A stretch of 64,000 nt of DNA, from contig NZ_CABDUX010000001.1 in NCBI RefSeq assembly GCF_901411515.1, forward strand, positions 744,001 to 808,000, in the 5' to 3' direction. Below the pieces are notes generated by a model that worked only from the letters and a program-made list of their open reading frames with translations, did not search any database and was not told the origin of the DNA. This DNA is from Raoultibacter phocaeensis (GTDB lineage Bacteria > Actinomycetota > Coriobacteriia > Coriobacteriales > Eggerthellaceae). This document shows, one piece after another, positions 1 to 64,000 of the stretch. A program made the position numbers and the translations under genes. Within the stretch, counting starts at the first letter, position 1. Every line of letters starts with the position of its first letter.

Positions 1-2
1 AT

Positions 3-1457
3 TGCTCCAAAGCGGGCTTGTCCGTCGGCGCGCTGTTCTCAAAACGCACCGATTACGTCATCAGCTATGCTGCACTGAATCCGAGAAGCGAACAGAACCG
101 CGCCGACGGCTTCGAGACAGAGGCGCTCGCTGCCTTTGCAAACGATCCGAGCATCGAAGAGTATACGGCTTTCGGGGAAATGCAAGGCGAGGAGGGCCGC
201 TATTTCCGATACGCCGCCCCATTGCGTATGGATGATACCTGCGAGAGCTGCCATGGAGGCGTTGCCGGTGAAATCGACGAGACGGGATATCCGAAAGAAG
301 GCTTCGTCGACGGGGATCTCGTTGGCATCATCAGCATCGCCACGCCTACGAGGCAGTTCGAGCAAAACTACTTCGACAATGCACTGTTGCAGGGTGTGTT
401 TCTCGTGGTGCTGTCGGCAGGATGCATACTCGCAAGCTACTGGTTCATCCAGAAATACGTATCGAAGCCATTAGGCAGGCTGGAGCGCGCAATCGAGCGA
501 TACGGCACCGATCAGTCGTATGAGCAGCTCAACGCCGATGCAATCGGTGCCAAGGGGGAAATAAACAGCTTGGTCTCCTTCTTCAACGACGCCTCGAAGA
601 AGCTCGAGGCTGTTCATCTAGGGCTCGAATCAGAGGTCTCGAGGAGAACCCTCGATTTGGAATCCGCAAACATGCTACTGGTCTCGCAGGCCGAGGAGCT
701 GGAGGCTCTGAACGGGCGTCTGAAGGCGGACAACCGATACAAATCGCATTACTTCACCATGATGAGCCATGAACTCAAGACGCCCCTTACGGCGATCATC
801 GCGTATGCGAATATTCTTCGCGAGGCGAATGCTTCGGGAGATGACCTTGATGCGGATGCGATAGAAGCCATCGCCTGTAACTCACGTGACCTGCTAAGGC
901 TTATCGAGAATATTTTGGAATCAGCGAAGCTCGAGGCGGGCAGGGCTTCGCTCGAAATGCAAGTAGTTGATACCGATGAGGTGTTCTATCATCTGGAATC
1001 CTCTTTGGCATCATTAGCTGCGGAGCGCAATCTTACTCTATCGTTCTTCAGATCGAAGCAAATGCCGTTGTTTCTTGCGGATTCGATCAAGCTATCCCAT
1101 ATCTTGGAAAACCTGATCAGCAACGCCATCAAGCATACGCCCGGCAATGGCTGCGTCGTCATCGAAGCGTATCACCACAAGAAGGACGAAACCATACGAT
1201 TCCGCGTTATCGATAATGGAACGGGCATACCGGAAGAGGAACAGCGCACAATCTTCGAGGAGTTCGTGCAGGCAAGCGATCATATGGACAAACCTACAAG
1301 CGGAAGTGGCCTAGGGCTTGCTTTGGCAAAGGAATACGCAGAGCTGCATGGCGGCTCCATCCATGTAAAGAGCACGGTCGGTGAAGGAAGCTTCTTCACG
1401 GTCATCCTTCCCTATATCGCTGTGGTATCCGAGGAGGAAGGGGAAGGCGATGCCTAG
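3..1457 (+). CDS. Membrane sensor histidine kinase with CxxCH (DUF3365/Tll0287-like) sensor domain, 5' partial
   Basis: The reading frame is open to the left edge, so the start lies outside the window. The visible N-terminal part is extracytoplasmic and contains CESCH (bases 240-254), the c-type haem attachment motif found in DUF3365/Tll0287-like domains. A hydrophobic segment (LLQGVFLVVLSAGCILASYW) follows, then a HAMP-like linker, a short coiled coil, a HisKA box with the phosphoacceptor His in MMSHELKTPL, and a HATPase domain with N (ENLISNAIKH), G1 (DNGTGIP) and G2 (GSGLGLALAK) boxes. Its last 8 bp overlap the response regulator. It probably senses redox state or a small ligand outside the cell and controls the molybdoenzyme genes downstream. 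The haem is inferred from the motif only. Confidence 0.9.
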   Translation, partial: CSKAGLSVGALFSKRTDYVISYAALNPRSEQNRADGFETEALAAFANDPSIEEYTAFGEMQGEEGRYFRYAAPLRMDDTCESCHGGVAGEIDETGYPKEGFVDGDLVGIISIATPTRQFEQNYFDNALLQGVFLVVLSAGCILASYWFIQKYVSKPLGRLERAIERYGTDQSYEQLNADAIGAKGEINSLVSFFNDASKKLEAVHLGLESEVSRRTLDLESANMLLVSQAEELEALNGRLKADNRYKSHYFTMMSHELKTPLTAIIAYANILREANASGDDLDADAIEAIACNSRDLLRLIENILESAKLEAGRASLEMQVVDTDEVFYHLESSLASLAAERNLTLSFFRSKQMPLFLADSIKLSHILENLISNAIKHTPGNGCVVIEAYHHKKDETIRFRVIDNGTGIPEEEQRTIFEEFVQASDHMDKPTSGSGLGLALAKEYAELHGGSIHVKSTVGEGSFFTVILPYIAVVSEEEGEGDA

Positions 1458-2139
1458 CAAGATCCTTGTGGCTGACGATGAGCTCAGCGTGCTCAAGATA
1501 GTCAAGTACTATGCGGAGAAGAACGGCTATCAAGTCGATACCGCCTCCGATGGCGAGGCGGCCCTGCGCATATTCCGGGAAGCATCTCCCGATCTGGTCG
1601 TCTTGGATGTCATGATGCCAGGACTCAACGGTTTCGAGGTTTGCGAGGCAATCCGCGATGTTGATATGAGGGTTCCCGTGATCTTCCTTACGGCGAAGGG
1701 CGATCTGGTCGATAAGGGCATGGGGTTCAAGCTAGGGGCAGACGATTACGTGACAAAGCCTTTCGAACCCGAAGAGCTGATCATGAGGATAAGGACCTGC
1801 CTGCGCAGACGCGATGCGTTTCCTGCGAAAAGGAAGGATTCGAATGTAATCGATTTAGGCGATCTCTCCGTTGACCTGAGCTCGAAAACCGTGGTCGTAC
1901 GTGGTGCGGAAGTACCTCTGACGGCAAAGGAGTTTGATTTGCTGGCATTTCTTGCACGGCATCCGACAGAAGCAATCTCACGCGTACGCCTTCTGCAAGG
2001 CGTGTGGGGAGAGGACTATATAGGCGATTCCGGCGTCGTTGCGGTGGTAGTCCGCAAGGTCAGGGAAAAGATTGAGGAGAATCCAGCCAAACCGCATCAT
2101 CTGCTAACCGAATGGGGGTATGGCTACCGCCTTGTGTGA
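1450..2139 (+). CDS. OmpR/PhoB-family response regulator
   Basis: A 229-residue two-domain regulator. The receiver domain has the acidic pocket (VADDE, residues 7-11), phosphoacceptor Asp53 in LVVLDVMMPG and Lys103 in VTKPFEP. The C-terminal winged helix (about 130-225) has the family's LTAKEFDLLAFLARHP and the closing WGYGYRLV. The ATG at 1450 is preferred because the protein then begins MPSKILVADDE directly at the receiver fold; an upstream in-frame start at 1381 would add 23 residues of no family character. The ATG overlaps the kinase stop region by 8 bp, so the two are translationally coupled. Direct CTTAAT repeats in the next intergenic region are its likely target. Confidence 0.93.
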   Translation: MPSKILVADDELSVLKIVKYYAEKNGYQVDTASDGEAALRIFREASPDLVVLDVMMPGLNGFEVCEAIRDVDMRVPVIFLTAKGDLVDKGMGFKLGADDYVTKPFEPEELIMRIRTCLRRRDAFPAKRKDSNVIDLGDLSVDLSSKTVVVRGAEVPLTAKEFDLLAFLARHPTEAISRVRLLQGVWGEDYIGDSGVVAVVVRKVREKIEENPAKPHHLLTEWGYGYRLV

Positions 2140-2189
2140 GCGTCGGCAAGGTCATCTCAGGGCTTGATGAGCCCAATGCTCTACCCCGA

Positions 2190-2227
2190 CTTAATCATTC
2201 GTAATAATTCTTAATGGATCCCTTAAT
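2190..2227 (+). promoter_or_regulatory. Direct CTTAAT repeats upstream of the molybdoenzyme
   Basis: CTTAAT occurs at 2190-2195, 2210-2215 and 2222-2227, with a related GTAATAATT at 2201. Spacings are 20 and 12 bp, so the boxes lie roughly on one face of the helix. OmpR-family regulators usually bind direct repeats of this sort, and the regulator gene ends only 50 bp upstream. Assignment as its operator is inference. Confidence 0.45.
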
Positions 2228-2304
2228 ATCTGGCATTGGCCGCGTTGATAGCCTATCCCTGACGAGTAAACGCTAGGGAGAGCGTTAGTTAGGAGGAGGG
2301 TCAT

Positions 2305-4824
2305 ATGAGTGATGTTGGCCTCAAATCATCCAAGATGGGCATAAGCAGAAGAGGTTTTGTCGCTGCAGCAGCCGGAGTTGCTGGCTTGGCACTTACCGGC
2401 TGCCAACCTGCCGCCCAGACCGAGAAGGCTGCAGAAACTGTCGCCGAAGCCAATGTGAAAACGGTGGGCGTTGCGAGCGGATACAACTGCTCGTATTGCT
2501 ACCTGCAGGGCAAGATTAAGGACGGCAAGATCATCGGCGTAGAGCCAGGTCCGCTACCCAACCGCCCTGGCAACAGCAACGCATGCGCACGTTGCATGGC
2601 GTTCGTTGAGAAGGTTCAGGACGAGAACGCGCGCATCCTGCATCCCATGAGGCGCACGGGCGAGCGTGGTTCTGGCCAGTTCGAGCAGATTAGTTGGGAT
2701 GAAGCCATTTCCGAGATTTCCACGAAGCTGAAAGCCGTCATGGAGAAGAACCCGCAGGCTGCAAGCTTTTGGGGAATGACCGGCAACCTGACGACGTTGG
2801 CGAACCAGTCCGTGAACCGTTTCGCCTTTAACGTCGGTGCGTCTACTTGGGAGCCCGAACACATCATGGGAGACCACGGCGAGTCGATCGGCATGTTCAT
2901 GACCTGCGGCGACCCGGCTCCTGGCCATGATGGCGAAGATTGGTACAATTCGAAGTATCTGCTGTTCTTCGGCGCCAACAAAGTGGATACCTACACGCCC
3001 GTGGCTCGCCACATCGCCGAAGCGCGTCGCCGTGGTGCCAAACTGGTGGTTGTCGATCCGCGCCTAAGCTCTACGGCTGCAATGGCCGATCAATGGATTC
3101 CTATCAATCCTGGCACCGACCCTGCTCTCATTCTGGCCATGATGAACCTCATCTTCCAGAACGACCTGCATGACAAGACCTATCTGGCAAACTACACGTG
3201 TGCGCCGCTGCTGCTCAACGACGAGACTGGCGAATACCTGCATCCGTCTGCGGACACGTACTGCGCTTGGGATACCGCAACCGATGCCATGGTCGAGATC
3301 GATCCCGCGGATGCCGGCGGCAACGACGACCAGACTTCTGGTCCCGAAAGCACCCTTGCGCTCACAGGCTCCTTCAACGTTGACGGGGTAAGTTGCCATC
3401 CCGCCATGGACGACCTGGTAGCCGAGGCTGCCAAATGGCCGGTTGACCGCACCGCCGAGGTGACAGGAGTTCCCGCCGAGGTTATTCAGCAACTGGCCAT
3501 GGACTACGCGCAGGCTATACCAGCGGGCATCCAGGTAACACAGGGCACGAACCGCACTCGCTACACCTACGCCACCTCGCGTGCGGCAGTCACATTGGGC
3601 GCCGTCTGCGGCAACATCGGCAAGTCCGGTGGCGGTGTGGGCCGAGAGCACCTCGGCGTTCCCATTGCCACAACAGGCGATGCCGTGAACTTTATCAGCG
3701 CCGGCTCCATCTTCAACGATGGCGAATGGTACGACGTGGGCGAGAAATCCGATGCTTTCGGTGCATTCTACGAAGTGCTGCTCGGACCCTACAGCCTCAT
3801 GGCCGACGAGCTTATCGCGGGCAACGCGTTCAAATCCTCCGAATTTTACGATGCCGCCCTCACGGGCAATCCGGTGCCGGTGGACTTTCTCTATATTGCC
3901 ATCTCGAATTTTATCAACCAGAGCCCCGATGCCAACAAGATCATCAACGAGGTGTTTCCGGCTATCGACTTCATCGTAACGGCTGACCCGTTCTGGACTT
4001 GGACAACCGAGTACTCCGATATCGTGTTACCCGTTGCCACCTACTGGGAATGTTGGGACGTGACCAATGACGGCCCCTTCGTGCGCATGAACCAGCCGCA
4101 GATCGAGCGCATGGGCGAAAGCAAGTCCGACTGCGAAATCTTTTCGCTCCTCGCCCAAGAGGTGGGCGTTGGCGACTACTGGAGCAAAACGGACGAGGAA
4201 TGGGTGCGTACATTCCTGGAAGGCAGCGAGCATCCAGGCATGGAGTCTTTCGATATGGACGAGATGATGAAGACCGGCATCTTCGCTCGCGACGACGGAG
4301 TGTATGGTCCCTCCTACCCGTTCGGCGACAAAAAGTTCAGCACCCCGACCGGACGCATCGAATTCTACAGAGACGACCTGGTTCCCTTCGGCGAGCAGGT
4401 TCCCACATGCCAGCGCGTCGATGACAACCCCGAAGACGCCTTTAAAGACAAATTCCCCTTGCAATTCATCCAGTGGCATAGCCGCGCTGCCGTGCACACA
4501 CAGGGTATGCTGCCTACGGCCATCAAAGCTATCGAGGCCGAGCCGTATCTGGTGATGAACGCCGTCGACGCCGATGCGCGCGGAATCGCCCACGGCGACG
4601 TAGTGCGCGCATTCAACGATCGTGGTTCCATGACGCTGCGCGCGTTCGTTTCGGACGGCATCATCACGGGCACTACCGGCATGTCGCAGGGCTGGACGCC
4701 AGAGCAGTTTATCGAGGGTCACTACCAGATGCTGACACATTACACCAAGAACGCGGTTGAGGAGTTCATAAGCGCCACGAGCAGCCCGTTCAACGATGTC
4801 CGCATTCAAGTTGAGAAGGCGTAA
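2305..4824 (+). CDS. Tat-exported molybdopterin oxidoreductase catalytic subunit (DMSO reductase superfamily)
   Basis: An 839-residue enzyme. Residues 14-33 form a Tat signal (SRRGFVAAAAGVAG) ending in a lipobox-like LTGC, so the protein is probably exported folded and lipid-anchored. The N-terminal Fe-S region has Cys62 and Cys65, then Gly at 69 where the usual third Cys would sit, then Cys94 and Cys97. This is a CxxC...CxxC arrangement, not the classical CxxCxxxC-x27-C. The molybdopterin domain follows, and a C-terminal dinucleotide-binding domain starts near residue 710 (FIQWHSRAAVHTQGM). An excellent SD (GGAGGAGG) precedes the ATG. A ferredoxin subunit follows 10 bp after the stop. The substrate cannot be read from sequence; Eggerthellaceae use such enzymes for DMSO-like acceptors and for catechol dehydroxylation. 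Confidence 0.93.
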   Translation: MSDVGLKSSKMGISRRGFVAAAAGVAGLALTGCQPAAQTEKAAETVAEANVKTVGVASGYNCSYCYLQGKIKDGKIIGVEPGPLPNRPGNSNACARCMAFVEKVQDENARILHPMRRTGERGSGQFEQISWDEAISEISTKLKAVMEKNPQAASFWGMTGNLTTLANQSVNRFAFNVGASTWEPEHIMGDHGESIGMFMTCGDPAPGHDGEDWYNSKYLLFFGANKVDTYTPVARHIAEARRRGAKLVVVDPRLSSTAAMADQWIPINPGTDPALILAMMNLIFQNDLHDKTYLANYTCAPLLLNDETGEYLHPSADTYCAWDTATDAMVEIDPADAGGNDDQTSGPESTLALTGSFNVDGVSCHPAMDDLVAEAAKWPVDRTAEVTGVPAEVIQQLAMDYAQAIPAGIQVTQGTNRTRYTYATSRAAVTLGAVCGNIGKSGGGVGREHLGVPIATTGDAVNFISAGSIFNDGEWYDVGEKSDAFGAFYEVLLGPYSLMADELIAGNAFKSSEFYDAALTGNPVPVDFLYIAISNFINQSPDANKIINEVFPAIDFIVTADPFWTWTTEYSDIVLPVATYWECWDVTNDGPFVRMNQPQIERMGESKSDCEIFSLLAQEVGVGDYWSKTDEEWVRTFLEGSEHPGMESFDMDEMMKTGIFARDDGVYGPSYPFGDKKFSTPTGRIEFYRDDLVPFGEQVPTCQRVDDNPEDAFKDKFPLQFIQWHSRAAVHTQGMLPTAIKAIEAEPYLVMNAVDADARGIAHGDVVRAFNDRGSMTLRAFVSDGIITGTTGMSQGWTPEQFIEGHYQMLTHYTKNAVEEFISATSSPFNDVRIQVEKA

Positions 4825-4834
4825 GGAGGCAACG

Positions 4835-5395
4835 ATGACCTACGGAATGCTTATTGATACGCGCTACTGCTCGGGTTGTCAAACCTGTGTAGTTAGCTGC
4901 AAAATGTCCAACCAGGTTCCGGGCGATGCATTTTACAGCCACGTAATCAGCTTGGATGGCGACGTCCTTTACCAAGCAACGGGAACCTTCCCGAATGTCA
5001 AGATGAAGTTCCGTCCGACGCTCTGCAACCATTGCGAGAGTCCAGTCTGCTACGCCAATTGCCCGACGGGCGCGATCGCGAAGGATGCCGAAACCGGGAT
5101 AGTGGCAATCGACAAGGAGCTCTGTATCGGATGCGGCGATTGCGCGGTTACGTGCCCGTATGAGATTCCTATCGTTATCAAAAACGAGGGTGTTGCGGGG
5201 AAATGCGACTTTTGCGCCTCCCGCGTCGCAGATGGTGAGTTGCCGTACTGCGTGGCGGCGTGTCCAACCCGTACGCGCTACTTCGGCGACATCAACGATC
5301 CCGACAGCGAGATTTCGACCATGATCACCGAGCATGATGCGGAGGTCTACAAGCCGGAGGCCAGCACGAATCCCTCCGTGTTCTATATCGTATAG
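4835..5395 (+). CDS. DmsB-like four-cluster ferredoxin subunit
   Basis: A 186-residue electron-transfer protein. Four cysteine clusters are visible: CSGCQTCVVSC near the N-terminus, CNHCESPVCYANCP, CIGCGDCAVTCP and CDFC...CVAACP. This is the pattern of DmsB/NrfC/PhsB subunits with four [4Fe-4S] centres. It has no signal peptide, so it would be exported with its Tat-bearing partner. The ATG at 4835 is chosen because AAGGAGG lies just upstream and MTYGMLIDTRYCSGC is the usual family N-terminus. No membrane anchor subunit follows, so how quinol electrons reach it is not explained locally. Confidence 0.93.
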   Translation: MTYGMLIDTRYCSGCQTCVVSCKMSNQVPGDAFYSHVISLDGDVLYQATGTFPNVKMKFRPTLCNHCESPVCYANCPTGAIAKDAETGIVAIDKELCIGCGDCAVTCPYEIPIVIKNEGVAGKCDFCASRVADGELPYCVAACPTRTRYFGDINDPDSEISTMITEHDAEVYKPEASTNPSVFYIV

Positions 5396-5405
5396 CGACT
5401 TTGCG

Positions 5406-5431
5406 GCCGGGTGTACCGCCGTACACCCGGC
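5406..5431 (+). terminator. Hairpin after the molybdoenzyme operon
   Basis: A perfect 11-bp stem (GCCGGGTGTAC and its complement) with a 4-nt loop begins 11 bp after the ferredoxin stop. No T tract follows, so it may be an attenuated or factor-dependent terminator, or an mRNA 3' stabiliser. Confidence 0.6.
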
Positions 5432-5584
5432 AAGACCCGCTATACGACAGCTACAATATGCCAAATTTGAATAAATCCTGTTTAAAAAACTTCTCACTAG
5501 AAAAAAGCCTTTGAAAAGGTTGTGTAGCGTCGGTTCGCGGACAGCATCCTCGCAATCTGCTATTGAACCAGAATAGACATTCGC

Positions 5585-5624
5585 CCTCGCCAAAGATCGT
5601 CCATATGGATGATCTTTGGCGAGG
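5585..5624. repeat. 40-bp near-perfect palindrome, copy 1
   Basis: Symmetric about 5604/5605, with one G/T asymmetry next to the core ATCGTCCATATGGATGAT. The arms read CCTCGCCAAAG outward. It shares its central 18 bp, with one difference, with the palindrome at 5712-5745, while the arms differ. No gene covers it. Two copies of a core with divergent arms suggest either a repeated extragenic palindrome or binding sites of one dimeric protein. Confidence 0.75.
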
Positions 5625-5711
5625 ACAATCGGGGGGCGCTGCGCCGTCAAATTCCTGAACAGGCACAATGCCCGCGGCTTTTCGAAACGGCTAGAACGAA
5701 ACGCGCATCCA

Positions 5712-5745
5712 TGCCAGAAATCGTCCATATGGACGATTTCTGGCA
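5712..5745. repeat. 34-bp perfect palindrome, copy 2
   Basis: A perfect inverted repeat centred at 5728/5729 with core ATCGTCCATATGGACGAT and arms TGCCAGAA. It lies 44 bp beyond the 3' end of the XRE gene at 5789-6007. Together with copy 1 it accounts for most of the recognisable structure in the 390-bp gap 5396-5788. Confidence 0.8.
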
Positions 5746-5788
5746 AACGAGCGACCGTCCGTCGCTCATCACAAATTGAAAACCACCC

Positions 5789-6007
5789 TCAAGGCTCTTC
5801 CGCATCGGGAACGTAAGCCAGGATATCCCCCGGCTGGCAATCGAGGGCCTCACATATTCCATCGAGCATGCTGAACCTGATCGCCCGCACCTTCCCAGTT
5901 TTCAGCCTCGATACATTCACCGTGCTTTTGCCAACCGATCGAGACAGTTCATGCAGCTTCATTCCTCTGTTTCGAAGCGCCTCATCAAGAGTAACGACGA
6001 TCGCCAT
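5789..6007 (-). CDS. Small XRE/Cro-CI-family regulator (YozG-like)
   Basis: A 72-residue protein that is almost wholly a helix-turn-helix domain: LDEALRNRGMKLHELSRSVG, then STVNVSRLKTGKVRAIRFSML, then ICEALDCQPGDILAYVP. The final PGDIL motif is typical of YozG-like single-domain regulators, which often accompany DUF2975 membrane proteins. A DUF2975-like gene exists in this window (21813-22343) but not next to this one. It is transcribed away from the next XRE gene across an 88-bp divergent promoter region. Confidence 0.88.
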   Translation of the reverse strand: MAIVVTLDEALRNRGMKLHELSRSVGKSTVNVSRLKTGKVRAIRFSMLDGICEALDCQPGDILAYVPDAEEP

Positions 6008-6095
6008 ATTCTCAAGCCCACTCTCGTGTTCGGTATAGACCGATTGTCACTATATAACGGGCCATAGTATACCCTGAAAGCCATACCCTATTTGG

Positions 6096-6374
6096 ATGGA
6101 AAAAGATAAGTTCGTACAAGCAAGCAGCGATACCAAAATCGATATCGGCCACAGGCTGCGAGCGCGGCGGACTCAGGAAGGATTGTCGATTCGTAAGCTT
6201 TCACTTATGTCAGGTGTAAGCAGAACGATACTCAACGAAATCGAGCTAGGACGGAGCAACGCAACTGTCGATACGCTCATCAAACTCTCCAATGCCCTCG
6301 GAATCGAACCCTACATGCTGTTTACCGACAAGCGCTTTCCCGAAGACGCAAGCAGCAACGCCCCTCGTACCTGA
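6096..6374 (+). CDS. XRE-family transcriptional regulator
   Basis: A 92-residue protein with a classical helix-turn-helix between about residues 17 and 75: IGHRLRARRTQEGLSIRKLS, then SRTILNEIELGRSNATVDTL, then ALGIEPYMLF. It has a short disordered N-terminus and a tail but no second domain. It diverges from the XRE gene at 5789-6007. The 88 bp between them holds AT-rich promoter-like sequence (ACTATATAACG, ATAGTATACC), so mutual repression is possible. No target gene can be named. Confidence 0.85.
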   Translation: MEKDKFVQASSDTKIDIGHRLRARRTQEGLSIRKLSLMSGVSRTILNEIELGRSNATVDTLIKLSNALGIEPYMLFTDKRFPEDASSNAPRT

Positions 6375-6444
6375 AAGCTAAACGCTCGATCACTCGAGAT
6401 AAGCAGGCGACGTCGCCCCGCTGGCGCCCGCAAAGGTCTGTGCG

Positions 6445-6732
6445 TTATTCCCGCGCGTCTTCATCCCTTGCATCTTCCATTCGCCGTGCCGTTTTTTCGC
6501 CATCGTCTGAGGTGCCCGGCTCTGAGTCCGCTCGCTCGTATTCGAGTATGTCTCCGACACCGCAGTCCAAAGCCTCGCAGATCAGCTCGAGCGTCGTAAA
6601 TCGAACCGCCTTCGCTTTGCCGGTTTTTATGCGCGACATGTTCACGTTGGAAAGCCCAACGCGACTCGAAAGCTCTTTGAGCGACATATTCCTCACTGCC
6701 ATCATATGGCTCAGTTTTACGACTATGGGCAC
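6445..6732 (-). CDS. XRE/Cro-CI-family regulator (YozG-like, charged tail)
   Basis: The HTH core, MSLKELSSRVGLSNVNMSRI then KTGKAKAVRFTTLELICEAL and GVGDILEY, closely resembles the XRE protein at 5789-6007. The GTG at 6732 is chosen because the product then starts MPIVVKLSHMMAVRNMS, which aligns with the start of that paralogue. The frame stays open upstream to 6873, but that stretch shows no family character. A charged, probably disordered tail of about 35 residues (SDDGEKTARRMEDARDEDA) follows the HTH. The start is the main uncertainty. Confidence 0.78.
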   Translation of the reverse strand: MPIVVKLSHMMAVRNMSLKELSSRVGLSNVNMSRIKTGKAKAVRFTTLELICEALDCGVGDILEYERADSEPGTSDDGEKTARRMEDARDEDARE

Positions 6733-6914
6733 GTCGACACCATCCTTGCAAGCTCTGCCTTTCGCGAGTGACGGAGAAAAGACTGCGAGGCTTCGTTCCG
6801 GACCGCAAATTCTGATATATCCGATCATATATTCAGTAAAGATACCACTGAATAACCCAGATTGCACACTCATAATAGTCCACGTGCAATGATGATTTAG
6901 ATGATCATATTTGC

Positions 6915-7127
6915 ATGGGCAATATACGTGTACAGTTCGGATTGCGAGTCAAGGCGCGCCGAGAAGAACTCGGTTATTCGCAGCGCGCGTTCGCCGAGAA
7001 GCTCGGAGTATCGCATTCGTACATTGGCGATGTCGAGGTGGGCAGGCGAAACGTCACTCTCAATACCATACTGAGGCTTGCGGAAGGGCTCGATACCACC
7101 GTCGGAGATTTGATGAGCGGGCTCTAG
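6915..7127 (+). CDS. Small XRE-family regulator
   Basis: A 70-residue single-domain helix-turn-helix protein: FGLRVKARREELGYSQRAFA, EKLGVSHSYIGDVEVGRRNV, then TLNTILRLAEGLDTTVGDLM. It is of the type found in phage, restriction-modification control and mobile-element repressors. It diverges from the XRE gene at 6445-6732. The intervening region has a 7-bp inverted repeat (ATTGCAC...GTGCAAT) with 16 bp between arms, a possible operator. It is the fourth XRE regulator within 1.4 kb. Confidence 0.88.
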   Translation: MGNIRVQFGLRVKARREELGYSQRAFAEKLGVSHSYIGDVEVGRRNVTLNTILRLAEGLDTTVGDLMSGL

Positions 7128-7152
7128 ATTCCGCCGGTACTCAAACGCAAAC

Positions 7153-7178
7153 AGGCCCCCGGCTTGTGCCGGAGGCCT
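7153..7178. terminator. Bidirectional terminator-like hairpin
   Basis: An 11-bp stem with one mismatch (AGGCCCCCGGC against GCCGGAGGCCT) and a TTGT loop lies between the convergent ends of the XRE gene (7127) and the ABC permease (7204). Reading leftward it is followed by TGTTTGCGTTTG, reading rightward by TTTGC. Confidence 0.55.
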
Positions 7179-7203
7179 TTGCAAGAAGCAGAACGCCCGC
7201 CAT

Positions 7204-8364
7204 CTACTCCTGACGAAGCGCCACGACAGGGTGCAGCTGCGAAGCGCGGTAGGCGGGAAAGATGCCGAACACGACGCCGATGAGCATACTGGCACCTGCG
7301 GCGATGCCGATGACGGGCAAAGACACGGCACAGGAAACGCCCGCATACTCTACCACCGCGCACAGAGCAATCCCAAACAGGATTCCGAGTGCTCCCCCAA
7401 ACAAACTCAGAACGAGCGCTTCCACGAGGAACTGGAGCAGGATGTCGCCTCGCTTGGCACCGAGCGCCTTTTTGATGCCGATCTCGCGTACGCGCTCCGC
7501 TACGGATACGAGCATGACGTTCATAACGCCGATTCCCGCGACCAGAAGCGAGATGCTCGCAATGCCGGCCAGCAGAAGCGTCATCGTCTCGTTCACCGTT
7601 CCCCCAGCGCCCAATATCTCGTCTTGCGTGTTCACGGAGAAAAGCGAGGGCGCGATGCGCTTCTCGTGCTCGAGATAACCCGAGATCGATCCTTTGGCCA
7701 TCGGCACGGCATCATCACCCGTTGCGCGGGCGTAGATCGTCGCGATCTTCCCATCTGATCCCAACGTGTCCGCCGACTGGTACGGGACAAGCACCAAACC
7801 TTCGGTGTTGAGACCCATCGACTCTCCCTTTTCCTCAAGCACCCCCACGACGGTGAACTCATCGCCGGCGAGCTTGACGGTTCGTCCGAGCGCATCGGTC
7901 GTATTGAAGAGATCGCGCGCAACGGCACCGCCGATAATGCAGACCTTCGACTTGTTTTCTCGATCGACCGACGAGAGATTGCGCCCTGAGGCAAGTTCGA
8001 GGTTGCGAACGGCCAAATAATGCTCGTCTGACGCTTCGACCATCGCGCGATTCGTTTTCTCGGTACCAGCGCTCACCTGCGCATCGAGGTACTTCGACGG
8101 TGCTGCATCCGCCACACCGGGCAGCGCGCGCACTTCGTTCATATCGTCGTACCCGAGCGCCCCGTCGAACAGATACGCTGATACGATATCGCCGCCGAGA
8201 GCCTTCATCTGCTCTGCAACCTGGCGGTTCGATCCCTCGCTCATACCCACTAACACGATGACCGACGAGATGCCGATGACGAGTCCGAGCATGGTGAGAG
8301 CCGTGCGCAACTTGTTGCGGGCCACGTTTTTGACAGCTTCCTTGCCAACCTGCAGCCACTTCAT
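7204..8364 (-). CDS. MacB/FtsX-type ABC transporter permease
   Basis: A 386-residue permease: an N-terminal membrane helix (LRTALTMLGLVIGISSVIVL), a large extracytoplasmic MacB core (about 45-240), then three helices in the FtsX module, including INVMLVSVAERVREIGIKKA-type sequence (here MNVMLVSVAERVREIGIKKA), the hallmark of this family. Its ATG overlaps the ATPase stop by 4 bp. With the ATPase and adaptor it forms a mechanotransmission efflux pump of the kind used for antimicrobial peptides or lipids. The divergent two-component system is its likely regulator. The substrate is unknown. Confidence 0.93.
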   Translation of the reverse strand: MKWLQVGKEAVKNVARNKLRTALTMLGLVIGISSVIVLVGMSEGSNRQVAEQMKALGGDIVSAYLFDGALGYDDMNEVRALPGVADAAPSKYLDAQVSAGTEKTNRAMVEASDEHYLAVRNLELASGRNLSSVDRENKSKVCIIGGAVARDLFNTTDALGRTVKLAGDEFTVVGVLEEKGESMGLNTEGLVLVPYQSADTLGSDGKIATIYARATGDDAVPMAKGSISGYLEHEKRIAPSLFSVNTQDEILGAGGTVNETMTLLLAGIASISLLVAGIGVMNVMLVSVAERVREIGIKKALGAKRGDILLQFLVEALVLSLFGGALGILFGIALCAVVEYAGVSCAVSLPVIGIAAGASMLIGVVFGIFPAYRASQLHPVVALRQE

Positions 8365-9038
8365 GCTAACCCCGCCCCTTGGGCCAGCACGCCGTCGACC
8401 ATCTCCACGACACGGCTCGCTCCACGGGCAAGCTCGGGGTTGTGGGTGATGAGCACGATCGTCTGCCCCCGTTCGTTGAGCTTCTTGAACATCGCCATGA
8501 TCTCGATGCTCTTCTTCGAATCGAGGGAACCCGTCGGCTCGTCGGCAAGCAGAACGTCAGGGGTGCCCACGAGCGCCCGCGCAATGGCAACGCGCTGCTG
8601 CTGACCTCCCGATAGCTGCGAGGGCAGATGCCGCTCGCGGCCTTCGAGGCTGAGCCGGGCAAGCGTCGCGCGGGCGATGGCGTCCGCCTGCCGGGCGCGC
8701 ATACCCCGATACATGAGCGACATGCTTACGTTTTCTTCCGCCGTCATAGTTTTGAGGAGGTTGAAGCTTTGGAAAACGAAGCCTATTTTACGATTGCGCA
8801 AAGCGGCAAGCCGATTATCCGACATACGCGAAACATCTTCGCCGCCGAGCAGGTACGTTCCTTCGTCGGGCGTATCGAGCAGCCCGAGGATGTTCATGAA
8901 CGTCGACTTGCCCGACCCCGAAGGACCTACGATGGCAACGAACTCGCCGCGCTTCACCGAGAACTCGACGTGATCGAGCGCACGTATCTCGGTATCACCC
9001 ATACGGTATCGCTTGGTCAAACCAGTTATAGCGATCAT
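8361..9038 (-). CDS. MacB/LolD-type ABC transporter ATP-binding protein
   Basis: A 225-residue ATPase with Walker A (GPSGSGKST), Q-loop region (FVFQSFNLL), signature (LSGGQQQRVAIARAL), Walker B (VLLADEPTGSLDSKKS) and the switch His in LITHNPEL. The N-terminus MIAITGLTKRYRMGDTEIRA is typical. The ATG at 9038 has a GAGGTG SD at the right distance. An alternative GTG at 9050 overlapping the adaptor stop would add MRCA. It is the third gene of a four-gene leftward operon. Confidence 0.94.
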   Translation of the reverse strand: MIAITGLTKRYRMGDTEIRALDHVEFSVKRGEFVAIVGPSGSGKSTFMNILGLLDTPDEGTYLLGGEDVSRMSDNRLAALRNRKIGFVFQSFNLLKTMTAEENVSMSLMYRGMRARQADAIARATLARLSLEGRERHLPSQLSGGQQQRVAIARALVGTPDVLLADEPTGSLDSKKSIEIMAMFKKLNERGQTIVLITHNPELARGASRVVEMVDGVLAQGAGLA

Positions 9039-9046
9039 GGCGCACC

Positions 9047-9952
9047 TCACCCCACTGCGGAGCGCGATATGAAGGTGACGCCATCGCCTCCATCGCTCGG
9101 TTCGGCAGGTGCCGTCTCGTTCACGATTACCGTATCGCCTTCGCTGAGCCCCTCGAGTATTTCGACCTTCGTGCCGTCGGAGAGACCCGTTTGCACCGTG
9201 ACCGTTTCAAGTGCACCGTCGGGCTTTTGCACGAGCACGAACCGGGTTTGGTCGCCCGCATCGGACACGGCGCTTACCGGCACGGTGAGCACATCGACCG
9301 CTTCGCCCACCTTGATGCTCGCGTTGGCCGACATGCCGATGAGCATGCTTCCATCGTTGGGTATCTCGATCGTCACCTTGTATTTCGAGCCGGTCGCGCT
9401 GTACGTGCCTACCTCGTTGATGCTCTTTACTGCACCGGCATAGACAGCGTCTTCTTGAGCAGCCAGCTTCACCTCGACCTCTTGCCCCACGGACAAGGCG
9501 GCGATGTCCGTTTCGGGTACCTCAAGCTCGACGTGCATCGTATCAACGCGTGCGACCTCAACGTAATGCTCTTCGGTAAGCTCGTCGCGCTCTTTCTCGG
9601 GCAGGTTCTTCGACAACACCACTAAATCGTACGGAGCGATGAGCGGTTCGCCGTACGTGTACTCGACAAGCACCGTACCCGCCGCGATGCGCTCGTTGAG
9701 CGGTACGTCGGATGACTTGAAGTAACGCCATTTCGCCATTTTGAGCTTCTCGGTTTCAGAGGGCTTCACTTCGCCCGGCCCGGTCACGAGCTTTTCAACC
9801 GTACCTCGCTCGACCTGAGCGGTCGGCAACGTCGAAGGTTCCTCGACATCTTCCGGCATAGGGCTGCTCTGCCCTACCAGCAGATAGACTATCGCGCCCA
9901 AAACAACGACGAGCGCCGCTATGACGAGAGCCTTTCCTACGGTTTTCACCAT
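9047..9952 (-). CDS. HlyD/MacA-family efflux adaptor (membrane fusion protein)
   Basis: A 301-residue protein with one N-terminal membrane anchor (ALVIAALVVVLGAIVYLLVG). A compact barrel-sandwich/beta-barrel body follows, with LELEVPETDIAALSVGQEVE-like sequence (here VELEVPETDIAALSVGQEVE) and a C-terminal membrane-proximal domain (VQTGLSDGTKVEILEGLSEG) characteristic of RND/MacA adaptors. The ATG at 9952 is preferred over the upstream in-frame start because AAGGA lies 7 bp before it. It links the MacB permease to the extracellular side; in a Gram-positive cell no outer-membrane partner is expected. Confidence 0.9.
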   Translation of the reverse strand: MVKTVGKALVIAALVVVLGAIVYLLVGQSSPMPEDVEEPSTLPTAQVERGTVEKLVTGPGEVKPSETEKLKMAKWRYFKSSDVPLNERIAAGTVLVEYTYGEPLIAPYDLVVLSKNLPEKERDELTEEHYVEVARVDTMHVELEVPETDIAALSVGQEVEVKLAAQEDAVYAGAVKSINEVGTYSATGSKYKVTIEIPNDGSMLIGMSANASIKVGEAVDVLTVPVSAVSDAGDQTRFVLVQKPDGALETVTVQTGLSDGTKVEILEGLSEGDTVIVNETAPAEPSDGGDGVTFISRSAVG

Positions 9953-9979
9953 ATTCGTATCCTTTTCTCTCACCCTGCC

Positions 9980-10216
9980 CTATTCGGAGACTTCGCCCTC
10001 GGATGCCGATCCCGACGGCGACACGATCACATCGGCAGCCGCGTCTCCCCCTGACCCGTCCTTGTATTGGAACGTCCCCGGGCTGCCGGCAGAATCGCCG
10101 AACCCAATGAGACCCTGAGCATTGAGGTTTTTGAGCAGCACCAAACCGGCACCCAGCATGATAAGCACGACCAGCACGATAACCAGGTTTCTGAACGCTT
10201 TGCTTTTCGCGTACAT
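9980..10216 (-). CDS. Small single-pass membrane protein, first gene of the efflux operon
   Basis: A 78-residue protein: a basic N-terminus (MYAKSKAFRN), one membrane helix (LVIVLVVLIMLGAGLVLL), then an acidic, Gly/Ser-rich outside tail (FQYKDGSGGD, ending EGEVSE). No family was recognised. It starts the operon whose next gene is the efflux adaptor, 27 bp downstream, so it may be an accessory factor of the pump or a sensor partner. It is convincing as a gene because it has an SD (AGGAAGGAG) and fits the operon spacing. Confidence 0.75.
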   Translation of the reverse strand: MYAKSKAFRNLVIVLVVLIMLGAGLVLLKNLNAQGLIGFGDSAGSPGTFQYKDGSGGDAAADVIVSPSGSASEGEVSE

Positions 10217-10321
10217 CGATTAACTCCTTCCTCGGTTTCAATGTGTTCGCATCCTAGCGAACCGACCTTTAAAGAAACGTGAAACCGCAATCCCCGCTCG
10301 TGGAAATATCTCCATGCCGGT

Positions 10322-10354
10322 TTAACCTTCGCTTAACGAAGCGGATGATAGAAT
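10322..10354 (+). promoter_or_regulatory. Two TTAAC boxes and -10 before the response regulator gene
   Basis: TTAAC at 10322-10326 and again at 10333-10337, exactly 11 bp apart, is the classical direct-repeat geometry of an OmpR-family site. A -10-like TAGAAT follows at 10349-10354, 21 bp before the ATG. The position suggests autoregulation and control of the divergent efflux operon. Confidence 0.55.
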
Positions 10355-10375
10355 GGGCGCGAAGAAGGTGCATGC

Positions 10376-11095
10376 ATGAAGATCCTCATTGTCGAAGACG
10401 ACCGCAACCTATCGCACGCGATCAAGCGATGCCTTGCATCCTCGCTGGACTCGGACCAAGCGTTCGATGGAGCAGAGGGTTACTTTCTTGCAAGCAAAGG
10501 CATCTACGACCTGATCATCCTCGATCTGATGCTGCCCGTAACGGACGGATACACCGTGCTCGAACGGCTGCGCGAAAACGGCATCTTCACCCCTGTGCTC
10601 ATCTTAACGGCAAAGGGCATGCTCGCCGATAAGGCGCGTGGATTCAAAGCAGGTGCCGACGACTACCTGGTGAAACCGTTTCACCGCGACGAGCTGCTCA
10701 TGCGCATCGAGGCAATCCTGCGCAGAACGACAGGCCGCTACGAGGAAAAAGCACTCGCATTCAAAGACCTCGTCGTTTCTCGCTCGCGCCGCACGATCGA
10801 AATCGGCGAAACCCAGCTCGACCTCAAGGGAAAACAATTCGACGCGCTCGAATACCTGGTAGAAAACCAGGGTCGTCTCGTCTCGAAAACGCAGGTGTTC
10901 GATCGCGTGTGGGGATTCATGTCCGATACCTCTTCAAACGTGGTCGCCGTGTACATGAGCGGCATCCGCAAGCAGCTGAAGCCTTTCGGCTACGATACGT
11001 ACCTCAAAACGATCCGCGGAGTCGGATACATGCTCACGGAGGAAGCTACCCATGATACTGAGGAAGAAGATATCCGCAACACCGTCGCCGATTGA
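10376..11095 (+). CDS. OmpR-family response regulator of the efflux locus
   Basis: A 239-residue regulator. The receiver has EDD at residues 7-9, phosphoacceptor Asp50 in LIILDLMLPV and a conserved Lys in YLVKPFHRDE. The C-terminal winged helix has LKGKQFDALEYLVENQ and ends near KTIRGVGYML. The last 20 or so residues (THDTEEEDIRN) extend beyond the domain and overlap the kinase gene by 44 bp. It is divergent from the MacB-type efflux operon 160 bp away, the standard arrangement for an antimicrobial-sensing two-component system. Confidence 0.94.
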   Translation: MKILIVEDDRNLSHAIKRCLASSLDSDQAFDGAEGYFLASKGIYDLIILDLMLPVTDGYTVLERLRENGIFTPVLILTAKGMLADKARGFKAGADDYLVKPFHRDELLMRIEAILRRTTGRYEEKALAFKDLVVSRSRRTIEIGETQLDLKGKQFDALEYLVENQGRLVSKTQVFDRVWGFMSDTSSNVVAVYMSGIRKQLKPFGYDTYLKTIRGVGYMLTEEATHDTEEEDIRNTVAD

Positions 11096-12428
11096 AAATG
11101 ACCACCTAAAGCGCGAATCGATCCGCTACACCGCTTTGTTCTTCGTCGTGTTCGGACTCATCTTCGCTCTGCTCGGCATGTTCGTGTACCAAACCGTGAG
11201 CTCGAACATATTCAGAGCTGTCGATGAGCAACTGCTCGTTCCCAGCTCGAGGGCAACCGTCGATGTGGCATCTTCTGCAACCTATTCCATCGAATCGTCA
11301 AGCACGGGATCTGCCGATGAAGACTTTGAAATCAACGAAGGCCCCGGCATCGGAGCCCTTTCCTTGAGCGAGAGCATCGATGCAACCATCAAGGACAACC
11401 CGCAAACCATACTCCTTGCTCGTGCGAGCAACGGCACGACTACCGACACGTACGGCCTCTACTCAACCTATCCCGATTTCATCGCTGATTTGCCGTTCGA
11501 TTCCAACATCCTCGATACCCCGTATCTGATAGGCCAGGACGGACACCATTACCGAGCCGTGAACTACCTGCTTGAAAGCAACGATTCCACCGTGGCCTAC
11601 ATGCAGGCCATTGCAAACGTTGATTCCGAGATCGCGATCCTCGATCAGTTCACTACGATGCTCGTCGCGGGCCTGGTTGTCGCACTCTTGGTTTGTGCCG
11701 CTGCAAGTTACCTGCTGTCGCGCATGACGCTGCGCCCCATCGCAGTCGCGTGGGAAAAGCAAACCGAATTCGTGCAGAACGCCTCGCACGAGCTGCGTAC
11801 TCCGCTCACCGTCATCCGTACCACCCAGGAACTGCTGCTCGGCGATCCCAACGCGCGCATCGTCGACAAGTTCGAGGACATAACCCTGACGATCGAAGAA
11901 GCCGAACGGCTTTCACGTCTCAGCGAAAACCTTCTCGAGCTTACCGCTTCGGATGCGGGACAGCGTGGCTTGGAGATGAGCGATACGGATATCGGAAAGC
12001 TTTGCGAAGAGATCGTTACGGCGTACGAAGAACTCGCCCTCTTGCAGGGCAAAACGCTTCTTTTCGAGACGGAAGACGGCGTATCGGCGCGCGGCGATCG
12101 CGACAAGCTTCGCCAGGTGCTTGCCATTCTGCTCGACAACGCGCTCAAATACACAGGCGAGGGGGACAGCATCACGGTACGCGCAGCCTCCCAAAGATGC
12201 GGGGCGGTCATCAGCGTGACGGATACCGGCATCGGTATAGACGAGAGCGATCTCGCGCGCGTGTTCGACCGCTTCTACCGCGCTGATGCGGCCCGCTCGC
12301 GCGAGACGGGGGGAGCCGGACTCGGCCTTCCCATCGCAAAAGGGATCGTTGAGGCCCATGGGGGCTCCATCCGCTTGGAGAACGTGGAGCCGAAGGGGAT
12401 CGCCGCTATCGTGGAACTACCGCGGTAG
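11052..12428 (+). CDS. Sensor histidine kinase of the efflux locus
   Basis: A 458-residue kinase: membrane helix 1 (FFVVFGLIFALLGMFVYQTV), an extracytoplasmic domain of about 150 residues rich in Ser/Thr, helix 2 (MLVAGLVVALLVCAAASYLL), a very short linker, HisKA with the phosphoacceptor His in QNASHELRTPLT, and a HATPase with N (LLDNALKYT), G1 (DTGIGI) and G2 (GGAGLGLPIAKG) boxes. Its start lies inside the regulator gene with an SD (GGAGG), giving coupled translation. It probably detects cell-envelope stress or a drug and activates the divergent efflux genes. Confidence 0.94.
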   Translation: MILRKKISATPSPIENDHLKRESIRYTALFFVVFGLIFALLGMFVYQTVSSNIFRAVDEQLLVPSSRATVDVASSATYSIESSSTGSADEDFEINEGPGIGALSLSESIDATIKDNPQTILLARASNGTTTDTYGLYSTYPDFIADLPFDSNILDTPYLIGQDGHHYRAVNYLLESNDSTVAYMQAIANVDSEIAILDQFTTMLVAGLVVALLVCAAASYLLSRMTLRPIAVAWEKQTEFVQNASHELRTPLTVIRTTQELLLGDPNARIVDKFEDITLTIEEAERLSRLSENLLELTASDAGQRGLEMSDTDIGKLCEEIVTAYEELALLQGKTLLFETEDGVSARGDRDKLRQVLAILLDNALKYTGEGDSITVRAASQRCGAVISVTDTGIGIDESDLARVFDRFYRADAARSRETGGAGLGLPIAKGIVEAHGGSIRLENVEPKGIAAIVELPR

Positions 12429-12480
12429 TCCAGCGACCCGCTACGGCGCATCGACACCCTGCCCGCTCCTTCTGTTTGGA

Positions 12481-12660
12481 CCGTTGCTTCTCTTGCCAGA
12501 CCGCTTCCCATCTTGGCGGACTGCCGCTCCCCTTACCAGATTGCCGCCCATCTTGGCGGATTGCCGCCCATCTTGGCGGATTGCCGCCCATCTCGCAAAC
12601 CGCTGCCCTCGGTCCAAACCACCGCTCCCTTTGCCAACCGCTGCCCTCGGTCCAAACCAC
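12481..12660. repeat. Degenerate 20-bp tandem repeat array
   Basis: About nine successive 20-bp units fill the gap between the kinase gene and the IS end. The units at 12541 and 12561 are identical (TTGCCGCCCATCTTGGCGGA); those at 12501, 12521 and 12581 are recognisably related and the flanking ones more decayed. A second 20-bp word (CGCTGCCCTCGGTCCAAACC) occurs at 12601 and 12639. The array has unit size and drift unlike CRISPR and encodes no credible protein. It lies directly against the left end of the IS element. Confidence 0.8.
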
Positions 12661-12676
12661 GACACAAGGCCTCTTT

Positions 12677-14433
12677 ACGTTCCGAGGATCAAGAATTTCG
12701 GCACAAAATCCGAGGTTGGGGGTGCGGCAGGATTCTTGGACTGCTCAGGCCGCCAGCCCGAGCCTCCTGCGGCGGCCCTCGATGGTCTCGCAGGTGGCCT
12801 TCTTCCCGTTCTCCCTGAACGTCTTGAGGCGGCCGTCATTGTACCACGTGATGTAGCGCGCGACGGCCTCGAATATCTCGGCGACGGGCGCCCCCGCGCG
12901 CACGAGCGAATGGAACGCCTCGACCTTCGCCCGGCCGAAGAAGCCCTCGCACGCCGCGTTGTCGGGGCTGTGCCCCTTGCGCGACATCGAGCGCACGAGG
13001 CCGGCCCCCTCGCACAGCGCGATCCACCCCTTCCAGCGGTAGTGCCCGCCGCGGTCGGAGTGGATGACGGGACGCTGGCCCTCCCGAAGCGTCGCTATCG
13101 CGTCGGCGAGCGTGGAGTTCGCGAGCTCGGCGTTGGGGCTCTCCGAGGCGCGCCAGGCGACGACCTTGCCGTCGAAGCAGTCGACGACGGCGGACAGGTA
13201 GCACTTGCCGTCGCGCCCCCGCATCTCGGTGATGTCGGTGAGCCACAGCTCGTTGGGCGCGTCCGCCGAGAAGTCGTGCCTCCCGTGCTCGCCGAGCAGC
13301 AGGTTCCCGGGCGCGTCCGACACCTCGCCCGCGTACGAGCTCCATCTCTTCTCCGACCTGGAGCACCGGGCGACGAGCCCCTGGCGCGCCATCGACTCGC
13401 GCACCCTGCGCTCGGGCGCGCGGACGCCGCCGGCCTCCAGCGCCGCTCTGAGGCGGCGGTAGCCGTAGATCCCGCCGTTCTCCGCGAAGGCCGCGGCCAC
13501 GGCCCCGTCGAAGCCCCCGTCCGTCATGCCGGACGGGCTATCGAGCCTCGCCCGGTGGTAGAGGTAGGTGCTCTTCGAGATTCCCAAGAACGTCGAGATC
13601 CGTGCCAGGGAGCACCCGCAGTCCCGCCTCAGCCTCTCGCCTAACCCGACGAGCCGCCTCTTCGACAGGCTCGCCGGGCTTGCGGCTTTTGGGTCGCGCA
13701 TCAGCTCCTTGTAGACGCTCACCTCGAAGAGCGCCTCCTCGAGCTCGGCCCGGAGGGCCTCGATCCGCCTGTCGTCCGATCCCGCCGCCTGCCCCATGCC
13801 CGGCTTCGCCCCCTCGTCCTCGCGCGGCGCGCCCTCCGCGCCGGTCTCGGACATGATAGCGCTTTTGCGGGCCTTCCTGCTCCAGACCGATATTATGCTC
13901 GCTTCGGCGATGCCGAGGCGGCGGGCGATGTGCGCGGGCTTCTCCCCGAGGCCGTAGAGGCGGACGGCCTCCGCCTTGGTGGCCTCGGGGTAGCGGGAGT
14001 GGGGCGCGTGCTCGGCGCGCCCCTTCACCCTGGGCATCTCCGCCGGCAGGGAGCCCTCCTCGGCCTGCTCCAGCCACCGCCTCAGCGACTCCCTGGACGG
14101 GGTCCCCCATTTCCGCTCGGCGGCGCGGGGCGTGAGCCCCTCGGCCCACATCGTCTCGACGTAGCGGACCTTCTCCCTTTCCGTGTACATGCGGCTCCCT
14201 CCTCGCGGCCCCCGCGGGGGCCGCTCGATCGGTCGTGGACCGCCTGCCGGCGGTCCAGCTTCCTGCCGCACCTCCGGTTTGACAATTGTATAACTAGATA
14301 CATAATTAATTTTGCCTATACAGCCAGAGAAACGCCTGGTCACAAAATTTCAAAATGGCAAAACCCGATTGTATGACATTCCATAATTGTCAAACCTCCA
14401 ATTTTGTGCCAGAATTCAGGTTCTCGAGAACAC
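12677..14433 (-). mobile_element. IS3-like insertion sequence with bipartite terminal inverted repeats
   Basis: The inner terminal repeat is GGCACAAAAT followed by CCGAGGTT (left, from 12700) or TGGAGGTT (right, complementary strand, to 14410). Exactly 23 bp outside each sits a second box, ACGTTCC on the left and its counterpart GTGTTCT on the right. They enclose one transposase gene. The coding part is much more GC-rich than its neighbours, indicating recent transfer. No obvious target-site duplication was found, so the outer limits are approximate. The same bipartite ends occur in a short element at 33458-33651. Confidence 0.82.
12745..14190 (-). CDS. IS3-family-like DDE transposase (OrfA-OrfB in one frame)
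   Basis: A 481-residue transposase. Two N-terminal helix-turn-helix segments (VRYVETMWAEGLTPRAAERK and AVRLYGLGEKPAHIARRLGI) correspond to OrfA. They are followed by an HTH_21-like region (GGIYGYRRLRAALEAGGV) and an rve-type catalytic core with Asp in LWLTDITEMRG, Asp in VIHSDRGGHY and Glu in DNAACEGFFGRAK. All three DDE residues are present, so it is probably active. The ATG at 14190 is chosen because GAGGAGGG lies just upstream; the longer frame to 14343 runs through the terminal region. No frameshift separates the OrfA and OrfB parts, unlike many IS3 elements. Confidence 0.9.
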   Translation of the reverse strand: MYTEREKVRYVETMWAEGLTPRAAERKWGTPSRESLRRWLEQAEEGSLPAEMPRVKGRAEHAPHSRYPEATKAEAVRLYGLGEKPAHIARRLGIAEASIISVWSRKARKSAIMSETGAEGAPREDEGAKPGMGQAAGSDDRRIEALRAELEEALFEVSVYKELMRDPKAASPASLSKRRLVGLGERLRRDCGCSLARISTFLGISKSTYLYHRARLDSPSGMTDGGFDGAVAAAFAENGGIYGYRRLRAALEAGGVRAPERRVRESMARQGLVARCSRSEKRWSSYAGEVSDAPGNLLLGEHGRHDFSADAPNELWLTDITEMRGRDGKCYLSAVVDCFDGKVVAWRASESPNAELANSTLADAIATLREGQRPVIHSDRGGHYRWKGWIALCEGAGLVRSMSRKGHSPDNAACEGFFGRAKVEAFHSLVRAGAPVAEIFEAVARYITWYNDGRLKTFRENGKKATCETIEGRRRRLGLAA

Positions 14434-14617
14434 GTTTTCTTGCACTCCTAGGTCGATGCAGCCTTATGCATGCAGGGTAGGACTCAACCAAATTAATGCA
14501 AGCTCGCGCGCCCAAGCTGGGCAAGCTGCTACAGCGAAGTCACACAGGGCAAAAGGGCAACCGTAGCATCTTACGCTTTCTTACGTGGCAATGGGCCGCC
14601 TTTCGACAACTTCGAAG

Positions 14618-15907
14618 CTACAGCAGCTTGTCGAGCTCTGCGTCCACGGCGCTCACGCGCTTCGGCGAAGGGCGATCCAGGCGTCGGCCGCGTGCGACAA
14701 CCATACTCGGCGTGCGAAGCGCGGCGAGGTTTTCAAGCGGGTTCGCGTCGTAAAGCGCGATGTCGGCGCATTTGCCTGCCTCGATGCTACCCGTATCCTC
14801 GGCTATGCCCGCGATTCGCGCGTTCAAAAGCGTTGCCGTATGGATGGCGAAGGCCGGCGACACACCGACGTACTTCGCGAAGTAACAGACCTCGCGCCAC
14901 ATGTCGTACTGCGTGACGAACGGACAGCTTGAATCGGTGCCGAGGCCCACCGGCGTGCCCGCATCGAGCGCACCGCGTGCGCCCTGAACGATGCCTTCAA
15001 GCACCACGTTTGCGTTGAACTGGGTGAACTCGTTCATGAGCGTCACGCTCGGATCGAGCTTGCACAGGGGGATGGCCGGCGAGATGGTGCAGATGTCGGC
15101 CGACCCCGTGTTTTGGTAGAGCGCAGATATCTCGGCTGTCGCAGGCGCTCCGTGCTCGACGGTGTCCACGCCTCCTTCAAGCGCGACGAGCACGCCTTCG
15201 GTGCTTTCGGTGTGGCTCGCCACGTAGAAACCGAGCTTGTGAGCTTCGTCGCATACGACCGCCGTTTGTTCGAGGTTCATCTTGAGCTCGCCGGGCTCGC
15301 CCTTCACCTTCGCATCCATCACGCCGCCCGTCACACATATCTTGATAAAGTCGACCCCGTGCTTTTTGTGCTCGCGCACGAGCGCGCGCAGGCCTTGCTC
15401 ATCGGTTGCCGTCACCGCAAACGTGCCATCGCCATGACCGCCCGGCACCGTGATGGCTGGCCCCGATACGAGCAGACGCGGACCGACGACATGCCCCGCG
15501 TTGATGCGGTCGCGCAAACGCACATCGGACCAATGGAAATCGCCCACTGCCCGCACCGTGGTCACACCAGAAGCAAGCTGGGTTTGCGCACCCGATTTCA
15601 CCATCGAGTCGAGTATTTTCGCACCGAGCGCCGTCTTGGTGATCTTGATGAGCGTCTGCGCGCTACCGCCGCCCGAAAGCGTCTTGCTCGGCTTGCCGGA
15701 ACCGAACAGATGCACATGCAGGTTGATAAGTCCGGGAATCGCGTACTTCCCCGTGCACTCCACAACTTCATAGCCAGGCACGGCCTCACCGTGATCGGCA
15801 ATCGCCTCGATGACTCCCTCGTTCACGAAGATGTCGACGTGCTCGCGCAGGTTCTCTTCGCCTTCGGTTCCGTCGAACAGGATGCAGTTGGAAAGCACGT
15901 ACTTCAT
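14618..15907 (-). CDS. Amidohydrolase (metal-dependent hydrolase, prolidase/imidazolonepropionase-like)
   Basis: A 429-residue TIM-barrel hydrolase. Metal ligands are visible in order: HxH in LINLHVHLFG, a candidate carboxylated Lys in VDFIKICVTGG, His in VASHTEST, His in DTVEHGAP and Asp in GLGTDSSCP. The N-terminal beta-sandwich (VLSNCILFDG) and C-terminal strands (ADIALYDANPLENL) are typical. It has no signal peptide, so it is cytoplasmic. Related enzymes cleave Xaa-Pro dipeptides or cyclic amides. The gene stands alone between the IS element and the toxin-antitoxin locus. The substrate cannot be assigned. Confidence 0.9.
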   Translation of the reverse strand: MKYVLSNCILFDGTEGEENLREHVDIFVNEGVIEAIADHGEAVPGYEVVECTGKYAIPGLINLHVHLFGSGKPSKTLSGGGSAQTLIKITKTALGAKILDSMVKSGAQTQLASGVTTVRAVGDFHWSDVRLRDRINAGHVVGPRLLVSGPAITVPGGHGDGTFAVTATDEQGLRALVREHKKHGVDFIKICVTGGVMDAKVKGEPGELKMNLEQTAVVCDEAHKLGFYVASHTESTEGVLVALEGGVDTVEHGAPATAEISALYQNTGSADICTISPAIPLCKLDPSVTLMNEFTQFNANVVLEGIVQGARGALDAGTPVGLGTDSSCPFVTQYDMWREVCYFAKYVGVSPAFAIHTATLLNARIAGIAEDTGSIEAGKCADIALYDANPLENLAALRTPSMVVARGRRLDRPSPKRVSAVDAELDKLL

Positions 15908-15960
15908 AGTCGGCCTCGTTTCAGTCGCTCGCGTTTGGTTCAGTATACTGCGATACTGCG

Positions 15961-16989
15961 CTATCCCGTAGGTGCCAACGTGCTTTTCGAAAACGCCTCA
16001 TCAGCGTACTTTGCAATATCCTTGCTGCTTTTCATCCCAAAGGCATTGGCTATTCTTCTAAAGTAGTTCTTCATGTCGTTCGTTGGAACGGTATCGTGCT
16101 CGGGTTTCTCTTGCGTTTTCACACTTGTTCCATTTCTGCTCGCTATAGGATCCTCATTGAGGACCATTTGCGTAAGAATGCTTCCGCTGTATCGACCGAA
16201 GCTGTTGAAAACTGCCTTAAGCAGCTCTTCTTCGACACCTTCGAACGCGTCCGCAAGCTTAGCTTCTGCTTGCCCCTGATTACTATATTCGACAAGGAGA
16301 TCTTTTCCTTGATACTCCTGTAGGAGCTGCCCGTACACAGGACCAGCGTCGCCCACCATCGGACATTGCTCAAAAAGAGGGGAGTCAAGAAAAACGTAGC
16401 TGAACCCTTGGGCATAATAGGTAAGTTTTTGCAGCATCATTGTGGTTATATCGCCTTCTGACAAAATACAGAAGTAATCGGCGACCTCGTAAATCTTTTC
16501 AGATGACTTGAAATCGCTATCCAAAACAGATGCAACTGCTTCTTCGCTTTTTCGAAACGCGATTTTTGAAATACGGTCTTTTCCCTTAACGAGCACTCGA
16601 TAATATGCAGCAGGATCACTGTAAAGCCTCTCGATTACATCCGAGTACTCTTGAGAGGGAGCTTGACCATCCATAAAACGCGTATAGGTTATCTCGCCCC
16701 ATCCGAGCAGAAGAGACAAAGGGCGTTTTCCTATGTTGTAACGTTTCGGCATCTCTCGAATTTTAGCAAGCGAGACAAGTCCTTTCTTCTCGCGAACCGC
16801 TTCGTTGAACGCACGGCCAGCCTCTTCCTCGAATGGCTCGTAAACCGCTTCGCCACCGCACTTTTCGCAAACCGCTTGCTTTACCCAATACGCATATTCG
16901 ACCCCATCGAGACTCGTTGTGCATTCGACTTCCTTTACGCTGAAAGAAACATCACGTTCGCAGGTGGGACAATATGCGCTTTTTACCAT
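15961..16989 (-). CDS. Antitoxin: MqsA-like zinc/HTH N-terminus fused to a Panacea (DUF4065) domain
   Basis: A 342-residue protein. Cys7/Cys10 and Cys41/Cys44 form a CxxC...CxxC zinc site as in MqsA. An HTH region follows (about 70-125, with LLLGWGEITYTRFMDGQAPS). Residues from about 170 carry the Panacea/SocA-like signature MLQKLTYYAQGFSYV plus a GPVYGQL motif. The ATG at 16989 has AGGTG upstream. The toxin gene lies just upstream on the same strand with 9 bp between, the toxin-first order of mqsRA. The HTH would bind the palindrome at 17509-17533 for autoregulation. Panacea antitoxins neutralise many unrelated toxin folds. Confidence 0.85.
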   Translation of the reverse strand: MVKSAYCPTCERDVSFSVKEVECTTSLDGVEYAYWVKQAVCEKCGGEAVYEPFEEEAGRAFNEAVREKKGLVSLAKIREMPKRYNIGKRPLSLLLGWGEITYTRFMDGQAPSQEYSDVIERLYSDPAAYYRVLVKGKDRISKIAFRKSEEAVASVLDSDFKSSEKIYEVADYFCILSEGDITTMMLQKLTYYAQGFSYVFLDSPLFEQCPMVGDAGPVYGQLLQEYQGKDLLVEYSNQGQAEAKLADAFEGVEEELLKAVFNSFGRYSGSILTQMVLNEDPIASRNGTSVKTQEKPEHDTVPTNDMKNYFRRIANAFGMKSSKDIAKYADEAFSKSTLAPTG

Positions 16990-16998
16990 GGTAATCAC

Positions 16999-17433
16999 CT
17001 ATTCTCCAAAGGCTCTCAGAATCGGATATTCTAATTCGTGAAGCGATACTACGATGTCATGAGGTCCGTTTCTTCTTTGGCAGTCATGTTTTATGTAGAG
17101 TCGAACTTCGCGGTACCCGCTTGCTGCTTTATACAGTACCCGATCGGCACAATACACATACAGCACGCTTCCATCGCCGCTCTTCACCGTATGGCAGAAT
17201 TCGTCCGCTGTAACGCTTAAGAGAAGCTTTTGCTGCTGCTCTTTTCGCCATAAACCGTAAATCCTCATGCAGTCAGAATTCTTCTGTCGGGATTGCCCCC
17301 TACCAAGGGGGTCGCCCTTAAGCACAACGAACGATCCTTTTCGTATGCAAGCATGAATCATACGCGTATAGGAGCATATTTCCTCATATCGATACTCCAT
17401 GCAGTAATAATCGCTTGAATAATCGGGCACCAC
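16999..17433 (-). CDS. Probable toxin of the Panacea locus (MqsR/RelE-fold-like); frame interrupted at an A8 tract
   Basis: The 144-residue frame from a GTG at 17433 ends VRLYIKHDCQ...DIVVSLHELE, resembling the C-terminal strands of MqsR/RelE-like RNases. It lacks an SD at that GTG. A better start is the ATG at 17488, preceded by GGACGGAG, which reads MGNLLYPLELTEEEKK in another frame and meets a stop soon after. The two frames would join exactly if the A8 run (17441-17448 on the plus strand, as T8) were one base shorter, giving ...TEEEKKSIVVPDYSSDYY. The intact gene is therefore probably 16999-17488, with the tract acting as an on/off switch, a slippage site or an inactivating error. The toxin fold is a motif-level guess. 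Confidence 0.7.
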   Translation of the reverse strand: MVPDYSSDYYCMEYRYEEICSYTRMIHACIRKGSFVVLKGDPLGRGQSRQKNSDCMRIYGLWRKEQQQKLLLSVTADEFCHTVKSGDGSVLYVYCADRVLYKAASGYREVRLYIKHDCQRRNGPHDIVVSLHELEYPILRAFGE

Positions 17434-17440
17434 AATGGAC

Positions 17441-17448
17441 TTTTTTTT
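17441..17448 (-). repeat. A8 homopolymer tract at the toxin frame break
   Basis: Eight A residues on the coding (minus) strand. Loss of one A joins the well-initiated upstream frame (ATG 17488) to the toxin frame. Tracts of this length are prone to replication and transcriptional slippage. Confidence 0.7.
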
Positions 17449-17508
17449 CTTCTTCGGTAAGCTCGAGTGGATAGAGAAGATTTCCCATGGTGCTCCGTCC
17501 TGTGCACA

Positions 17509-17533
17509 ATTAATGTATCAATGATACATTAAT
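17509..17533. promoter_or_regulatory. Palindromic operator of the toxin-antitoxin locus
   Basis: A perfect inverted repeat: 12-bp arms ATTAATGTATCA / TGATACATTAAT around one central A. It ends 21 bp before the ATG at 17488. Its position and symmetry fit the autoregulatory operator of an MqsA-like HTH antitoxin dimer. Confidence 0.75.
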
Positions 17534-17636
17534 TTCTAAATGTGTTCAATACTCACACGCGACCGATCCTACTGAGTTGGCCGAGGCGCCCTACCGGAAG
17601 AGGCGGGGCTCATATCGCTCCACCCCAATAGGGCTT

Positions 17637-19142
17637 TTACCGCCGTGCATCCACCATATCGATGAGCTGCTGGCGTGAATGGATGTAGAGCTTCTTGTAG
17701 ATGTTCTTCACGTGCTCGCGAATGGTGTTCTCGGATACGAAGAGCTTCTTCGCGATGCTCGCACGGGTATGGCCTTGCGCAAGCAGGACGAACACCTCGG
17801 ATTCTCGGGCTGACAACTGGAACTTTGCAGCAATGCGTGCGCACCGATCCTCAAGGGATTCGACAACACCCGTATCGCGAGGTACGCCGGTCGCATCGAA
17901 CGGCAGACCGCTCACCTCGGCAACGGCGTTGGCGCCGGGGACGCCGCGCCTCTCGTCCTGTTCCCCAGCCCGGATACGCTCGCCGCTTTGCCCTTGCGCT
18001 GCCCGCGCTTCCCCATCGGAAGCCTCGTCTTCGGATAACCGCATGGTCAGGCGGCTTCCCACCAAAAGCACGGCGCCGAGCACCACAAGCACCGCCACCA
18101 GCACCACGCTGTTCATGATCGCCTGCGTACCGCTTCCCGCCAAAGGCAGGATGTTCTGCCCGATGAACACGCCGCCCGCATAGCCCCACCACAGCGCCGT
18201 CCATACCGCAGGAAACACCATCGGAAGGCCGACGATGCGATGGCGATCGATTTCGACGAGCACGAGAAATACGCAAAGGCGCAGAAACGCCCATGAGAAT
18301 ATCGTGAGCGCAAGCCAGATATCCGATCGGCCGAGATCGACGATGTTGCAGAGGATCACCGCGACAAGGCATGGAGCGAATACCTTGATGAGCGAAATCG
18401 CCTCGATGCGCTTTCGAAAAACCACTGCGGCAACGAAGCACGCGCACGAAACGACGATGGCCGCCGTAGCCGTGTTGGCGTTGAGCCCGCGCATGGAATC
18501 TTCGGTTGCGACATCGGCCGTCGTACCCGCAACGATGCCGAGGGCCACGGCGAAAATTGCCACGCCGACGCCGAGCTTCACGAACTCCAGCGTGTTCGTG
18601 GGGCGCACCAAAAGCGGGCGCTCGTCGAGCGGCTTGGCGCGTATCGCGAGAACGTAGCAAATCCATGAAATGGCCCCGCACGCCACCACGGTGACGGGGA
18701 TGGTGAAGTAACCGCTGCTCATGGCAATCCGGTCGATCACGCTTGAAAGGAAGAACGCGAAGCAGACGCCGATGAGGGTATCGCTCGAGGATCGCTCGGA
18801 AAACGCCATCGCCCACACGAATGCAACAGCGGCCGCAACGAATCCGAGCACTGCTGCGGCAACGTAGATTCCCCAAAGCGGAAGCAGCGTTTGGGCTACG
18901 AGCACACTTGCGACGCACGCCGCGACCGTAGCGAGAAACGAAAGGCCGATCGACCACGCAGGTGTGAACGTACCCGCATCGCGCTTGTAGCTGAACACGC
19001 AAAACGCAAGCAGGAACGCGACGCTCACGCTGCCCACGAGCAAGGGCGAGATCGCTTTATCCGCAGAACTGGGAAACAAAAACGAAAGCGAAGCATTCTG
19101 CCACACCAGAAACAGGGCGAACCCGATGGTAAGCGGATTCAT
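17637..19142 (-). CDS. LuxR-family regulator with multi-pass membrane N-terminal domain; 5' end probably clipped
   Basis: A 501-residue protein. Roughly the first 390 residues contain about twelve hydrophobic segments; the C-terminal LuxR helix-turn-helix reads LSARESEVFVLLAQGHTRAS, IAKKLFVSENTIREHVKNIY, KKLYIHSRQQLIDMV. This architecture is characteristic of Eggerthellaceae and usually sits beside flavoprotein or molybdoenzyme reductases. The ATG at 19142 has no SD, the frame is open upstream into antisense flavoprotein sequence, and the first membrane helix begins at residue 4. A few N-terminal residues and the promoter therefore seem to have been deleted. A paralogue lies at 28878-30347 and another at 61288-62781. 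Confidence 0.88.
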   Translation of the reverse strand: MNPLTIGFALFLVWQNASLSFLFPSSADKAISPLLVGSVSVAFLLAFCVFSYKRDAGTFTPAWSIGLSFLATVAACVASVLVAQTLLPLWGIYVAAAVLGFVAAAVAFVWAMAFSERSSSDTLIGVCFAFFLSSVIDRIAMSSGYFTIPVTVVACGAISWICYVLAIRAKPLDERPLLVRPTNTLEFVKLGVGVAIFAVALGIVAGTTADVATEDSMRGLNANTATAAIVVSCACFVAAVVFRKRIEAISLIKVFAPCLVAVILCNIVDLGRSDIWLALTIFSWAFLRLCVFLVLVEIDRHRIVGLPMVFPAVWTALWWGYAGGVFIGQNILPLAGSGTQAIMNSVVLVAVLVVLGAVLLVGSRLTMRLSEDEASDGEARAAQGQSGERIRAGEQDERRGVPGANAVAEVSGLPFDATGVPRDTGVVESLEDRCARIAAKFQLSARESEVFVLLAQGHTRASIAKKLFVSENTIREHVKNIYKKLYIHSRQQLIDMVDARR

Positions 19143-20438
19143 GGCTACACATCGTTTCCCGGCACGATATCGTACCGCGACTTCAACAACACGCTCGGCA
19201 AAGGCGAAAACCAGCCGGCATGGGGCACCGTGCTCCAGCACAGCATCGACATTGCGCAGGAAAACGGTGCGGAATGGCTCTACAGCACCTCGGCTGTCGT
19301 GCTCATTCAAAACGACGAAGGCGATGTGACGGGCGCGTACGGCAAAGGTCCCGATGGATACGTGCGCGTGAACGCGGATGCCGTCCTGCTTGCCTGCGGC
19401 GACTTCTCCGGCAACGGCGAGATGGTGCTCGCGCTGAACGACGAAGTGCGCGAGCTCGCCGAAGCGAGCGGCCTGGACACCACCGATCCCTCGGGCTTCA
19501 TGGGCATGGGCCAGGACGGCATGGGCCACAAGCTCGCGTGCTGGGCAGGCGGCGTAATGGAGCCCGGGCCGCGCGCAGCCATGAACTTCGGCAACGGCAT
19601 GGGGACGCCGGGGCTTACCGCCATCGGCAACTATCCCGTGTTCGGCCCCGACGGCAAGCGCTTCTACAACGATGCGCAGCTCCAGTTCGGCGGCCTCGGT
19701 TTCATGGCGCGTCGCGCTCGCGGCGAACTTCTGTGCACCATCGCCGACGGCAAGTGGGAAGAAAACATCCAAAACCAAGGCTACGAGCACAACATGTCAT
19801 CGACCACCTGCGCCCGCGAATGGGATCTCGTGAAGGAGGATCTGGCCAACTACACAACGGGTCCCGATGGCTTCGAAGTGTACGGATTCACCGGCTACGG
19901 TATGAGCAAATCAAAGATGTACGCTGCCGAAACGCTTGAAGAGCTCGCCGATATCCTCGGCTACGAAGGCGAAGCGAAGCAGGGCTTGCTCGACGAGATC
20001 GCACACTACAACGAGATGTGCGCGGCGGGCAAAGACACCGACTGGGGCCGCGACGCCGACCTCATGAACCCGCTCGACACCCCGCCTTTCTTCGGTATGG
20101 CGGGCAACACCGACAAAGGCCGCATCTCAAGCGGCATGGTACAGATGTCGGGCGTCCTCGTAACCGATAACTTCGAGGTGCGCCGCCTCGACGACAGCAT
20201 CATCAAGGGCCTTTACGCCTGCGGTAACGATTGCGGCGGACGCTACGCGATCCAGTACCATACGCTCATGGCCGGCAACTCCGTGGGTGTTGCGACCACG
20301 CAGGGTTACGTTGCGGGTGAGCACATCGCCCAGAATCTCGAAGCCGACAAGGCGGCGGCAGATGCGTACGCCGAAAAGCTCGCAAAGATGGCCGAAGAAA
20401 CCGCGAACAAACCGGCTGGTGGCCCTCCCGGGCTGTAA
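19143..20438 (+). pseudogene. 5'-truncated FAD-dependent reductase (fumarate/urocanate reductase-like)
   Basis: From about 19143 the frame reads GYTSFPGTISYRDFNNTLGK and continues without interruption to GGPPGL. It covers the substrate-binding and C-terminal FAD parts (GVLVTDNFEVRRLDDS, GLYACGNDCGGRYAIQYHTL). The Tat signal, the N-terminal Rossmann GxGxxG and roughly 200 residues present in the intact paralogues at 30543-32225 and 58913-60487 are missing. Upstream in-frame codons to 18891 are only antisense of the LuxR gene. Without the dinucleotide-binding motif it cannot bind FAD normally, so it is called a remnant. The 3' part has no internal stop or frameshift, so the truncation looks recent. 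Confidence 0.85.
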
Positions 20439-20456
20439 ACCTTTAAGTGGCACGTG

Positions 20457-20490
20457 GACATGCGGTGCACGGAGGCGTGCGCCGCATGTC
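20457..20490. terminator. Strong hairpin after the flavoprotein remnant
   Basis: A 15-bp stem (GACATGCGGTGCACG and its complement with one G-U pair) and a GAGG loop start 18 bp after the stop codon. No T tract follows. It lies between convergent genes and could serve both. Confidence 0.65.
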
Positions 20491-20558
20491 TGTTGTCCAG
20501 AGGATTACGCCACGAACCTGGAAGACGCCTCGCATGGGTCTGCTCGCGGCAAGGAACC

Positions 20559-21677
20559 TTATATCAAAGCATGCGCCAATCGGTCGAACACCTGCGCAAA
20601 GCGCATCCTTCCCTTTTCGGAAAGCCGCACGCTGCTCATTTCGCCACAGTGCGAACATTCTTCCTTGCAGACCAGAAGCCCATCATCAAGCAGCGGGGTG
20701 TGTGCTGCTTCGTCATAGGGCACGCTGCCGCATCCACGATACAGCGTGTCAATCTGGTGCCGCGCAGCTCTGACGTGATCATCAAGCCGAAGGACCTCTT
20801 TGGTGACAGCTGCAGGATCGTCGCTCTTTGCAAGGTACGTAGCCAAATCGTCCGTATTCGACCAAAGCATGCCATCGAACACCGACATGGTCGATGGCCC
20901 GAATGAGAGCATCGCCCCTTGGATTTCTTCGGCTCCTGCCGCGAAACGGAAGACCCGGATGGGGCTTTCCTCAGCGCCTTTTTGGACGAACCGAACCGGA
21001 GTCGCAGGTCGAAACTCATGCTGCTCAAGCCAGGAGCATGCAAATCCGAACAACGATGTTGCCTCGTCATCGGGAAGCGCATGCGCGTGCCCTTCCCGCA
21101 AAACGAACAACTCGAACCGATCGACTATCGAGCGATTCGCATCGCGCAGGGTTTTCTCAAGCGACTCCTTCGTCTGCCCCTCAACCCCGACAGCTACCTC
21201 GATACCTACATTTTTGAGTCCTGCGTTTTCCAGGACGATGTCGGTTTTCTTCATTTCGGTTTCGCCCATTGGCACTCCGAGTGCATCTGCTTCATGCGTA
21301 TTCGAAGTGAAATACCGAAACTCGAGGCGCGGTTTCCCGAACGCTTTCAGCTCGTTTACCTGACCGATCGAAACGAGACCTGGATCAAATGTAGCGAAGA
21401 CCGGCGTGTCGGGCTTGATGGTGAACGTTTTCCGCATGTTCGCAAGAAAGTCCCGCAGATCGGCTTCCGGAATCGTGCTGAGCGAACCCGTTCCGAATGT
21501 GACAGACGCAATATCAAGGTGCGCGGCCTCGTCGGCGAATCCCTGCATTTCGGCGAGTACGGCATCGAGGTACGAGCGCTTAGCCGCGGGTGGCGTGTTG
21601 GGAAACAGGGGTGCATCGTACCAGCTCGCTTCGCCTATGACGAACGGTATGCTGATGAACAGGTTGCATGATTGCAT
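20559..21677 (-). CDS. HemN/HemW-like protein lacking the radical-SAM cysteine motif
   Basis: A 372-residue protein. The N-terminus aligns by eye with HemN/HemW: ISIPFVIGEASWYDAPLF stands where IPFCxxxCxYCxF belongs, followed by YLDAVLAEM, VTFGTGSLSTIPEADLRDFL (counterpart of GGGTPS) and NVGIEVAVGVEGQTKESLEK. All three cluster cysteines are replaced, so no radical-SAM [4Fe-4S] cluster can form. The HemN_C-like tail ends VRLSEKGRMRFAQVFDRL, with a CKEECSHCGE cysteine group before it. It may be a haem-binding or chaperone-like descendant rather than an oxidase. The ATG at 21677 has an AAGGAG SD. It is convergent with the flavoprotein remnant. Confidence 0.75.
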   Translation of the reverse strand: MQSCNLFISIPFVIGEASWYDAPLFPNTPPAAKRSYLDAVLAEMQGFADEAAHLDIASVTFGTGSLSTIPEADLRDFLANMRKTFTIKPDTPVFATFDPGLVSIGQVNELKAFGKPRLEFRYFTSNTHEADALGVPMGETEMKKTDIVLENAGLKNVGIEVAVGVEGQTKESLEKTLRDANRSIVDRFELFVLREGHAHALPDDEATSLFGFACSWLEQHEFRPATPVRFVQKGAEESPIRVFRFAAGAEEIQGAMLSFGPSTMSVFDGMLWSNTDDLATYLAKSDDPAAVTKEVLRLDDHVRAARHQIDTLYRGCGSVPYDEAAHTPLLDDGLLVCKEECSHCGEMSSVRLSEKGRMRFAQVFDRLAHALI

Positions 21678-21812
21678 GGCGAACGCTCCTTGTGGATAGA
21701 CTTTGCACGGTGAAATCGTACAACGGGAACTATCGCCAAAAAGGGGTGGTTTTATCTCTATTGTCGATACAATGATTCTTGCGCTTTGCTTCAGCAGCAG
21801 ATCAACGCGCTA

Positions 21813-22343
21813 TTACAGCGTCTCATCTGATAATTTCTGAAGAAGTCTTGCGTAGTCGAAAATGACAGAAAGACCTACGAGAATTCCAGCAATAACAAGT
21901 TCGCCAGCATTGATAGATACGATTGTGCGACCACCCTGCGAGGGTAAAAGGCCAACCGAAGCTTGACCAAAATCGGTTACCAGAGGGAAGCCAACTGATG
22001 CAAATATGCCTATGATAACATCAAGCAGCATTAACAAAGCAGCTATTCGAATGATCCTTGATTGGCGCTTCGAAAACGGATCTTCGCCTTTGCCAAGAGC
22101 AGAAAATACGCTGGCCCCTATGAAAAGACAGGCCATCACTATGAGATCGGATACAACGGTAAACAAAACTGCAGCAACATTTTGAGACTCCGTCGGAGTT
22201 GCAAATAGTGCAGCCCCTAATTTGATCGCAAGCAGAACAATCACAAAACAAGCAAGTACGATGAGTAAAAGCCGTATGCCTTTGCTTATCTTCTTCAATC
22301 GATTGAAGGCGAGCTCTGTTTCTAAAACATCTTCGTTAATCAC
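21813..22343 (-). CDS. DUF2975-like four-helix membrane protein
   Basis: A 176-residue protein with four predicted membrane helices: LLLIVLACFVIVLLAIKLGA, VVSDLIVMACLFIGASVFSA, IAALLMLLDVIIGIFASVGF and GELVIAGILVGLSVIFDYAR. The sequence KGEDPFSKRQSRIIRIAALL before helix 3 and the final SVIFDYARLLQ are typical of DUF2975. The GTG at 22343 is chosen because GGAGGG lies five bases upstream; the frame is open to 22367. Family members normally sit beside a YozG-like XRE regulator, but none is adjacent here. Function unknown. Confidence 0.82.
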   Translation of the reverse strand: MINEDVLETELAFNRLKKISKGIRLLLIVLACFVIVLLAIKLGAALFATPTESQNVAAVLFTVVSDLIVMACLFIGASVFSALGKGEDPFSKRQSRIIRIAALLMLLDVIIGIFASVGFPLVTDFGQASVGLLPSQGGRTIVSINAGELVIAGILVGLSVIFDYARLLQKLSDETL

Positions 22344-22433
22344 TGAATCCCTCCAAAGTGAAACCACAAATCAATCGAAACGCAACAAGCTTTAAAAGCC
22401 TACGAGAACACTTTATCAGATGCTCATAAAGGC

Positions 22434-22464
22434 TGTGCAGGAACCAGAAACTGATCCCTGCACA
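22434..22464 (-). terminator. Hairpin after the 27-residue ORF
   Basis: An 8-bp perfect stem TGTGCAGG/CCTGCACA encloses a 15-nt loop in which CAG and CTG can also pair. It begins 24 bp after the small ORF stop on the minus strand. A weak T-rich run (CCTTTAT) follows. Confidence 0.5.
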
Positions 22465-22488
22465 AGTTGGCAAACATATTCAGTCTAT

Positions 22489-22572
22489 TTAAAAACCGAT
22501 ATCAAAACAAATGCTGCCATAGCCAATCAAAGTGCAAGTACCGTACGTTGTCCCATCAGCGTAAAAAAGCAT
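22489..22572 (-). CDS. Tiny ORF, 27 residues, with complete expression signals
   Basis: The ORF starts with ATG at 22572, six bases after a perfect AGGAGG SD, and ends with TAA. The peptide begins MLFYADGTTYGTC and ends SICFDIGF; it is aromatic and Gly-rich with two Cys, nine residues apart. A promoter (TTGAAT-N18-TATACT) lies about 50 bp upstream and a hairpin follows. No family was recognised. It could be a small membrane-active peptide, a signalling or modified-peptide precursor, or a leader peptide. It is the only clear coding signal in the AT-rich gap 22344-22856; nothing else recognisable was seen there. Confidence 0.6.
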   Translation of the reverse strand: MLFYADGTTYGTCTLIGYGSICFDIGF

Positions 22573-22619
22573 TTTCAACCTCCTAAATTTTCCATCCACC
22601 GCTACGAACATACGTTATT

Positions 22620-22649
22620 AGTATATATCTCCTTGCATACTTCATTCAA
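22620..22649 (-). promoter_or_regulatory. Sigma-70-type promoter of the 27-residue ORF
   Basis: On the minus strand, TTGAAT (22649-22644) and TATACT (22625-22620) are separated by 18 bp. Transcription would start near 22613, leaving a leader of about 40 nt before the ATG. Confidence 0.6.
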
Positions 22650-22856
22650 CGATAAACGATTAATGAAGTACTTTTTTTGAAAAGAAATCTCGACCTAAGA
22701 AATCTAGATGCCGACATCAGCAAAGCCGCACAAGCAAAAAACGATGGACGGTCTCAAGCAACCTAATTTCATAATGCACAAATATACATTTGGATTATCA
22801 ATACATACGTTGCTGGGTTACGCACCACCCCGCAAGCCAGAGTTCAATTCAAATCC

Positions 22857-23933
22857 CTAATAATACCGATAGTACGCGGCGCAGCTGCCTTCGCTGGAGA
22901 CCATGCAGGGACCTACGGGATTCTCAGGGGAGCACACTTTGCGGAACAGGGGGCACTCGTTCGGAGCCATGATGCCGCGAAGCACATCGCCGCAGCGGCA
23001 GCCTTTCGGGTCTTGCGTCGGCTCGATTGCAGGATCGAAGCGCAACACGGCATCGAACTCGGAGTATTCGGGGCGAATGCGGTATCCCGATCCGGGAATT
23101 TCTCCCAGCCCGCGCCATATTGCGGGGCACGTATCGAATACCTCGTCGATAGCCGCAAGCGCCGTCGGATTGCCCTCGGCCATCACGCCGCGAGCGTAGG
23201 CGATTTCGATTTCGGAGCGACCCTCGTGAAGCTGGCGCATGATCATGGCCACGCCCTGCAGCACATCCACCGGCTCGAACCCGGTGATCACGCCGGCGAT
23301 GCCGTATTTCTCAGCCAAGAATCGATACGGCTCCATACCGATGATGGTGCTCACGTGACCGGGAAGGATAAGCGCGTCGACCTTGAGCTCGGGGTCGTTC
23401 ACGATAGCCTCGAGCGCTCCAGGCATATTCTTGTGTGCAGCGAACACCGAGAAATTCGTAAGCCCCATCGCTTTCGCGCGTTTGATGGACATTGCCACAA
23501 GCGGCGTGGTGGTTTCGAACCCGACGCCTACGAACACGATCTCGCGGCCCGGGTTATCCTGCGCGAGCTTCAACGCATCAAGCGGCGAGTAGACGATCTG
23601 GATGGAGCGTCCCGCAGCCTGCTCTTTAAGCAGGCTCGACGTCGAACCAGGAACGCGTGTCATATCGCCGAACGTGGCGATGGTCACGTTTTCTTCTCGA
23701 GCAAGCGCAATCACCGTATCGATGTCGCGGTTCGACGTAACGCACACGGGGCATCCCGGCCCCGATGCGAGACGGATGCCCTCGGGCATAAGGGCGCGGA
23801 TGCCGTTGCGCGCGATGGCAACCGTATGCGTTCCGCACACTTCCATAATCGTCGCCTGCTCGGGAGCGAGCGCTTTGATCGAGTCGATGAGGCCGCGCGC
23901 GAGGCTCGGATCCTTGAATTGCGAGAGGTCCAT
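22857..23933 (-). CDS. hypD: Hydrogenase maturation factor HypD
   Basis: A 358-residue [4Fe-4S] protein that forms the scaffold with HypC on which the Fe(CN)2CO unit of [NiFe]-hydrogenase is built. Diagnostic motifs: MEVCGTHTVAIARNGI, GPGCPVCVTSNRDID, FVGVGFETTTPL, LPGHVSTIIG and a C-terminal cysteine group (CRCGDVLRG, CPLFRKVC, CMVSSEGSCAAYYRYY). The ATG at 23933 is one base after the hypC stop, so the two are coupled. Length matches the family. Confidence 0.97.
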   Translation of the reverse strand: MDLSQFKDPSLARGLIDSIKALAPEQATIMEVCGTHTVAIARNGIRALMPEGIRLASGPGCPVCVTSNRDIDTVIALAREENVTIATFGDMTRVPGSTSSLLKEQAAGRSIQIVYSPLDALKLAQDNPGREIVFVGVGFETTTPLVAMSIKRAKAMGLTNFSVFAAHKNMPGALEAIVNDPELKVDALILPGHVSTIIGMEPYRFLAEKYGIAGVITGFEPVDVLQGVAMIMRQLHEGRSEIEIAYARGVMAEGNPTALAAIDEVFDTCPAIWRGLGEIPGSGYRIRPEYSEFDAVLRFDPAIEPTQDPKGCRCGDVLRGIMAPNECPLFRKVCSPENPVGPCMVSSEGSCAAYYRYY

Positions 23934-23934
23934 G

Positions 23935-24234
23935 CTACAGCCCCAGCGATCCGAGCGAAGCAGAAGCGCCCGCAGGCGTTTGCCGAGTTTCCTCCCCTTG
24001 GGGCACGTCGTCCATCGCGAGCTCAGGGAACTCTTTGATGAGATCGATCGTCTCCTGAGCGAACTGCTCGTCGACCACTTCGATGGCGAATCCTGCATGC
24101 ACAAGCACGTAATTGTCTACGACGGCCTGCGGGGTGAGGTCGAGCGAAATATCGCGGGTGACACCGAGGATATCGACGGTGGCCATATGGTCGTCTTTCA
24201 GCTCGGTGATCTTTGCGGGAATTGCCAGACACAT
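23935..24234 (-). CDS. hypC: Hydrogenase maturation chaperone HypC
   Basis: A 99-residue protein starting with the invariant MCLAIPAKI, whose Cys2 binds the iron precursor. ATVDILGVTRDISLDL and NYVLVHAGFAIEVVDEQFAQ follow as in HypC/HybG. The ATG at 24234 is fixed by the required Met-Cys terminus; the longer upstream frame is not used. The C-terminal tail after residue 80 (GEETRQTPAGASASLGSLGL) is longer than usual and low in complexity. Confidence 0.96.
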   Translation of the reverse strand: MCLAIPAKITELKDDHMATVDILGVTRDISLDLTPQAVVDNYVLVHAGFAIEVVDEQFAQETIDLIKEFPELAMDDVPQGEETRQTPAGASASLGSLGL

Positions 24235-24323
24235 AGCTTGCCTTCTTTCATACAAAGCAGCCGCCGATGCCTCCCGCGTGCAAGCCGCGAGGCGCATAGC
24301 GAGCTGCGATACGCGTTCTCGTT

Positions 24324-26861
24324 TTACAAGCGCAATCCTACCACAGCCTGTCCGAAGGAAATGCAGCCATCGCTCGGCGGCAGATCTCGGTTGACGGCCA
24401 CCGTGAATCCCTGCTCAGTGAGCGCGGGAATCGCATGCTCCATAAGGTAGCGGTTCAAGAACACGCCCCCCGACAGCGCAATGACATCGATGCCGTAAGT
24501 GGCTCGGATCAGGCGCGCACCCTGCACGATCGCCATCACGAACGCATCGTGGAAACGCTGCGCGATCAGGGCGCGCGGAACGCCGTCGGCCAGATCGTCG
24601 AGCAGCGCCTTGAACGTGGATGCCGCATCGTAGAGCACGACCGACGTATCGAGCGCCGTACTTTTTGCCGTTGCCGTGTTCTTCACGATGTCGATTGCGT
24701 ACCGCCCGGAAGCCTCCTGGGGCGATTCGTACGTAGCAAACAGCTCGCCGTTGCCCGATGAAATAGCGGCCTCGAGCAGAATCGCTCCCTCGCCTTCGTA
24801 CTTCGGTTCGGTGCAGATGCCGAGCATGGCCGATGCTGCGTCGAACAGGCGTCCGACCGACGAGGTGAGCGGCGTGTTCAAACCACGCTCGATCATTTGG
24901 GCACACACCTCTGCCGCTTCGCCGAGCCCTTCAATAGCCGCAGACGCAGCGGGATGATCGAGCAGATCGAACGCCCACAGCACGCCGTAGGCCATCCGCA
25001 GCGGATTCTTGATAGCTGCCGCACCGCCCGGCATGGGGATGTATGCGAAGTTCGCAAAGCGCTCGTATGCGGAAAGATTGCTCAGCAGCACTTCGCCGCC
25101 CCAGATGGTGCCATCGGCGCCGAAGCCTGTGCCGTCGAACGCAAAACCGGCGACGGCTTCGTAAAGCTTGTTCTCCGCCATGACCGATACGATATGGGCA
25201 TGGTGATGCTGCACCTCAACCACGGGAAGATCCTGCTCATGAGCCCACTTACTCGTAAGGTATTCGGGATGCAGATCGCATGCGATGCGCTCGGGCGTTA
25301 TCTCGAACAGCCGCTCGTACAGAGCTTTCGCAGCAAGCCACGCATCGTAGGTTTCGGCGTTTTCCATGTCACCGATGTGCTGCGAGACGAACGCCTCGTT
25401 CTCGCGCGTGAGACAGAACGTGTTCTTCTGCTCGGGCCCTGTGGCGAAGATCGAGGGGGGGTTGATTGCTGCGGTCGCCGATGGAGTTCCGTCCGCCGAA
25501 GCCGAGCGGGCTTCATCCGCCTTATCGGCGCAAGCTTCGCCCGATGCTTCCTCATCGACCGGCCCGCTTGCAAGCTCGGGCAACGCAAGCGGCATCGGCG
25601 CGTAGCCACGGGCGCGGCGAACGAACTGGAGCACGCATCCCGCCTGCCCGATATCGAGCACGCGGATTACGGAATCGTCGTAGCGCGCACGGATCGCACG
25701 GTTGTTGCCGAGGATCGCATCGGCGAGGGAGCCGAGCACGCGGTACGCTTCGTCGTCGTCGGTCACAATGGGCTCGTCGTGGATGTTGCCCGACGTCATA
25801 ACAAGCATCCCATCGAAATCGTGAAGCAAAAGATGCTGTACGGGCGTATAGGGAAGCATGACGCCGAGCTCGGCAAGCCCGTCGGCGAGTCCCGGCACGA
25901 ACGCCGCATCAGGGCGCTTGCGCAGAAGCACAATCGGCCGCTGCGAGCCGGTAAGCAGGCGTTCTTCCGATTCGTTGACCCTGCACACCTCGCGTACCGA
26001 AGCGATATCCTTCATCATGACGGCGAACGCCTTGCCCTCGCGGCGCTTGCGACGGCGAAGCTCGGCGACCGCCTGCTCGTTTTCGGCATCGCATACAAGG
26101 TGGAAACCGCCCAATCCCTTGACGGCGAGAATCTTGCCTGCACGCAGAAACTCGACGGCTTTCGCGAAGATGGCATCGCTTTCCTCGCGCGTGGTCCCCC
26201 ATTCGGGGGATGGGTCGCCCGCGCGCGCATCTGCGGGTGCACCTGCGCCGGTACCTTCCGCCCCGGATGCGCCGCCCGCCTCTGTCACACGCCAGCTTAC
26301 CTTCGGCCCGCATTCGAAGCAGGCGTTCGGCTGCGCATGGAACCGACGGTCAAGCGGCTCGTCGTATTCGCTCTGGCAGCGCGGACACATCGGGAATTCC
26401 TTCATCGAGGTGTTCTTGCGATCGTAGGGCAGCTTCTCGATGATCGTGAAGCGCGGCCCACAGTTCGTGCAGTTGATGAACGGATACCGGTAGCGCGGAT
26501 CGTTGGGATTGAACAGCTCGTGCACGCAATCCTCGCAGGTGGCGAGGTCGGGCGAAATGAGCGTGGTCTTCTCCACCGCGCCCGCGTCTGAAAACCTGAT
26601 CTCGAACGAATCGAATCCCTCGAGCGGTACCTCCTTCAACTCGATCTCATCGACCTGAGAGGCGGCGGGCGGGTTCTCGGAAAGCTCCAATACGAACTCG
26701 TCGAGCAGCTTACCCTCCCCCTCCGCATGGATGAACACGCCGTCGGTGGCGTTGAGCACCCATCCGTTGATCAGGTATTTTTTAGCCATACGGTAGACGA
26801 AGGGGCGGAAACCCACCCCTTGCACGATACCGCGTACCTGTATGTCCAATGCCTCGATCAT
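24324..26861 (-). CDS. hypF: Hydrogenase maturation carbamoyltransferase HypF
   Basis: An 845-residue enzyme that makes the cyanide ligands' precursor from carbamoyl phosphate. Domains in order: acylphosphatase (GIVQGVGFRPFVYRMA, residues 11-26), two zinc fingers (CEDCVHEL...CTNCGP and CPRCQSEY...CFECGP), YrdC/Sua5 (VKGLGGFHLVCDAENE) and a Kae1-like C-terminal part (VEVQHHHAHIVSVMAENKLY, GFAFDGTGFGADG, ALSGGVFLNRYLM). Two low-complexity Ala/Gly/Ser-rich insertions make it longer than typical homologues. hypE, hypA, hypB and hydrogenase subunits are not in the window. Confidence 0.96.
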   Translation of the reverse strand: MIEALDIQVRGIVQGVGFRPFVYRMAKKYLINGWVLNATDGVFIHAEGEGKLLDEFVLELSENPPAASQVDEIELKEVPLEGFDSFEIRFSDAGAVEKTTLISPDLATCEDCVHELFNPNDPRYRYPFINCTNCGPRFTIIEKLPYDRKNTSMKEFPMCPRCQSEYDEPLDRRFHAQPNACFECGPKVSWRVTEAGGASGAEGTGAGAPADARAGDPSPEWGTTREESDAIFAKAVEFLRAGKILAVKGLGGFHLVCDAENEQAVAELRRRKRREGKAFAVMMKDIASVREVCRVNESEERLLTGSQRPIVLLRKRPDAAFVPGLADGLAELGVMLPYTPVQHLLLHDFDGMLVMTSGNIHDEPIVTDDDEAYRVLGSLADAILGNNRAIRARYDDSVIRVLDIGQAGCVLQFVRRARGYAPMPLALPELASGPVDEEASGEACADKADEARSASADGTPSATAAINPPSIFATGPEQKNTFCLTRENEAFVSQHIGDMENAETYDAWLAAKALYERLFEITPERIACDLHPEYLTSKWAHEQDLPVVEVQHHHAHIVSVMAENKLYEAVAGFAFDGTGFGADGTIWGGEVLLSNLSAYERFANFAYIPMPGGAAAIKNPLRMAYGVLWAFDLLDHPAASAAIEGLGEAAEVCAQMIERGLNTPLTSSVGRLFDAASAMLGICTEPKYEGEGAILLEAAISSGNGELFATYESPQEASGRYAIDIVKNTATAKSTALDTSVVLYDAASTFKALLDDLADGVPRALIAQRFHDAFVMAIVQGARLIRATYGIDVIALSGGVFLNRYLMEHAIPALTEQGFTVAVNRDLPPSDGCISFGQAVVGLRL

Positions 26862-26965
26862 CGCATTACCCTTCTGTTGATCATGGCGCGGCGGCGGTCT
26901 TCTGCGCGTTCGCTTTGACAGAAAGCCGAGCGACCAGCCGTCTTATGCAAAGCGGCTGCACCCGC

Positions 26966-28768
26966 CTATTCGGCCGCTTTCGGGTGCTCGCGCTCGTACT
27001 GCTGCTCGAGCTCTTCGAGCACTTCGACCACCAACTCGGAAAGCGCGCGCAGCGTCACGCCCGAATGGTCGGGCAGGTGGATGTGGATGCAACGCCTTCC
27101 GCGATCGGCGAGCGTCATGAGATCGCCTGCAGCCTGAGCCTTTGCAAGCGCGCCAAGACTCTCGGCCTCTTGTTCGAGCGGGATGTCTTTCAGTTCGTCC
27201 GACGACAGGATGAGGAACACGCCGTCGTTCGGGCCGCCTTTTTGGAGCTGGCCTGTGGAATGAAGGTAACGCGGACCCACTTCGAGGCACGACACGACGC
27301 GGCAGGTAACGCCCACGCTGTGGCGGATGGTCTCGAGCGCTTCGCGGCGCCCTTCGCCCGTGAACGGGAGAAACGCGTTGATGGCGAAGTAATCGCCCGG
27401 CCGGATGCTCGAAAGCAACGCCCGCACTGCACCGCGCAGGTCGCTCGCATCCGAAAACATCGGCGCGACCGTAACCTCGACTTCGCCCGTATGGACCTCG
27501 CCAATGTAGTCCTCGATGAAATCGGGGTCGGGCTGTCCGTCGGCGAGGATGCCGAGTACGGCCTGCTTCGCCGACGCTACGTCGGGCTGGTCGAACGGGC
27601 ACACGCGCATAAGGTAGCCGCACATGGCGATGGCGTATTCCCACATGACAAAATGCTCGGCAAGTTCGGCCGCGTTATCGATCTTGAAGTTGAGGCGCGG
27701 AATAGCGGGGTCGAGGTACGCAAGGCTCATCTCGAAGTTCTTGCGCTCGTCCCACAGATCGGTTTTGGTCTGGTAGACGATGGCCGTGCGATCGCCGGTA
27801 TCTTTGTTGAGCAGAAGCGCATCGAGTTCGATGTTGGGCAGGATGCCTTGGCCGCCCTTGCCGAGGCTTTCGGCAACGAGCTGCTCGATCCACAGGCCCA
27901 GCACCCGCCCGCGCTTTGGAGTGAGAAACGAGAATTTGTTGCGTCCTTGCAGGTAGTTATCGTAGAGAAACGCCGCAAGACCCACCGCGGGGTTGTCGAT
28001 GGCATCTTCGCTGCAGCGGCGCTCGGCCTCGACGGCATGATCCATGAGCGTATGCAGATCGATGCCCACAAGCGCCGCCGGCAAAAGGCCGAACACCGAA
28101 AGCGCCGAGAAGCGCCCGCCTACGGTCGGCTCGCCCGGAAACACCGCAAGCCAGCCTTCCTCTTTCGCCTGTTTCTCAAGTTCGGAACCTGGATCGGTGA
28201 TAGCCACGAGGCGCTTGACGAATTCCTCGTCGCTGATGCATTCGGAAAGCTCGCTGCGCACGGCGCGCAAAGCAAGACGCGGCTCTATCGTGCCGCCGCT
28301 TTTCGAGGAGATGATGAACAGGGTGGTTTCGGGCTTGGCCTCGGCGAGAATACCCCGCACGCGCACCGGCGAATCGGAGTCAAGCGTCTTGAAGGATACG
28401 ACGCTCGAATCGACCTTGTTGTATTTGGTAATGGTCATGGGGGCCTGCGTGGAGCCGCCCTGCCCGATGAGCACGACGGTTTTGAGCCCGCGTGCGATGG
28501 CGTCATCGGCGAATTGCTGAATCTCGTCGAGGGGATACGGGGGGTTGCTGGCCAAATCGGTCCAGCCCATATAGTCAGCAGCGCTTTCGCGCGCTTCATC
28601 AGAAAACTCGTAGAGGCTCGCATCCTTTGCAAGAACCCTGCTGGCAACCTTTTCCTTCACCAGCGTCTTTGCAGAGGGGTAGAGCTTCTCAACTTCACCG
28701 ATTAACATAAGGCCTTCTTTCTGCGAAAGTCCCCCTATTCTATCAGACGTGCTCAGGTTAAGGGTCAT
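26966..28768 (-). CDS. pgi: Glucose-6-phosphate isomerase
   Basis: A 600-residue sugar isomerase interconverting glucose-6-phosphate and fructose-6-phosphate. Visible are the phosphate-binding loop (FIISSKSGGTIEP), GEPTVGGRFSALSVFGLLPA, a downstream active-site region (VAESLGKGGQGILPNIELD) and the C-terminal YLHSTGQLQKGGPNDGVFL with the conserved His and Lys. The sequence resembles the isomerase half of actinobacterial transaldolase-isomerase proteins, but the N-terminal transaldolase is absent. It is cytoplasmic and transcribed with hypF in the same direction, 104 bp apart, though the functions are unrelated. Confidence 0.93.
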   Translation of the reverse strand: MTLNLSTSDRIGGLSQKEGLMLIGEVEKLYPSAKTLVKEKVASRVLAKDASLYEFSDEARESAADYMGWTDLASNPPYPLDEIQQFADDAIARGLKTVVLIGQGGSTQAPMTITKYNKVDSSVVSFKTLDSDSPVRVRGILAEAKPETTLFIISSKSGGTIEPRLALRAVRSELSECISDEEFVKRLVAITDPGSELEKQAKEEGWLAVFPGEPTVGGRFSALSVFGLLPAALVGIDLHTLMDHAVEAERRCSEDAIDNPAVGLAAFLYDNYLQGRNKFSFLTPKRGRVLGLWIEQLVAESLGKGGQGILPNIELDALLLNKDTGDRTAIVYQTKTDLWDERKNFEMSLAYLDPAIPRLNFKIDNAAELAEHFVMWEYAIAMCGYLMRVCPFDQPDVASAKQAVLGILADGQPDPDFIEDYIGEVHTGEVEVTVAPMFSDASDLRGAVRALLSSIRPGDYFAINAFLPFTGEGRREALETIRHSVGVTCRVVSCLEVGPRYLHSTGQLQKGGPNDGVFLILSSDELKDIPLEQEAESLGALAKAQAAGDLMTLADRGRRCIHIHLPDHSGVTLRALSELVVEVLEELEQQYEREHPKAAE

Positions 28769-28877
28769 CTCCGCATATCCTCCGAAACGAGGGGCATTTT
28801 CCTAGTTCTGACGTGGTATTTTATTCGATCGGAGGCAGGTAGGCGAAAAGCGATATCGCTCTGTCATTTTGCCCACC

Positions 28878-30347
28878 TTACGATGCCGGCTTCCCCGCAT
28901 CGAGAACTTCAACTTCTCCCCCAACACGGTCGAGGAGCAGATACAATTCCGCTTGCGAATGCACATCGAGTTTCGCATAGAGATTCCTCATGTGGGTTTT
29001 TACCGTCGACTGGCTTACCACCAGCTTCTTTGCGATGTACGGAGCATGGTATTTCTGAGCGAGCAACCCGAGTATCTCTTCCTCGCGCGCCGTCAATCCG
29101 AACCGTTTGGCGAGGACGGCGCACGAATCGCTCACGTCTTCCCGATCGGCTTTTGCGCCATCCGAATCAAACCGGCTTGTTGCCGTATTTTTCTGAATCA
29201 CGAGAAACGCAAGCACGCCTCCCCCGATAAACGTCACGAGGACGATCACCGAGGCGATCGCCGCGAACACCGCCGGCGGCAGCACTGCATACAGCGCCGA
29301 GAATGCCGCCCGCGAAAAGATCATCAAGGCGAAGGAAAGCAAGAGAGGAAGGAGCGGGTTTCTCGTCTCTGAAAACAGAAACGGCGTCGCGAACAGATAA
29401 AACAGTGTAACCTTGTACGTAGCATCGACAATGAGAAGGTAGATGAACCACAGATCGGCCGATGCTTGCGACGCGTAGAACGCAAGAAACGTGATCGGTA
29501 GAACGAACAGCTCGAACACGAGCACGAAGTTGCGGTTCCACACACGAAGCACGACGAGCAGCGCTACGATTCCAGCGACGATCACCCCGCACCCGATGCT
29601 CAGCTGAATGAGAAACGAGACGAGATAATCGCCCTGAAACGGCATCCAAGCCGATTGGATCGAGACAAAGGGTCCGCGGCACAGGAGCGGGAGGGCTATC
29701 AGGCCGAAGGCAACAAAAACTTGCTTCTTGCTTTCACTCGAAAATCTCGGCAGATACTGCGAGAGTTCGGAATCGACGCTTCGGTGCGCCTCATCGTCGC
29801 TCTGCGTTGTCTTCGGTTCGTAAAGAACGAAGCATGCTCCCGCAACGATCGGCAGAGCGCATACGGCGAGATACGAGAGAGACTTGTCGAGAACCGAGAG
29901 GACAAGCGTTATCGCACCCGACGAAAGGCACGCGAAGGCGAACACGAAGGCGGCCCGCCGAGCGCCTAGTTCGACAAACCGCTCTCCCCAGAAGATGAGA
30001 AGGCACGCGCTGCATATCCGGTAGAGCGACTGCGCAACCAGAACAGCTGCTTCGCCGGGCAAAGCACCGTTTGAAACGACAAGAAGCGTGCATACGAGGG
30101 CTCCTAGCGCCACTACCGTGCGAACTATTCGAGATGACGACAGGCGCAGCGTTCTCTTTTTCCCGTACAGCACGGCGAGAACGAGGATGACCGCCACTTC
30201 GATGAAGTACGGCATTGGCGCGAACATGGAGAAGGTAACCGGGTGAACCGCCGGCATCCGCTGTATTTCGAGGACGAGCAGTGCGCAAGCGAACCCGGCT
30301 ATGGCGAGCCCAACGCGCGGAGTCGTGGCGAAAAAGCGTTTGATCAT
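28878..30347 (-). CDS. LuxR-family regulator with multi-pass membrane N-terminal domain
   Basis: A 489-residue protein. Residues 1-410 contain about twelve hydrophobic segments (e.g. VGLAIAGFACALLVLEIQRM, LLSFALMIFSRAAFSALYAV); the C-terminal LuxR HTH reads LTAREEEILGLLAQKYHAPY, IAKKLVVSQSTVKTHMRNLY. The ATG at 30347 has a perfect GGGAGGAAAG SD; the frame upstream to 30476 is not used. It is divergent from the flavoprotein gene at 30543 with a 195-bp shared regulatory region, so it probably activates that gene in response to the reductase's substrate. Confidence 0.92.
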   Translation of the reverse strand: MIKRFFATTPRVGLAIAGFACALLVLEIQRMPAVHPVTFSMFAPMPYFIEVAVILVLAVLYGKKRTLRLSSSRIVRTVVALGALVCTLLVVSNGALPGEAAVLVAQSLYRICSACLLIFWGERFVELGARRAAFVFAFACLSSGAITLVLSVLDKSLSYLAVCALPIVAGACFVLYEPKTTQSDDEAHRSVDSELSQYLPRFSSESKKQVFVAFGLIALPLLCRGPFVSIQSAWMPFQGDYLVSFLIQLSIGCGVIVAGIVALLVVLRVWNRNFVLVFELFVLPITFLAFYASQASADLWFIYLLIVDATYKVTLFYLFATPFLFSETRNPLLPLLLSFALMIFSRAAFSALYAVLPPAVFAAIASVIVLVTFIGGGVLAFLVIQKNTATSRFDSDGAKADREDVSDSCAVLAKRFGLTAREEEILGLLAQKYHAPYIAKKLVVSQSTVKTHMRNLYAKLDVHSQAELYLLLDRVGGEVEVLDAGKPAS

Positions 30348-30542
30348 CTTTCCTCCCACCGTCATATATACCAGAAAACCCCGTCCGTTTCGAACGGTGC
30401 AATCAACTTCATACCGTTTGTGGTAGGAAAAAATCTGCAGCGCTTGATAGCTTTGAAAGCGGGTTCGGACCTTCAATGCGCGAATGGCACCGATGGCCGG
30501 ACTCCCACATCATGACAGGCATTGCACGAGGAGGGAAGTTTC

Positions 30543-32225
30543 ATGGAACTCAATCGACGTGATTTTCTCAAAGGCGCTTTGGTGGCGGGAGCCGCTGCCG
30601 CAGGGGCAAGCATGGTTGCTTGCGCGCCCGGCGAAAGCAACGCAGCAAACGGTACGGAAGCGGGGGAAGCAGCTCAATATCCTGACGGATTGATTGCTCA
30701 GGATTTTGAAGCATCAGCAGTAGAAATCGCACCCATTACCGAATTCTCTGAGGAGAAAACCTTCGACGTCGTGGTTGTCGGAGCCGGCACAGGCGGTGTT
30801 CCCGCAGCGCTTTCCGCACTCGAGGAAGGCGCGAGCGTCGCGCTTTTGCAGAAGGAGTCGAAAGCCATCGCGCAAGGCGGAACGTGTTCGGGCGTCCTGC
30901 TCGACGAAAGCGACGAGCAAGGTGTGGCAAACTACCTGCAGGGGTATCTGGAGGACTGCCGCTGGCGCGCCGACCGCGGGCTCGCCGAAACCTACTGCAA
31001 GTATTCGGGGGAAGCGATTCGCTGGCTGCAGGTACGCAGCGCAGCAGCTGGATTCCCGCCCTATAACGTTCGCCCCACCGCGGTTACCACGTACGACGAC
31101 GGAAGTGTTTGCTCGCGCCGCAGCATCATGTTCGGACCGAAGCCCTACAACAACGGAACCATGGTCGAACACCTCGCCGATTACGCTGCCGAACAGGGCG
31201 TCGAGATATTCTACTCGACCCCCGGCGTGCAGCTGATCGTCGACGATTCGGGTGCGGTCACGGGCGTTGTGGGCAAATCGGGCAGCAACTACATCAAGTT
31301 TAACGCCACCAAGGGTGTAATCCTCTCAACCGGCGATTACCAGAACAACCAGAGCCTCGTTGAGCGGTATTGCCCCGACGTGAAGGAATTCGACCGCAAG
31401 CAAGTCAACAAAACGGGCGATGGCATTCTCATGAGCATGGCGATCGGAGCAGGCTTCGTTCCCGTCGGACATTCGCATATGATGCACGACTTCGATTCGG
31501 GCCCGATGTTCAACGAACCGTTTCTTTACGTCAACGAAAACGGCGAGCGCTTCATGAACGAAGACTGCGTATTCGAAGAGATCAACTGCGTTCTGCGCAA
31601 CCAACCGAAACCGGGTTGGTACTCGCAGATATTCGATGACGATTACTTCGAGACGGTAACCGAATGGGGCGGCAAGCCCACCGAGAAAGAGAAGATGGAA
31701 CCCTACATGCCCGATGTCGAGATGGACCGCTCGGCAGAAAGCGGCGCAAACGTTATCGAGGGGCTCATCGACACCTATCGCTGCGACACGCTTGACGAGC
31801 TCGCCGAAAAGCTCAACATCCCCGCCGACGCGCTCAAAAAGTCGGTCGAGCGCTACAACGAGCTATGCGACGCCGGTTTCGATACCGATTTCGGCAAAGC
31901 TCAGAAGTATCTTAAGAAGATCGAGAAAGCGCCGTTCTGGGGCATCCATAAGCATGTGCGCGTCTCCGCCCTCTGCGCGGGCGTAACGGTAAACGAGAAC
32001 TACCAAGCGCTTTCAAAGGAGGGTGCCGTCATCCCCAACCTCTGGGTGACCGGGTTCAGCGCAGGGCAGCTCTGCGGCTCACCCGACTGGTCGATGTACC
32101 AAGGCGGCATGTCTGCCGGCCACTGCGTTATGACCGGGCGCATTTGCGGCATTCAAGCGGCAACGGGCGGAAAGCTCGAAGCTTCGAAACCGATCACCGA
32201 AGAGGATGTTTTAGCTATCGCCTAA
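30543..32225 (+). CDS. Tat-exported FAD-dependent reductase (fumarate/urocanate reductase-like flavoprotein)
   Basis: A 560-residue flavoprotein. A Tat signal (NRRDFLKGALVAGAAAAGAS) ends in a lipobox-like MVAC, so it is probably anchored outside the membrane. The FAD Rossmann motif is VVVVGAGTGGVPAALSALEE, followed by a substrate-capping domain and the C-terminal FAD region (VTGFSAGQLCGSPDWSMYQG). No FMN-binding domain is fused, so electrons must come from a separate carrier. The ATG at 30543 follows GAGGAGGG. It is divergently paired with a LuxR gene. Members of this family reduce C=C bonds of varied organic acids; the substrate here is unknown. Confidence 0.92.
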   Translation: MELNRRDFLKGALVAGAAAAGASMVACAPGESNAANGTEAGEAAQYPDGLIAQDFEASAVEIAPITEFSEEKTFDVVVVGAGTGGVPAALSALEEGASVALLQKESKAIAQGGTCSGVLLDESDEQGVANYLQGYLEDCRWRADRGLAETYCKYSGEAIRWLQVRSAAAGFPPYNVRPTAVTTYDDGSVCSRRSIMFGPKPYNNGTMVEHLADYAAEQGVEIFYSTPGVQLIVDDSGAVTGVVGKSGSNYIKFNATKGVILSTGDYQNNQSLVERYCPDVKEFDRKQVNKTGDGILMSMAIGAGFVPVGHSHMMHDFDSGPMFNEPFLYVNENGERFMNEDCVFEEINCVLRNQPKPGWYSQIFDDDYFETVTEWGGKPTEKEKMEPYMPDVEMDRSAESGANVIEGLIDTYRCDTLDELAEKLNIPADALKKSVERYNELCDAGFDTDFGKAQKYLKKIEKAPFWGIHKHVRVSALCAGVTVNENYQALSKEGAVIPNLWVTGFSAGQLCGSPDWSMYQGGMSAGHCVMTGRICGIQAATGGKLEASKPITEEDVLAIA

Positions 32226-32244
32226 CCTTTGCACCATCATGATC

Positions 32245-32285
32245 GCAAAGCCCGAACCCTCGTACGGTTCGGGCTTTGCCTTTTT
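32245..32285 (+). terminator. Rho-independent terminator of the flavoprotein gene
   Basis: A perfect 14-bp stem GCAAAGCCCGAACC/GGTTCGGGCTTTGC with a 7-nt loop, followed by CTTTTT. Confidence 0.93.
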
Positions 32286-32357
32286 CAAGAAGCCTTTCAA
32301 AACCCCGAGTTCTCAAAGCCCGTTGCAAAATCTTCTTTATTAGGTTTACTTTCTATT

Positions 32358-32372
32358 TAGTATTTGATACTA
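32358..32372. promoter_or_regulatory. Inverted repeat in the rubrerythrin promoter region
   Basis: TAGTAT-TTG-ATACTA, a perfect 6-bp inverted repeat embedded in AT-rich sequence 78 bp upstream of the rubrerythrin ATG. Its position overlaps likely -35/-10 elements, so it may be a repressor site. It does not match a Fur or PerR box closely. Confidence 0.45.
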
Positions 32373-32449
32373 TTTAAGCCGCACGACGCCAGAGCAAGAG
32401 GAGGCCTTGGCGAGACGAGGCGGATATCCGCCAAAGGGAGGAGCACTAC

Positions 32450-33220
32450 ATGGCAGACGTATCAAGACGATTGTTCGTAAAAGGCGCAGCGCTTGGAGCA
32501 GCGACGCTTTCCACCGCAGGCATTCTTGCTGCATGCGCATCGGAGGCAAAACCCGCCGCCGAAGAGCCGAAGGCCGACGCCGAGCCTCAAACCCAAGCCC
32601 CCGCAGCCGATGTGCTTACGCCAACCAAAGCACCGAGCGCCGATACGGCGAGCAACTTCGAAGCGATGCCCGACAGCATCACCACCGTCGGCACCACCTA
32701 CGAGAACCTGCTTGCTGCCATCGAGGGCGAAACGGGTGCCACCGCGAAGTACACCGCCTATGCGGAGGCCGCCGATAAAGAAGGCTTCGATCAGATCGCG
32801 CGCCTGTTCCGCTGCACGGCCGATGCCGAGAAGATCCACATCGAGCTCGAGTACAACCTCGCTAAGGAGATCGATCCCGCTACCGAGAAGCCCGAGCCCC
32901 CTACCATCGAGCCGCACGGGTCGGGCGTGAACCTCATCTCCGGTGCGAACGGCGAGATCTACGAGACGTCCGACATGTACCCCTCGTTTATCAAGAAGGC
33001 CCAGGAGGAAGACAACCAGAAAGCCGTGCAGGTGTTCACCCGCGCGAAGCTTGCTGAGGCCTATCATGCCGAGCGGTACCTCGATGCGTACAACACCATC
33101 GACACCCCGTCCGACGATACGTACTACCTCTGCCCCATCTGCGGCTACATTCATAAGGGCGAGAACTTCACCGCGTGCCCCATCTGCCTGGCACCCAAGG
33201 AATCGTTTACCGCGTACTAG
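32450..33220 (+). CDS. Tat-exported lipoprotein-type rubrerythrin
   Basis: A 256-residue protein. VSRRLFVKGAALGAATL followed by ILAAC (Cys29) is a Tat signal with lipobox. A Pro/Ala-rich linker (about 30-75) leads to a rubrerythrin four-helix domain with EGETGATAKYTAYAEAADKE and AEKIHIELEY for the first half-site, then YPSFIKKAQEED and AEAYHAERYLDAY for the second, consistent with a di-iron centre. The C-terminus is a rubredoxin-like knuckle pair, CPICGY...CPICL. Rubrerythrins are normally cytoplasmic peroxide reductases; the export signal is unusual. It is a single-gene unit with its own terminator. Electron donors outside the membrane are unknown; the neighbouring exported reductases are candidates. 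Confidence 0.92.
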   Translation: MADVSRRLFVKGAALGAATLSTAGILAACASEAKPAAEEPKADAEPQTQAPAADVLTPTKAPSADTASNFEAMPDSITTVGTTYENLLAAIEGETGATAKYTAYAEAADKEGFDQIARLFRCTADAEKIHIELEYNLAKEIDPATEKPEPPTIEPHGSGVNLISGANGEIYETSDMYPSFIKKAQEEDNQKAVQVFTRAKLAEAYHAERYLDAYNTIDTPSDDTYYLCPICGYIHKGENFTACPICLAPKESFTAY

Positions 33221-33277
33221 GGTTCACGAAGTCAGCGTCTCGCCAAGGAGCGTTTGACACGATACTACCGACCAGTA

Positions 33278-33312
33278 AGCCGGAGCCTGCATCTCGCAGG
33301 TTCCGGCTTTTT
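33278..33312 (+). terminator. Rho-independent terminator of the rubrerythrin gene
   Basis: A 13-bp stem (AGCCGGAGCCTGC and complement, one G-U pair) with a 5-nt loop, followed by TTTTT. Confidence 0.92.
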
Positions 33313-33457
33313 AGCGCATGTCGAGAACCGACAAGGCCTAGCACGAGGTCGGGCGCGGAGATACGCAGGTTGCAAGAACCGTTTCACGAGAGGCTGCCGC
33401 AACAGGGCTGGAGCTTTTGAGCGGATACGCCAACTCGCTCGTCGACGGAGGACTTTC

Positions 33458-33651
33458 ATGTTCCCGGAATCTGGAATTGCGGCACAAAATTGGAGGTTTG
33501 ACAAAACAGTATTACCTTACGCATACTGCATCCGATGCTCGCAAAAGATGATCAGGCATTATAATGCTTGGTGATCTGAAACTAAAATGCATGATATTCT
33601 CTAATTGTCAAATCTCGGATTTTGTGCCGCAATTGGCTCTTTCAGGAACAT
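33458..33651. mobile_element. 194-bp non-autonomous element (MITE) with the same ends as the IS at 12.7 kb
   Basis: Inner inverted repeats AATTGCGGCACAAAAT face each other at 33475 and 33634. As in the IS, a second box (ATGTTCC / GGAACAT) sits exactly 23 bp outside GGCAC on both sides. Inside the right end, TGCATGATATTCTCTAATTG resembles TGTATGACATTCCATAATTG of the IS right end. There is no ORF inside, so it must be moved by a transposase supplied in trans. It occupies part of the 750-bp gap 33221-33973; the remainder (33313-33457 and 33652-33973) shows no gene or other clear structure. Confidence 0.82.
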
Positions 33652-33973
33652 TCCTCGGAGTCTGATAAAGCGCAGGCGCACGCGCTCGAAAGCCGGGCAG
33701 CGAGAGAGAAGAGGCGCCCAGAGCCATGCTGCGCACCAGCGCCGTGTCTCTTCGGATGCCGGAAAGGGTCCGTGGGTTATATACCCTTTTGCCCTTGCCA
33801 CCATACCGACAGCCTGCAAGCGGATCTGGGTCCGCCGAGAACAAGCCTGTCGGATTGTGACCGCGCTTCACAAAATGGCATCGTGGGTGGGATCCTTGAA
33901 AACGGCGCGTGGAAAGACATAAGCAGGCACTATAATCAATCGCATCTCGATACGCAGCGCAGGAAGGAACGCC

Positions 33974-35152
33974 GTGACGGGCACGGGAAAGGCACAAACG
34001 CTCTGGACGAAAGACTTCGTCTTGATCGCCGCAGTCAACTTCCTCATTTTCTGCAGCTGGCAGGCATTGCCGTTCGTGCTTCCCGTTTACCTGCAAGAGC
34101 TCGGAGCCGACGATGTCGTGCTCGGCTGGGTTACCGCAATTACCACCATCTCGGCGCTGCTCGTCAGACCGTTTTGCGGCATCATCCTCGATCGATTCGG
34201 TCGCAAGGGGATATTCCTTGCCGGCATCGCGTTCATGGGCCTTGCTTCGGCAACATTCGCCTTCATTCCCGTTATCGGCATCATTTTGGCTATGCGTTTC
34301 GTGCACGGACTCGCGTGGGGCATCACGAGCACGTCAAGCTCAACGGTCGCAAGCGACATCATCCCGCCGAAGCGGTTTGGCGAGGGCATGGGGCTATTCG
34401 CACTTTCGGCAAGCCTCGCGTTTGCCATCGCGCCCGGCGTGGCGCTCGAGAGCTTCAACGTCGGCGGCATCGTACCCGTTGTGGCGATTTCCGTTGGAGC
34501 ACTCGCCGTTGCGTTCGTGTTCGCGTGCCTGCTTCGCTACCGCCCCATCGAGAAGAAGGCGACGCTTCGTCTTGAAAGCATGCTTAATCGTGCATCAATT
34601 TTGCCAGCCGCCATCATGTTCTTCCTTGCAGCCTGTTACGGCTCGCTGGTCACGTTCCTCGCCGTTCATGCAGCAGCGCAAGGCGTCGAGAACGTCGGCT
34701 TGTTCTTCACCGCATACGCCGTCGCCGTAGCGCTTTCGCGGCCTTTTCTCGGGCGGTTCGTCGATCGCAAAGGCTATGCGATCGTGCTGCTACCAGGTGC
34801 CCTCCTTGTCGCCGCTGCACTTGTGCTGCTGTCGCAAGCCGACTCCCTACCCCTGTTTATATTCACAGCGCTGCTGTACGGGCTCGGATTCGCAGCGTGC
34901 CACTCGACACTGCAAACGATGGCGGTTGCCGATGCGGCACCCGAGCATCGCGGTGCCGCAAACGCGACGTTTCTTGTCGGATTCGATTGCGGCATCGGCG
35001 CAGGCTCGCTCGTTGCAGGAGCACTCGCAACCGTGGCGGGGTACGCGGGAATGTACCTTTGCTTTGCCGTGCTGCCGCTTGTGGCAGCGGCGGCGTTTCT
35101 CACGTTCGCACGCAAGCGTAAGCCGCCGAGTTTGAAAGAGACGAGCGGCTAA
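33974..35152 (+). CDS. MFS transporter
   Basis: A 392-residue protein with twelve predicted membrane helices and the loop 2-3 motif VRPFCGIILDRFGRKGIFLA (the MFS G-x-L-x-D-R-x-G-R-K signature). The N-terminus (FVLIAAVNFLIFCSWQALPF) and LVHGLAWG-like sequence (here RFVHGLAWGITSTSSSTVAS) resemble the small-drug/staphylopine-type exporters. A GTG start follows AGGAAGG. It ends 28 bp before a convergent gene. The substrate cannot be assigned. Confidence 0.9.
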   Translation: MTGTGKAQTLWTKDFVLIAAVNFLIFCSWQALPFVLPVYLQELGADDVVLGWVTAITTISALLVRPFCGIILDRFGRKGIFLAGIAFMGLASATFAFIPVIGIILAMRFVHGLAWGITSTSSSTVASDIIPPKRFGEGMGLFALSASLAFAIAPGVALESFNVGGIVPVVAISVGALAVAFVFACLLRYRPIEKKATLRLESMLNRASILPAAIMFFLAACYGSLVTFLAVHAAAQGVENVGLFFTAYAVAVALSRPFLGRFVDRKGYAIVLLPGALLVAAALVLLSQADSLPLFIFTALLYGLGFAACHSTLQTMAVADAAPEHRGAANATFLVGFDCGIGAGSLVAGALATVAGYAGMYLCFAVLPLVAAAAFLTFARKRKPPSLKETSG

Positions 35153-35180
35153 CGACGAGACCCGTCTCCAATTCGAGCAG

Positions 35181-35849
35181 TTATTCGTAGGGAAACTCCA
35201 CCACGGAGTACTCGTAACCAGACTTTTGCCGAGCGAGAAATACCCCAACAATCTTTGCCTTGGGGAACAGCGGCCGAATGGCATTTCGACATGCAGCGAA
35301 ATGCCCTCCCGTCGTGATAACATCGTCTATGAGAAAGACTACCTCGGCTTCAGGGCAATCAGGAACCCCCACATCGAGATTGCGCTCAATTTCTTCGGGG
35401 TTTCGTGATCCGCCAAGTTTTGCCTTGGAGGTCTCCGTTACGACATCGAGGATGTCGCATACAGCAACTTCACCTGGTCGAAGACTCGCAACAGTCTGGG
35501 CTGTGCGCACCAGACGATCATCGTACCAGCAATGACTTTTCGGCTTCGAAGTCACCATTGGCACGATGACAAGCGGACAAGCGCGTTTTTTCTTTGCGAT
35601 AAGATTAGCGATCCTCTCGGCAAAAAACCGAATTGCGTTGTCCTTGTAACAAAGGACGTCAGCACGATCATGGTATTTCGTTACACTGCGTTGGAAATTG
35701 CTTACAATGCGGTTTGCTTCGCTCTCTTTCCATGTGCCATGCGAGCGCTCAAGATAGTAGTAACAGAGATCGTCCGTGCAGAGATAAGGATAGTTCGCTA
35801 TCTCTATGCGGTCGATTTTCCACCAACGCGGGGAGCCGCCTTCAGCCAT
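35181..35849 (-). CDS. Phosphoribosyltransferase-like protein paired with a DprA-like protein
   Basis: A 222-residue protein. The C-terminal half has a type I PRTase PRPP loop, EVVFLIDDVITTGGHFAACR, and a preceding strand PLVIVPMVTSKPKSH that may be the pyrophosphate loop region. The N-terminal 70 residues (YLCTDDLCYYYLERSHGTWK) match nothing recognised. Its start overlaps the end of the DprA-like gene by 8 bp, so the two are translationally coupled. ComF-type PRTases have a zinc finger that is absent here. The pairing suggests the two act together, possibly on a nucleotide or nucleotide signal; this is inference. Confidence 0.8.
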   Translation of the reverse strand: MAEGGSPRWWKIDRIEIANYPYLCTDDLCYYYLERSHGTWKESEANRIVSNFQRSVTKYHDRADVLCYKDNAIRFFAERIANLIAKKKRACPLVIVPMVTSKPKSHCWYDDRLVRTAQTVASLRPGEVAVCDILDVVTETSKAKLGGSRNPEEIERNLDVGVPDCPEAEVVFLIDDVITTGGHFAACRNAIRPLFPKAKIVGVFLARQKSGYEYSVVEFPYE

Positions 35850-36741
35850 GGCGTGCCCTGATTACATCTAAAAGCTGGCTTGTGTCCTTGAGAATGTACA
35901 CGTTGTCTTTCTCAATATACTTTTGAGGCCATGTGATTTCTGTATTGTCCAAGAGTGATCGCATAAGGAACAGTGGACGTCCTTGCTGCACACACGCACG
36001 CGCTTGCGAAAGGGTACCTGAGGTGTCGGAAGCTTCCACGATCACCGTTGCATCCGAAACAGCCGCCATAAGCTCGTTACGTTCAGGAAAATGAATTCGG
36101 TGAGCGTTGAAAGGCTCTTCTGCATAGCGGTAAAAGGGTACCTGGCTAAGGAGAAGGTGATCCTTCGCAACACGATTTTGAAGTTCTGCGTTTTCTTTCG
36201 GATATACTTCGTCGATCGGCGTTCCGATAACGCCGATGACGCGCCCGCCTGCTTCAATTGCCGCATGAGCTGCATCGGTATCAATACCCCGAGCAAGTCC
36301 GGTAACAACGGTAATTCCCGCCGAACTCAGCTCTTTAGCAATACGACGTGCCCTGCTGTGACCGATTTCAGTTGCTTTGCGGGATCCGACAACCGACACA
36401 CTTGCCGATTCGATAAGCCCGAGATCGCCTTGGTAGTATAAAAGAGGAGTCGGCCGATCGGAATCAGCAAGTTTTTTCGGCCATGCGAAAGTGCTGTTCA
36501 CAACTATCGAAAAGCTACCGAGCTTCTTATCGACAACATTCTTTACTGCATCGATAAGGTCTTCATCGGGCAAAAGCCCCCTGCGATTGCGGAACGCTTC
36601 AGTGGGCAAGGCCCCGGAAAGAACGGTCTCGGAAGCGATTTTTTTGAGCGTAGCGCCATCGTATGCGTATAAGCACTCGTGTGCTATCAGTTCATCGTAA
36701 GGCGATACGAAAGAATCGCACGCAATGTAGTCATCAACCAT
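35842..36741 (-). CDS. DprA/Smf-like protein (SLOG superfamily)
   Basis: A 299-residue protein. The Rossmann-like DprA core is clear: SVSVVGSRKATEIGHSRARR, ITVVTGLARGIDTDAAHAAI, GVIGTPIDEVYPKENAEL, a FPERNELMAAVSDATVIVEA motif and TSGTLSQARACVQQGRPLFL. The N-terminal 110 residues are not a SAM domain and the usual C-terminal winged helix is missing. The ATG at 36741 follows a perfect AAGGAGG; the frame is open to 36825 but without an SD. Housekeeping DprA loads RecA on incoming single-stranded DNA. This divergent copy, coupled to a PRTase, more likely serves another role such as ligand sensing or DNA conflict. Confidence 0.82.
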   Translation of the reverse strand: MVDDYIACDSFVSPYDELIAHECLYAYDGATLKKIASETVLSGALPTEAFRNRRGLLPDEDLIDAVKNVVDKKLGSFSIVVNSTFAWPKKLADSDRPTPLLYYQGDLGLIESASVSVVGSRKATEIGHSRARRIAKELSSAGITVVTGLARGIDTDAAHAAIEAGGRVIGVIGTPIDEVYPKENAELQNRVAKDHLLLSQVPFYRYAEEPFNAHRIHFPERNELMAAVSDATVIVEASDTSGTLSQARACVQQGRPLFLMRSLLDNTEITWPQKYIEKDNVYILKDTSQLLDVIRARHG

Positions 36742-36982
36742 GAAGACACCTCCTTCATGCCGCAACAAAACAATTGGCCCAAGCCGCTTTTCCCAAAGTA
36801 AGCCTTCATTAAGAACAAAACGCAAACATTTGTTCTATAGTATCACAATGCCGCCTATGCGCCTAGGCGCAATCGTGGCTTTACGTACGTGCTGCCACAA
36901 ATTGTAGTCGGGCGAACTCTATCAGAGCGTTCAAAAACTGTCGCTCTTATGCGTATAAGCTTGGATGCTCGCAACCGCGAAC

Positions 36983-37696
36983 CTACAACCCCAGCGCCTT
37001 CTTCAGCGCGGATACGCGGCGGCGCGAAACGGGGATCTTCTCGTCGGTGCCGTCGAGCGTTAACAGCAGCGTGCCGCCCGAAACCGATTCGATCTCTTCG
37101 ACGAGCGAAAGGTTTACGAGGTAGCCGCGGTGCACACGGAAGAATCCGTGGCCGTCGAGACGCTTTTCAAGCTGCGCCAAGCTTACCGTAGAGAAATAGC
37201 GGTCGGTATCGGTTTGCAGATACGCGTAGTCGTCGCGGGCCATGACGAAGCGGATCTTGTCGATGCCGATGAGGATCTTCTTGCCGCCCTTCTCCACCGG
37301 AATGCGCTCGGAGCGCTGTGCCTTCAGGTGAAGCGATACGTGCTCGCGCACGCGCGCGATGGCCTGGGAAAGCCGCTCGGTTTCAACCGGCTTGACAAGA
37401 TAGTCGATCGCGCTCACCTTGAACGCATCGAGCGCGAATTCGCTGTATGCCGTCACGAATACGACGGCAGGTGGAAACTTCAGGTGTTGAAGCGCTTCGG
37501 CCAACTGCAATCCTGTGGCCTCGGGCATGTTCACATCGAGGAACATGACGTCGCACGGATACTCTTTGAGCTTCTCGATGGCCTCGCGCACGCTGGCAGC
37601 CTCGGCGACCACTTCGGTCTGTCCGAGTTCATCGAGCAGGTACTTGAGTTCTGACCGCGCAGGCGCTTCGTCGTCAACGATCATTGCTTTTAGCAT
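36983..37696 (-). CDS. LytTR-family response regulator
   Basis: A 237-residue regulator. The receiver domain has VDDE (7-10), phosphoacceptor Asp54 in VMFLDVNMPE and Lys in YLVKPVETER; the C-terminal LytTR domain (about 130-235) includes KIRFVMARDDYAYLQTDTDR and FFRVHRGYLVNL. The ATG at 37696 follows TGGAGG. It stands alone: the only LytS-type kinase in the window is at 53328-54668, about 16 kb away on the same strand. That pairing is plausible but unproven. Confidence 0.93.
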   Translation of the reverse strand: MLKAMIVDDEAPARSELKYLLDELGQTEVVAEAASVREAIEKLKEYPCDVMFLDVNMPEATGLQLAEALQHLKFPPAVVFVTAYSEFALDAFKVSAIDYLVKPVETERLSQAIARVREHVSLHLKAQRSERIPVEKGGKKILIGIDKIRFVMARDDYAYLQTDTDRYFSTVSLAQLEKRLDGHGFFRVHRGYLVNLSLVEEIESVSGGTLLLTLDGTDEKIPVSRRRVSALKKALGL

Positions 37697-37973
37697 GGTA
37701 CCTCCAACTCACTGCGCAAGGCTGATGTAACAAGCCCATTATAGAGCAAGTTGCGGCGTTCACATGAGATTCACGGCAACGAAAAGAATCGGGAATGAGG
37801 CGGGCGGTAAACGGGAGCGGAACTTCCATAAGCGTCCTCGAAATCCCCTACCTACAACCTGAAGCGTCGAGCGGATTGGTGTTGCAGGGAAAAAGAAGGA
37901 GCAGACGTGTTCCGAAGAAAGCATGCGTCGTGAAACTCAGAGTGAAAGCTGTAAGGGTTTGCTAATAGGTTTT

Positions 37974-37995
37974 GGGGGCCGATCGCTCGACCCCC
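37974..37995 (+). terminator. Terminator-like hairpin in the 37697-38017 gap
   Basis: GGGGGCCGA/TCGACCCCC, a 9-bp stem with one mismatch and a TCGC loop, followed on the plus strand by TTATTCCTTTTATTG. It points rightward, yet both flanking genes run leftward. Either it serves an unseen plus-strand transcript within the gap or it is fortuitous. Nothing else recognisable was found in this 321-bp gap. Confidence 0.45.
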
Positions 37996-38017
37996 TTATT
38001 CCTTTTATTGCATCTTT

Positions 38018-38884
38018 TTAGGCAACAGCAATAAGCTCGTTATCTTCAAGGCCCGAAAGCTCCAAATTACGCAGTTGCACGAGTGCCTTTTCAACCATTT
38101 CGAACGAAGGGGGCTTCTGGCCCGAAGAGCCAACTGCGCCGATCAAATTCTCTTCGACCGAATCCTCAAGCCATGCAAGCATTTCGACAGCAAAAGCTTC
38201 GTCTAGCCATGTAAAAGCCTCAAGCCCTTTTACAAGCTGGGGATACAAGTGCGCAGACCCGGACGAAGACGCAAGTTCCGCATACTCTGGTAGCCACGTA
38301 TTCATGTGATCACGCACAAACCGGTACTGGCCAACCAATTGTTCACGTACAACGTTTAGTCTGCCCTCGCGAAACGCATCGAGCGCCGCTTGTGCCCTAT
38401 GCGCCATGAAAGCGCACATGATGGCAATATGGTCGTCAGGAACACGCCGAAAGCGCTTGACCTGCAGGTTACAGGCTCTATATTCATCGCGAACTGCAAG
38501 GGTGCTCTTTTGAAACACCGTCGCCTCGTGGCTGATGTACGGAGCTTCCCAGGGATACGCAGGAAGATCAGCCGGACCTTCGAACAACCTGGCATACTCC
38601 GACGCAATGTTTTCGAAATACCTCTCGTCATCAATCTTCGCTTCCATCATGCGCAGAAACGTCTTGAGCTTTGCCATCGTCTCGTCTGCATAGGCGTATT
38701 CGTCTACCACATCGACGCTCGCTTGCGAAGCAAGTATGCTCAGTAACTGCGCACTCGGTTCGCCTCCAAGCGATTTGTGAAACAGTTCATACAAGTAGCA
38801 TCGACTCAACAACAGTGCTTCGAGCGAAAGCAGCTCGTGTTGAATTTCAGCATGCACGATGGACGAATCCGACTGTCTGCTCAT
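38018..38884 (-). CDS. TorD/DmsD-family molybdoenzyme chaperone
   Basis: A 288-residue all-helical cytoplasmic chaperone. It has the family elements EYARLFEGPADLPAYPWEAP, DEYRACNLQVKRFRRVPDDH (the RxPDDH motif) and IMCAFMAH. It protects the Tat signal of the cognate catalytic subunit until cofactor insertion. The ATG at 38884 overlaps the stop of the DmsB-like gene by 4 bp (ATGA) with CAGGAG upstream, giving the order catalytic subunit - ferredoxin - chaperone. It is longer at the C-terminus than typical homologues. Confidence 0.92.
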   Translation of the reverse strand: MSRQSDSSIVHAEIQHELLSLEALLLSRCYLYELFHKSLGGEPSAQLLSILASQASVDVVDEYAYADETMAKLKTFLRMMEAKIDDERYFENIASEYARLFEGPADLPAYPWEAPYISHEATVFQKSTLAVRDEYRACNLQVKRFRRVPDDHIAIMCAFMAHRAQAALDAFREGRLNVVREQLVGQYRFVRDHMNTWLPEYAELASSSGSAHLYPQLVKGLEAFTWLDEAFAVEMLAWLEDSVEENLIGAVGSSGQKPPSFEMVEKALVQLRNLELSGLEDNELIAVA

Positions 38885-39459
38885 AGCAGAATCTCCTGAC
38901 AATCATCCCTTACCGCAGCTGTCGACGCCTTGATAAGCAGATTGGGAACTGTAACATCGGCACCCCCGATACAGGGTATTTCGCTAACAAGGTCGCTACC
39001 GTACTTCGACCTCAGCTCATCCATGTCACCGAAGTCGAGCGCACGCGACATGCAGGCATCGACACATACAGGGTTCATCCCCGCGTCGCGCAACGCTTTG
39101 CAGCTATCGCATTTGATGATGAGCTCCTTTTCTTCAGCAAACTGAGGGGCATCGTATGGACACGATGAGATGCACGTTTTGCAACCAATGCATACATCGT
39201 CGTCATGGAGCACAATCCCGCTCGCATCTTTGTACATAGCGCCTGTCGGGCAATTTGCGACGCACGTCGGCATCTCGCAATGGTTGCAGCCAATGGAGTT
39301 ACTGAATACTGAAACTTCAGGGTAGACTCCAACCTCAAACGTTGCCACCCGACGAGGAAGCGGGCCGGCTGATTCGAGGCCAAGGCGATCTTTGCAGGCT
39401 ATCTGGCATACACGACACCCCGTGCAACGAGATGAATCGAAATAGAATCCAAGCGCCAT
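38881..39459 (-). CDS. DmsB-like four-cluster ferredoxin subunit
   Basis: A 192-residue electron-transfer subunit. Cysteine groups in order: CTGCRVCQIACKDR, CNHCEMPTCVANCPTG, CIGCKTCISSCPYD and CDSCKA...CVDACMSR, giving four [4Fe-4S] clusters as in DmsB. It starts 3 bp after the catalytic-subunit gene. It carries electrons from the membrane anchor to the molybdenum enzyme; the NrfD-type gene at 42566-43456, divergent from this operon, is the likely anchor. Confidence 0.94.
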   Translation of the reverse strand: MALGFYFDSSRCTGCRVCQIACKDRLGLESAGPLPRRVATFEVGVYPEVSVFSNSIGCNHCEMPTCVANCPTGAMYKDASGIVLHDDDVCIGCKTCISSCPYDAPQFAEEKELIIKCDSCKALRDAGMNPVCVDACMSRALDFGDMDELRSKYGSDLVSEIPCIGGADVTVPNLLIKASTAAVRDDCQEILL

Positions 39460-39462
39460 CGC

Positions 39463-42246
39463 TTACTCCTCCTCTATCCAAAGAGCGGGCTCAAACATGC
39501 AGTCTAAAGCAAGCGGTTCACCGTCGTATTTTTCAAAATCGACGAGACAGCTGTTGTACGCATCGCATTGCGGGAAAAACTCATCCTGAGTCTTATGGTC
39601 GACGAGCATGTTCTCGTTTCCACCAAGATCGATACCTGTTTCAAGATCGATGTAGCTACGCGGACCATGGGGCGCGGCAACGCATCCGGGCATAAGCGTG
39701 TTGGTGACCGATGCGATTCTCAGCATCTTGCCAGCGTCGTTGTGCACAAGCACGGTATCGCCTGTCGCGATGCCCTTTTCCTTTGCGTCTTCAACACTGA
39801 TGAACAGGGGGTTCGGCCATGCTTCCCGAATCCAGGCACCCTCATCGAAGCAGGTGTGAGCTCGACGTAGATAGTGAGGTTGGTACATGATGAAGGGATG
39901 CGTGCCCTTTTCCCGTGCCTCCCAATCAGCAAAGCTGTCTTCGTACGTTGTGGTGTGGTACGTCGGATACGGCTTGAGCTGCTCGGGGCCGAATCCGAGC
40001 CAGTTTATGGCGTCCGCTTTACTCTGGCAGTAGATTTCGAGTTTCCCGCTCGCACTCGACCGTGGATTTTCTTCAGGATCGTCAATGAAGTCTTTATACC
40101 CGAAGAAGCTATGGTTGTCATCGGCCGTTCGCGGTACTTGATAGTACCCTTGCTTCAGAAGCTCTTTCAAGGATATCTCACCCTGCTGAGGTTCACCCTC
40201 AACACCCCATGCATCGATATCTTCTTGTTCGATGGTAACAAGCGTCTTGTACGTTGTACCGTCTTCGTCCATAACCTGAGCACCGGCGATCTTGTTGAAA
40301 TAGGCCTGCATATCGCTTACGCCGTAGACGTCAGAAGCCTCAAAGCCAAGTCGTTTGGCGAGCTCGATGTATATCCAGCTTTCGTTCATTGTTTCAAACA
40401 GAGGCTGCACTGCAGGCCGAGGAAAGAGCGCATAATCGCGATTGCATTGGGCACGAGACAGCCGCATGATCCCATTTGTTGCTACTTGAAGATCTCCCTG
40501 ATCGGGATCGAGATTTCCTTCCCATGCGGTAAAACACGGCAGAAGAATATCGGAGTATTGGCTGGTCAAAGTGTAGCGATACTCGATGTTGACAACCATG
40601 TCCATCTTCTTGAAAACTTTGATGCCACGGTTGATGTCCTCGGTTGCCTGAAGCGGATTATGATAGTCGTTGACGATAATCTTGGGATCGAAATCGAATT
40701 CCTTCGACGGCAAGAACCCATCTTCTTTGACCCATCCGTTATCGGGCGAGCCGTTGCGGTAATCTCCATAACACGTGTAGTGACCCTCGTCCATATCCTT
40801 CCAAATCGTGGGTTTTGGAAGCTGGGAGTATTCGAGTGTGTTCTTTGCCACAACGACACTGGTTACACCAGCTCCGATTTTAACTCCCCCGACGGCCGGA
40901 TCGCCAAGCTTCACCAGCTTCGTGCCGCTGTTCGCAGATTCGATAGAAAACGTCGCTGCCACGGCATTGCCTGAACGGCCCAAGTGGCCACCCATGCAGG
41001 CAATCGTAAGGAATAGCTGGGGCAGATCGATGCTCCCCCGATACCGTGAGGGAGCATAGTTATGAAGCAGCATCACGTTTTTTGACTTTTGCATCTCCTG
41101 CGCATACCACGTGATGTCCTCCAGCGGCGTGCCGCATATCTCAGCAGCCCACTCAGGCGTTTTCGGAGTACCGTCATATTCGCCGAGAACGTATGCTTGG
41201 AAATTCTCGTCCAGCTCAGCTTCTTCGGGCATGCTTTCAGCATCAAACCCTACGGCATACGTATGAAGAAAGTCCCAATCGATGATGTCACCAGATTCGC
41301 CATCGAGCCTGATCATCTCATAAGCTACCGCCAAAAGAAACGCGGTATCCGTCCCAGGGCGCACCCGAATCCATCGTGCCTCCAACACACCTGCCGACAC
41401 GTTGTATTCGGGGCCAACGTATACGAACTCGGTTCCTGCTTCCTTCGCTAGTCGATAGTAGTACATGGGATTGCCCGCGCTGTGCCACGTGGGATTCATT
41501 CCGTAAAACACGATGGTGTCGGCATTCTGAAGGTCAAGTCGATCGTTGCTGAGCATGCAATCGGGCAAACCTCCGCCGATGTTGCCCCCCATCCTGATGG
41601 GAGCGTTATACCAGTTTCCGTATGACTCGGTACCGTTCCATTGCAGGCGACCACCCAGCAGATTGAGCACAGGCCAATCCGTACCCATGCATACTACCGA
41701 GCGAGGACCGTACTCGTCGTACACCCGTTTGAGCTCCTGCGCAACATAGTCGAGCGCTTCGTCCCATGAAATGCGCACCCATCCTTCTTCGCCGCGCAAT
41801 TCTCCGTGAGCATTTTCGCCGCCGCCCGGTTGCCAGCTTTTGCGCTTCATCGGGTATTTTACGCGGTTGACGTTGAACACATGCTGACGAATTTGATGGC
41901 CACGCGGACAGGAACGCTGCTGAGGCGTCTCGACGCTATCCTCGAAATCATCATGGGTTTTTTGCCTAAGTACGACCCCGTCGCTCACGAATACTCTGTT
42001 TATGCAGCGGCCACCGCAATTACCCCAGCAATCGACCGTAACCCATTCACCGTTCTCTTCCAAAATAGCCGTATCGGATTCCACGACATGCGGGTTCATC
42101 CCGTTGCCGTCCGATTGTTTCGAGCCTTCGCCACTGCCGCCGTTCGGCGCACAACCCATAAGACCCATGGCAGCAACCGCCGCGGTTGCTGCGGCACTGC
42201 CTTTCAAGAAGTCGCGACGACGGATACTACCATCCAGTAAAGACAT
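39463..42246 (-). CDS. Tat-exported DmsA-like molybdopterin oxidoreductase
   Basis: A 927-residue catalytic subunit. IRRRDFLKGSAAATAAVAAM plus a lipobox-like LMGC is the Tat signal. The Fe-S motif is complete: Cys73, Cys77, Cys81 and Cys113 (CxxxCxxxC...CPRG). Further family elements are RISWDEALDYVAQELKRVYD, YGMNPTWHSAGNPMYYYRLA and a C-terminal dinucleotide-binding region (IMYQPHYLRRAHTCF, DTVLVHNDAGKMLRIASVTN). It heads an operon with a DmsB and a TorD homologue. The Fe-S spacing groups it with DMSO/TMAO-type reductases, but the acceptor is unknown. The leader contains a long hairpin. Confidence 0.95.
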   Translation of the reverse strand: MSLLDGSIRRRDFLKGSAAATAAVAAMGLMGCAPNGGSGEGSKQSDGNGMNPHVVESDTAILEENGEWVTVDCWGNCGGRCINRVFVSDGVVLRQKTHDDFEDSVETPQQRSCPRGHQIRQHVFNVNRVKYPMKRKSWQPGGGENAHGELRGEEGWVRISWDEALDYVAQELKRVYDEYGPRSVVCMGTDWPVLNLLGGRLQWNGTESYGNWYNAPIRMGGNIGGGLPDCMLSNDRLDLQNADTIVFYGMNPTWHSAGNPMYYYRLAKEAGTEFVYVGPEYNVSAGVLEARWIRVRPGTDTAFLLAVAYEMIRLDGESGDIIDWDFLHTYAVGFDAESMPEEAELDENFQAYVLGEYDGTPKTPEWAAEICGTPLEDITWYAQEMQKSKNVMLLHNYAPSRYRGSIDLPQLFLTIACMGGHLGRSGNAVAATFSIESANSGTKLVKLGDPAVGGVKIGAGVTSVVVAKNTLEYSQLPKPTIWKDMDEGHYTCYGDYRNGSPDNGWVKEDGFLPSKEFDFDPKIIVNDYHNPLQATEDINRGIKVFKKMDMVVNIEYRYTLTSQYSDILLPCFTAWEGNLDPDQGDLQVATNGIMRLSRAQCNRDYALFPRPAVQPLFETMNESWIYIELAKRLGFEASDVYGVSDMQAYFNKIAGAQVMDEDGTTYKTLVTIEQEDIDAWGVEGEPQQGEISLKELLKQGYYQVPRTADDNHSFFGYKDFIDDPEENPRSSASGKLEIYCQSKADAINWLGFGPEQLKPYPTYHTTTYEDSFADWEAREKGTHPFIMYQPHYLRRAHTCFDEGAWIREAWPNPLFISVEDAKEKGIATGDTVLVHNDAGKMLRIASVTNTLMPGCVAAPHGPRSYIDLETGIDLGGNENMLVDHKTQDEFFPQCDAYNSCLVDFEKYDGEPLALDCMFEPALWIEEE

Positions 42247-42276
42247 ATATCCCCCTTTGCCTTAATTCCATAGTAG

Positions 42277-42340
42277 CGGGTTTGGATACAGGTGCAAATC
42301 CACACGCCTGCAGGTACGTGTGATTGCATCTGCCTACCCG
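42277..42340 (-). promoter_or_regulatory. Structured 5' leader of the DmsA-like operon
   Basis: On the minus strand the leader folds back on itself over 64 nt: outer CGGGT/ACCCG, inner AGATGCAATCACACG paired with CGTGTGGATTTGCACCT (two bulges, one mismatch), apical loop around TACCTGCAGG. It starts within about 10 nt of the predicted transcription start and ends 30 nt before the ATG, leaving only the SD (GGGGG). It could be a metabolite- or protein-sensing RNA. It was not recognised as a known riboswitch; the Moco class is worth testing. Confidence 0.55.
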
Positions 42341-42352
42341 ACTTAGTGTCAT

Positions 42353-42379
42353 ATTATACCGATTCACCAATTCAGTCAA
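42353..42379 (-). promoter_or_regulatory. Promoter of the DmsA-like operon
   Basis: On the minus strand, TTGACT (42379-42374) and a perfect TATAAT (42358-42353) lie 15 bp apart; using TAATAT two bases later gives a 17-bp spacer. Transcription would begin near 42345, directly before the leader hairpin. Confidence 0.65.
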
Positions 42380-42565
42380 TGGGTATTCCACTTTCGTGTG
42401 AAATGAAGGATAATGGAGGTGTTGGGTTTACCCGATCTGCCCCATCGGTCCCGCTTTTGAGCAGCAGACCGTACAAATGCGAACAGGACTCTCGGAAGGC
42501 GTTGCCTGCTTCGGCACGTCCTCGCACAAGAAGCCTCACGGAACAGGAGCGCACGCAAGCACCTC

Positions 42566-43456
42566 ATGGAAACGTCTTTCTTCGGACCGCTGATCATCGC
42601 GTACCTGTTCCTTGGCGGAGCAGCTGCCGGGACGTTTTTGGTCATGTCCGTTTGGAGCATCGGGTTCTACGTTTCCGATAGCGCCGAGCGCCATCACGTG
42701 CGCTTGCGTTCGGCGTTCAAAGCGCTTAAGGGCCGTGTATACACCATCAGCTTCATCATACTGGCGGTTTCGATGGCGTGTTTGGTATTCGACCTGCAAT
42801 ACCCTGATCGCGCGCTGCTGCTTTTCCTTCGCCCCCGCCCGACGCCCTTGACGTTCGGAGGCTACGCGCTTGCCATCGAAGCGATCCTCGGATTGCTGCT
42901 GGCACTTGCGAACGTTTTCAAAATCCCCTTCATCGACGGGCGCATCAAGCGCGTGCTCGAAGCGCTCTGCGCCGTTTGCTCGGTTGCGGTCATGGGATAT
43001 ACCGGCGTGCTCTTGGCCAACCAGGCTGCCGTTCCCTTCTGGAACGAGTGGTCGCTCGTGGCGCTGTTCTTCTTCTCGGCGCTTTCATCGGGCGTATCGG
43101 TCGTATTGCTCATCGACTACTTCATCCAAGGGCAAACGCTTCTGCTCCGCGCGGCGCGCCCTTTGCAAAAAGCCCATGTGGCGTGCCTCGTGCTCGAAGG
43201 CGTCTCACTTGCGATCTTCGTTCTTGCCGTGCTGCAAAAACCGGCCGCCGCAGGTTCCGTCGCGCTTCTCACCGAACCCGCCATGCTCTCGACCGCCTTA
43301 GTGGGCGTCGTGGGCATGGGCATCGTCATACCGTTTCTCCTCGAAGTGAACTCGCTGTTGCACAAGGAATGCCGCACCATTCCCGTGTCCGATGTCATCT
43401 GCCTTATCGGCAGTTTTTGCCTGCGTTACTGCGTCGTTCTCTGCGGGGCACACTGA
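42566..43456 (+). CDS. NrfD/DmsC-type membrane anchor subunit
   Basis: A 296-residue protein with about eight membrane helices and no cofactor motif. FFGPLIIAYLFLGGAAAGTF is the NrfD-family N-terminal signature; helix pairs such as FGGYALAIEAILGLLLALAN and VMGYTGVLLANQAAVPFWNE follow. It oxidises membrane quinol and passes electrons to a DmsB-type subunit. It is divergent from the DmsA-DmsB-TorD operon across a 319-bp region, which suggests separate control of anchor and catalytic subunits. The SD is poor. GntR and slipin genes follow on the same strand. Confidence 0.88.
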   Translation: METSFFGPLIIAYLFLGGAAAGTFLVMSVWSIGFYVSDSAERHHVRLRSAFKALKGRVYTISFIILAVSMACLVFDLQYPDRALLLFLRPRPTPLTFGGYALAIEAILGLLLALANVFKIPFIDGRIKRVLEALCAVCSVAVMGYTGVLLANQAAVPFWNEWSLVALFFFSALSSGVSVVLLIDYFIQGQTLLLRAARPLQKAHVACLVLEGVSLAIFVLAVLQKPAAAGSVALLTEPAMLSTALVGVVGMGIVIPFLLEVNSLLHKECRTIPVSDVICLIGSFCLRYCVVLCGAH

Positions 43457-43502
43457 TGATTCCGTTCAACGACAGAACGCAGCGGGAAAGGAGCCTGTGG
43501 TT

Positions 43503-43949
43503 TTGACCGCCGAGAAACAAACGAGTCTTTTCGTAGTAGACGAAACGTCCGACCTGCCCATTTGGGTGCAGCTTCGCAATCGGTTCGCCTACCTCATCCG
43601 TACTGGGCATTTCAAACCCGGCGAACAGCTGCCGAGCGTGCGAAGCCTTGCAGCGGACGCCAAGATCAACTACAACACGGTCACGAAAGCCTACCGCGAT
43701 CTCGAACTTGAGAACCTCATCGTTTCCGTGCGAGGCCGCGGCATGTACGTGCAGAAGAACATTCCGGGCGAAGCCGAACCGGCCGAGGTTGCCGTCGACG
43801 TGCAGATGGAAGATTGCATCCGCCAGTACCGGGCGCTCGGGCTCACCTACGATGACATCATGACGCGATTCTACGATATAGCGCAGGATATGGCGGACAA
43901 GACCGCCGCCGCCCAAGAGGAAAGAATGGAGTACACCGATGAGAGGTAG
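43503..43949 (+). CDS. GntR-family (YtrA-like) transcriptional regulator
   Basis: A 148-residue regulator with a winged helix, PIWVQLRNRFAYLIRTGHFK, PGEQLPSVRSLAADAKINYN, TVTKAYRDLELENLIVSVRG, and a short C-terminal helical tail (QYRALGLTYDDIMTRFYDIA) as in YtrA rather than a FadR/HutC effector domain. The TTG at 43503 is preferred because AAAGGAG lies nine bases upstream; a GTG at 43497 is too close. It overlaps the slipin gene by 11 bp and probably regulates that pair and possibly the anchor gene. Confidence 0.88.
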   Translation: MTAEKQTSLFVVDETSDLPIWVQLRNRFAYLIRTGHFKPGEQLPSVRSLAADAKINYNTVTKAYRDLELENLIVSVRGRGMYVQKNIPGEAEPAEVAVDVQMEDCIRQYRALGLTYDDIMTRFYDIAQDMADKTAAAQEERMEYTDER

Positions 43950-44910
43950 CAAGCAGAGAAGCGCCGCGCCGATGGGTTCGCGCCGCGTCGAACGCCAAGA
44001 GCCTTTGCAGATAGAGAACTACAACTCGCCGAAAACGCGCCACACCGACGAGAACGCGGGCATCATCTTCTCCGCTTTCCTGTTCGTCGCCGTTGCGCTT
44101 GCTATTGCCGCCGTCGGCTTCTTCGCAATCGGCACCATCACCATCTGGGTCATAACGCTCGCCCTTGCGGTAGCGGTGCTAGCCGTGTTCACCATACGCA
44201 TAGCACCTCAATGGGAGAAGGTCGTTATCCTGCGGTTCGGCAAGTACAACCGGACGGTCGGCCCGGGATTGTACTGGACCATCCCCTTCATGGAGCACAT
44301 CGCGCTTCGAGCCGATCAGCGCGTCATGCTCACGGGGTTTAGTGCCGAAGAAACGCTTACGGCCGACCTTGTGCCCGTCAACGTAGATGCTGCGGTATTC
44401 TGGATGGTCTGGGATGCCGAAAAAGCCTGCATGGAAGTTGAAGACTACTACGATTCAGTGGCGCTTGCGGCGCAAGCTGCCCTACGCGATGCGATCGGCC
44501 GCAAAAACGTGACCGACGTGGCCATCCACCGCATCCAGCTCGACGAAGAGCTCAAAGCCTCCATCGAAGACAAGACGAGCATTTGGGGCGTTTCGATCCT
44601 GTTCGTAGAAATCCGCGACATCGTCATTCCGAAGGAGTTGCAGGAAGCCATGTCGGCAGAAGCCCGCGCCGAGCGAGAGAAAGACGCCCGCGTGATGCTC
44701 GCGGAAGTCGAAGAGGATATCGCCGCAATGCTGCACAACGCAAGCGATATCTACCGCGACGACGAGATCGCTTTCAAGCTGCGGCAGATGCACCTTTTGA
44801 ACGAAGGCATCAAGGAGTCGAAAGGTGCTGTCGTGGTGCCGAGTGCCTATGCCGAAGGATTCACCGACGAAAGCGCCGAGACCCTGGGAAGGGCACTCGG
44901 CGAGCGCTAA
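43939..44910 (+). CDS. Slipin/SPFH-domain membrane protein
   Basis: A 323-residue stomatin-like protein. Two close hydrophobic segments (GIIFSAFLFVAVALAIAAVG and TIWVITLALAVAVLAVFTIR) precede the SPFH domain (QWEKVVILRFGKYNRTVGPG, WGVSILFVEIRDIVIPKELQ). A charged helical region then follows (SAEARAEREKDARVMLAEVE), likely to oligomerise. Slipins form large rings in membrane microdomains. The usual NfeD-like partner is absent; instead it is coupled to a GntR gene. Function in this locus is unknown. Confidence 0.9.
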   Translation: MRGSKQRSAAPMGSRRVERQEPLQIENYNSPKTRHTDENAGIIFSAFLFVAVALAIAAVGFFAIGTITIWVITLALAVAVLAVFTIRIAPQWEKVVILRFGKYNRTVGPGLYWTIPFMEHIALRADQRVMLTGFSAEETLTADLVPVNVDAAVFWMVWDAEKACMEVEDYYDSVALAAQAALRDAIGRKNVTDVAIHRIQLDEELKASIEDKTSIWGVSILFVEIRDIVIPKELQEAMSAEARAEREKDARVMLAEVEEDIAAMLHNASDIYRDDEIAFKLRQMHLLNEGIKESKGAVVVPSAYAEGFTDESAETLGRALGER

Positions 44911-44984
44911 GCCACGGTGCGTCCGACCGGCGGATTGCTCGGCAGGCGCCCGGCTTATGCGAGCGTGCTTGAGCTACCGGGTGT

Positions 44985-45881
44985 CTACAAAGCGAACCCG
45001 TACGCGTCGAGCGCGTATTTCGGCACCATGAAACGCACTGTCTTTTCGGGATCGACCATCTGGCATACCTGCACATCGGCCACCAACGAAAACAGCATGA
45101 CGAGCTCGTCTTCGCCAGCCCCCGTGGCATCGCTTACCAATTTCACCATGTCGTGTACGGCGATGGTTGCAGCTTCGTCGAGCGTTTCAGCCGAGGCGAT
45201 CACGCCTATGTGGGTCTCGTTTTCGATGAGGGGGTTTTCGACGTGCATCTCGGGCAGCGCGGTCAGACGCACCGTTGCCCCCCCCGCCACTTCGGCTCCC
45301 GACACGCTGATCTCGCCATCGCCCATAGCCGCGTGCATATCGCCGCACCCGAACAGGGCCCCTTCGGCGGCAACGGGAAAGTACAGCGTGGCCCCTGTAG
45401 TGATGGCCTTGTTGTCCATGTTGCCGCCGTGCGATCCGGGCGTACCGCAATTCACGGGATCGCCTGCAGGTGCTACACCGATCACACCGATCATGGGGTT
45501 GAGCGGGATCAACAGCGATTCGTTCCATACGAGCGAATCGCCGTCGATGGCGCACAGATGCGTGCTCCATCCCCCGAACAAATCGCCGCACACACCTTCT
45601 TCCTTGCCGGTGCACGATGCCGTTTGATCGTCGAGCTCAATGTCGAGAATCTCCACCTTAAGCACGCCGCCCGACTGAGCTCCTTCTACGAAAATCGGTC
45701 CCGTAGCAGGATTGATGGCGTCCCAGTCGATTTCGTCGAGCACATCGTCGGCGCTGCGCACCTGGTTGCCGAAGCAGTCTTTCGTGCGAATACGCACGGT
45801 TTCGCCTGATTCGACCGTCATTGCAGGTTCCAACCCTTGGGCAAAGGCGAACAGGGTTTTCTCGTCGCTCAACTCTTTCAT
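44985..45881 (-). CDS. Acetamidase/formamidase-family protein
   Basis: A 298-residue enzyme with the FmdA/AmdA fold: NPATGPIFVEGAQSGGVLKV, LNPMIGVIGVAP, NCGTPGSHGGNMDNKAITTG, LYFPVAAEGALFGCGDMHAA and a conserved GDGEISVSGAEV. Family members hydrolyse short amides to ammonia and carboxylate. The ATG at 45881 follows TAAGGAG. It is monocistronic and convergent with the slipin gene. A catalytic Cys, if used, cannot be singled out by reading alone. Confidence 0.9.
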   Translation of the reverse strand: MKELSDEKTLFAFAQGLEPAMTVESGETVRIRTKDCFGNQVRSADDVLDEIDWDAINPATGPIFVEGAQSGGVLKVEILDIELDDQTASCTGKEEGVCGDLFGGWSTHLCAIDGDSLVWNESLLIPLNPMIGVIGVAPAGDPVNCGTPGSHGGNMDNKAITTGATLYFPVAAEGALFGCGDMHAAMGDGEISVSGAEVAGGATVRLTALPEMHVENPLIENETHIGVIASAETLDEAATIAVHDMVKLVSDATGAGEDELVMLFSLVADVQVCQMVDPEKTVRFMVPKYALDAYGFAL

Positions 45882-46087
45882 GGCAGCTCCTTACAGCTCG
45901 GCTTTGTTTGGGCAAGGCACGGTTCGCACACGCATATGCTTCGATGCGGGATCCGGCGGCACTTTCGTTCTCTACTCAGGATACCCGTGAACGGTTTTCG
46001 CGTCACTTGCTTTTTCGACGGCACCCGGTTTCCATGCCGCCCGCTAGGGATTTTCACCTATTAGAAGCGTGCGCATGCTCGGTGCAC

Positions 46088-46117
46088 CAAAAAGGACGCG
46101 CCCCGAAGAGCGCGTCC
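46088..46117 (-). terminator. Rho-independent terminator of the first surface-protein gene
   Basis: An 8-bp perfect stem GGACGCGC/GCGCGTCC with an 8-nt loop, followed on the minus strand by TTTTT. Confidence 0.88.
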
Positions 46118-46144
46118 GATCGAGCTCTGTATGCCAACAGTCGG

Positions 46145-49108
46145 CTAGTTCAAGTCGAACGCCACCGAGTTGTCGGGCTTCCAGGTGTGTTGGTCGAACT
46201 GGATCGCCCCCACGTAGGCGCGCATGAGCGGAACCGACACCGAGTACTCGTCGCCGAAGAAACGGATCTCGGAAATGTCGCTCGAAGCACCCGTTATCGC
46301 AGAAACCACGCTTGGGTGCACCTCTTCGGGCCACGTGAGCAGAACGACCGAGCCGTGCTTGCCCTGAAGCGCGCCGCCCGCAAGAGCGTCGGCATGCTTT
46401 TCGGCACGCGCTACGGCCAGATTGTCGAAGGAAAGCTGCTCGGTAGCACCGCGCGCTGCATCAGTTGTCCATTCGGCGATTTCGAGGGAGGTTTCAACAC
46501 GGTCGTCGCCGCCAAGACGAACCGCCTTGGAAGCATCGAGCCCCGTTGCTGCAAGCGCCTGGTTCACCACCGCATCAGGAACCGAATACTGATCTCCAAG
46601 CACGAGAATCCGTTCGAATCCACCCGAGACTAGCGCGTCAACCGTGCTTTGCATCAAACCCTGCTCGGTGAAATCGCTCAGGAAGATGGGGCTCGCTGTA
46701 AGGGCCGCCCACGACGATATCGAAAGCGAATCGGGGAAGTTCATCGAGCGCGCGATGATTGCCGTTTTCGAGGCAGAGCTTCCGAGTTCGGAATACACGA
46801 GCTCGGCCGTCTGCTGACGTCCTTCACCGCCGATGCGCACGATGTGCGCTCCGGAAGCGAGCGATGCGATCTCTGCTTCAACAGCATCGGACACCGCATA
46901 CTGATCGCCGAGGATGTATACCTTCGTCACCGACGTTGCCGCCGCAATCACGGCACGCGTATCGGCGGAAAGCGCGGTTGGCTCGGTAAGAAGGATCGGA
47001 GCGTTGCCGTTCACGCCCGACAGCGAGCTCGCCGAAAGCGCATCGGGGAAGTTGCGATCGGCACCCGAGGCCACGATCAGCACAGGCTCAGTCGTCACAT
47101 CGCGTTCGTAAGTTGCTACCTGCTTCGAGGTGCTGTACCGGTCGGCCCCAAAAAGGCGTGCGATCGAGAGCGACTTGGCGGGAACGGGCGCTTTCCACTG
47201 CGCGTGCAGCGTCACCGTCGAGCCGTCGCTCGGAAGCGCAACCGCTTCGCCCGCGTTATAGCGCACGGCAGCCGGGTCTTCGGGGTTGGACGTCGTGGTC
47301 CAATAGAGGAACTCGTCGGTGCCCTTGCTGAATCCAACATCGGCAGCGGTCTTCGCGTTGTACGTTGAAGAGGCGAGTACGGTTTCTGAGAAGTCGGCTC
47401 CAGTGCCGCCGTTCGCCTTGTACTCGATCGTTGTCAGCACGATTTGCGGTCCGACCACCTGGTTCACATCGTAGTTGTTGTACGCAAAGTTCACATGCGT
47501 CGTCGAACGGGTAGCCGTGAGGATATTGGCAGCATGCGTTGCGATGAGCGCAGGATCGGTGAGATCATGCAGCGTAGCCGCCGTGTTGCCGGAGAACGTG
47601 GTAGCTGCATCGGCATGCAGGTAGGCATACCGTTCTTTTTCCATGTACACGCCGCCGCCATCCTGCGTGGCAACGTTATCGGAAACCGTTGTACCTTGAA
47701 GCTTGATCTCCGAGAAGTACTCCACCTGCGAGCTGTTGGTATAGCTACCGCCGAACAAGCCGCCTCCGACCAGTGCCGTGTTGTCGCTCACGGTGCAATC
47801 GGTAAGCGTCAACGAGGTAGGCTCTGTGCCGGATACGGCGCTTCCCACATACACACCGCCGCCTTGCTGCGCTGCCGAGTTATTCGTAATGGTGCAATCG
47901 GATATCTCGTACTGGGTAAACGTATTGAACGACATCCCACCAGCATTTCGCGATGAGGTATTACCGTCAACGAGCGTGCCCGTCATAGTGAAAGAAGTTG
48001 CCGGATTGTCGTACAGAGCAACGCCGAGGCCTCCCGCAGCGGCATACGTAGAGCCGCTCGCACTGTTTCTGAGAAATTCGCAATCGGTGATGGTGATATC
48101 GCAATAGCGGTCGGTGAACAGACCGCCGCCGCTCGAATACGCCTTGTTCTCGGTGAACGTGCACGTATCGAAGACCACCGTCGCATAATCCTTGATGGCA
48201 ATGCCGCCACCTTGCGATTCAATGCTTTCGTTATCATGGAACGTCACGTTGGTGAAGGTCGCATCGACCTGTTGGGTTGTCGATCCGCCGATGGCGTACA
48301 CGGCTCCCCCCGTGCCGCGGGCCGCATTGCCCTCGAAGGAAGAGTCCTCCATGGTAAACGTCGTGTTCCGGCTAAGCTCGAGCGCTCCTGCATTGTGGGG
48401 GTTCAGAGCATTCGCTACGTTGTCCTTGAACACGCAGTTGTCGGAAATGGTCAGCTTCACGGCATTCGCTGCAGTGTTGCCGTAGGTGCGCATCGCGCCG
48501 CCGCCTTGACCAGAAGGAGCGCTGCAGTTCTGCAACGTCGTGCGTTCGATCGCAAGCTCACCCTTGTTGATGATGTTGATGCCGCCTGCGGTGCTTGCCC
48601 CGTCGAATATCGCATCCTCGACGGTGACTTTCGCACCCCCTGAAATCTGAAAATGACGGCTTGCAGCGGCAGTCAGCGTGTTGTTGCCACCTTGAATGAG
48701 AATCTCGCAGGGCTGGTTGATTTCGATCATGCTGTCGAACGAGAAATCGTTTGCAATGATGATCGTGCCTTTGGGATCCGCGTCAGAGGTGATGGCGGAA
48801 ATGGCAGCCTGCAATTCGGTGAAACTCGTCACGGTCGCATCGGCGAGTGCACGCGTTCCGAATTCTTCCGAAGCCGCGAGCGGAGCGCTTGGCGCCGCTG
48901 GGAGTTGGTCCGCCTCGCTGGGCGTCTCGGGGGACGCATCGTCGCCGCCTTCAGGCAGCAGAACATCTTCGTTTGCGGCAGGATCGGTGGCAGAACCGTC
49001 TTCGCCACCCGGCTCCGCATATGCCGCCGCCCCAAAAGGTACGAGCGACAACGCAAGGAGCGCCGCGATGAAAAACGCAAGCGCGTTTCTCGGTCGTGTT
49101 GTTTCCAT
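46145..49108 (-). CDS. Cell-surface beta-helix protein with three C-terminal CWB2 repeats
   Basis: A 987-residue exported protein. The signal peptide is basic, then hydrophobic (ALAFFIAALLALSLVPFGAA), with cleavage near AYA. An acidic, Pro-rich spacer leads to a right-handed beta-helix region (about 100-550) with repeats such as GGAVYAIGG, GGGLFTDRYC and GGGVYVGSA. An InlB-B/flg_new repeat (YKANGGTGADFS...LHAQWKAP) and three CWB2 modules (FGADRYSTSKQVATYE, GGEGRQQTAELVY, GGDDRVETSLEIAEW) follow, attaching it non-covalently to secondary wall polymers. The ATG at 49108 has AAAGGA upstream. It is paralogous to the broken gene 49742-53162. Probably an adhesin or glycan-binding protein. Confidence 0.93.
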   Translation of the reverse strand: METTRPRNALAFFIAALLALSLVPFGAAAYAEPGGEDGSATDPAANEDVLLPEGGDDASPETPSEADQLPAAPSAPLAASEEFGTRALADATVTSFTELQAAISAITSDADPKGTIIIANDFSFDSMIEINQPCEILIQGGNNTLTAAASRHFQISGGAKVTVEDAIFDGASTAGGINIINKGELAIERTTLQNCSAPSGQGGGAMRTYGNTAANAVKLTISDNCVFKDNVANALNPHNAGALELSRNTTFTMEDSSFEGNAARGTGGAVYAIGGSTTQQVDATFTNVTFHDNESIESQGGGIAIKDYATVVFDTCTFTENKAYSSGGGLFTDRYCDITITDCEFLRNSASGSTYAAAGGLGVALYDNPATSFTMTGTLVDGNTSSRNAGGMSFNTFTQYEISDCTITNNSAAQQGGGVYVGSAVSGTEPTSLTLTDCTVSDNTALVGGGLFGGSYTNSSQVEYFSEIKLQGTTVSDNVATQDGGGVYMEKERYAYLHADAATTFSGNTAATLHDLTDPALIATHAANILTATRSTTHVNFAYNNYDVNQVVGPQIVLTTIEYKANGGTGADFSETVLASSTYNAKTAADVGFSKGTDEFLYWTTTSNPEDPAAVRYNAGEAVALPSDGSTVTLHAQWKAPVPAKSLSIARLFGADRYSTSKQVATYERDVTTEPVLIVASGADRNFPDALSASSLSGVNGNAPILLTEPTALSADTRAVIAAATSVTKVYILGDQYAVSDAVEAEIASLASGAHIVRIGGEGRQQTAELVYSELGSSASKTAIIARSMNFPDSLSISSWAALTASPIFLSDFTEQGLMQSTVDALVSGGFERILVLGDQYSVPDAVVNQALAATGLDASKAVRLGGDDRVETSLEIAEWTTDAARGATEQLSFDNLAVARAEKHADALAGGALQGKHGSVVLLTWPEEVHPSVVSAITGASSDISEIRFFGDEYSVSVPLMRAYVGAIQFDQHTWKPDNSVAFDLN

Positions 49109-49219
49109 AGTCATCCTTTCTGATGGGGTAGAGCCGCCCGCTTCGTTTGCACGAGCGGCTCTACCCGCGTTCGTAAGCTACTCCCTTATTCCAGATTGAC
49201 TTTTGCCATAGGTATCCTT

Positions 49220-49648
49220 TCAGAAATACTCGAACGTGCGATGTTCGGATTCGTCCACCGAGCCCCATTCGTGGAAAAAATGTACGGCCGAGGACACTGC
49301 TTCCTGCGCCTGCGCCGGTACTTCGACACCGTGCTCTTCTTGCCCGGTGTCGAGGGGACAGCTTTTGACAACGCGCTCGCCTGCTTCGGTCAGCGCTATG
49401 TCGATCGTTCGCTTGTCGCCGATATCGGGCTCAGACACTACGAGGTAGCCGCGTGCCTCGAGCCGCTCGACAAACGCTTTCGTTGCCTGCGTGGAACAGC
49501 GGTTCGCACGCGCTATATCCGTAAGCGTTGCGTGCCCTTTGCGAGCGGCAACGGCCAATAGCACGAGGTATTCTCTTCCCGTCAAAGGGCCGTATTTTGC
49601 TCTGAGCATTGCGTCGATGTCGGCTTTCAGAGCGAGCAGTTCTTCCAT
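49220..49648 (-). CDS. MarR-family transcriptional regulator
   Basis: A 142-residue winged-helix regulator: YGPLTGREYLVLLAVAARKG, TLTDIARANRCSTQATKAFV, ERLEARGYLVVSEPDIGDKR (the MarR D-x-R wing) and TIDIALTEAGERVV. The ATG at 49648 follows TTGGAG; the frame is open to 49681. It lies between two paralogous surface-protein genes on the same strand and could regulate the first, 110 bp downstream. Its effector is unknown. Confidence 0.9.
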   Translation of the reverse strand: MEELLALKADIDAMLRAKYGPLTGREYLVLLAVAARKGHATLTDIARANRCSTQATKAFVERLEARGYLVVSEPDIGDKRTIDIALTEAGERVVKSCPLDTGQEEHGVEVPAQAQEAVSSAVHFFHEWGSVDESEHRTFEYF

Positions 49649-49700
49649 TGCGGGCTCCAATCGTCGTAGGGTTACTGGCATCCACCTGGATGCCGTCGAT

Positions 49701-49732
49701 CCGTTCGCCCGAATCGTTGTTCGGGCGAACGG
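49701..49732. terminator. Perfect hairpin after the second surface-protein gene
   Basis: A 13-bp stem CCGTTCGCCCGAA and its exact complement around a 6-nt loop, 9 bp beyond the stop at 49742. No T tract on either strand. Confidence 0.6.
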
Positions 49733-49741
49733 TTTGCATGG

Positions 49742-52700
49742 TTACAGGTCGAACGCCACCGAGTCGTCGGGCTTCCAGTCGTGCTGGTCGAACTGGATCG
49801 CCCCCACGTAGGCGCGCATGAGCGGAACCGACACCGAGTACTCGTCGCCGAGGAAGCGGATCTCCGAGATGGAGTCCGAAGCCCCCGACAGCATCGAGGC
49901 CACGCCGTCGTGCACCTCGTCCGGCCACGTGAGCAGGACGGCGGCGCCGTGCATGCCCTGGAGCGCCCCGCCCGAAAGCGCATCGGGATGCCTGTCGGCG
50001 CGGGCGATGGCGACGTTGTCCAGGGAAAGGGCCTCCGCGCCTCGCGCGGGGTCGGTTGCCCACTCGGCTATCGCGAGCGAGGTCGCCACGCGCTCGTCGC
50101 CCGCGAGGCGCACCACGGCGTTCAGGGGAAGGCCCGCCGCCGAGCGCGCCTGGCTCGCGACCGACGGCGGCACCGAGTACTCGTCGCCGAGCACCAAGAG
50201 GCGCTCAAACCCGCCCGCGGCGAGCGCGTCGAGAGTGCCCTGGGTGAGCGACTTCTCGTCGAAGCCCGTCAGGAAGATGGGGCTTTTCGTGTGCGCCGCC
50301 CACGGGGAGACCGACAGCGAGTCGGGGAAGTTCATCGAGCGCGCGAGGATGGCGGTCTTGGACGCCGAGGCCCCGAGCTCCGCGAACACGAGCTCTGCGG
50401 TCTCCTGGCGCGCCTCGCCGCCGAGGCGCACGATGCTCGCACCGGGAAGCGCCGACGCGATCTCCGCCTCGACGGCGCCGGACACCGCGTACCGGTCGCC
50501 GATGATGTACACCTTCGAGGCCGAGGCCGCCTGCGAAAGCACCCGCCGGGTGTCGGGGGAAGCGCCGCCGGGTCGGTGAGCACGATCGGGGCGTTGCCGT
50601 TCGCGCCCGACAGGGCGCTCGCCGAGAGCGCGTCGGGGAAGTTGCGGTCGGCGCCCGAGGCCACGATCACCGTCTGGGCCTGCGCGACGTCGCGCCCGTA
50701 CGACGACACCTTCGCCGAGGTCTCGAAACGGTCGGCGCCGTAGAGGCGCGCGATCGAGAGCGACTTGGCGGGAACGGGGGGAGCGGCCTCTTCGAGCACG
50801 TACTCGGAGACGTCCGACGCGCTGCGGACGACGTCGAAGCCGCCGGGCGTGTAGGCCATGAGGGCCGCCTCGTCCGCGGCGGCCTCGGACCCGTCGGCGC
50901 GCTTGGCGACGAGCGATCCCGCCGCGGCGCCGTCCTCGAGGCCCTCGAAGTTCACGCGCGCGCCGGCGAGCAGGTTCTCTCCGGCGGGCACGGCTGCGTG
51001 CGTGCCCGAACCCAGGTACGCGCCGTTGTCGGCGTCCGAGGTCCCGATCCGCGGGGTTCCCCACACGTTGAGCTCGGCTCCCGTATACACGGCGATTCCG
51101 GAAGAGCCGCCTGCAAGCGCGTTGCCGCTCACCTGTACGGAGCCAGACACGTTGAGCGTGCCGCCTTCGTCGACGATGATGCCGCCCGTCTCTTTGACGG
51201 CGGTGTTGTTGGTAACGGTTGCCGATCCGGTGAGGTTCGCAACAGCAGCATCGCCATCCGAGTTTTCGGCCAGATATATACCGCCTGCTGCGTTGTTCTC
51301 GGTGCTTCCGCCGACCAGGCTCGCGCTGTTGTTGTCGATGGTTGCCGATCCACCCACCGTTGCTTCGCTGCCGAGCAGGAACACGCCAGCACCCAAATCG
51401 CCGGTGTTGCCGTTGATCGAAACGGTATCCGAAGCAGCGAGCGAGACGTTGCTCGAAAGGCAGACGCCTCCCCCAAGCTCCGCTTCGTTCCCTGAGACCG
51501 ATACGCTGTCTTTGAGCGCGAGCGAGGTGGAAAGCGTCGCGCTCGCAGGCATTAACCGGATACCGCCGCCATAGACGGCAGTGTTGCCCGAAACCGTGAA
51601 CGTGTCGGTGATTTCCGCATCGATGCCGCAGAGGTACATGCCGCCGCCCTGCTTCGCCGCTGCATTCCCCGACACTTCGACGTTGCCGCCGAACGTAATG
51701 TCGGCGTTGTGGTTCGCATTCATCGCCTGCACAACGACGCCGCCGACGTTGTCGCCTGAGTTTCCAGTTACGATTGCATTGCCGGAAAGCTCGATCACGC
51801 GCTTGTTCGTGGGACTTGCATCGGGCATGACAACGGCAATGCCACCGCCTGTCACCGATGCCTTGTTGTCGCTGATGACCGCATCGCCGGAAACGACGAT
51901 GCCTGTTTTCGCTCGATAGGGAGCGTAGTATTCATGATAGATCGCACCGCCGTAGCGCGATTCGTTCCCCGAGATGGATCCGCCGAGAATCTGGGTATAA
52001 CCTGCCGCACCCTGCCAGATGCCACCGCCCCAGCCCGCGCCCGAAGTTGCGATGTTTTCGGAGATGGTTCCATCGGTCATGGTGAACTCGCCGTCGCTGA
52101 TGTACACGCCGCCCCCGCCGCGAGTACCAGTGTTATGGGAGATGGATCCTCCAGCGAAGGCAAACAGACCGTTCGTAACGACGCCTCCGCCAAGGTAATC
52201 GGGCGTTACCGCGTTGTAGACGATGTCACCACCGGTCATATGGACTTCGCCCGTATACGAGCCCAGCGCAAGTCCGCCGCCGCCGTTCGGGCACTCGTTT
52301 CTCTGGATGGTACCGCCGCTCATGTACAGCTTCGAGGTGTCCCCCTCGGGCCACGTTCTCGAAACATACACGCCGCCACCGATGCCGTTCGATACATCGT
52401 TGTACGTTGCTTTGTTGTCTTCGATAACCGCACCTTCATTGATGTACACCGTCGAATCGACGATCGCGTTGAGCCCGCCGCCGTTACCGACGGTCTTCAC
52501 GTTGTTGCGCAAAGTCGCTCCCGTGTTCAGTGCGATCGTCCCGCGATCGTTCGCCTCGACAAGCGAACCCGTGACTCCCGCTACAGCAGTGCCGCCGCCG
52601 TCGAGCGTGATGTTTTGAAGCGTGAGCTTACCGCCGTCCGTCACGTAGAAAAATTCGCTGAGAAACGAACTGCCGCGCGAAAGCACGGCAGGACTGGCCT

Positions 52701-53162
52701 CATCGCTGAAGATCAGGACGTCGTAGTTTGCTTGTACGGTATTCGTGGAGGTGATGGGGAAGTCTGCCGTAACCTCGATCTCAGGCTCTTGCGCTGAAAG
52801 GGCCGCCTGCAGTTGCGCCTCGGATGCAACCTGAACCGCAGCGAGCGGAGCAATGTACGAGGAGGCTTCGGCTGGTTGCATACCGGCTGCCTCTGAGAAC
52901 CCTACGCCGACTTCAACTTCCTCCCAGCCGGGAGTTTCGATTTCGATGCCGCCCGACATCGAACCAAGATCGATAGGAGCGAGCAGATCGTTTTGCTGCT
53001 CAAGGGAAAGGCGGGAACCCGCCAAGGATGATGCGCTCGCACGTGCGTCGGTACCTACATCATGTTCCGCGTAAGCGGAAGAGGGCAAAAAAATGCTGCC
53101 CCCCCCAGCGCAAGGCATGCTGCAAGCACAACGGCTATGCGATTCGCCGCTTTCGATACCAT
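49742..53162 (-). pseudogene. Second beta-helix/CWB2 surface protein, interrupted by two frameshifts (phase-variable or decayed)
   Basis: The real start is the ATG at 53162, after a GGAAAGGA SD. It begins MVSKAANRIAVVLAACLALG, a signal peptide, but a G8 tract (53099-53106) throws it out of frame. With nine G it would continue GGSIFLPSSAYAEHD with an AYA cleavage site. The long frame then covers a beta-helix region (GGGVYVSRT, GGGLALGSY, GGAIYHEYY repeats) and the first CWB2 module (YGADRFETSAKVSSYG). At a C5 tract (50555-50559) a one-base loss breaks DPAAL-PDTRRVLSQAA; the rest of CWB2 continues in another frame to VAFDL at 49742. The last 1.3 kb is much more GC-rich than the beta-helix part. 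Two reversible one-base changes would restore it. Confidence 0.85.
53099..53106 (-). repeat. G8 tract inside the signal-peptide coding region
   Basis: Eight G on the coding strand, directly followed after CAGCA by T7. The upstream signal-peptide frame and the downstream protein frame differ by exactly one base here. Gain of one G would put the gene in frame, the signature of slipped-strand phase variation. Confidence 0.75.
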
Positions 53163-53289
53163 GTTTTATTCCTTTCCGGATCACCGACGGGTAAAGGTTA
53201 ATTAATAAATTACCTATATTATTAAAAAAATGCAAGTACTTTCATATTTTTTGTTGGAAATGGTAGTGATTTTCTAGGATTTCATAAGA

Positions 53290-53310
53290 AACCGACGGGG
53301 AAAGTCGGTT
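53290..53310 (-). terminator. Terminator-like hairpin after the LytS-type kinase gene
   Basis: A 7-bp perfect stem AACCGAC/GTCGGTT with a 7-nt loop, followed on the minus strand by TCTT; it lies 18 bp beyond the kinase stop. Confidence 0.6.
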
Positions 53311-53327
53311 CCCGGTTTCGGTTGCGG

Positions 53328-54668
53328 CTACTGGGTTTCTTCGATAGTCGGAAAATCGCGAAGTGCGCCGTTTTTGAGGACGAGGGTGACTACCGTGCCT
53401 TCCCCGAGCTCGCTTTCGATTTCCATACGCGTTCCCGGGCCGAAGTATCCGCGTATGCGGTCATTCACGTTCTTGACGGCGATGCCGAGGCCTTTCGACG
53501 AGTGCGGATGCAGGATGTTCTGCCGCGCCTCCTCGGTCATGCCCACCCCGTTGTCCTTGACCCGCACGTACACGTCGTCGCCTTCGCGCACGCCGCTCAC
53601 TTCGATCTCGAGCATGCCCTCCGACGGCATAGCATGGCGAACGGCGTTCTCCACGAGCGGTTGGATAAGAAACGGCGGCACCATCATGTCTTCAACCTCA
53701 GGCTCGACATCGACGTCGATCGATACGCGATCCTCCCCAAAGCGCGCTACCTCGAACGAGAAGTACCGAAGCGTCTGCTCGAGCTCGCGTGCGAACAGGA
53801 TGAGCTCGGCCGAATCCTCGAGCGTACGACGGTAGAACACCGCAAACTCGCGCAAGAGGATACGTGCTTTTTCGGGGTTCGTGCGGATAAGCGAGGCGAT
53901 CGTATTGATCGTATTGAACAAAAAGTGAGGGTTGATCTGGCTTTGCAGCGCTTTGAGCTCCATGCTTGTCGCAAGCTTGGTCTGCTGCTCGAGCGCCGCG
54001 GCCGCCATCTGGGTCGAAAGCAGCTTGCCGAAACCTTCGGCGATCGACTTCTGCGTTTCGCTGATATTGCGCGAGCGACGGTAGTAGAACTTGAGGGTGC
54101 CCTCCACATGGCCGCCTATGGCAAGCGGCACGATTATGGCCGCTTTGATGGTGGTTTCCGTGGGAAAACCGATGTCTTCGGTAGAAAGGAGGATGCGCAT
54201 CTTGCCATCTTGCAGGGTCGCGTGCGTCGCGTGCGTGCGGATTTCGCTGCCGGCAGGATTACGATCCTCTTCCACGCCGGCGTAGCCGAGAATCTGGTCC
54301 TTATCGGTGATAGCCACCGCAATGGCAGCGGTAGAAGGAAGCAGCAGATGGCAAACCTTTTGCGCAGACGAGCGGTTGAGCCCCTCCTTCATGCACGCAA
54401 GCGTTTGACTGGCGAGCTTGAGCATCGCGTCGGACTGACGAGCGCGCACGTTGTCGGGATCCATGAGCAGGCGAATGACCACCACGAGCGAGAACGTGAA
54501 CACAATGCCCGCCACCACCATGACGCCGATGTTCTTGTTCGGCATGACGATGGACCAGACGAGCGCGAAGCCCGAAAGCACCGCGAACGTGAACATGAGC
54601 ATCTCGAGCGTAAAGAAACGGGGCAGCGTTGATTGCCGGGTCTTTTCGCTCTCGGGTTCATTGGCCAT
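53328..54668 (-). CDS. LytS/YpdA-like sensor histidine kinase with GAF-like domain
   Basis: A 446-residue kinase. Two membrane helices near the N-terminus (EMLMFTFAVLSGFALVWSIV, IGVMVVAGIVFTFSLVVVIR) are followed by a GAF-like sensor region (about 85-210), the His_kinase domain with the phosphoacceptor His in LQSQINPHFLFNTINTIASL, and a HATPase with PPFLIQPLVENAVRHAM, DNGVGM and SKGLGIAVKNV. Such kinases normally pair with LytTR regulators; the only one here is at 36983-37696. The ATG has GGAGG upstream. Ligand unknown; family members sense pyruvate or other small metabolites. Confidence 0.93.
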   Translation of the reverse strand: MANEPESEKTRQSTLPRFFTLEMLMFTFAVLSGFALVWSIVMPNKNIGVMVVAGIVFTFSLVVVIRLLMDPDNVRARQSDAMLKLASQTLACMKEGLNRSSAQKVCHLLLPSTAAIAVAITDKDQILGYAGVEEDRNPAGSEIRTHATHATLQDGKMRILLSTEDIGFPTETTIKAAIIVPLAIGGHVEGTLKFYYRRSRNISETQKSIAEGFGKLLSTQMAAAALEQQTKLATSMELKALQSQINPHFLFNTINTIASLIRTNPEKARILLREFAVFYRRTLEDSAELILFARELEQTLRYFSFEVARFGEDRVSIDVDVEPEVEDMMVPPFLIQPLVENAVRHAMPSEGMLEIEVSGVREGDDVYVRVKDNGVGMTEEARQNILHPHSSKGLGIAVKNVNDRIRGYFGPGTRMEIESELGEGTVVTLVLKNGALRDFPTIEETQ

Positions 54669-54716
54669 GGGAGCATCTCCTCCAAACGTCGCAGCCGGAT
54701 GGCTTTATCGCATAGT

Positions 54717-55631
54717 TTACGCGATGACGCCCGTTTCGTTGAGCACAAGCAGAATCGCCGCAATGATAAGGAAGCCACCGAATATGAACCTCAGTATACG
54801 CTCCGGCACTTTGCGAACGAGCCGCGCTCCGATAACCGCGCCGGGAATAGAGCCGATTGCCACAAGGATGCCCGCCATGTAGTCGATATTGCCCAGCATC
54901 CCCTGCTCGATAACGCCGGGAATAGCGAGCAGCATCACTGCGATGAGCGATGTGCCCGATGCCTGCTTCATGGGAATCCCGATGAGCGAAAGCATGAGCG
55001 GTACCATGATGAACCCGCCACCCACGCCGACGTACCCCGAAGCGAGACCCGCAATAAGGCCGATCCCGACCCCGATGGCCAACTGCCTGCGCGTAAGCTT
55101 GACGGGGGCATCGGCTGTTGGCGCAACCACCTGGGTGCTTCCCTCCGAGGACGAGCCGCTTTTCGCTGTCGCGTCGGCCGCCCGTGCGACCGTGCCAACC
55201 GAGTTCGCGTTGCCGGGTGCCGCACCTTCCGCGCTCGCGTTGCCAGGGGCAGGCTTCATCATGATGGCCTTCCGCAGCATGCTCACGGCAGAATATCCGA
55301 TGATCAGCGCAGCAACGGCCATGATCGCCCATCCGGGCGAGATCGTCGCGAGCCACACGCCAAGAGGAGATGTGCACGCACCCCCGATGCCTGCCGCAAC
55401 GCCAAGCGAGACGATACAGGTCTTCGCCCTTACATGCGATATGGCTCCGGAAATCGACGTGGGAATTATGGTGAACAGCGAAGTTGCCGTCGACATGATA
55501 GCGCTCATATCGAACGCAAGCCGAAACACCGGCACGAGCACCGTTCCTCCGCCTATACCGAGCATGCCCGACAAGATACCGATGCCGATGCCCACAAGTA
55601 CCGGCGCTATGTACGCTACGAAAATATCCAT
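54717..55631 (-). CDS. TauE/SafE-family permease
   Basis: A 304-residue membrane protein with about eight helices in two halves. Each begins with the family GG motif: GIGILSGMLGIGGGTVLVPV and GLIAGLASGYVGVGGGFIMV. A low-complexity Ser/Ala/Gly linker of about 45 residues (SAEGAAPGNANSVG...) joins the halves. The family exports sulfite, sulfoacetate or other organic anions. The ATG at 55631 is preferred because the product begins directly at the first helix; the much longer frame to 56072 lacks character. It is just upstream of the kinase gene, 48 bp apart. Confidence 0.9.
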   Translation of the reverse strand: MDIFVAYIAPVLVGIGIGILSGMLGIGGGTVLVPVFRLAFDMSAIMSTATSLFTIIPTSISGAISHVRAKTCIVSLGVAAGIGGACTSPLGVWLATISPGWAIMAVAALIIGYSAVSMLRKAIMMKPAPGNASAEGAAPGNANSVGTVARAADATAKSGSSSEGSTQVVAPTADAPVKLTRRQLAIGVGIGLIAGLASGYVGVGGGFIMVPLMLSLIGIPMKQASGTSLIAVMLLAIPGVIEQGMLGNIDYMAGILVAIGSIPGAVIGARLVRKVPERILRFIFGGFLIIAAILLVLNETGVIA

Positions 55632-55887
55632 CGATCGATCGCTTCTTTCAGAGTTACCGCTGCTCCCATTATCGCACGACCCTTGTTGAACCTGCGGCGC
55701 AAGAGTCAAGAGCAATCCTGTTCGATTGTGGCACGCACCCGCCTCGCTTTTCCCGACCGTAACCAACACGTTTTCGGACGGGTACCGCCCACGAACAAAG
55801 CGACGGCCATGTACCGCTGTTAAAACCAGAATCGGCACGCTCGCTCGGAGCATCGATGCCCCGATTCGCCATCGGGCCCCGCGGCAT

Positions 55888-56073
55888 TTCTGGCAACTTC
55901 CCACCGATTTCGGAATGTCGGCGGGGTGCATGAGCACCCACAATCTTGTGGGCGGAATACCGCAACGCGAACCCCCAGGTCGGAAAGGCGGGGTTCCCGG
56001 GCGGCGGGCGAACGTCAGACGAACACCGCGCCGCTCGCGCGCAGGGTTCCGAAATCGGTGAAAAGTTGCCAAA
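55888..56073. repeat. Imperfect inverted-repeat element A
   Basis: About 28 bp (TGGCAACTT..CACCGATTTCGGAA) at the left recur inverted at the right (56046-56073, TTCCGAAATCGGTG..AAGTTGCCA), enclosing about 130 bp with further GC-rich hairpins such as CCCACAATCTTGTGGG. There is no ORF of quality. It may be a MITE or a structured RNA. It lies in the 890-bp gene-free gap 55632-56517. Confidence 0.65.
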
Positions 56074-56165
56074 TTCGGCCCGTTCCGCAGCCGCGCGGCT
56101 ACGGCTCCCGGACGGCCGATGCGCCGGATTGTCGGGTGCTCTGCGGGGCCAGGTCATTATTGAAC

Positions 56166-56392
56166 TAACAGCGGAGACGGCCCGTTCTGCACAGTTTTCC
56201 TCTTTGTGTTGCGCTCAAAGCTCGCGTGCTCGGGGCCGCTCCTGCCAGCCTGAACGAATCCCCTGTTCACAGCTCCGCATCCAATCACTCGCCAACGGGA
56301 AGCGGCGACGGCGAACCTCCGGGGCGGCTCAGGGGCCCGATTCCGCAACACAAAGGCGGAAAAACGCGCATCTGGCAGAGCTTTCGCTGTTG
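56166..56392. repeat. Imperfect inverted-repeat element B
   Basis: Outer AACAGCGGAG and inner GTTTTCC..CTTTGTGTTGCG at the left are mirrored by CGCAACACAAAG..GGAAAAAC and CTTTCGCTGTT at the right. The 227-bp span has no gene. Ends differ from element A and from the IS, so it would be a separate MITE-like family. The rest of the gap shows no clear gene or promoter. Confidence 0.6.
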
Positions 56393-56517
56393 AGCCAAGA
56401 TCGACGCGCCCCCACGCGGCACCCGATGGCGATCCTGCATATCAGCTCCCGGACGGGCGTATGTCGATTCCCAGCATGATCGTGCCAGGGAACTCACAAG
56501 CGAACCACGCTGTGCTC

Positions 56518-57840
56518 CTAATCGGCTATGTTCAGGCGAATCTCGGTGGTCGAACCCGGATCGATGCCAGCAGCGGCAACGTTGGCCGGCTGCATGCCCG
56601 CCGCGTGCGGACGCTGTTGGCCAGGACGTTCAGCCCCCGCAGCTTGACGGTTTGCGGCCGACTGCAGAAGCGCCGTGTGCAGGATCTTGTCGTTTTCGAT
56701 GCGCGCCATGAGCTCGGGCCAGACAAACTGGAACTCGAAGTATTTCGAGCAGTTGCGCTGCGCGTACGTAGTTGCCTCGCCCGCTGCAGCCTTCGCCGCC
56801 TTGCGGTACGCCTTCTTGTCGGGGCGCGCGAGGCTGCGCAGAAACGCCGTGGTGCGGATGCGGCTCATGATGCCCGGCTCGAGGAACGGACCGGGATACG
56901 GTTCGAGCGAAGAGGGTTTCACCTGCATGAGATCGATCTGCGTGCGGCTATATTCCATCTTGCGGTATTCGTAGAGCCAGCGGAAGATATCCTGGCGAAA
57001 GCGCGTTCCTTCGCTTGGCGTCTCGGGGGGCAGATGCACGAGATTCCACTGGTTGTCGAACCAGATATCGGAGCCGTACATGCGCAAACCGAGCAGATAA
57101 TCGAGGTCTTCACCGCGCGGAATCCACGGATCGAAACTCACGCGCTTGAACGCCTCCTTGTGAAGCGCCAAGCAGCCGCCGCATACGTGATTCGAACGGG
57201 AAAGACGCGGACCCTTCATGGCCTTCGAAATCCATTTGTTGAACGCTTTGCCCTGTTGCCAGAAATGGTTGTACCACTTGTCCATGCTTTTTGAGAGGTA
57301 GGTGCCCTCCGAGTTGAAATAGAAGCCCGTCTTGGCGAGAATCGGAATGCCCTTCTTCGTGAGCTTGCCGATGCCGTACATGGCCTTCTGGAGAAATCCG
57401 GGATCCTCGACGATCTCGTCGTCGTCGACGAACACGACCGAATCGAACCCGAGCGTATTTGCCACGACGAGCCCGAGGTTGCGCACCGCTCCGTAGCCCG
57501 AAAGCCCGATCTCCTTGGTGAGACGGCCGAGGCCGAGCTGCTCCATGCGCTGCTGGATCAAAGCGTGCTCGGGGGCGCCCACCACCACGATGTTGAGGCT
57601 CGGGAACTGCGATGCGATGGCCTGCACCTTCTCCGCTGCCTGATTCTCGATCGAGGGTTCGCTGACTACGAGGATGACGATTTGCCCAAGACCTTGCACC
57701 TTCTGCAAAGACTCGAGGCATCTCCCCAGTTCACCGGGCTGCGTGAGCGGAGTTGTATGGTCGTACGTTGAGAGAATGTTGCCGCCTTCTTTCCTGCGGC
57801 GCGCCGATATATAGGTCGGTATGACGATAACCGGGTTCAT
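56518..57840 (-). CDS. Family 2-like glycosyltransferase
   Basis: A 440-residue GT-A fold enzyme. It starts MNPVIVIPTYISARRR, has LSGYGAVRNLGLVVANTLGF, the metal-binding FDSVVFVDDDEIVEDPGFL (DxD-type) and an acceptor-side WIPRGEDLDYLLGLRMYG. The C-terminal 150 residues are helical and end in a Gln/Ala-rich tail (AERPGQQRPHAAGMQPANVA). It has no membrane helix, so it acts in the cytoplasm on a nucleotide sugar, perhaps for a wall glycan or compatible solute. It is monocistronic. Donor and acceptor are unknown. Confidence 0.88.
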   Translation of the reverse strand: MNPVIVIPTYISARRRKEGGNILSTYDHTTPLTQPGELGRCLESLQKVQGLGQIVILVVSEPSIENQAAEKVQAIASQFPSLNIVVVGAPEHALIQQRMEQLGLGRLTKEIGLSGYGAVRNLGLVVANTLGFDSVVFVDDDEIVEDPGFLQKAMYGIGKLTKKGIPILAKTGFYFNSEGTYLSKSMDKWYNHFWQQGKAFNKWISKAMKGPRLSRSNHVCGGCLALHKEAFKRVSFDPWIPRGEDLDYLLGLRMYGSDIWFDNQWNLVHLPPETPSEGTRFRQDIFRWLYEYRKMEYSRTQIDLMQVKPSSLEPYPGPFLEPGIMSRIRTTAFLRSLARPDKKAYRKAAKAAAGEATTYAQRNCSKYFEFQFVWPELMARIENDKILHTALLQSAANRQAAGAERPGQQRPHAAGMQPANVAAAGIDPGSTTEIRLNIAD

Positions 57841-57978
57841 TCGTTTCCTTATAACGATGGATATACGCCGATATTGTAGCCGTTTTACAGGTCTCTTCTC
57901 GCCATTCCATCGAAATAGCAGTCGGGTTCAACCTACGGCAGAACAGGCAGCGGAAGCGCGGCGGACGCCATCGAGAGA

Positions 57979-58557
57979 TCACACGCTCTTCGGCTGCGGT
58001 TTATCGACAACGCCGAAACGCTTGAGCGCTGTGAGAAGCGGGAGCCCCAGCACGTAGATCACAAGCGCTTGGCCGATTCCCGTAGCGAGCACGCCGAACA
58101 GATACATGGGAAGATACGCCCCGTCGAGGCTAACGTCGGTGAAGGGAATCGTGTAGAACCCGAGCCCCTGAAGCAGGATCGGCAAGTATGCGGGAACGAT
58201 AAGCGCGTTAGCGAGCACGGGACCCAATAGCGCGATCTTCGGACGGCTCCGGAATTTCCAACACCACAGCGCCCCAACGCACGTGGCCAAGCTGCCGAAC
58301 ACCACGTCGAGGAGTCCGAGCGCACCGGTTCCGTTGATGGCGAGCGAGACGAGGTTCGCGATGATGCAGCCGATGGTGAGGCCGGGAACTGCTGCTGGCG
58401 TGAGCACCGCGAGCACGGTAACCGCCTCCGAAATGCGGAATTGCACAGGCCCCCACGCAAGGCCTTGCAGTAAGAACATGGTGATGAGGGTTGCAGCTGC
58501 GTACACTGCTGCGATCATGCCCGCCTGGGCGACGTATGACGTCCTTTTGTTTCTCAC
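57979..58557 (-). CDS. queT: QueT-family queuosine-precursor transporter
   Basis: A 192-residue membrane protein with about five helices. WGPVQFRISEAVTVLAVLTP is the QueT/DUF988 signature, followed by GLTIGCIIANLVSLAINGTG and LPMYLFGVLATGIGQALVIY. QueT proteins are the substrate-binding components of an ECF transporter for preQ1/queuosine precursors. The GTG start follows AAAAGGAG. The leader is GC-rich with a CGCGG/CCGCG pairing, but a clear preQ1 aptamer was not identified. Confidence 0.88.
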   Translation of the reverse strand: MRNKRTSYVAQAGMIAAVYAAATLITMFLLQGLAWGPVQFRISEAVTVLAVLTPAAVPGLTIGCIIANLVSLAINGTGALGLLDVVFGSLATCVGALWCWKFRSRPKIALLGPVLANALIVPAYLPILLQGLGFYTIPFTDVSLDGAYLPMYLFGVLATGIGQALVIYVLGLPLLTALKRFGVVDKPQPKSV

Positions 58558-58801
58558 GGTATGCTCCTTTTTTCCTCACGGCTCAAGCCGCGGGCTATGG
58601 GCAACGAATAAACCGCGAGTGCAGGGCCCATCGATGCAAACGCGGGTGCCGAAGCGCATGCGGCGCGGAATTCCGCGACCGAGCGAGCGGCACGAGGTGG
58701 CAGTATAGCAGACATCACTTGCCGTGTCGCGGCAGCAAACTGATTCCCAATATCGCAAAATCACGTTCTGGCCCTCGTGCGCCAGCCGCATGGAACGCCA
58801 A

Positions 58802-58817
58802 TGTTTCACGTGAAACA
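58802..58817. promoter_or_regulatory. parS centromere site (ParB/Spo0J binding)
   Basis: TGTTTCACGTGAAACA, a perfect 16-bp palindrome matching the bacterial parS consensus, extended to 18 bp by flanking A/T. It lies in the 355-bp gap between queT and a flavoprotein gene. parS sites cluster around oriC in most bacteria, so this part of the window is probably origin-proximal. Confidence 0.93.
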
Positions 58818-58851
58818 TTTGTTCGGTTTCTCACCATGCTTGCTTCCCACC

Positions 58852-58885
58852 AAAAAGCGCCTCCGAGCATTCAACTCGGAGGCGC
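58852..58885 (-). terminator. Rho-independent terminator of the flavoprotein operon
   Basis: A perfect 11-bp stem GCGCCTCCGAG/CTCGGAGGCGC with a 7-nt loop, followed on the minus strand by TTTTT; 28 bp beyond the stop at 58913. Confidence 0.95.
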
Positions 58886-58912
58886 GTCCATCACGCAGCT
58901 TGTGGCTCTTGC

Positions 58913-60487
58913 TTACTTCCCGCTTATAAACTCGTGAGCCGTATTCGCCGCCGTGCGAGCGCTGTTGATGCCGTGGCAGCTCATCGAGCCGTTGATGTCG
59001 AGGCCGTAGACGTGGTTGTAGAGCATACCGCCGTCGGCGCCGATGGCGAACAGGTTATCGAAGGCCTGGTCGCGGCCTGGCTTCATTACCCGGAACTGAC
59101 GGTCGGTTTTCACGCCGCCGGAGTACAGGCCCTCGAGCGCTCCGCGAATGAGACCGCAGTAGAAGGGAGGCGTGGAAATTTCCATCAGGTACTGAGGATC
59201 TTTGCCGTAATCGCCATCATCGCCCTTGGCCGCATGCTCGTTGTACGTCTTCACGTTTTCGAGGAACAGATCCTTGTCGACACCCATGATGTCCACAAGC
59301 TCTTCGATCGTATCGGCCTTGTAAGCGTCGTCGCCTTTCTCGATCATCTCGTCCCACAGCTGGGCGGCTTCTTCGTCGCCGTCGAGCATGGTTTCGAGGA
59401 TCTTCGCATCCATGATGGTCCAGCAGGTGCCACCGTTCAAGCGTACGGGCACGTTCTGCAATTCCATGTTGTGCGTATACGCCGAGCACGCCTCGTCGGA
59501 GAAACGCTCGCCGTGGATGTTCACCCACAAGCTCGGGCCGCCCCAGCACAGTTTGTCCCAAATGGGACCCCACGGGCCAGCCGAACCGATGATGTTGGTC
59601 ATACCGAAAGCCGATGCCCCGTGTTCGATGCCGCCTGCGTTGATTGCCATGGTCACGCCGTCGCCATAGTGGCCGGGCGTTCCGATGATGCGAATGTCGC
59701 TCAGATCGACGCCGTACTTGCCCATGCGCTCTTCGTCTTCGCCGAACCCGCCCGTCGCGATGATAACGGCTTTCGCGTTGATTTTGATGGTATCGCCGTA
59801 CGTATCGGTGGCGTATGCACCGACGACGTTGCCCGACTCATCTAAGATAAGCTCGCGTCCGCGCGTATTGAGCCGCAAGTTTACGCCGTACTCGCGCAGC
59901 TTCTTCTTCATAGCCGGAAAGTACCCGACTCCGGCGGCTCCACCCTTGTACACGTAGTCGAAGCTGAATTCGGCACGGTAGCGTCCCGCTTTGTACATTT
60001 CGAGATACGCGGGGTCAAGATCCTCAATAGCCTCGTATTCGACACCGTGATCGATGAGCCACTGTACGTTTTCGGCAGCATGGCCGACCATGTCGTGAAC
60101 GAGCAGCGGGTTGATGGTATACGCCTGCGATTTGGTTTCAAAGGCAACCATTTCGCCGAGCGTCGTTTCCGACGAATTGGGATGGAGGCCGTAGGCGTTC
60201 GTGCATTCGACGCCAGTGCCGTTGCCGCCCAACGCGGATTGCCCTTCGATCAACAGGACGCTATCGCCGTTCTCGCCCGCTTGTACGGCAGCGCACGTGC
60301 CCGACAGCCCGCCTCCGATGATAAGCACATCGCAGGAAAGCTCTTCGGACACTTGGTTCGCATAATCGGCCTTTTCGTCGGTTTTCTTTCCAGCAGCATA
60401 GGCTCTGGTTGTTGCAGCACCCATTGCAAGTGCCGCACCTGCAGCGCCTGCGCCGAGCAAAAAGTTCCTTCTGGTAAGTTCAGCCAT
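58913..60487 (-). CDS. Tat-exported FAD-dependent reductase (fumarate reductase-like flavoprotein)
   Basis: A 524-residue flavoprotein. LTRRNFLLGAGAAGAALAMG is the Tat signal, with a cleavage site after AYA. The FAD-binding motif is DVLIIGGGLSGTCAAVQAGE, then SALGGNGTGVECTNAYGLHP, AKAVIIATGGFGEDEERM, and the C-terminal NLFAIGADGGMLYNHVYGLD. No FMN or haem domain is fused. The ATG at 60487 follows GAGGGA. It is the last gene of a lipoprotein-flavoprotein unit, downstream of a LuxR gene on the same strand. The substrate is unknown; family members reduce unsaturated organic acids. Confidence 0.92.
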   Translation of the reverse strand: MAELTRRNFLLGAGAAGAALAMGAATTRAYAAGKKTDEKADYANQVSEELSCDVLIIGGGLSGTCAAVQAGENGDSVLLIEGQSALGGNGTGVECTNAYGLHPNSSETTLGEMVAFETKSQAYTINPLLVHDMVGHAAENVQWLIDHGVEYEAIEDLDPAYLEMYKAGRYRAEFSFDYVYKGGAAGVGYFPAMKKKLREYGVNLRLNTRGRELILDESGNVVGAYATDTYGDTIKINAKAVIIATGGFGEDEERMGKYGVDLSDIRIIGTPGHYGDGVTMAINAGGIEHGASAFGMTNIIGSAGPWGPIWDKLCWGGPSLWVNIHGERFSDEACSAYTHNMELQNVPVRLNGGTCWTIMDAKILETMLDGDEEAAQLWDEMIEKGDDAYKADTIEELVDIMGVDKDLFLENVKTYNEHAAKGDDGDYGKDPQYLMEISTPPFYCGLIRGALEGLYSGGVKTDRQFRVMKPGRDQAFDNLFAIGADGGMLYNHVYGLDINGSMSCHGINSARTAANTAHEFISGK

Positions 60488-60540
60488 GGTTTCTTCCCTC
60501 TTTCGAAACGGAGCGATTGTCATATCAGCAGTAATGGAGC

Positions 60541-61017
60541 CTATTTGAAGTCGCCGTCGGCGTATGCGATGTCCTTTGAATCGACCACCGCGTTCAAGCT
60601 TTTGATGGTGTAGGTATTCTGCATCGTAAACTCATGGGTTGCACCGATTTCTGCACCTTGCGTCGTCGCAATATCGACGGTCATAGTAAGGCTTTCGATA
60701 TTGAAGCCCGTGATCTTGCCCAGGTCGGCGATATAGTCGGCGTATGTCGCATCGTCGCTCGATATCGTAAGCGGACTGTCGTCGGCCGACACATCCCACT
60801 CGACGAGGGCAAGCTCGTTTGCGGCAGTTTTCACGAGCGTCTTCGTGGTCATAGTCGTCTCGTCGGTCGCGGCAGCACTACCCGACGAACTCGAACCGCC
60901 TGAACCAGAGCCCGAGCTGCACGCTGCGAGCATGCCGAACGATAGGACCGCAACGATCGCGAGCGCCACAATCATGGCCAAGCGCGTGCGTGCATTGCCT
61001 CTTGCATCTTGTTTCAT
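60541..61017 (-). CDS. Small lipoprotein of the flavoprotein locus
   Basis: A 158-residue protein. The signal peptide (LAMIVALAIVAVLSFGMLAA) ends in LAAC, followed by a Gly/Ser-rich linker (SSGSGSGGSSSSGS) and a beta-rich domain with TYADYIADLGKITGFNIESL and YTIKSLNAVVDSKDIAYADG. No FMN- or haem-binding motif was found. It lies 53 bp upstream of the flavoprotein and is probably co-transcribed, so it may hold the reductase at the membrane or bind its substrate. The ATG at 61017 is supported by an SD-like GGAAAGGGAAG. Confidence 0.8.
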   Translation of the reverse strand: MKQDARGNARTRLAMIVALAIVAVLSFGMLAACSSGSGSGGSSSSGSAAATDETTMTTKTLVKTAANELALVEWDVSADDSPLTISSDDATYADYIADLGKITGFNIESLTMTVDIATTQGAEIGATHEFTMQNTYTIKSLNAVVDSKDIAYADGDFK

Positions 61018-61287
61018 AATCTTCCCTTTCCTTGATTCCATCCCTTGCAGCGCATCCCGAACATTTGGGTTGCGGCATGCCCGTATTGAATGCAATCGCA
61101 AGAAGGGTTTCTTCATCAGTTGCGGGCGGTTTCCAATAAATCACCCGATTGTGATGAGAGACGACAAGGTAAAACGTACCGGAGCGACCACGTTGCCGTA
61201 CGCGCGCGAAATCGATGGATCAAAAACGCACGAGAACGTCCGTTAGCGCTTTTGCAAGGCGGGGCAAAACGGGCCAAGCCGCCCGCG

Positions 61288-62781
61288 TCACCGGTCGAGC
61301 ACGAGATCGATGAGCTCTTGGCGATTGTGCACGTCGAGCTTGGTGTAGATATGGCGCACGTGGCTTTTCACCGTATTTTCGGATACGCACAGCCTTTCCG
61401 AAATATAGGGCCCGCTGCGTCCTTCGATGAGGTACGAAAGCACCTCCGCCTCCCGCTTCGTAAGGAAGTGTCGGCCTGCCAATTCCTCGATCGCCTCATT
61501 CGGTGAAATCGCCGATCCCCGTGGCGAAGGCTCGGGCGCCGTGCTGCTTTTGCCCTCTTCTGCGGAGGGTGCGAACCCGACTTCAAGAGCATTCAGGTCA
61601 TCGTTGACGGGATCTCGCTTCTCGGTGAAGCCCAGCATGAGCATGAGCAGCAGCCCACCGAGCACAATGCATGCCACAAGCGCCGTGCTGCTTCCTTCGC
61701 AGGTGATGCCGAATGCGGTTCCAATGAATATCCCCAACTGGTCGAGCGTATCCACAATGCAGATGGTTTTGAGAAGCGACAGATTTGCCTTTTTACTTAG
61801 AATAATAATGATCGCCCAAATCACAAGGTCAAAGCAGGTATAGCCTGCAAGAAACAAGCACTCTGGTACGACGGTTTCCACTTCGCCGAGCATCGCTAGC
61901 GAGGGGCTTGCCAAAAGTCCGAGCGTCATGAACAAAAGCGCGTATCGCAGGATGGAATACGGACGTTGCGAGTAGCGAATGTATCCTACCAGTACAGCAA
62001 AGCTCACAAGCGCCCGTATGCCAAGGGAAAGGTAGTCGAGATCGGACCCGCCTAAGCCGCCCTCGAAAACCGTTCGGTAGTTTACGAACCCGAACGAGCA
62101 GCACACGACGAGCAAGATAGCAAGGAAACGCGGATTGTACCGCGCGAGCCCCGTGCCGTTTAGGGCCCGTACAGCTCGTTTCCGCTGCATAGTCTCATTC
62201 GCGAGCGCTTCGACAAGCGCCCTGTTGCGCTTCCGCGCGGTGAAAACCGCATAGCAGGCGGCAGAGGCGAGGGGAAGCGAAAGCGCGAAGACCACCGAGG
62301 GAAGCGGTTGGAGGAACATGACGAAAAGGATCGCAAGCAGGTTGAACGGCAATGCCGTTGCAATGTGCACAAGAGCGTTCGTGGTCCCCTCGCACGTGAT
62401 GAGCCCCCCGACGGTGACAATTCCTGCTCCCTGGTAGATGCCGACCAAGACACTGCCCGCAACAAGCAACGGCACCGAAGCCGCTTGAGCGCCGAGATAC
62501 AGAAGGAGCGATCCGCCTGCACCGCAGACAAGCGAATTCAGTGCAAACGCTTTGGCGGTAACGATTCGGGAGCGTAACGGGGCATGCAGCGCAAGCACGC
62601 CGAGCACGATCACGCTCACCGCCAGGGAAAGGGCAAGCGGCAAAGCGTCGGCGGGAGCTCCCGCAGCCGAAAACAGAGCGGGGCTGAAAGGAACGACGTC
62701 GAACCACGACCAGTAAAACGATGACACGAGCAATGCGATGGGAGATATGTTGCCCGTGAATCTGTCGAGAAGTTTCTCCAT
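61288..62781 (-). CDS. LuxR-family regulator with multi-pass membrane N-terminal domain
   Basis: A 497-residue protein with about twelve N-terminal hydrophobic segments (e.g. PIALLVSSFYWSWFDVVPFS, ALPLALSLAVSVIVLGVLAL) and a C-terminal LuxR HTH: LTKREAEVLSYLIEGRSGPY, ISERLCVSENTVKSHVRHIY, TKLDVHNRQELIDLV. The ATG at 62781 gives the standard length; its SD is weak. It is transcribed towards the lipoprotein and flavoprotein genes, 270 bp ahead, and presumably controls them in response to the reductase's substrate. Confidence 0.91.
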   Translation of the reverse strand: MEKLLDRFTGNISPIALLVSSFYWSWFDVVPFSPALFSAAGAPADALPLALSLAVSVIVLGVLALHAPLRSRIVTAKAFALNSLVCGAGGSLLLYLGAQAASVPLLVAGSVLVGIYQGAGIVTVGGLITCEGTTNALVHIATALPFNLLAILFVMFLQPLPSVVFALSLPLASAACYAVFTARKRNRALVEALANETMQRKRAVRALNGTGLARYNPRFLAILLVVCCSFGFVNYRTVFEGGLGGSDLDYLSLGIRALVSFAVLVGYIRYSQRPYSILRYALLFMTLGLLASPSLAMLGEVETVVPECLFLAGYTCFDLVIWAIIIILSKKANLSLLKTICIVDTLDQLGIFIGTAFGITCEGSSTALVACIVLGGLLLMLMLGFTEKRDPVNDDLNALEVGFAPSAEEGKSSTAPEPSPRGSAISPNEAIEELAGRHFLTKREAEVLSYLIEGRSGPYISERLCVSENTVKSHVRHIYTKLDVHNRQELIDLVLDR

Positions 62782-63057
62782 GGGAAGATTATACCGTGGC
62801 ACGAACAACCAATACCGCTCGATCGACGAAAAGAAGCGGGGGAATCTTCGGTCGAAATCCACCCTGGAAAGCATCGGCAAGAAGCATCAATCGTAGCTAG
62901 TTTTTTCTCATTTCTTCCGCTGTACCGCTTCTATCTGCCAAAATAGCTTGCGGATACCTATTTATTATCTCTATACTTATAGTATGGTTTGCGGGGCATG
63001 CATTGCCCGCCTCACGTTGCTGCACAACTTGGCACCGCAACGGTCGAAAGGGATTTC

Positions 63058-64000
63058 ATGGAAGTGACGACTTCTGCACCGCACGGCACGACGGCAAGAA
63101 CCTCTTCGGTAGCGCGGGGGGCCAACCAGATAAACGACAATCGCGCGATGCGCGAGCGCTTCGGCGAGCTCATGGCTTCGGAAAAACGCTTCGGCGTGCT
63201 TGCGATCGGCATCGACGACTTCGATCGCGTCAACAACCTGTATTCGTACGCCTTCGGAGACGAGGTGCTCGATACGCTCAATTATTTCATTGATATTCGC
63301 ACCCCCCCCCAACGAACGTATAGGTTCGACGGCGATTGCTTCGGCATAATCCTTCCCGATACAAGCGATACCGAAGCACTGCTTTCCCTGTTCAACAGTC
63401 TTCTTGAGTTCACCTCTTCAGGATTCGCCATCGACGGTACTGCCGTTTCGTTCAAAATCTCCGGCGGAATCTGCTTATACCCCGACAACGGAGACAGCGC
63501 CGATGAGCTGTACCGCAATCTGCGCATCGCCCTTTCGGATGCCAAGCGAACAGGCGGATCCTGCACCGTCTGCACGCCATCGCTTTGCGCCGATTCGCGC
63601 AAAGCGCTCTTGCTCATGGAAACGCTCCAACGCTGCATTTCCGCTTCCTTCAGAGGCTTTTCGGCCCGCTTCCAGCCGGTAGCCGACGCGGACACGGGCG
63701 AAATCCACGGCTGCGAAGTGCTCATGCGCTGGGGCGACGAACTGTTCCCCGAGGGGGTAACGCCGTTCGAGTTCATCCCCTATCTCGAAGAAAGCGGTCT
63801 CATCACCGCGGCAACGACATGGCTCATGGATGTCGCCTTCGAACAGGCGCGCCAGTGGATCGACATCGATCCCGCATTCATCATGAACATCAACATATCC
63901 AAATACACGCTCGAAGACCCACTGTTCAGGTTCCACATCGTGAAAGCCGCGAAGAAGCACCGCGTCGATCCCCACCACATCATGCTCGAGCTCACGGAAA
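63058..64000 (+). CDS. Diguanylate cyclase/phosphodiesterase-like protein (degenerate GGDEF + EAL), 3' partial
   Basis: The frame opens at ATG 63058, shortly after AAAGGGA, and runs past the window end. A GGDEF-type domain is recognisable (ERFGELMASEKRFGVLAIGI, DDFDRVNNLYSYAFGDEVLD, FKISGGICLYPDNGDSADEL) but the active-site loop reads RFDGDCFG instead of (R)GGDEF, so cyclase activity is unlikely. The EAL domain begins FQPVADADTGEIHGCEVLMR, with ExLxR intact, then MNINISKYTLEDP and MLELTE, so phosphodiesterase activity is possible. No membrane segment is seen. A C9 run (63302-63310) lies in the coding region without breaking the frame. Confidence 0.88.
   Translation, partial: MEVTTSAPHGTTARTSSVARGANQINDNRAMRERFGELMASEKRFGVLAIGIDDFDRVNNLYSYAFGDEVLDTLNYFIDIRTPPQRTYRFDGDCFGIILPDTSDTEALLSLFNSLLEFTSSGFAIDGTAVSFKISGGICLYPDNGDSADELYRNLRIALSDAKRTGGSCTVCTPSLCADSRKALLLMETLQRCISASFRGFSARFQPVADADTGEIHGCEVLMRWGDELFPEGVTPFEFIPYLEESGLITAATTWLMDVAFEQARQWIDIDPAFIMNINISKYTLEDPLFRFHIVKAAKKHRVDPHHIMLELTE

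What the first reader, a model, noticed from the sequence alone, without database searches (positions are those of the whole stretch)
16999..17533. Panacea/MqsA toxin-antitoxin locus whose toxin is switched out of frame by an A8 tract
The well-initiated upstream frame (ATG 17488) and the toxin frame are separated by one base exactly at A8. With A7 a continuous protein results (TEEEKKSIVVPDYSS). A perfect 12+1+12 palindrome lies just upstream of that ATG. This suggests slippage-controlled or phase-variable toxin production, which would be unusual for a toxin-antitoxin module.
Basis: partly seen in the sequence, partly recalled or inferred. Interest (0 to 1): 0.75.

Follow-up and report, generated by a model that had tools for sequence, protein, structure and literature searches.

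The report
Frameshifted MqsR-type toxin beside PanA antitoxin
A bacterium carries a known kind of toxin-antitoxin gene pair whose toxin gene is one base out of frame at a run of eight A's, so the toxin is probably off or made only in traces; nothing yet shows that this is a deliberate switch.

Summary
On the minus strand, ATG 17488 opens a frame that runs into A8 (17441-17448) and stops at 17384; the toxin frame has no start codon until GTG 17433 and ends at 16999. The palindrome is 13+1+13 (17508-17534) and overlaps a -10-like box. The locus is of a known kind: an MqsR-like toxin followed by a PanA antitoxin (MqsA-like part plus Panacea). Two intact relatives (G346, G805) read continuously through the A8 position from the same start motif, with the same spacing and no A-run there. 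So the toxin is frameshifted in this assembly, and the tract is not shared by the three nearest relatives. The module has 47% GC against about 61% in its flanks, and the one other genome of the genus has an empty site. Among 33 unnamed loci checked, 4 others also have a broken toxin. No MutS or NucS was found in the genome, so slippage mutations should be common. Regulated slippage or adaptive phase variation is not shown; published E. coli data found no deletion slippage on poly(A). A single sequencing error cannot be excluded. Most likely this is an ordinary toxin-off or toxin-low allele; read data would decide.

The parts
17521..17549 (-). promoter-like pair TTGAAC-17-TATCAT (-35 17549-17544, -10 17526-17521)
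   Evidence: consensus scan, 9 of 12 matches; the scan found 4 such sites in the region against 2.6 (sd 1.8) in shuffles, so the match alone is weak; position before the start supports it (inference)
17508..17534 (.). 13+1+13 palindrome over the -10-like box; probable operator of the antitoxin
   Evidence: similar palindromes sit just upstream of the toxin start in G011, G346, G324, G314 and G805, seen by eye; binding is inferred
17493..17500 (-). ribosome-binding-like GGACGGAG before ATG 17488
   Evidence: sequence; inference
17384..17488 (-). frame of the inherited start: 34-aa peptide, N-terminal toxin piece MGNLLYPLELTEEEKK then out of the toxin frame to TGA
   Evidence: N-piece similarity to three relatives reached by 0 of 5000 shuffles (summed score)
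17441..17448 (-). A8 tract where the two frames meet
16999..17433 (-). toxin core in its own frame (GTG 17433, 144 aa), MqsR-like, with the five residues invariant in the alignment
17398..17400 (-). ATG in the toxin frame, 14 bases before the stop of the 34-aa frame; possible reinitiation start
   Evidence: sequence; inference
15961..16989 (-). PanA antitoxin, 342 aa: MqsA-like N-terminal part with CxxC pairs (C7/C10, C41/C44) and C-terminal Panacea domain
   Evidence: CxxC read from the translation
15926..17636 (.). block present here and replaced by 69 bases in G001 of the same genus (approximate ends from blastn)
   Evidence: GC 47% in both TA genes against 60.5-61.9% in the flanking genes

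Best explanation
A probably horizontally acquired type II toxin-antitoxin module of the known MqsR:PanA kind. A palindromic operator, probably bound by the antitoxin's MqsA-like part, overlaps the promoter. The toxin gene comes first and is inherited with its start at ATG 17488. In this assembly a length change in an A-run has put the start and the toxin core in different frames. Ribosomes from ATG 17488 would make a 34-aa peptide, and little or no toxin, except perhaps traces from GTG 17433, from ATG 17400 by reinitiation, or by rare slippage. The antitoxin frame stays intact. The change is most likely a recent chance slippage mutation in a bacterium without known mismatch repair, leaving a toxin-off or toxin-low allele. 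Shown: the module's genes, the frame change at A8, continuity in relatives, the empty site, no MutS or NucS hit. Inferred: promoter and operator function, the off state, recency, transfer.
For: Continuous toxins from the same start motif in G346 and G805; same 13-residue spacing from LxYP to P(D/E) across the A8 position in window, G805, G346 and G011; N-piece similarity, 0 of 5000 shuffles. Core 37% identical to G346, E=1.65e-30. MqsR label from relatives: 4 of 11 alignment members hit PF15723, best 2.8e-6. MqsR:PanA pairs are published (PMC10440598 passages). Toxin also broken in G011, G325, G348 and G355. Empty site in G001 and low GC. No mutS1 or NucS match, MutL only far below cut-off. 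No excess divergence of the toxin: 37 and 36% to G805 and G346, which are 33% to each other.
Against: The window toxin itself has no Pfam, NCBIfam or PADLOC hit, the profile found no MqsR in the PDB set and the fold prediction failed. The core shows no decay, which would also fit a toxin still made or a read error. The first 16 residues after the tract are not by themselves significantly similar to the relatives (672 of 5000 shuffles reach the summed score). No expression or read data.
Confidence: 0.62

Rival explanations
1. A8 is a sequencing or assembly error; the toxin gene of the living strain is continuous and the locus is an ordinary intact MqsR:PanA module.
For: The toxin core is undecayed; homopolymers are the usual place of such errors (general knowledge).
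Against: No systematic A-run errors in the 464-kb sample: A/T runs of 6-7 with coding signal on both sides change frame in 2 of 65 cases, random positions in 721 of 8412; the only other A/T8 run lies in an uninterrupted 1287-aa frame. That test is blind near gene starts: it did not flag the window's own A8 (0 of 2 for A/T8).
Confidence: 0.17
2. The toxin core is translated from GTG 17433 (or ATG 17400 after termination of the 34-aa frame), so a working short toxin is made despite A8.
For: More distant intact homologues begin near this point; the whole core with its invariant residues lies after A8; ATG 17400 is 14 bases before the stop of the 34-aa frame.
Against: No Shine-Dalgarno-like GGAG before GTG 17433; the nearest relatives start at the ATG 17488 equivalent.
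Confidence: 0.11
3. Reversible phase variation: the tract switches length by replication slippage, giving toxin-on and toxin-off lineages with a selective role.
For: No MutS or NucS match; all analysed Coriobacteriia reported to lack NucS and MutS-MutL (PMC5290159 passage); this genome has an excess of G/C9 runs, two of the five sampled splitting large genes, so contingency tracts seem to exist in it.
Against: The tract is short, not shared by G011, G346 or G805, and A/T8 runs are rarer than expected in the genome. No length variants seen, but none could be looked for. The other breaks in related toxins are not at long tracts.
Confidence: 0.08
4. Controlled recoding: transcriptional slippage or ribosomal frameshifting at A8 makes a set fraction of full toxin.
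For: A8 lies exactly at the frame change; E. coli RNA polymerase activity was undetectable only below eight A's (PMC6260861 section 19).
Against: The site is not conserved. The direction needed is loss of a base, and the same section reports none for the poly(A) runs tested. A -1 ribosomal slip or a one-base insertion leads to the third frame, not the toxin.
Confidence: 0.02

Closest known systems
MqsR(D2):PanA pairs of Bacillus fungorum and L. rossiae (PMC10440598, passages)
   Same: MqsR-like toxin beside an antitoxin with MqsA-type zinc-binding and HTH part plus C-terminal Panacea; there the zinc-binding part neutralises the toxin.
   Different: Here the toxin gene is frameshifted at A8; nothing was tested experimentally; the MqsR label rests on relatives, not on the window protein's own hits.
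PanAT modules in general (PMC8832971, passages)
   Same: Panacea antitoxin next to a toxin; 90 of 1,268 putative toxins were MqsR-like.
   Different: Toxin-first order, the less common one there (325 against 943). In that study one MqsR (Herbaspirillum) was toxic but not rescued by its PanA in E. coli.
E. coli mqsRA (MqsA = zinc-binding domain plus HTH, as described in the passages)
   Same: Toxin-first operon with an autoregulating antitoxin whose N-terminal part is MqsA-like (operon order of mqsRA recalled).
   Different: E. coli MqsA has no Panacea domain (per the domain description).
TA loci with frameshifted toxin and kept antitoxin, e.g. Shigella yacB (PMC7354431, passage)
   Same: Toxin inactivated by a frameshift, antitoxin kept.
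   Different: Another family; here the break is in a homopolymer and the core shows no other damage.

Membership tests
MqsR:PanA (PanAT) type II TA module | C-terminal Panacea domain in the antitoxin | tested here: met
   PF13274, residues 186-280, 37.7 bits against a cut-off of 25.7
MqsR:PanA (PanAT) type II TA module | MqsA-type zinc-binding and HTH N-terminal part | tested here: inconclusive
   TIGR03830 E=3.7e-12 over residues 7-128 but below its cut-off; Pfam MqsA E=0.055, below cut-off; two CxxC pairs by eye
MqsR:PanA (PanAT) type II TA module | adjacent MqsR-family toxin | tested here: inconclusive
   window protein has no family hit; 4 of 11 aligned members hit PF15723; N52, Y113, K115, S130, H132 invariant in 11 sequences; no PDB MqsR match; fold prediction failed
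MqsR:PanA (PanAT) type II TA module | toxin is toxic and the antitoxin neutralises it | not testable with these tools
   needs expression tests
Simple-sequence contingency (phase-variable) locus | tract inside the coding region where a one-base change alters the frame | tested here: met
Simple-sequence contingency (phase-variable) locus | tract kept in relatives | tested here: not met
   no run of 6 or more at the place in G011 and G346, none in G805 by eye
Simple-sequence contingency (phase-variable) locus | tract length varies among cells or isolates | not testable with these tools
   no reads and no second isolate held; viral contigs pattern scan with variable length found 0
Programmed recoding (transcriptional slippage or ribosomal frameshift) | conserved slippery site leading to the needed frame | tested here: not met
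   site absent in the three nearest relatives; -1 slip leads to the third frame

The most novel reading that the evidence does not exclude
Probability: 0.08. Interest if true: 0.7.

Novelty: new member of a known kind. Interest (0 to 1): 0.3.

Why it matters
As it stands it is one more MqsR:PanA module, with a damaged toxin gene. It shows that toxins of this family are lost more than once while the antitoxin stays, and that automatic annotation would start this toxin at GTG 17433 and miss the frameshift. If tract switching were shown, a type II TA module would become a phase-variable trait, in a class of bacteria reported to lack MutS-MutL and NucS, where this could be tested directly.

Tried and rejected
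Toxin search in the family: 57 of 138 genomes at E<=1, but only the own copy and G011 (2.7e-14) are convincing by that search; the weaker matches were not counted as homologues on that score. Genome-contig scans with toxin and antitoxin and viral-contig scans gave no relative. PADLOC gave nothing for the two proteins. Near-identity DNA searches of plasmids and phages gave nothing. The phylum search found only the own genome at E<=1e-25. The structure model had pLDDT 36.7 and no fold search was run. The PDB profile search gave only a weak match to an unrelated ligase. RNA folding of the leader was unremarkable (z -1.46). The first tblastn for broken toxins returned nothing, apparently from a wrong option, and was repeated. 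Considered and rejected: -1 ribosomal frameshifting (wrong frame), the palindrome as part of a switch (an operator fits better), systematic homopolymer error. Limits: one search held loci for only the best 30 of its matches; 'continuous toxin' was judged by eye from translations, and several distant ones lack the full YxK...SFH pattern; the frame-change test counts each tract on both strands and is insensitive near gene starts.

Full report
What is there. On the minus strand a promoter-like TTGAAC-17-TATCAT (17549-17521; such matches are no more frequent in the region than chance allows) is overlapped by a perfect 13+1+13 palindrome (17508-17534). GGACGGAG and ATG 17488 follow. That frame reads MGNLLYPLELTEEEKK into A8 (17441-17448) and goes on, outside the toxin frame, to TGA 17386-17384 (34 aa). 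The toxin frame is open for 172 codons stop to stop, but its first ATG/GTG/TTG is GTG 17433; it ends at 16999 (144 aa). The antitoxin frame (15961-16989) is intact.

What kind of system. The antitoxin has a C-terminal Panacea domain (PF13274, 4.3e-9) and an MqsA-like N-terminal part (TIGR03830, 3.7e-12, below its cut-off) with two CxxC pairs. The toxin alone has no hit in Pfam, NCBIfam or PADLOC. In an alignment with ten relatives found beside such antitoxins, N52, Y113, K115, S130 and H132 are invariant, and 4 of the 11 members hit Pfam MqsR_toxin, best 2.8e-6. The profile found no MqsR in the PDB set, and single-sequence folding failed. MqsR:PanA modules are known: passages of PMC10440598 describe B. 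fungorum and L. rossiae pairs, with neutralisation by the zinc-binding part in B. fungorum. Passages of PMC8832971 count 90 MqsR-like among 1,268 putative toxins, and report one MqsR that its PanA did not rescue.

The frame change. In G346 the toxin is continuous from MAELLYP, in G805 from a TTG start followed by LIYP. G011 starts MGKLLYP but is broken further down by a frameshift with a TGA and a TAA. With the window's two pieces set end to end, all four sequences have 13 residues from LxYP to P(D/E) across the tract. The 16-residue N-piece scores higher with the three relatives than every one of 5000 shuffles (summed; 8, 7 and 4 of 5000 reach the single scores). The first 16 residues after the tract alone do not stand out (672 of 5000), so the downstream case rests on the longer core: 37% identity to G346, E=1.65e-30. 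G011 and G346 have no run of 6 or more of one base in the region, and none is seen in G805. Elsewhere such runs do occur: one C. difficile plasmid toxin of an A+T-rich genome has A7 close to its start, in an open frame. So the inherited gene ran through the place, and the break was found only in this genome among the near relatives. More distant intact homologues (G314, G324, G782, Bacillota plasmids) begin near the GTG 17433 position, so an internal start could still give a whole core.

Age and origin. The core has no stop and keeps the invariant residues. Its identity to G805 and G346 (37 and 36%) is not below theirs to each other (33%); the antitoxins give 40, 40 and 39%. No accelerated decay is seen. 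Both TA genes have 47% GC against 60.5 and 61.9% in the flanking genes. G001, the only other genome of the genus held, has the flanking genes with 69 bases where the window has 1711 (blastn ends) and no antitoxin match. The module was probably gained by transfer, or lost in G001.

How common is damage. I checked 36 loci (31 unnamed, 5 named) and 2 more unnamed ones. The unnamed ones come from the antitoxin searches (63 of 396 genomes at E<=1e-5, 3 of 31 at 1e-20, 11 of 395 at 1e-30), of which loci were held for a part. Of the 33 unnamed, 23 have a continuous toxin-like ORF, 5 a broken one (window, G011, G325, G348, G355) and 5 could not be judged (L039 at a contig end; L040, L045, L050 and L110 without a recognised toxin). 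The 5 named ones are continuous. G348's break lies at C3 where its relative has C4, so that one is not at a long tract. Several of these genomes are drafts in many contigs, so some breaks may be errors.

Is A8 an error? In 464 kb of the own genome (the window plus 20 stretches) A/T runs number 118 of length 6, 35 of 7, 2 of 8 and none longer; simulations (5 per model) give 5.6 to 13.4 of 8 or more. A/T runs of 6-7 with coding signal on both sides change frame in 2 of 65 cases, random positions in 721 of 8412. The other A/T8 run lies in an uninterrupted 1287-aa frame. The test did not flag the window's own A8, because only about 40 coding bases precede it, so it says little about gene starts. 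A-run errors are not systematic; a single one cannot be excluded.

Is it a switch? The own genome has no match to mutS1 or NucS, and only a 38-bit MutL match (cut-off 180) (controls match in 11, 7 and 14 of 14 named genomes for MutS, NucS and MutL). Slippage should then go uncorrected. G/C runs of 9 or more are in excess (5 against 0 to 1.8); two of the five split large reading frames. Tract switching is thus plausible in this organism, but the A8 tract is short, not conserved, and of a kind that is rarer than expected. Transcriptional slippage would have to lose a base; section 19 of PMC6260861 reports none for the poly(A) runs tested with E. coli RNA polymerase. A -1 ribosomal slip reaches the third frame.

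Literature. Listings of searches on TA with phase variation, homopolymer and frameshift, phase-variable and slipped-strand TA, H. pylori type I TA tracts, frameshifted toxins with kept antitoxins and MqsR with Panacea showed no title on a phase-variable Panacea or MqsR module; of these lists I read passages of PMC8538453, PMC10440598, PMC7354431 and PMC13174815. PMC7354431 gives an earlier frameshifted toxin with a kept antitoxin.

Verdict. A known kind of TA module whose toxin is frameshifted at A8, most likely an ordinary toxin-off or toxin-low allele. The palindrome is most simply the operator. Adaptive switching is possible but has no direct support.

Noticed in passing
L092:11741-11749 (-), L094:15620-15628 (+); also L092:17565-17573 (-), L094:1110-1118 (+): Runs of nine G inside very large, surface-protein-like genes (judged by eye). 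The first two split the reading frame (532+2020 aa and 154+1255 aa); the other two are in frame, one just after the start of a signal-peptide-like N-terminus of a 3602-codon frame. G/C runs of 9 or more: 5 in 464 kb against 0-1.8 simulated. They look like slipped-strand contingency loci.
   Followed up: partly
window 53087-53106 (-): G8 followed by T7 in the signal-peptide region of a 969-codon frame; by eye the signal peptide and the rest are in different frames, so this too may be a phase-variable surface gene.
   Followed up: partly
window 63302-63310 (+): C9 run in frame within a 339-codon frame that looks GGDEF-like by eye.
   Followed up: no
whole genome G000: No match to mutS1 or NucS and only a weak MutL match: no known mismatch repair, as PMC5290159 reports for Coriobacteriia.
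   Followed up: partly
window about 19140: About 820 bases present in G001 are missing here; the FAD-binding reductase (18891-20438 frame) has lost its N-terminal part and the neighbouring LuxR-type gene may have lost its start.
   Followed up: partly
window 12745-14343 (-): IS3-family transposase in one uninterrupted 532-aa frame (NF033516, 9.3e-81), beside the module's downstream gene.
   Followed up: no
L110 (G116) and L068 (G124): Related PanA-type antitoxin genes without a recognised MqsR-type toxin upstream, possible orphan antitoxins.
   Followed up: no
L109 (G805), upstream of the toxin start: A long palindrome of about 20+1+20 bases around a TACTATTAGTA core lies just before the toxin start (by eye).
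   Followed up: no

Follow-up and report, generated by a model that had tools for sequence, protein, structure and literature searches.

A putative poly-G switch in a cell wall surface protein gene of Raoultibacter phocaeensis and a genome-wide set of nine-base G runs

A surface protein gene in Raoultibacter phocaeensis, identified in a stretch of 64,000 nucleotides that we refer to as the window, is probably one locus in a genome-wide set of poly-G contingency (phase-variation) loci, a reading to which we assign a probability of about 0.7 based on the sequence patterns described below. According to the proposed mechanism, slippage of the DNA polymerase on a run of guanines would add or remove one base and thereby shift translation between frames. 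A gene in the readable frame would give a β-helix protein that is exported via the Sec route and held on the cell wall by CWB2 repeats, and in the other frame just a stub of 35 residues would be made. The copy of the gene in the assembly, which contains 8 guanines, would represent the OFF state. We infer that the run lengths are changing in the living population, and that the surface is altered thereby. The mechanism itself is already known, and it is the whole repertoire rather than one gene that is considered here.

Structure of the surface protein gene

The ATG start codon of the surface protein gene is located at positions 53160 to 53162 on the minus strand, and the main features of the gene and its neighbors are listed in Table 1. 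At the Shine-Dalgarno-like GGAAAGGA, the orthologue in Raoultibacter timonensis has AGAAAGGA. With the 8 guanines of the assembly, the product is MVSKAANRIAVVLAACLALGGAAFFCPLPLTRNMM followed by a termination codon. With 9 guanines, the sequence is MVSKAANRIAVVLAACLALGGGSIFLPSSAYA, which by inspection represents a signal peptide with an AYA motif before EHDV, and the frame reads on. As expected of a contingency locus, a one-base change at the run thus toggles between the 35-amino-acid stub and the next frame, which contains 922 open codons (53100 to 50332). The suggestion in the initial annotation, that the signal peptide contains a G8 run and would be restored by a ninth guanine, was thereby borne out. 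It was also noted that a T7 run, overlooked in that annotation, is located 5 bases downstream of the G8 run. Since a one-base change at the T7 run would give the same frame, the G8 run is not the sole possible hinge.

Table 1. Features of the surface protein gene and other features of the window, in window coordinates.
Feature	Position	Strand	Remarks
Surface protein gene with 2 breaks: signal peptide, β-helix passenger, CWB2 wall-binding region	49742..53162	-	
Shine-Dalgarno-like GGAAAGGA	53170..53177	-	ATG 7 nt further on; from sequence
Signal peptide region including the G run	53068..53162	-	G9 reading MVSKAANRIAVVLAACLALGGGSIFLPSSAYA; R. timonensis MAKSMQQRGMAVVLAACLALQLGGVVISPPSASA
G8 run (C8 on the plus strand), proposed switch	53099..53106	-	Out of frame as assembled
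T7 run (A7 on the plus strand), possible second hinge in signal peptide	53087..53093	-	Not conserved in R. timonensis
Right-handed β-helix passenger (predicted)	50989..52845	-	AlphaFold2 model: strands throughout, pLDDT mostly 80 to 97 there
CWB2 repeat 1, first part	50569..50748	-	PF04122, residues 785-844, model positions 1-46 of 73
C5 run at the second frameshift (G5 on the plus strand)	50555..50559	-	tblastn against R. timonensis switches frame here
Remaining CWB2 region in the other frame, 269 stop-free codons	49745..50551	-	PF04122, 2 stretches; dN/dS about 0.15
Intact tandem paralogue, 989 amino acids	46145..49114	-	Signal peptide without G run
Histidine kinase-like neighbor gene, control	53328..54668	-	93% identical to the R. 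timonensis gene, in frame; named by sequence and inference
C9 run within a PAS/EAL/GGDEF gene	63302..63310	+	In frame; second long run of the class in the window

The passenger is predicted from the structural model to be a right-handed β-helix. The Foldseek matches were largely to β-helix proteins, all of them weak and none with an E-value of 0.001 or below, and a PDB sequence search with the surface protein gave no match. The gene has the organization of CWB2 proteins, with a signal peptide, assigned by inspection, and CWB2 repeats (PF04122) identified in both frames.

The second frameshift, which the initial annotation had placed at the C5 run in the wall-binding region, is real. The tblastn alignment with R. 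timonensis covered positions 53130 to 50557 and then continued from 50656 to 49745, and the open stretch in the other frame contained 2 more CWB2 matches. A role for the C5 run as a second switch was rejected, as the run is short and has no counterpart in relatives. The break represents either an ordinary indel of recent origin or an error of assembly, unrelated to the switches. Given this separate break, a length change confined to the G run would, in this assembly, yield a secreted passenger without most of the wall-binding region. Contingency loci are expected to be otherwise intact, as is the R. timonensis orthologue, but the C5 break means that this copy of the gene is no clean switch.

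The CWB2 end of the gene (49745-50551) showed 71% amino acid identity to the tandem paralogue in the same genome (46145-49114) versus 67% to the orthologue, a pattern like that of gene conversion. A mix-up of the paralogues during assembly is unlikely, since their CWB2 parts are just 75% identical at the DNA level, with one identical stretch of 67 bases. In R. timonensis, a third tandem CWB2 paralogue of 1095 amino acids (L122) was identified, which was absent from the corresponding place in the window.

Comparison with Raoultibacter timonensis

The genome of the sister species, R. timonensis Marseille-P3277, was selected for comparison, with one genome per species. The orthologue of the surface protein gene was intact and showed 68% identity over the segment upstream of the C5 break. 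It contained a G8 run, in frame, at the homologous position of the signal peptide; conservation of the position of a run among relatives is expected of contingency loci, and was found here in a single relative. The dN/dS ratios were 0.17 before and 0.15 after the C5 break and 0.20 for the intact paralogue, with dS values above 1, so that all of these ratios are rough. The similarity of the broken gene to the intact paralogue in this respect indicates that the breaks are recent.

Simple decay, which the initial annotation had named as an outcome that would speak against a switch, did not agree with these data. Additional stops and relaxed selection, as expected of a pseudogene after long decay, were not seen in the broken gene, which has a dN/dS ratio like that of the intact paralogue. 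The orthologue is intact, and long decay was rejected. A fixed loss, whereby the gene would be an ordinary pseudogene and the G run merely the site of the first indel, is a separate matter. The 2 independent one-base breaks and the adjoining intact paralogue are in line with such a loss, but the 922 + 269 codons contain no in-frame stops, the dN/dS ratio equals that of the paralogue, the intact orthologue has a G run at the matching position, and there are 24 comparable runs in the genome. We consider fixed loss improbable, although a very recent loss superimposed on a switch is possible.

Alternatively, the RNA polymerase or the ribosome could slip at the G run, in which case some full-length protein would be made at any length of the DNA run and expression would be tuned rather than switched. 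G runs of such a length are plausible slippery sites, and purifying selection has persisted in the broken gene. However, the in-frame length differs between the 2 species, and since R. timonensis reads G8 in frame, there is no conserved requirement for frameshifting. Programmed frameshifts are also expected to be conserved in relatives, whereas the R. timonensis orthologue has a single frame. Slippage at this level thus appears distinctly improbable.

Three other runs occupied corresponding positions in the 2 species. A DUF11 surface gene (L074/L107) carried a G9 run close to the beginning of its signal peptide in each species. A GGDEF gene (L060/L112) and one further gene (L062/L114) had a run of exactly 9 bases upstream in both species, with conserved flanks, and we noted that these upstream runs may affect the promoter spacing or the transcript leader. 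A large gene with a pilin-like start (L068/L119) also contained a run in both species, but at positions 74 residues apart.

Runs of 9 bases across the genome

The exact G/C runs in the 3.86 Mb genome amounted to 25 of length 7, 5 of length 8, 24 of length 9, none of length 10 or 11, and a single run of length 12. A five-fold drop per added base gives a chance expectation of about 1 run of length 9, and the probability of observing at least 24 is below 1e-20. Homopolymers that are longer or commoner than expected by chance are a feature of contingency loci. No A/T runs longer than 8 were identified in a tract-enriched sample of 334 kb. It could be argued that the G8 run in the surface protein gene arose by chance, with the glycine codons of the signal peptide happening to make a run, and LGG and LGGG are indeed natural in signal peptides. 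Such a coincidence is hardly credible given the excess of G9 runs, the occurrence of noncoding runs with conserved flanks, and the fact that C runs are found in frame as well.

The surroundings were inspected for all 30 runs of length at least 8. Genes contained 17 of the 24 G9 runs, 10 of which were in frame (L064, L067, L068, L071, L074, L082, L083, L085, L086, and L087), while 7 genes had their break precisely at the run (L069, L070, L072, L073, L075, L081, and L084). The broken genes were for 4 BspA-type LRR proteins, an RCC1/SpaA protein with an LPXTG-like end, a DUF6020 membrane protein and a secreted protein. At one of them, L070, family matches flanked the run, with LRR_5 before it and List-Bact repeats after it. 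The genes with G9 runs in frame included those for large secreted proteins, a further BspA-type LRR protein, LicD, a GT2 glycosyltransferase, a PAS/EAL/GGDEF protein, and a sigma-54 activator. When codon usage was scanned with 22 genes of the window as the training set, the result agreed with 13 of the 17 frame assignments, and no call was obtained for the other 4 genes or for the surface protein gene at 49742-53162. The lone G12 run was located in frame in a lysA-like gene, and 2 of the G8 runs were in frame in ordinary genes. One in-frame G8 run is located in the window at 45278-45285, in an ordinary enzyme-like gene (L065).

Contingency loci are expected in genes that face the environment, and the Pfam families of the run-bearing genes (BspA-LRR, RCC1/SpaA, DUF11, LicD, GT2, EAL/GGDEF) match this expectation. 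The switch architecture recognized in the initial annotation was thus supported, and turned out to be far broader than a single gene, comprising a genome-wide repertoire of runs, mostly of 9 bases, in genes for surface proteins, glycan enzymes, and c-di-GMP regulators.

The frequency of breaks at the run was 7 of 17 for G9 and 2 of 15 for the G7 controls, a difference that was not significant (P = 0.12), and since breaks also occur in the controls, frame breaks alone are no proof of switching. The length distribution peaked at exactly 9, with no runs of 10 or 11, and differed from that in R. timonensis, in which there were 26 G9, 5 G10, one G11, and one G13 runs. Lengths of almost exclusively 9, with none of 10 or 11, are narrow for slipping loci, and this counts against the interpretation of the runs as switches.

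The lengths also bear on whether G/C runs were miscalled by one base in the consensus, in which case the surface protein gene, and perhaps all 7 broken genes, would really be intact. Such an error would agree with the 2 one-base breaks within a single gene, with the one-base breaks found at a G7 run and a C7 run elsewhere in the assembly, and with the finding that 6 of the 7 broken G9 genes need one extra G. It would also fit the absence of the G10 and G11 runs that are present in R. timonensis. According to Penno et al., the major length of one G run in culture is not the length given in RefSeq, and G runs are subject to an Illumina artefact (PMC9187656). Nevertheless, the G12 run in the lysA-like gene was called in frame, no break was seen in about 22 orthologous genes of the window, and the architecture and conservation of the runs are independent of the called length. 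Moreover, with 10 G9 genes in frame, a length of 9 is no general miscall. An error of this kind is on balance unlikely, but given lengths of almost exclusively 9 and the missing base in 6 of the 7 broken genes, under-calling of G10 runs is a live rival to switching.

Generally poor assembly of the window was rejected, as the approximately 22 genes match R. timonensis in a single frame. Elsewhere in the assembly, a DUF1538 membrane protein gene was broken at a G7 run (L138; C2 near 468712) and a CnaB-type surface protein gene was broken at a C7 run (L139; C2 near 734919). One-base breaks at such shorter runs (C5, G7, C7) show that single breaks can be noise.

Relationship to known systems

Poly-G phase variation is also known from Neisseria. 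The S-layer paralogues of Clostridioides difficile are CWB2 (PF04122) proteins with a signal peptide, a variable passenger, and CWB2 repeats. The Raoultibacter surface protein has the same 3 components, but differs from them in its predicted β-helix passenger, in the location of CWB2 at the C-terminal end, and in the G run in the signal peptide.

Slippage at poly-G runs is also known in Mycobacterium tuberculosis (PMC11898584). In the sortase-pilus genes of Bifidobacterium breve UCC2003, likewise a gut actinobacterium, a G run is located between an ORF for the Sec signal and an ORF with the LPXTG motif, and its length decides whether the Sec-signal ORF and the rest are joined (PMC9187656). Mixed lengths were measured in that system, with one run mostly at G11 to G12, whereas the lengths in Raoultibacter are those in the assembly, mostly 9, and occur in many kinds of genes. 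Gardnerella, also an actinobacterium with many long G/C runs, has a median of 20 such runs per genome, for which slippage has been invoked (PMC11287997). About 70% of the runs in Gardnerella are located upstream of genes, whereas 17 of the 24 nine-base runs in Raoultibacter are inside genes.

In Campylobacter jejuni NCTC11168, there are 29 loci with G/C runs of at least 7 bases (PMC4965091). The toggling of frames by G/C runs is similar, but in Raoultibacter, which belongs to another phylum, the runs are mainly in genes for large wall proteins, and some are within signal peptides. In Eggerthella lenta, the capsule is reportedly varied by DNA inversion (PMC13174815). No report on slippage in Eggerthella, Eggerthellaceae, or Coriobacteriia was found in the literature searched, which included few of the subscription journals.

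Repair genes and distribution in the family

No matches to MutS_I were obtained in 26 Coriobacteriales genomes, compared to 11 of 14 control genomes, and no match to NucS was obtained in the Raoultibacter genome studied here, compared to 7 of 14 control genomes. If MutS and NucS are absent, slippage would presumably stay uncorrected.

The median number of exact G9 runs was 5 per genome in the Eggerthellaceae, with at least 10 runs in 28 of 86 genomes, and 1 per genome in the other orders of the class, with 10 or more in none of 57 genomes. Many of the Eggerthellaceae also carry longer G runs, some of which are located in repeats or at the ends of draft contigs, so that counts alone cannot prove switches. 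We would put even odds on the broader view suggested by these patterns, namely that the Eggerthellaceae run a large, undescribed system of poly-G phase variation. In Raoultibacter, such a system would have a set point of 9 bases and no detectable MutS or NucS. It would act on wall proteins as well as glycan enzymes and c-di-GMP regulators, in part by way of runs located within signal peptides or upstream of genes.

The Eggerthellaceae belong to the common bacteria of the human gut and act on drugs and on compounds from the diet. Should their surface genes be switched by slippage at poly-G runs, single assembled genomes would misstate the surface proteins of a strain, comparisons of strains would score genes that are switched off as absent, and escape from phages or from the immune system could emerge inside one clone. 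The list of runs provides loci that are ready for testing by read counts. The pattern in a third genus (G022) was mixed, with runs near genes for glycosyltransferases, acetyltransferase-like proteins, and proteins with signal peptides, but also within apparent intergenic repeats.
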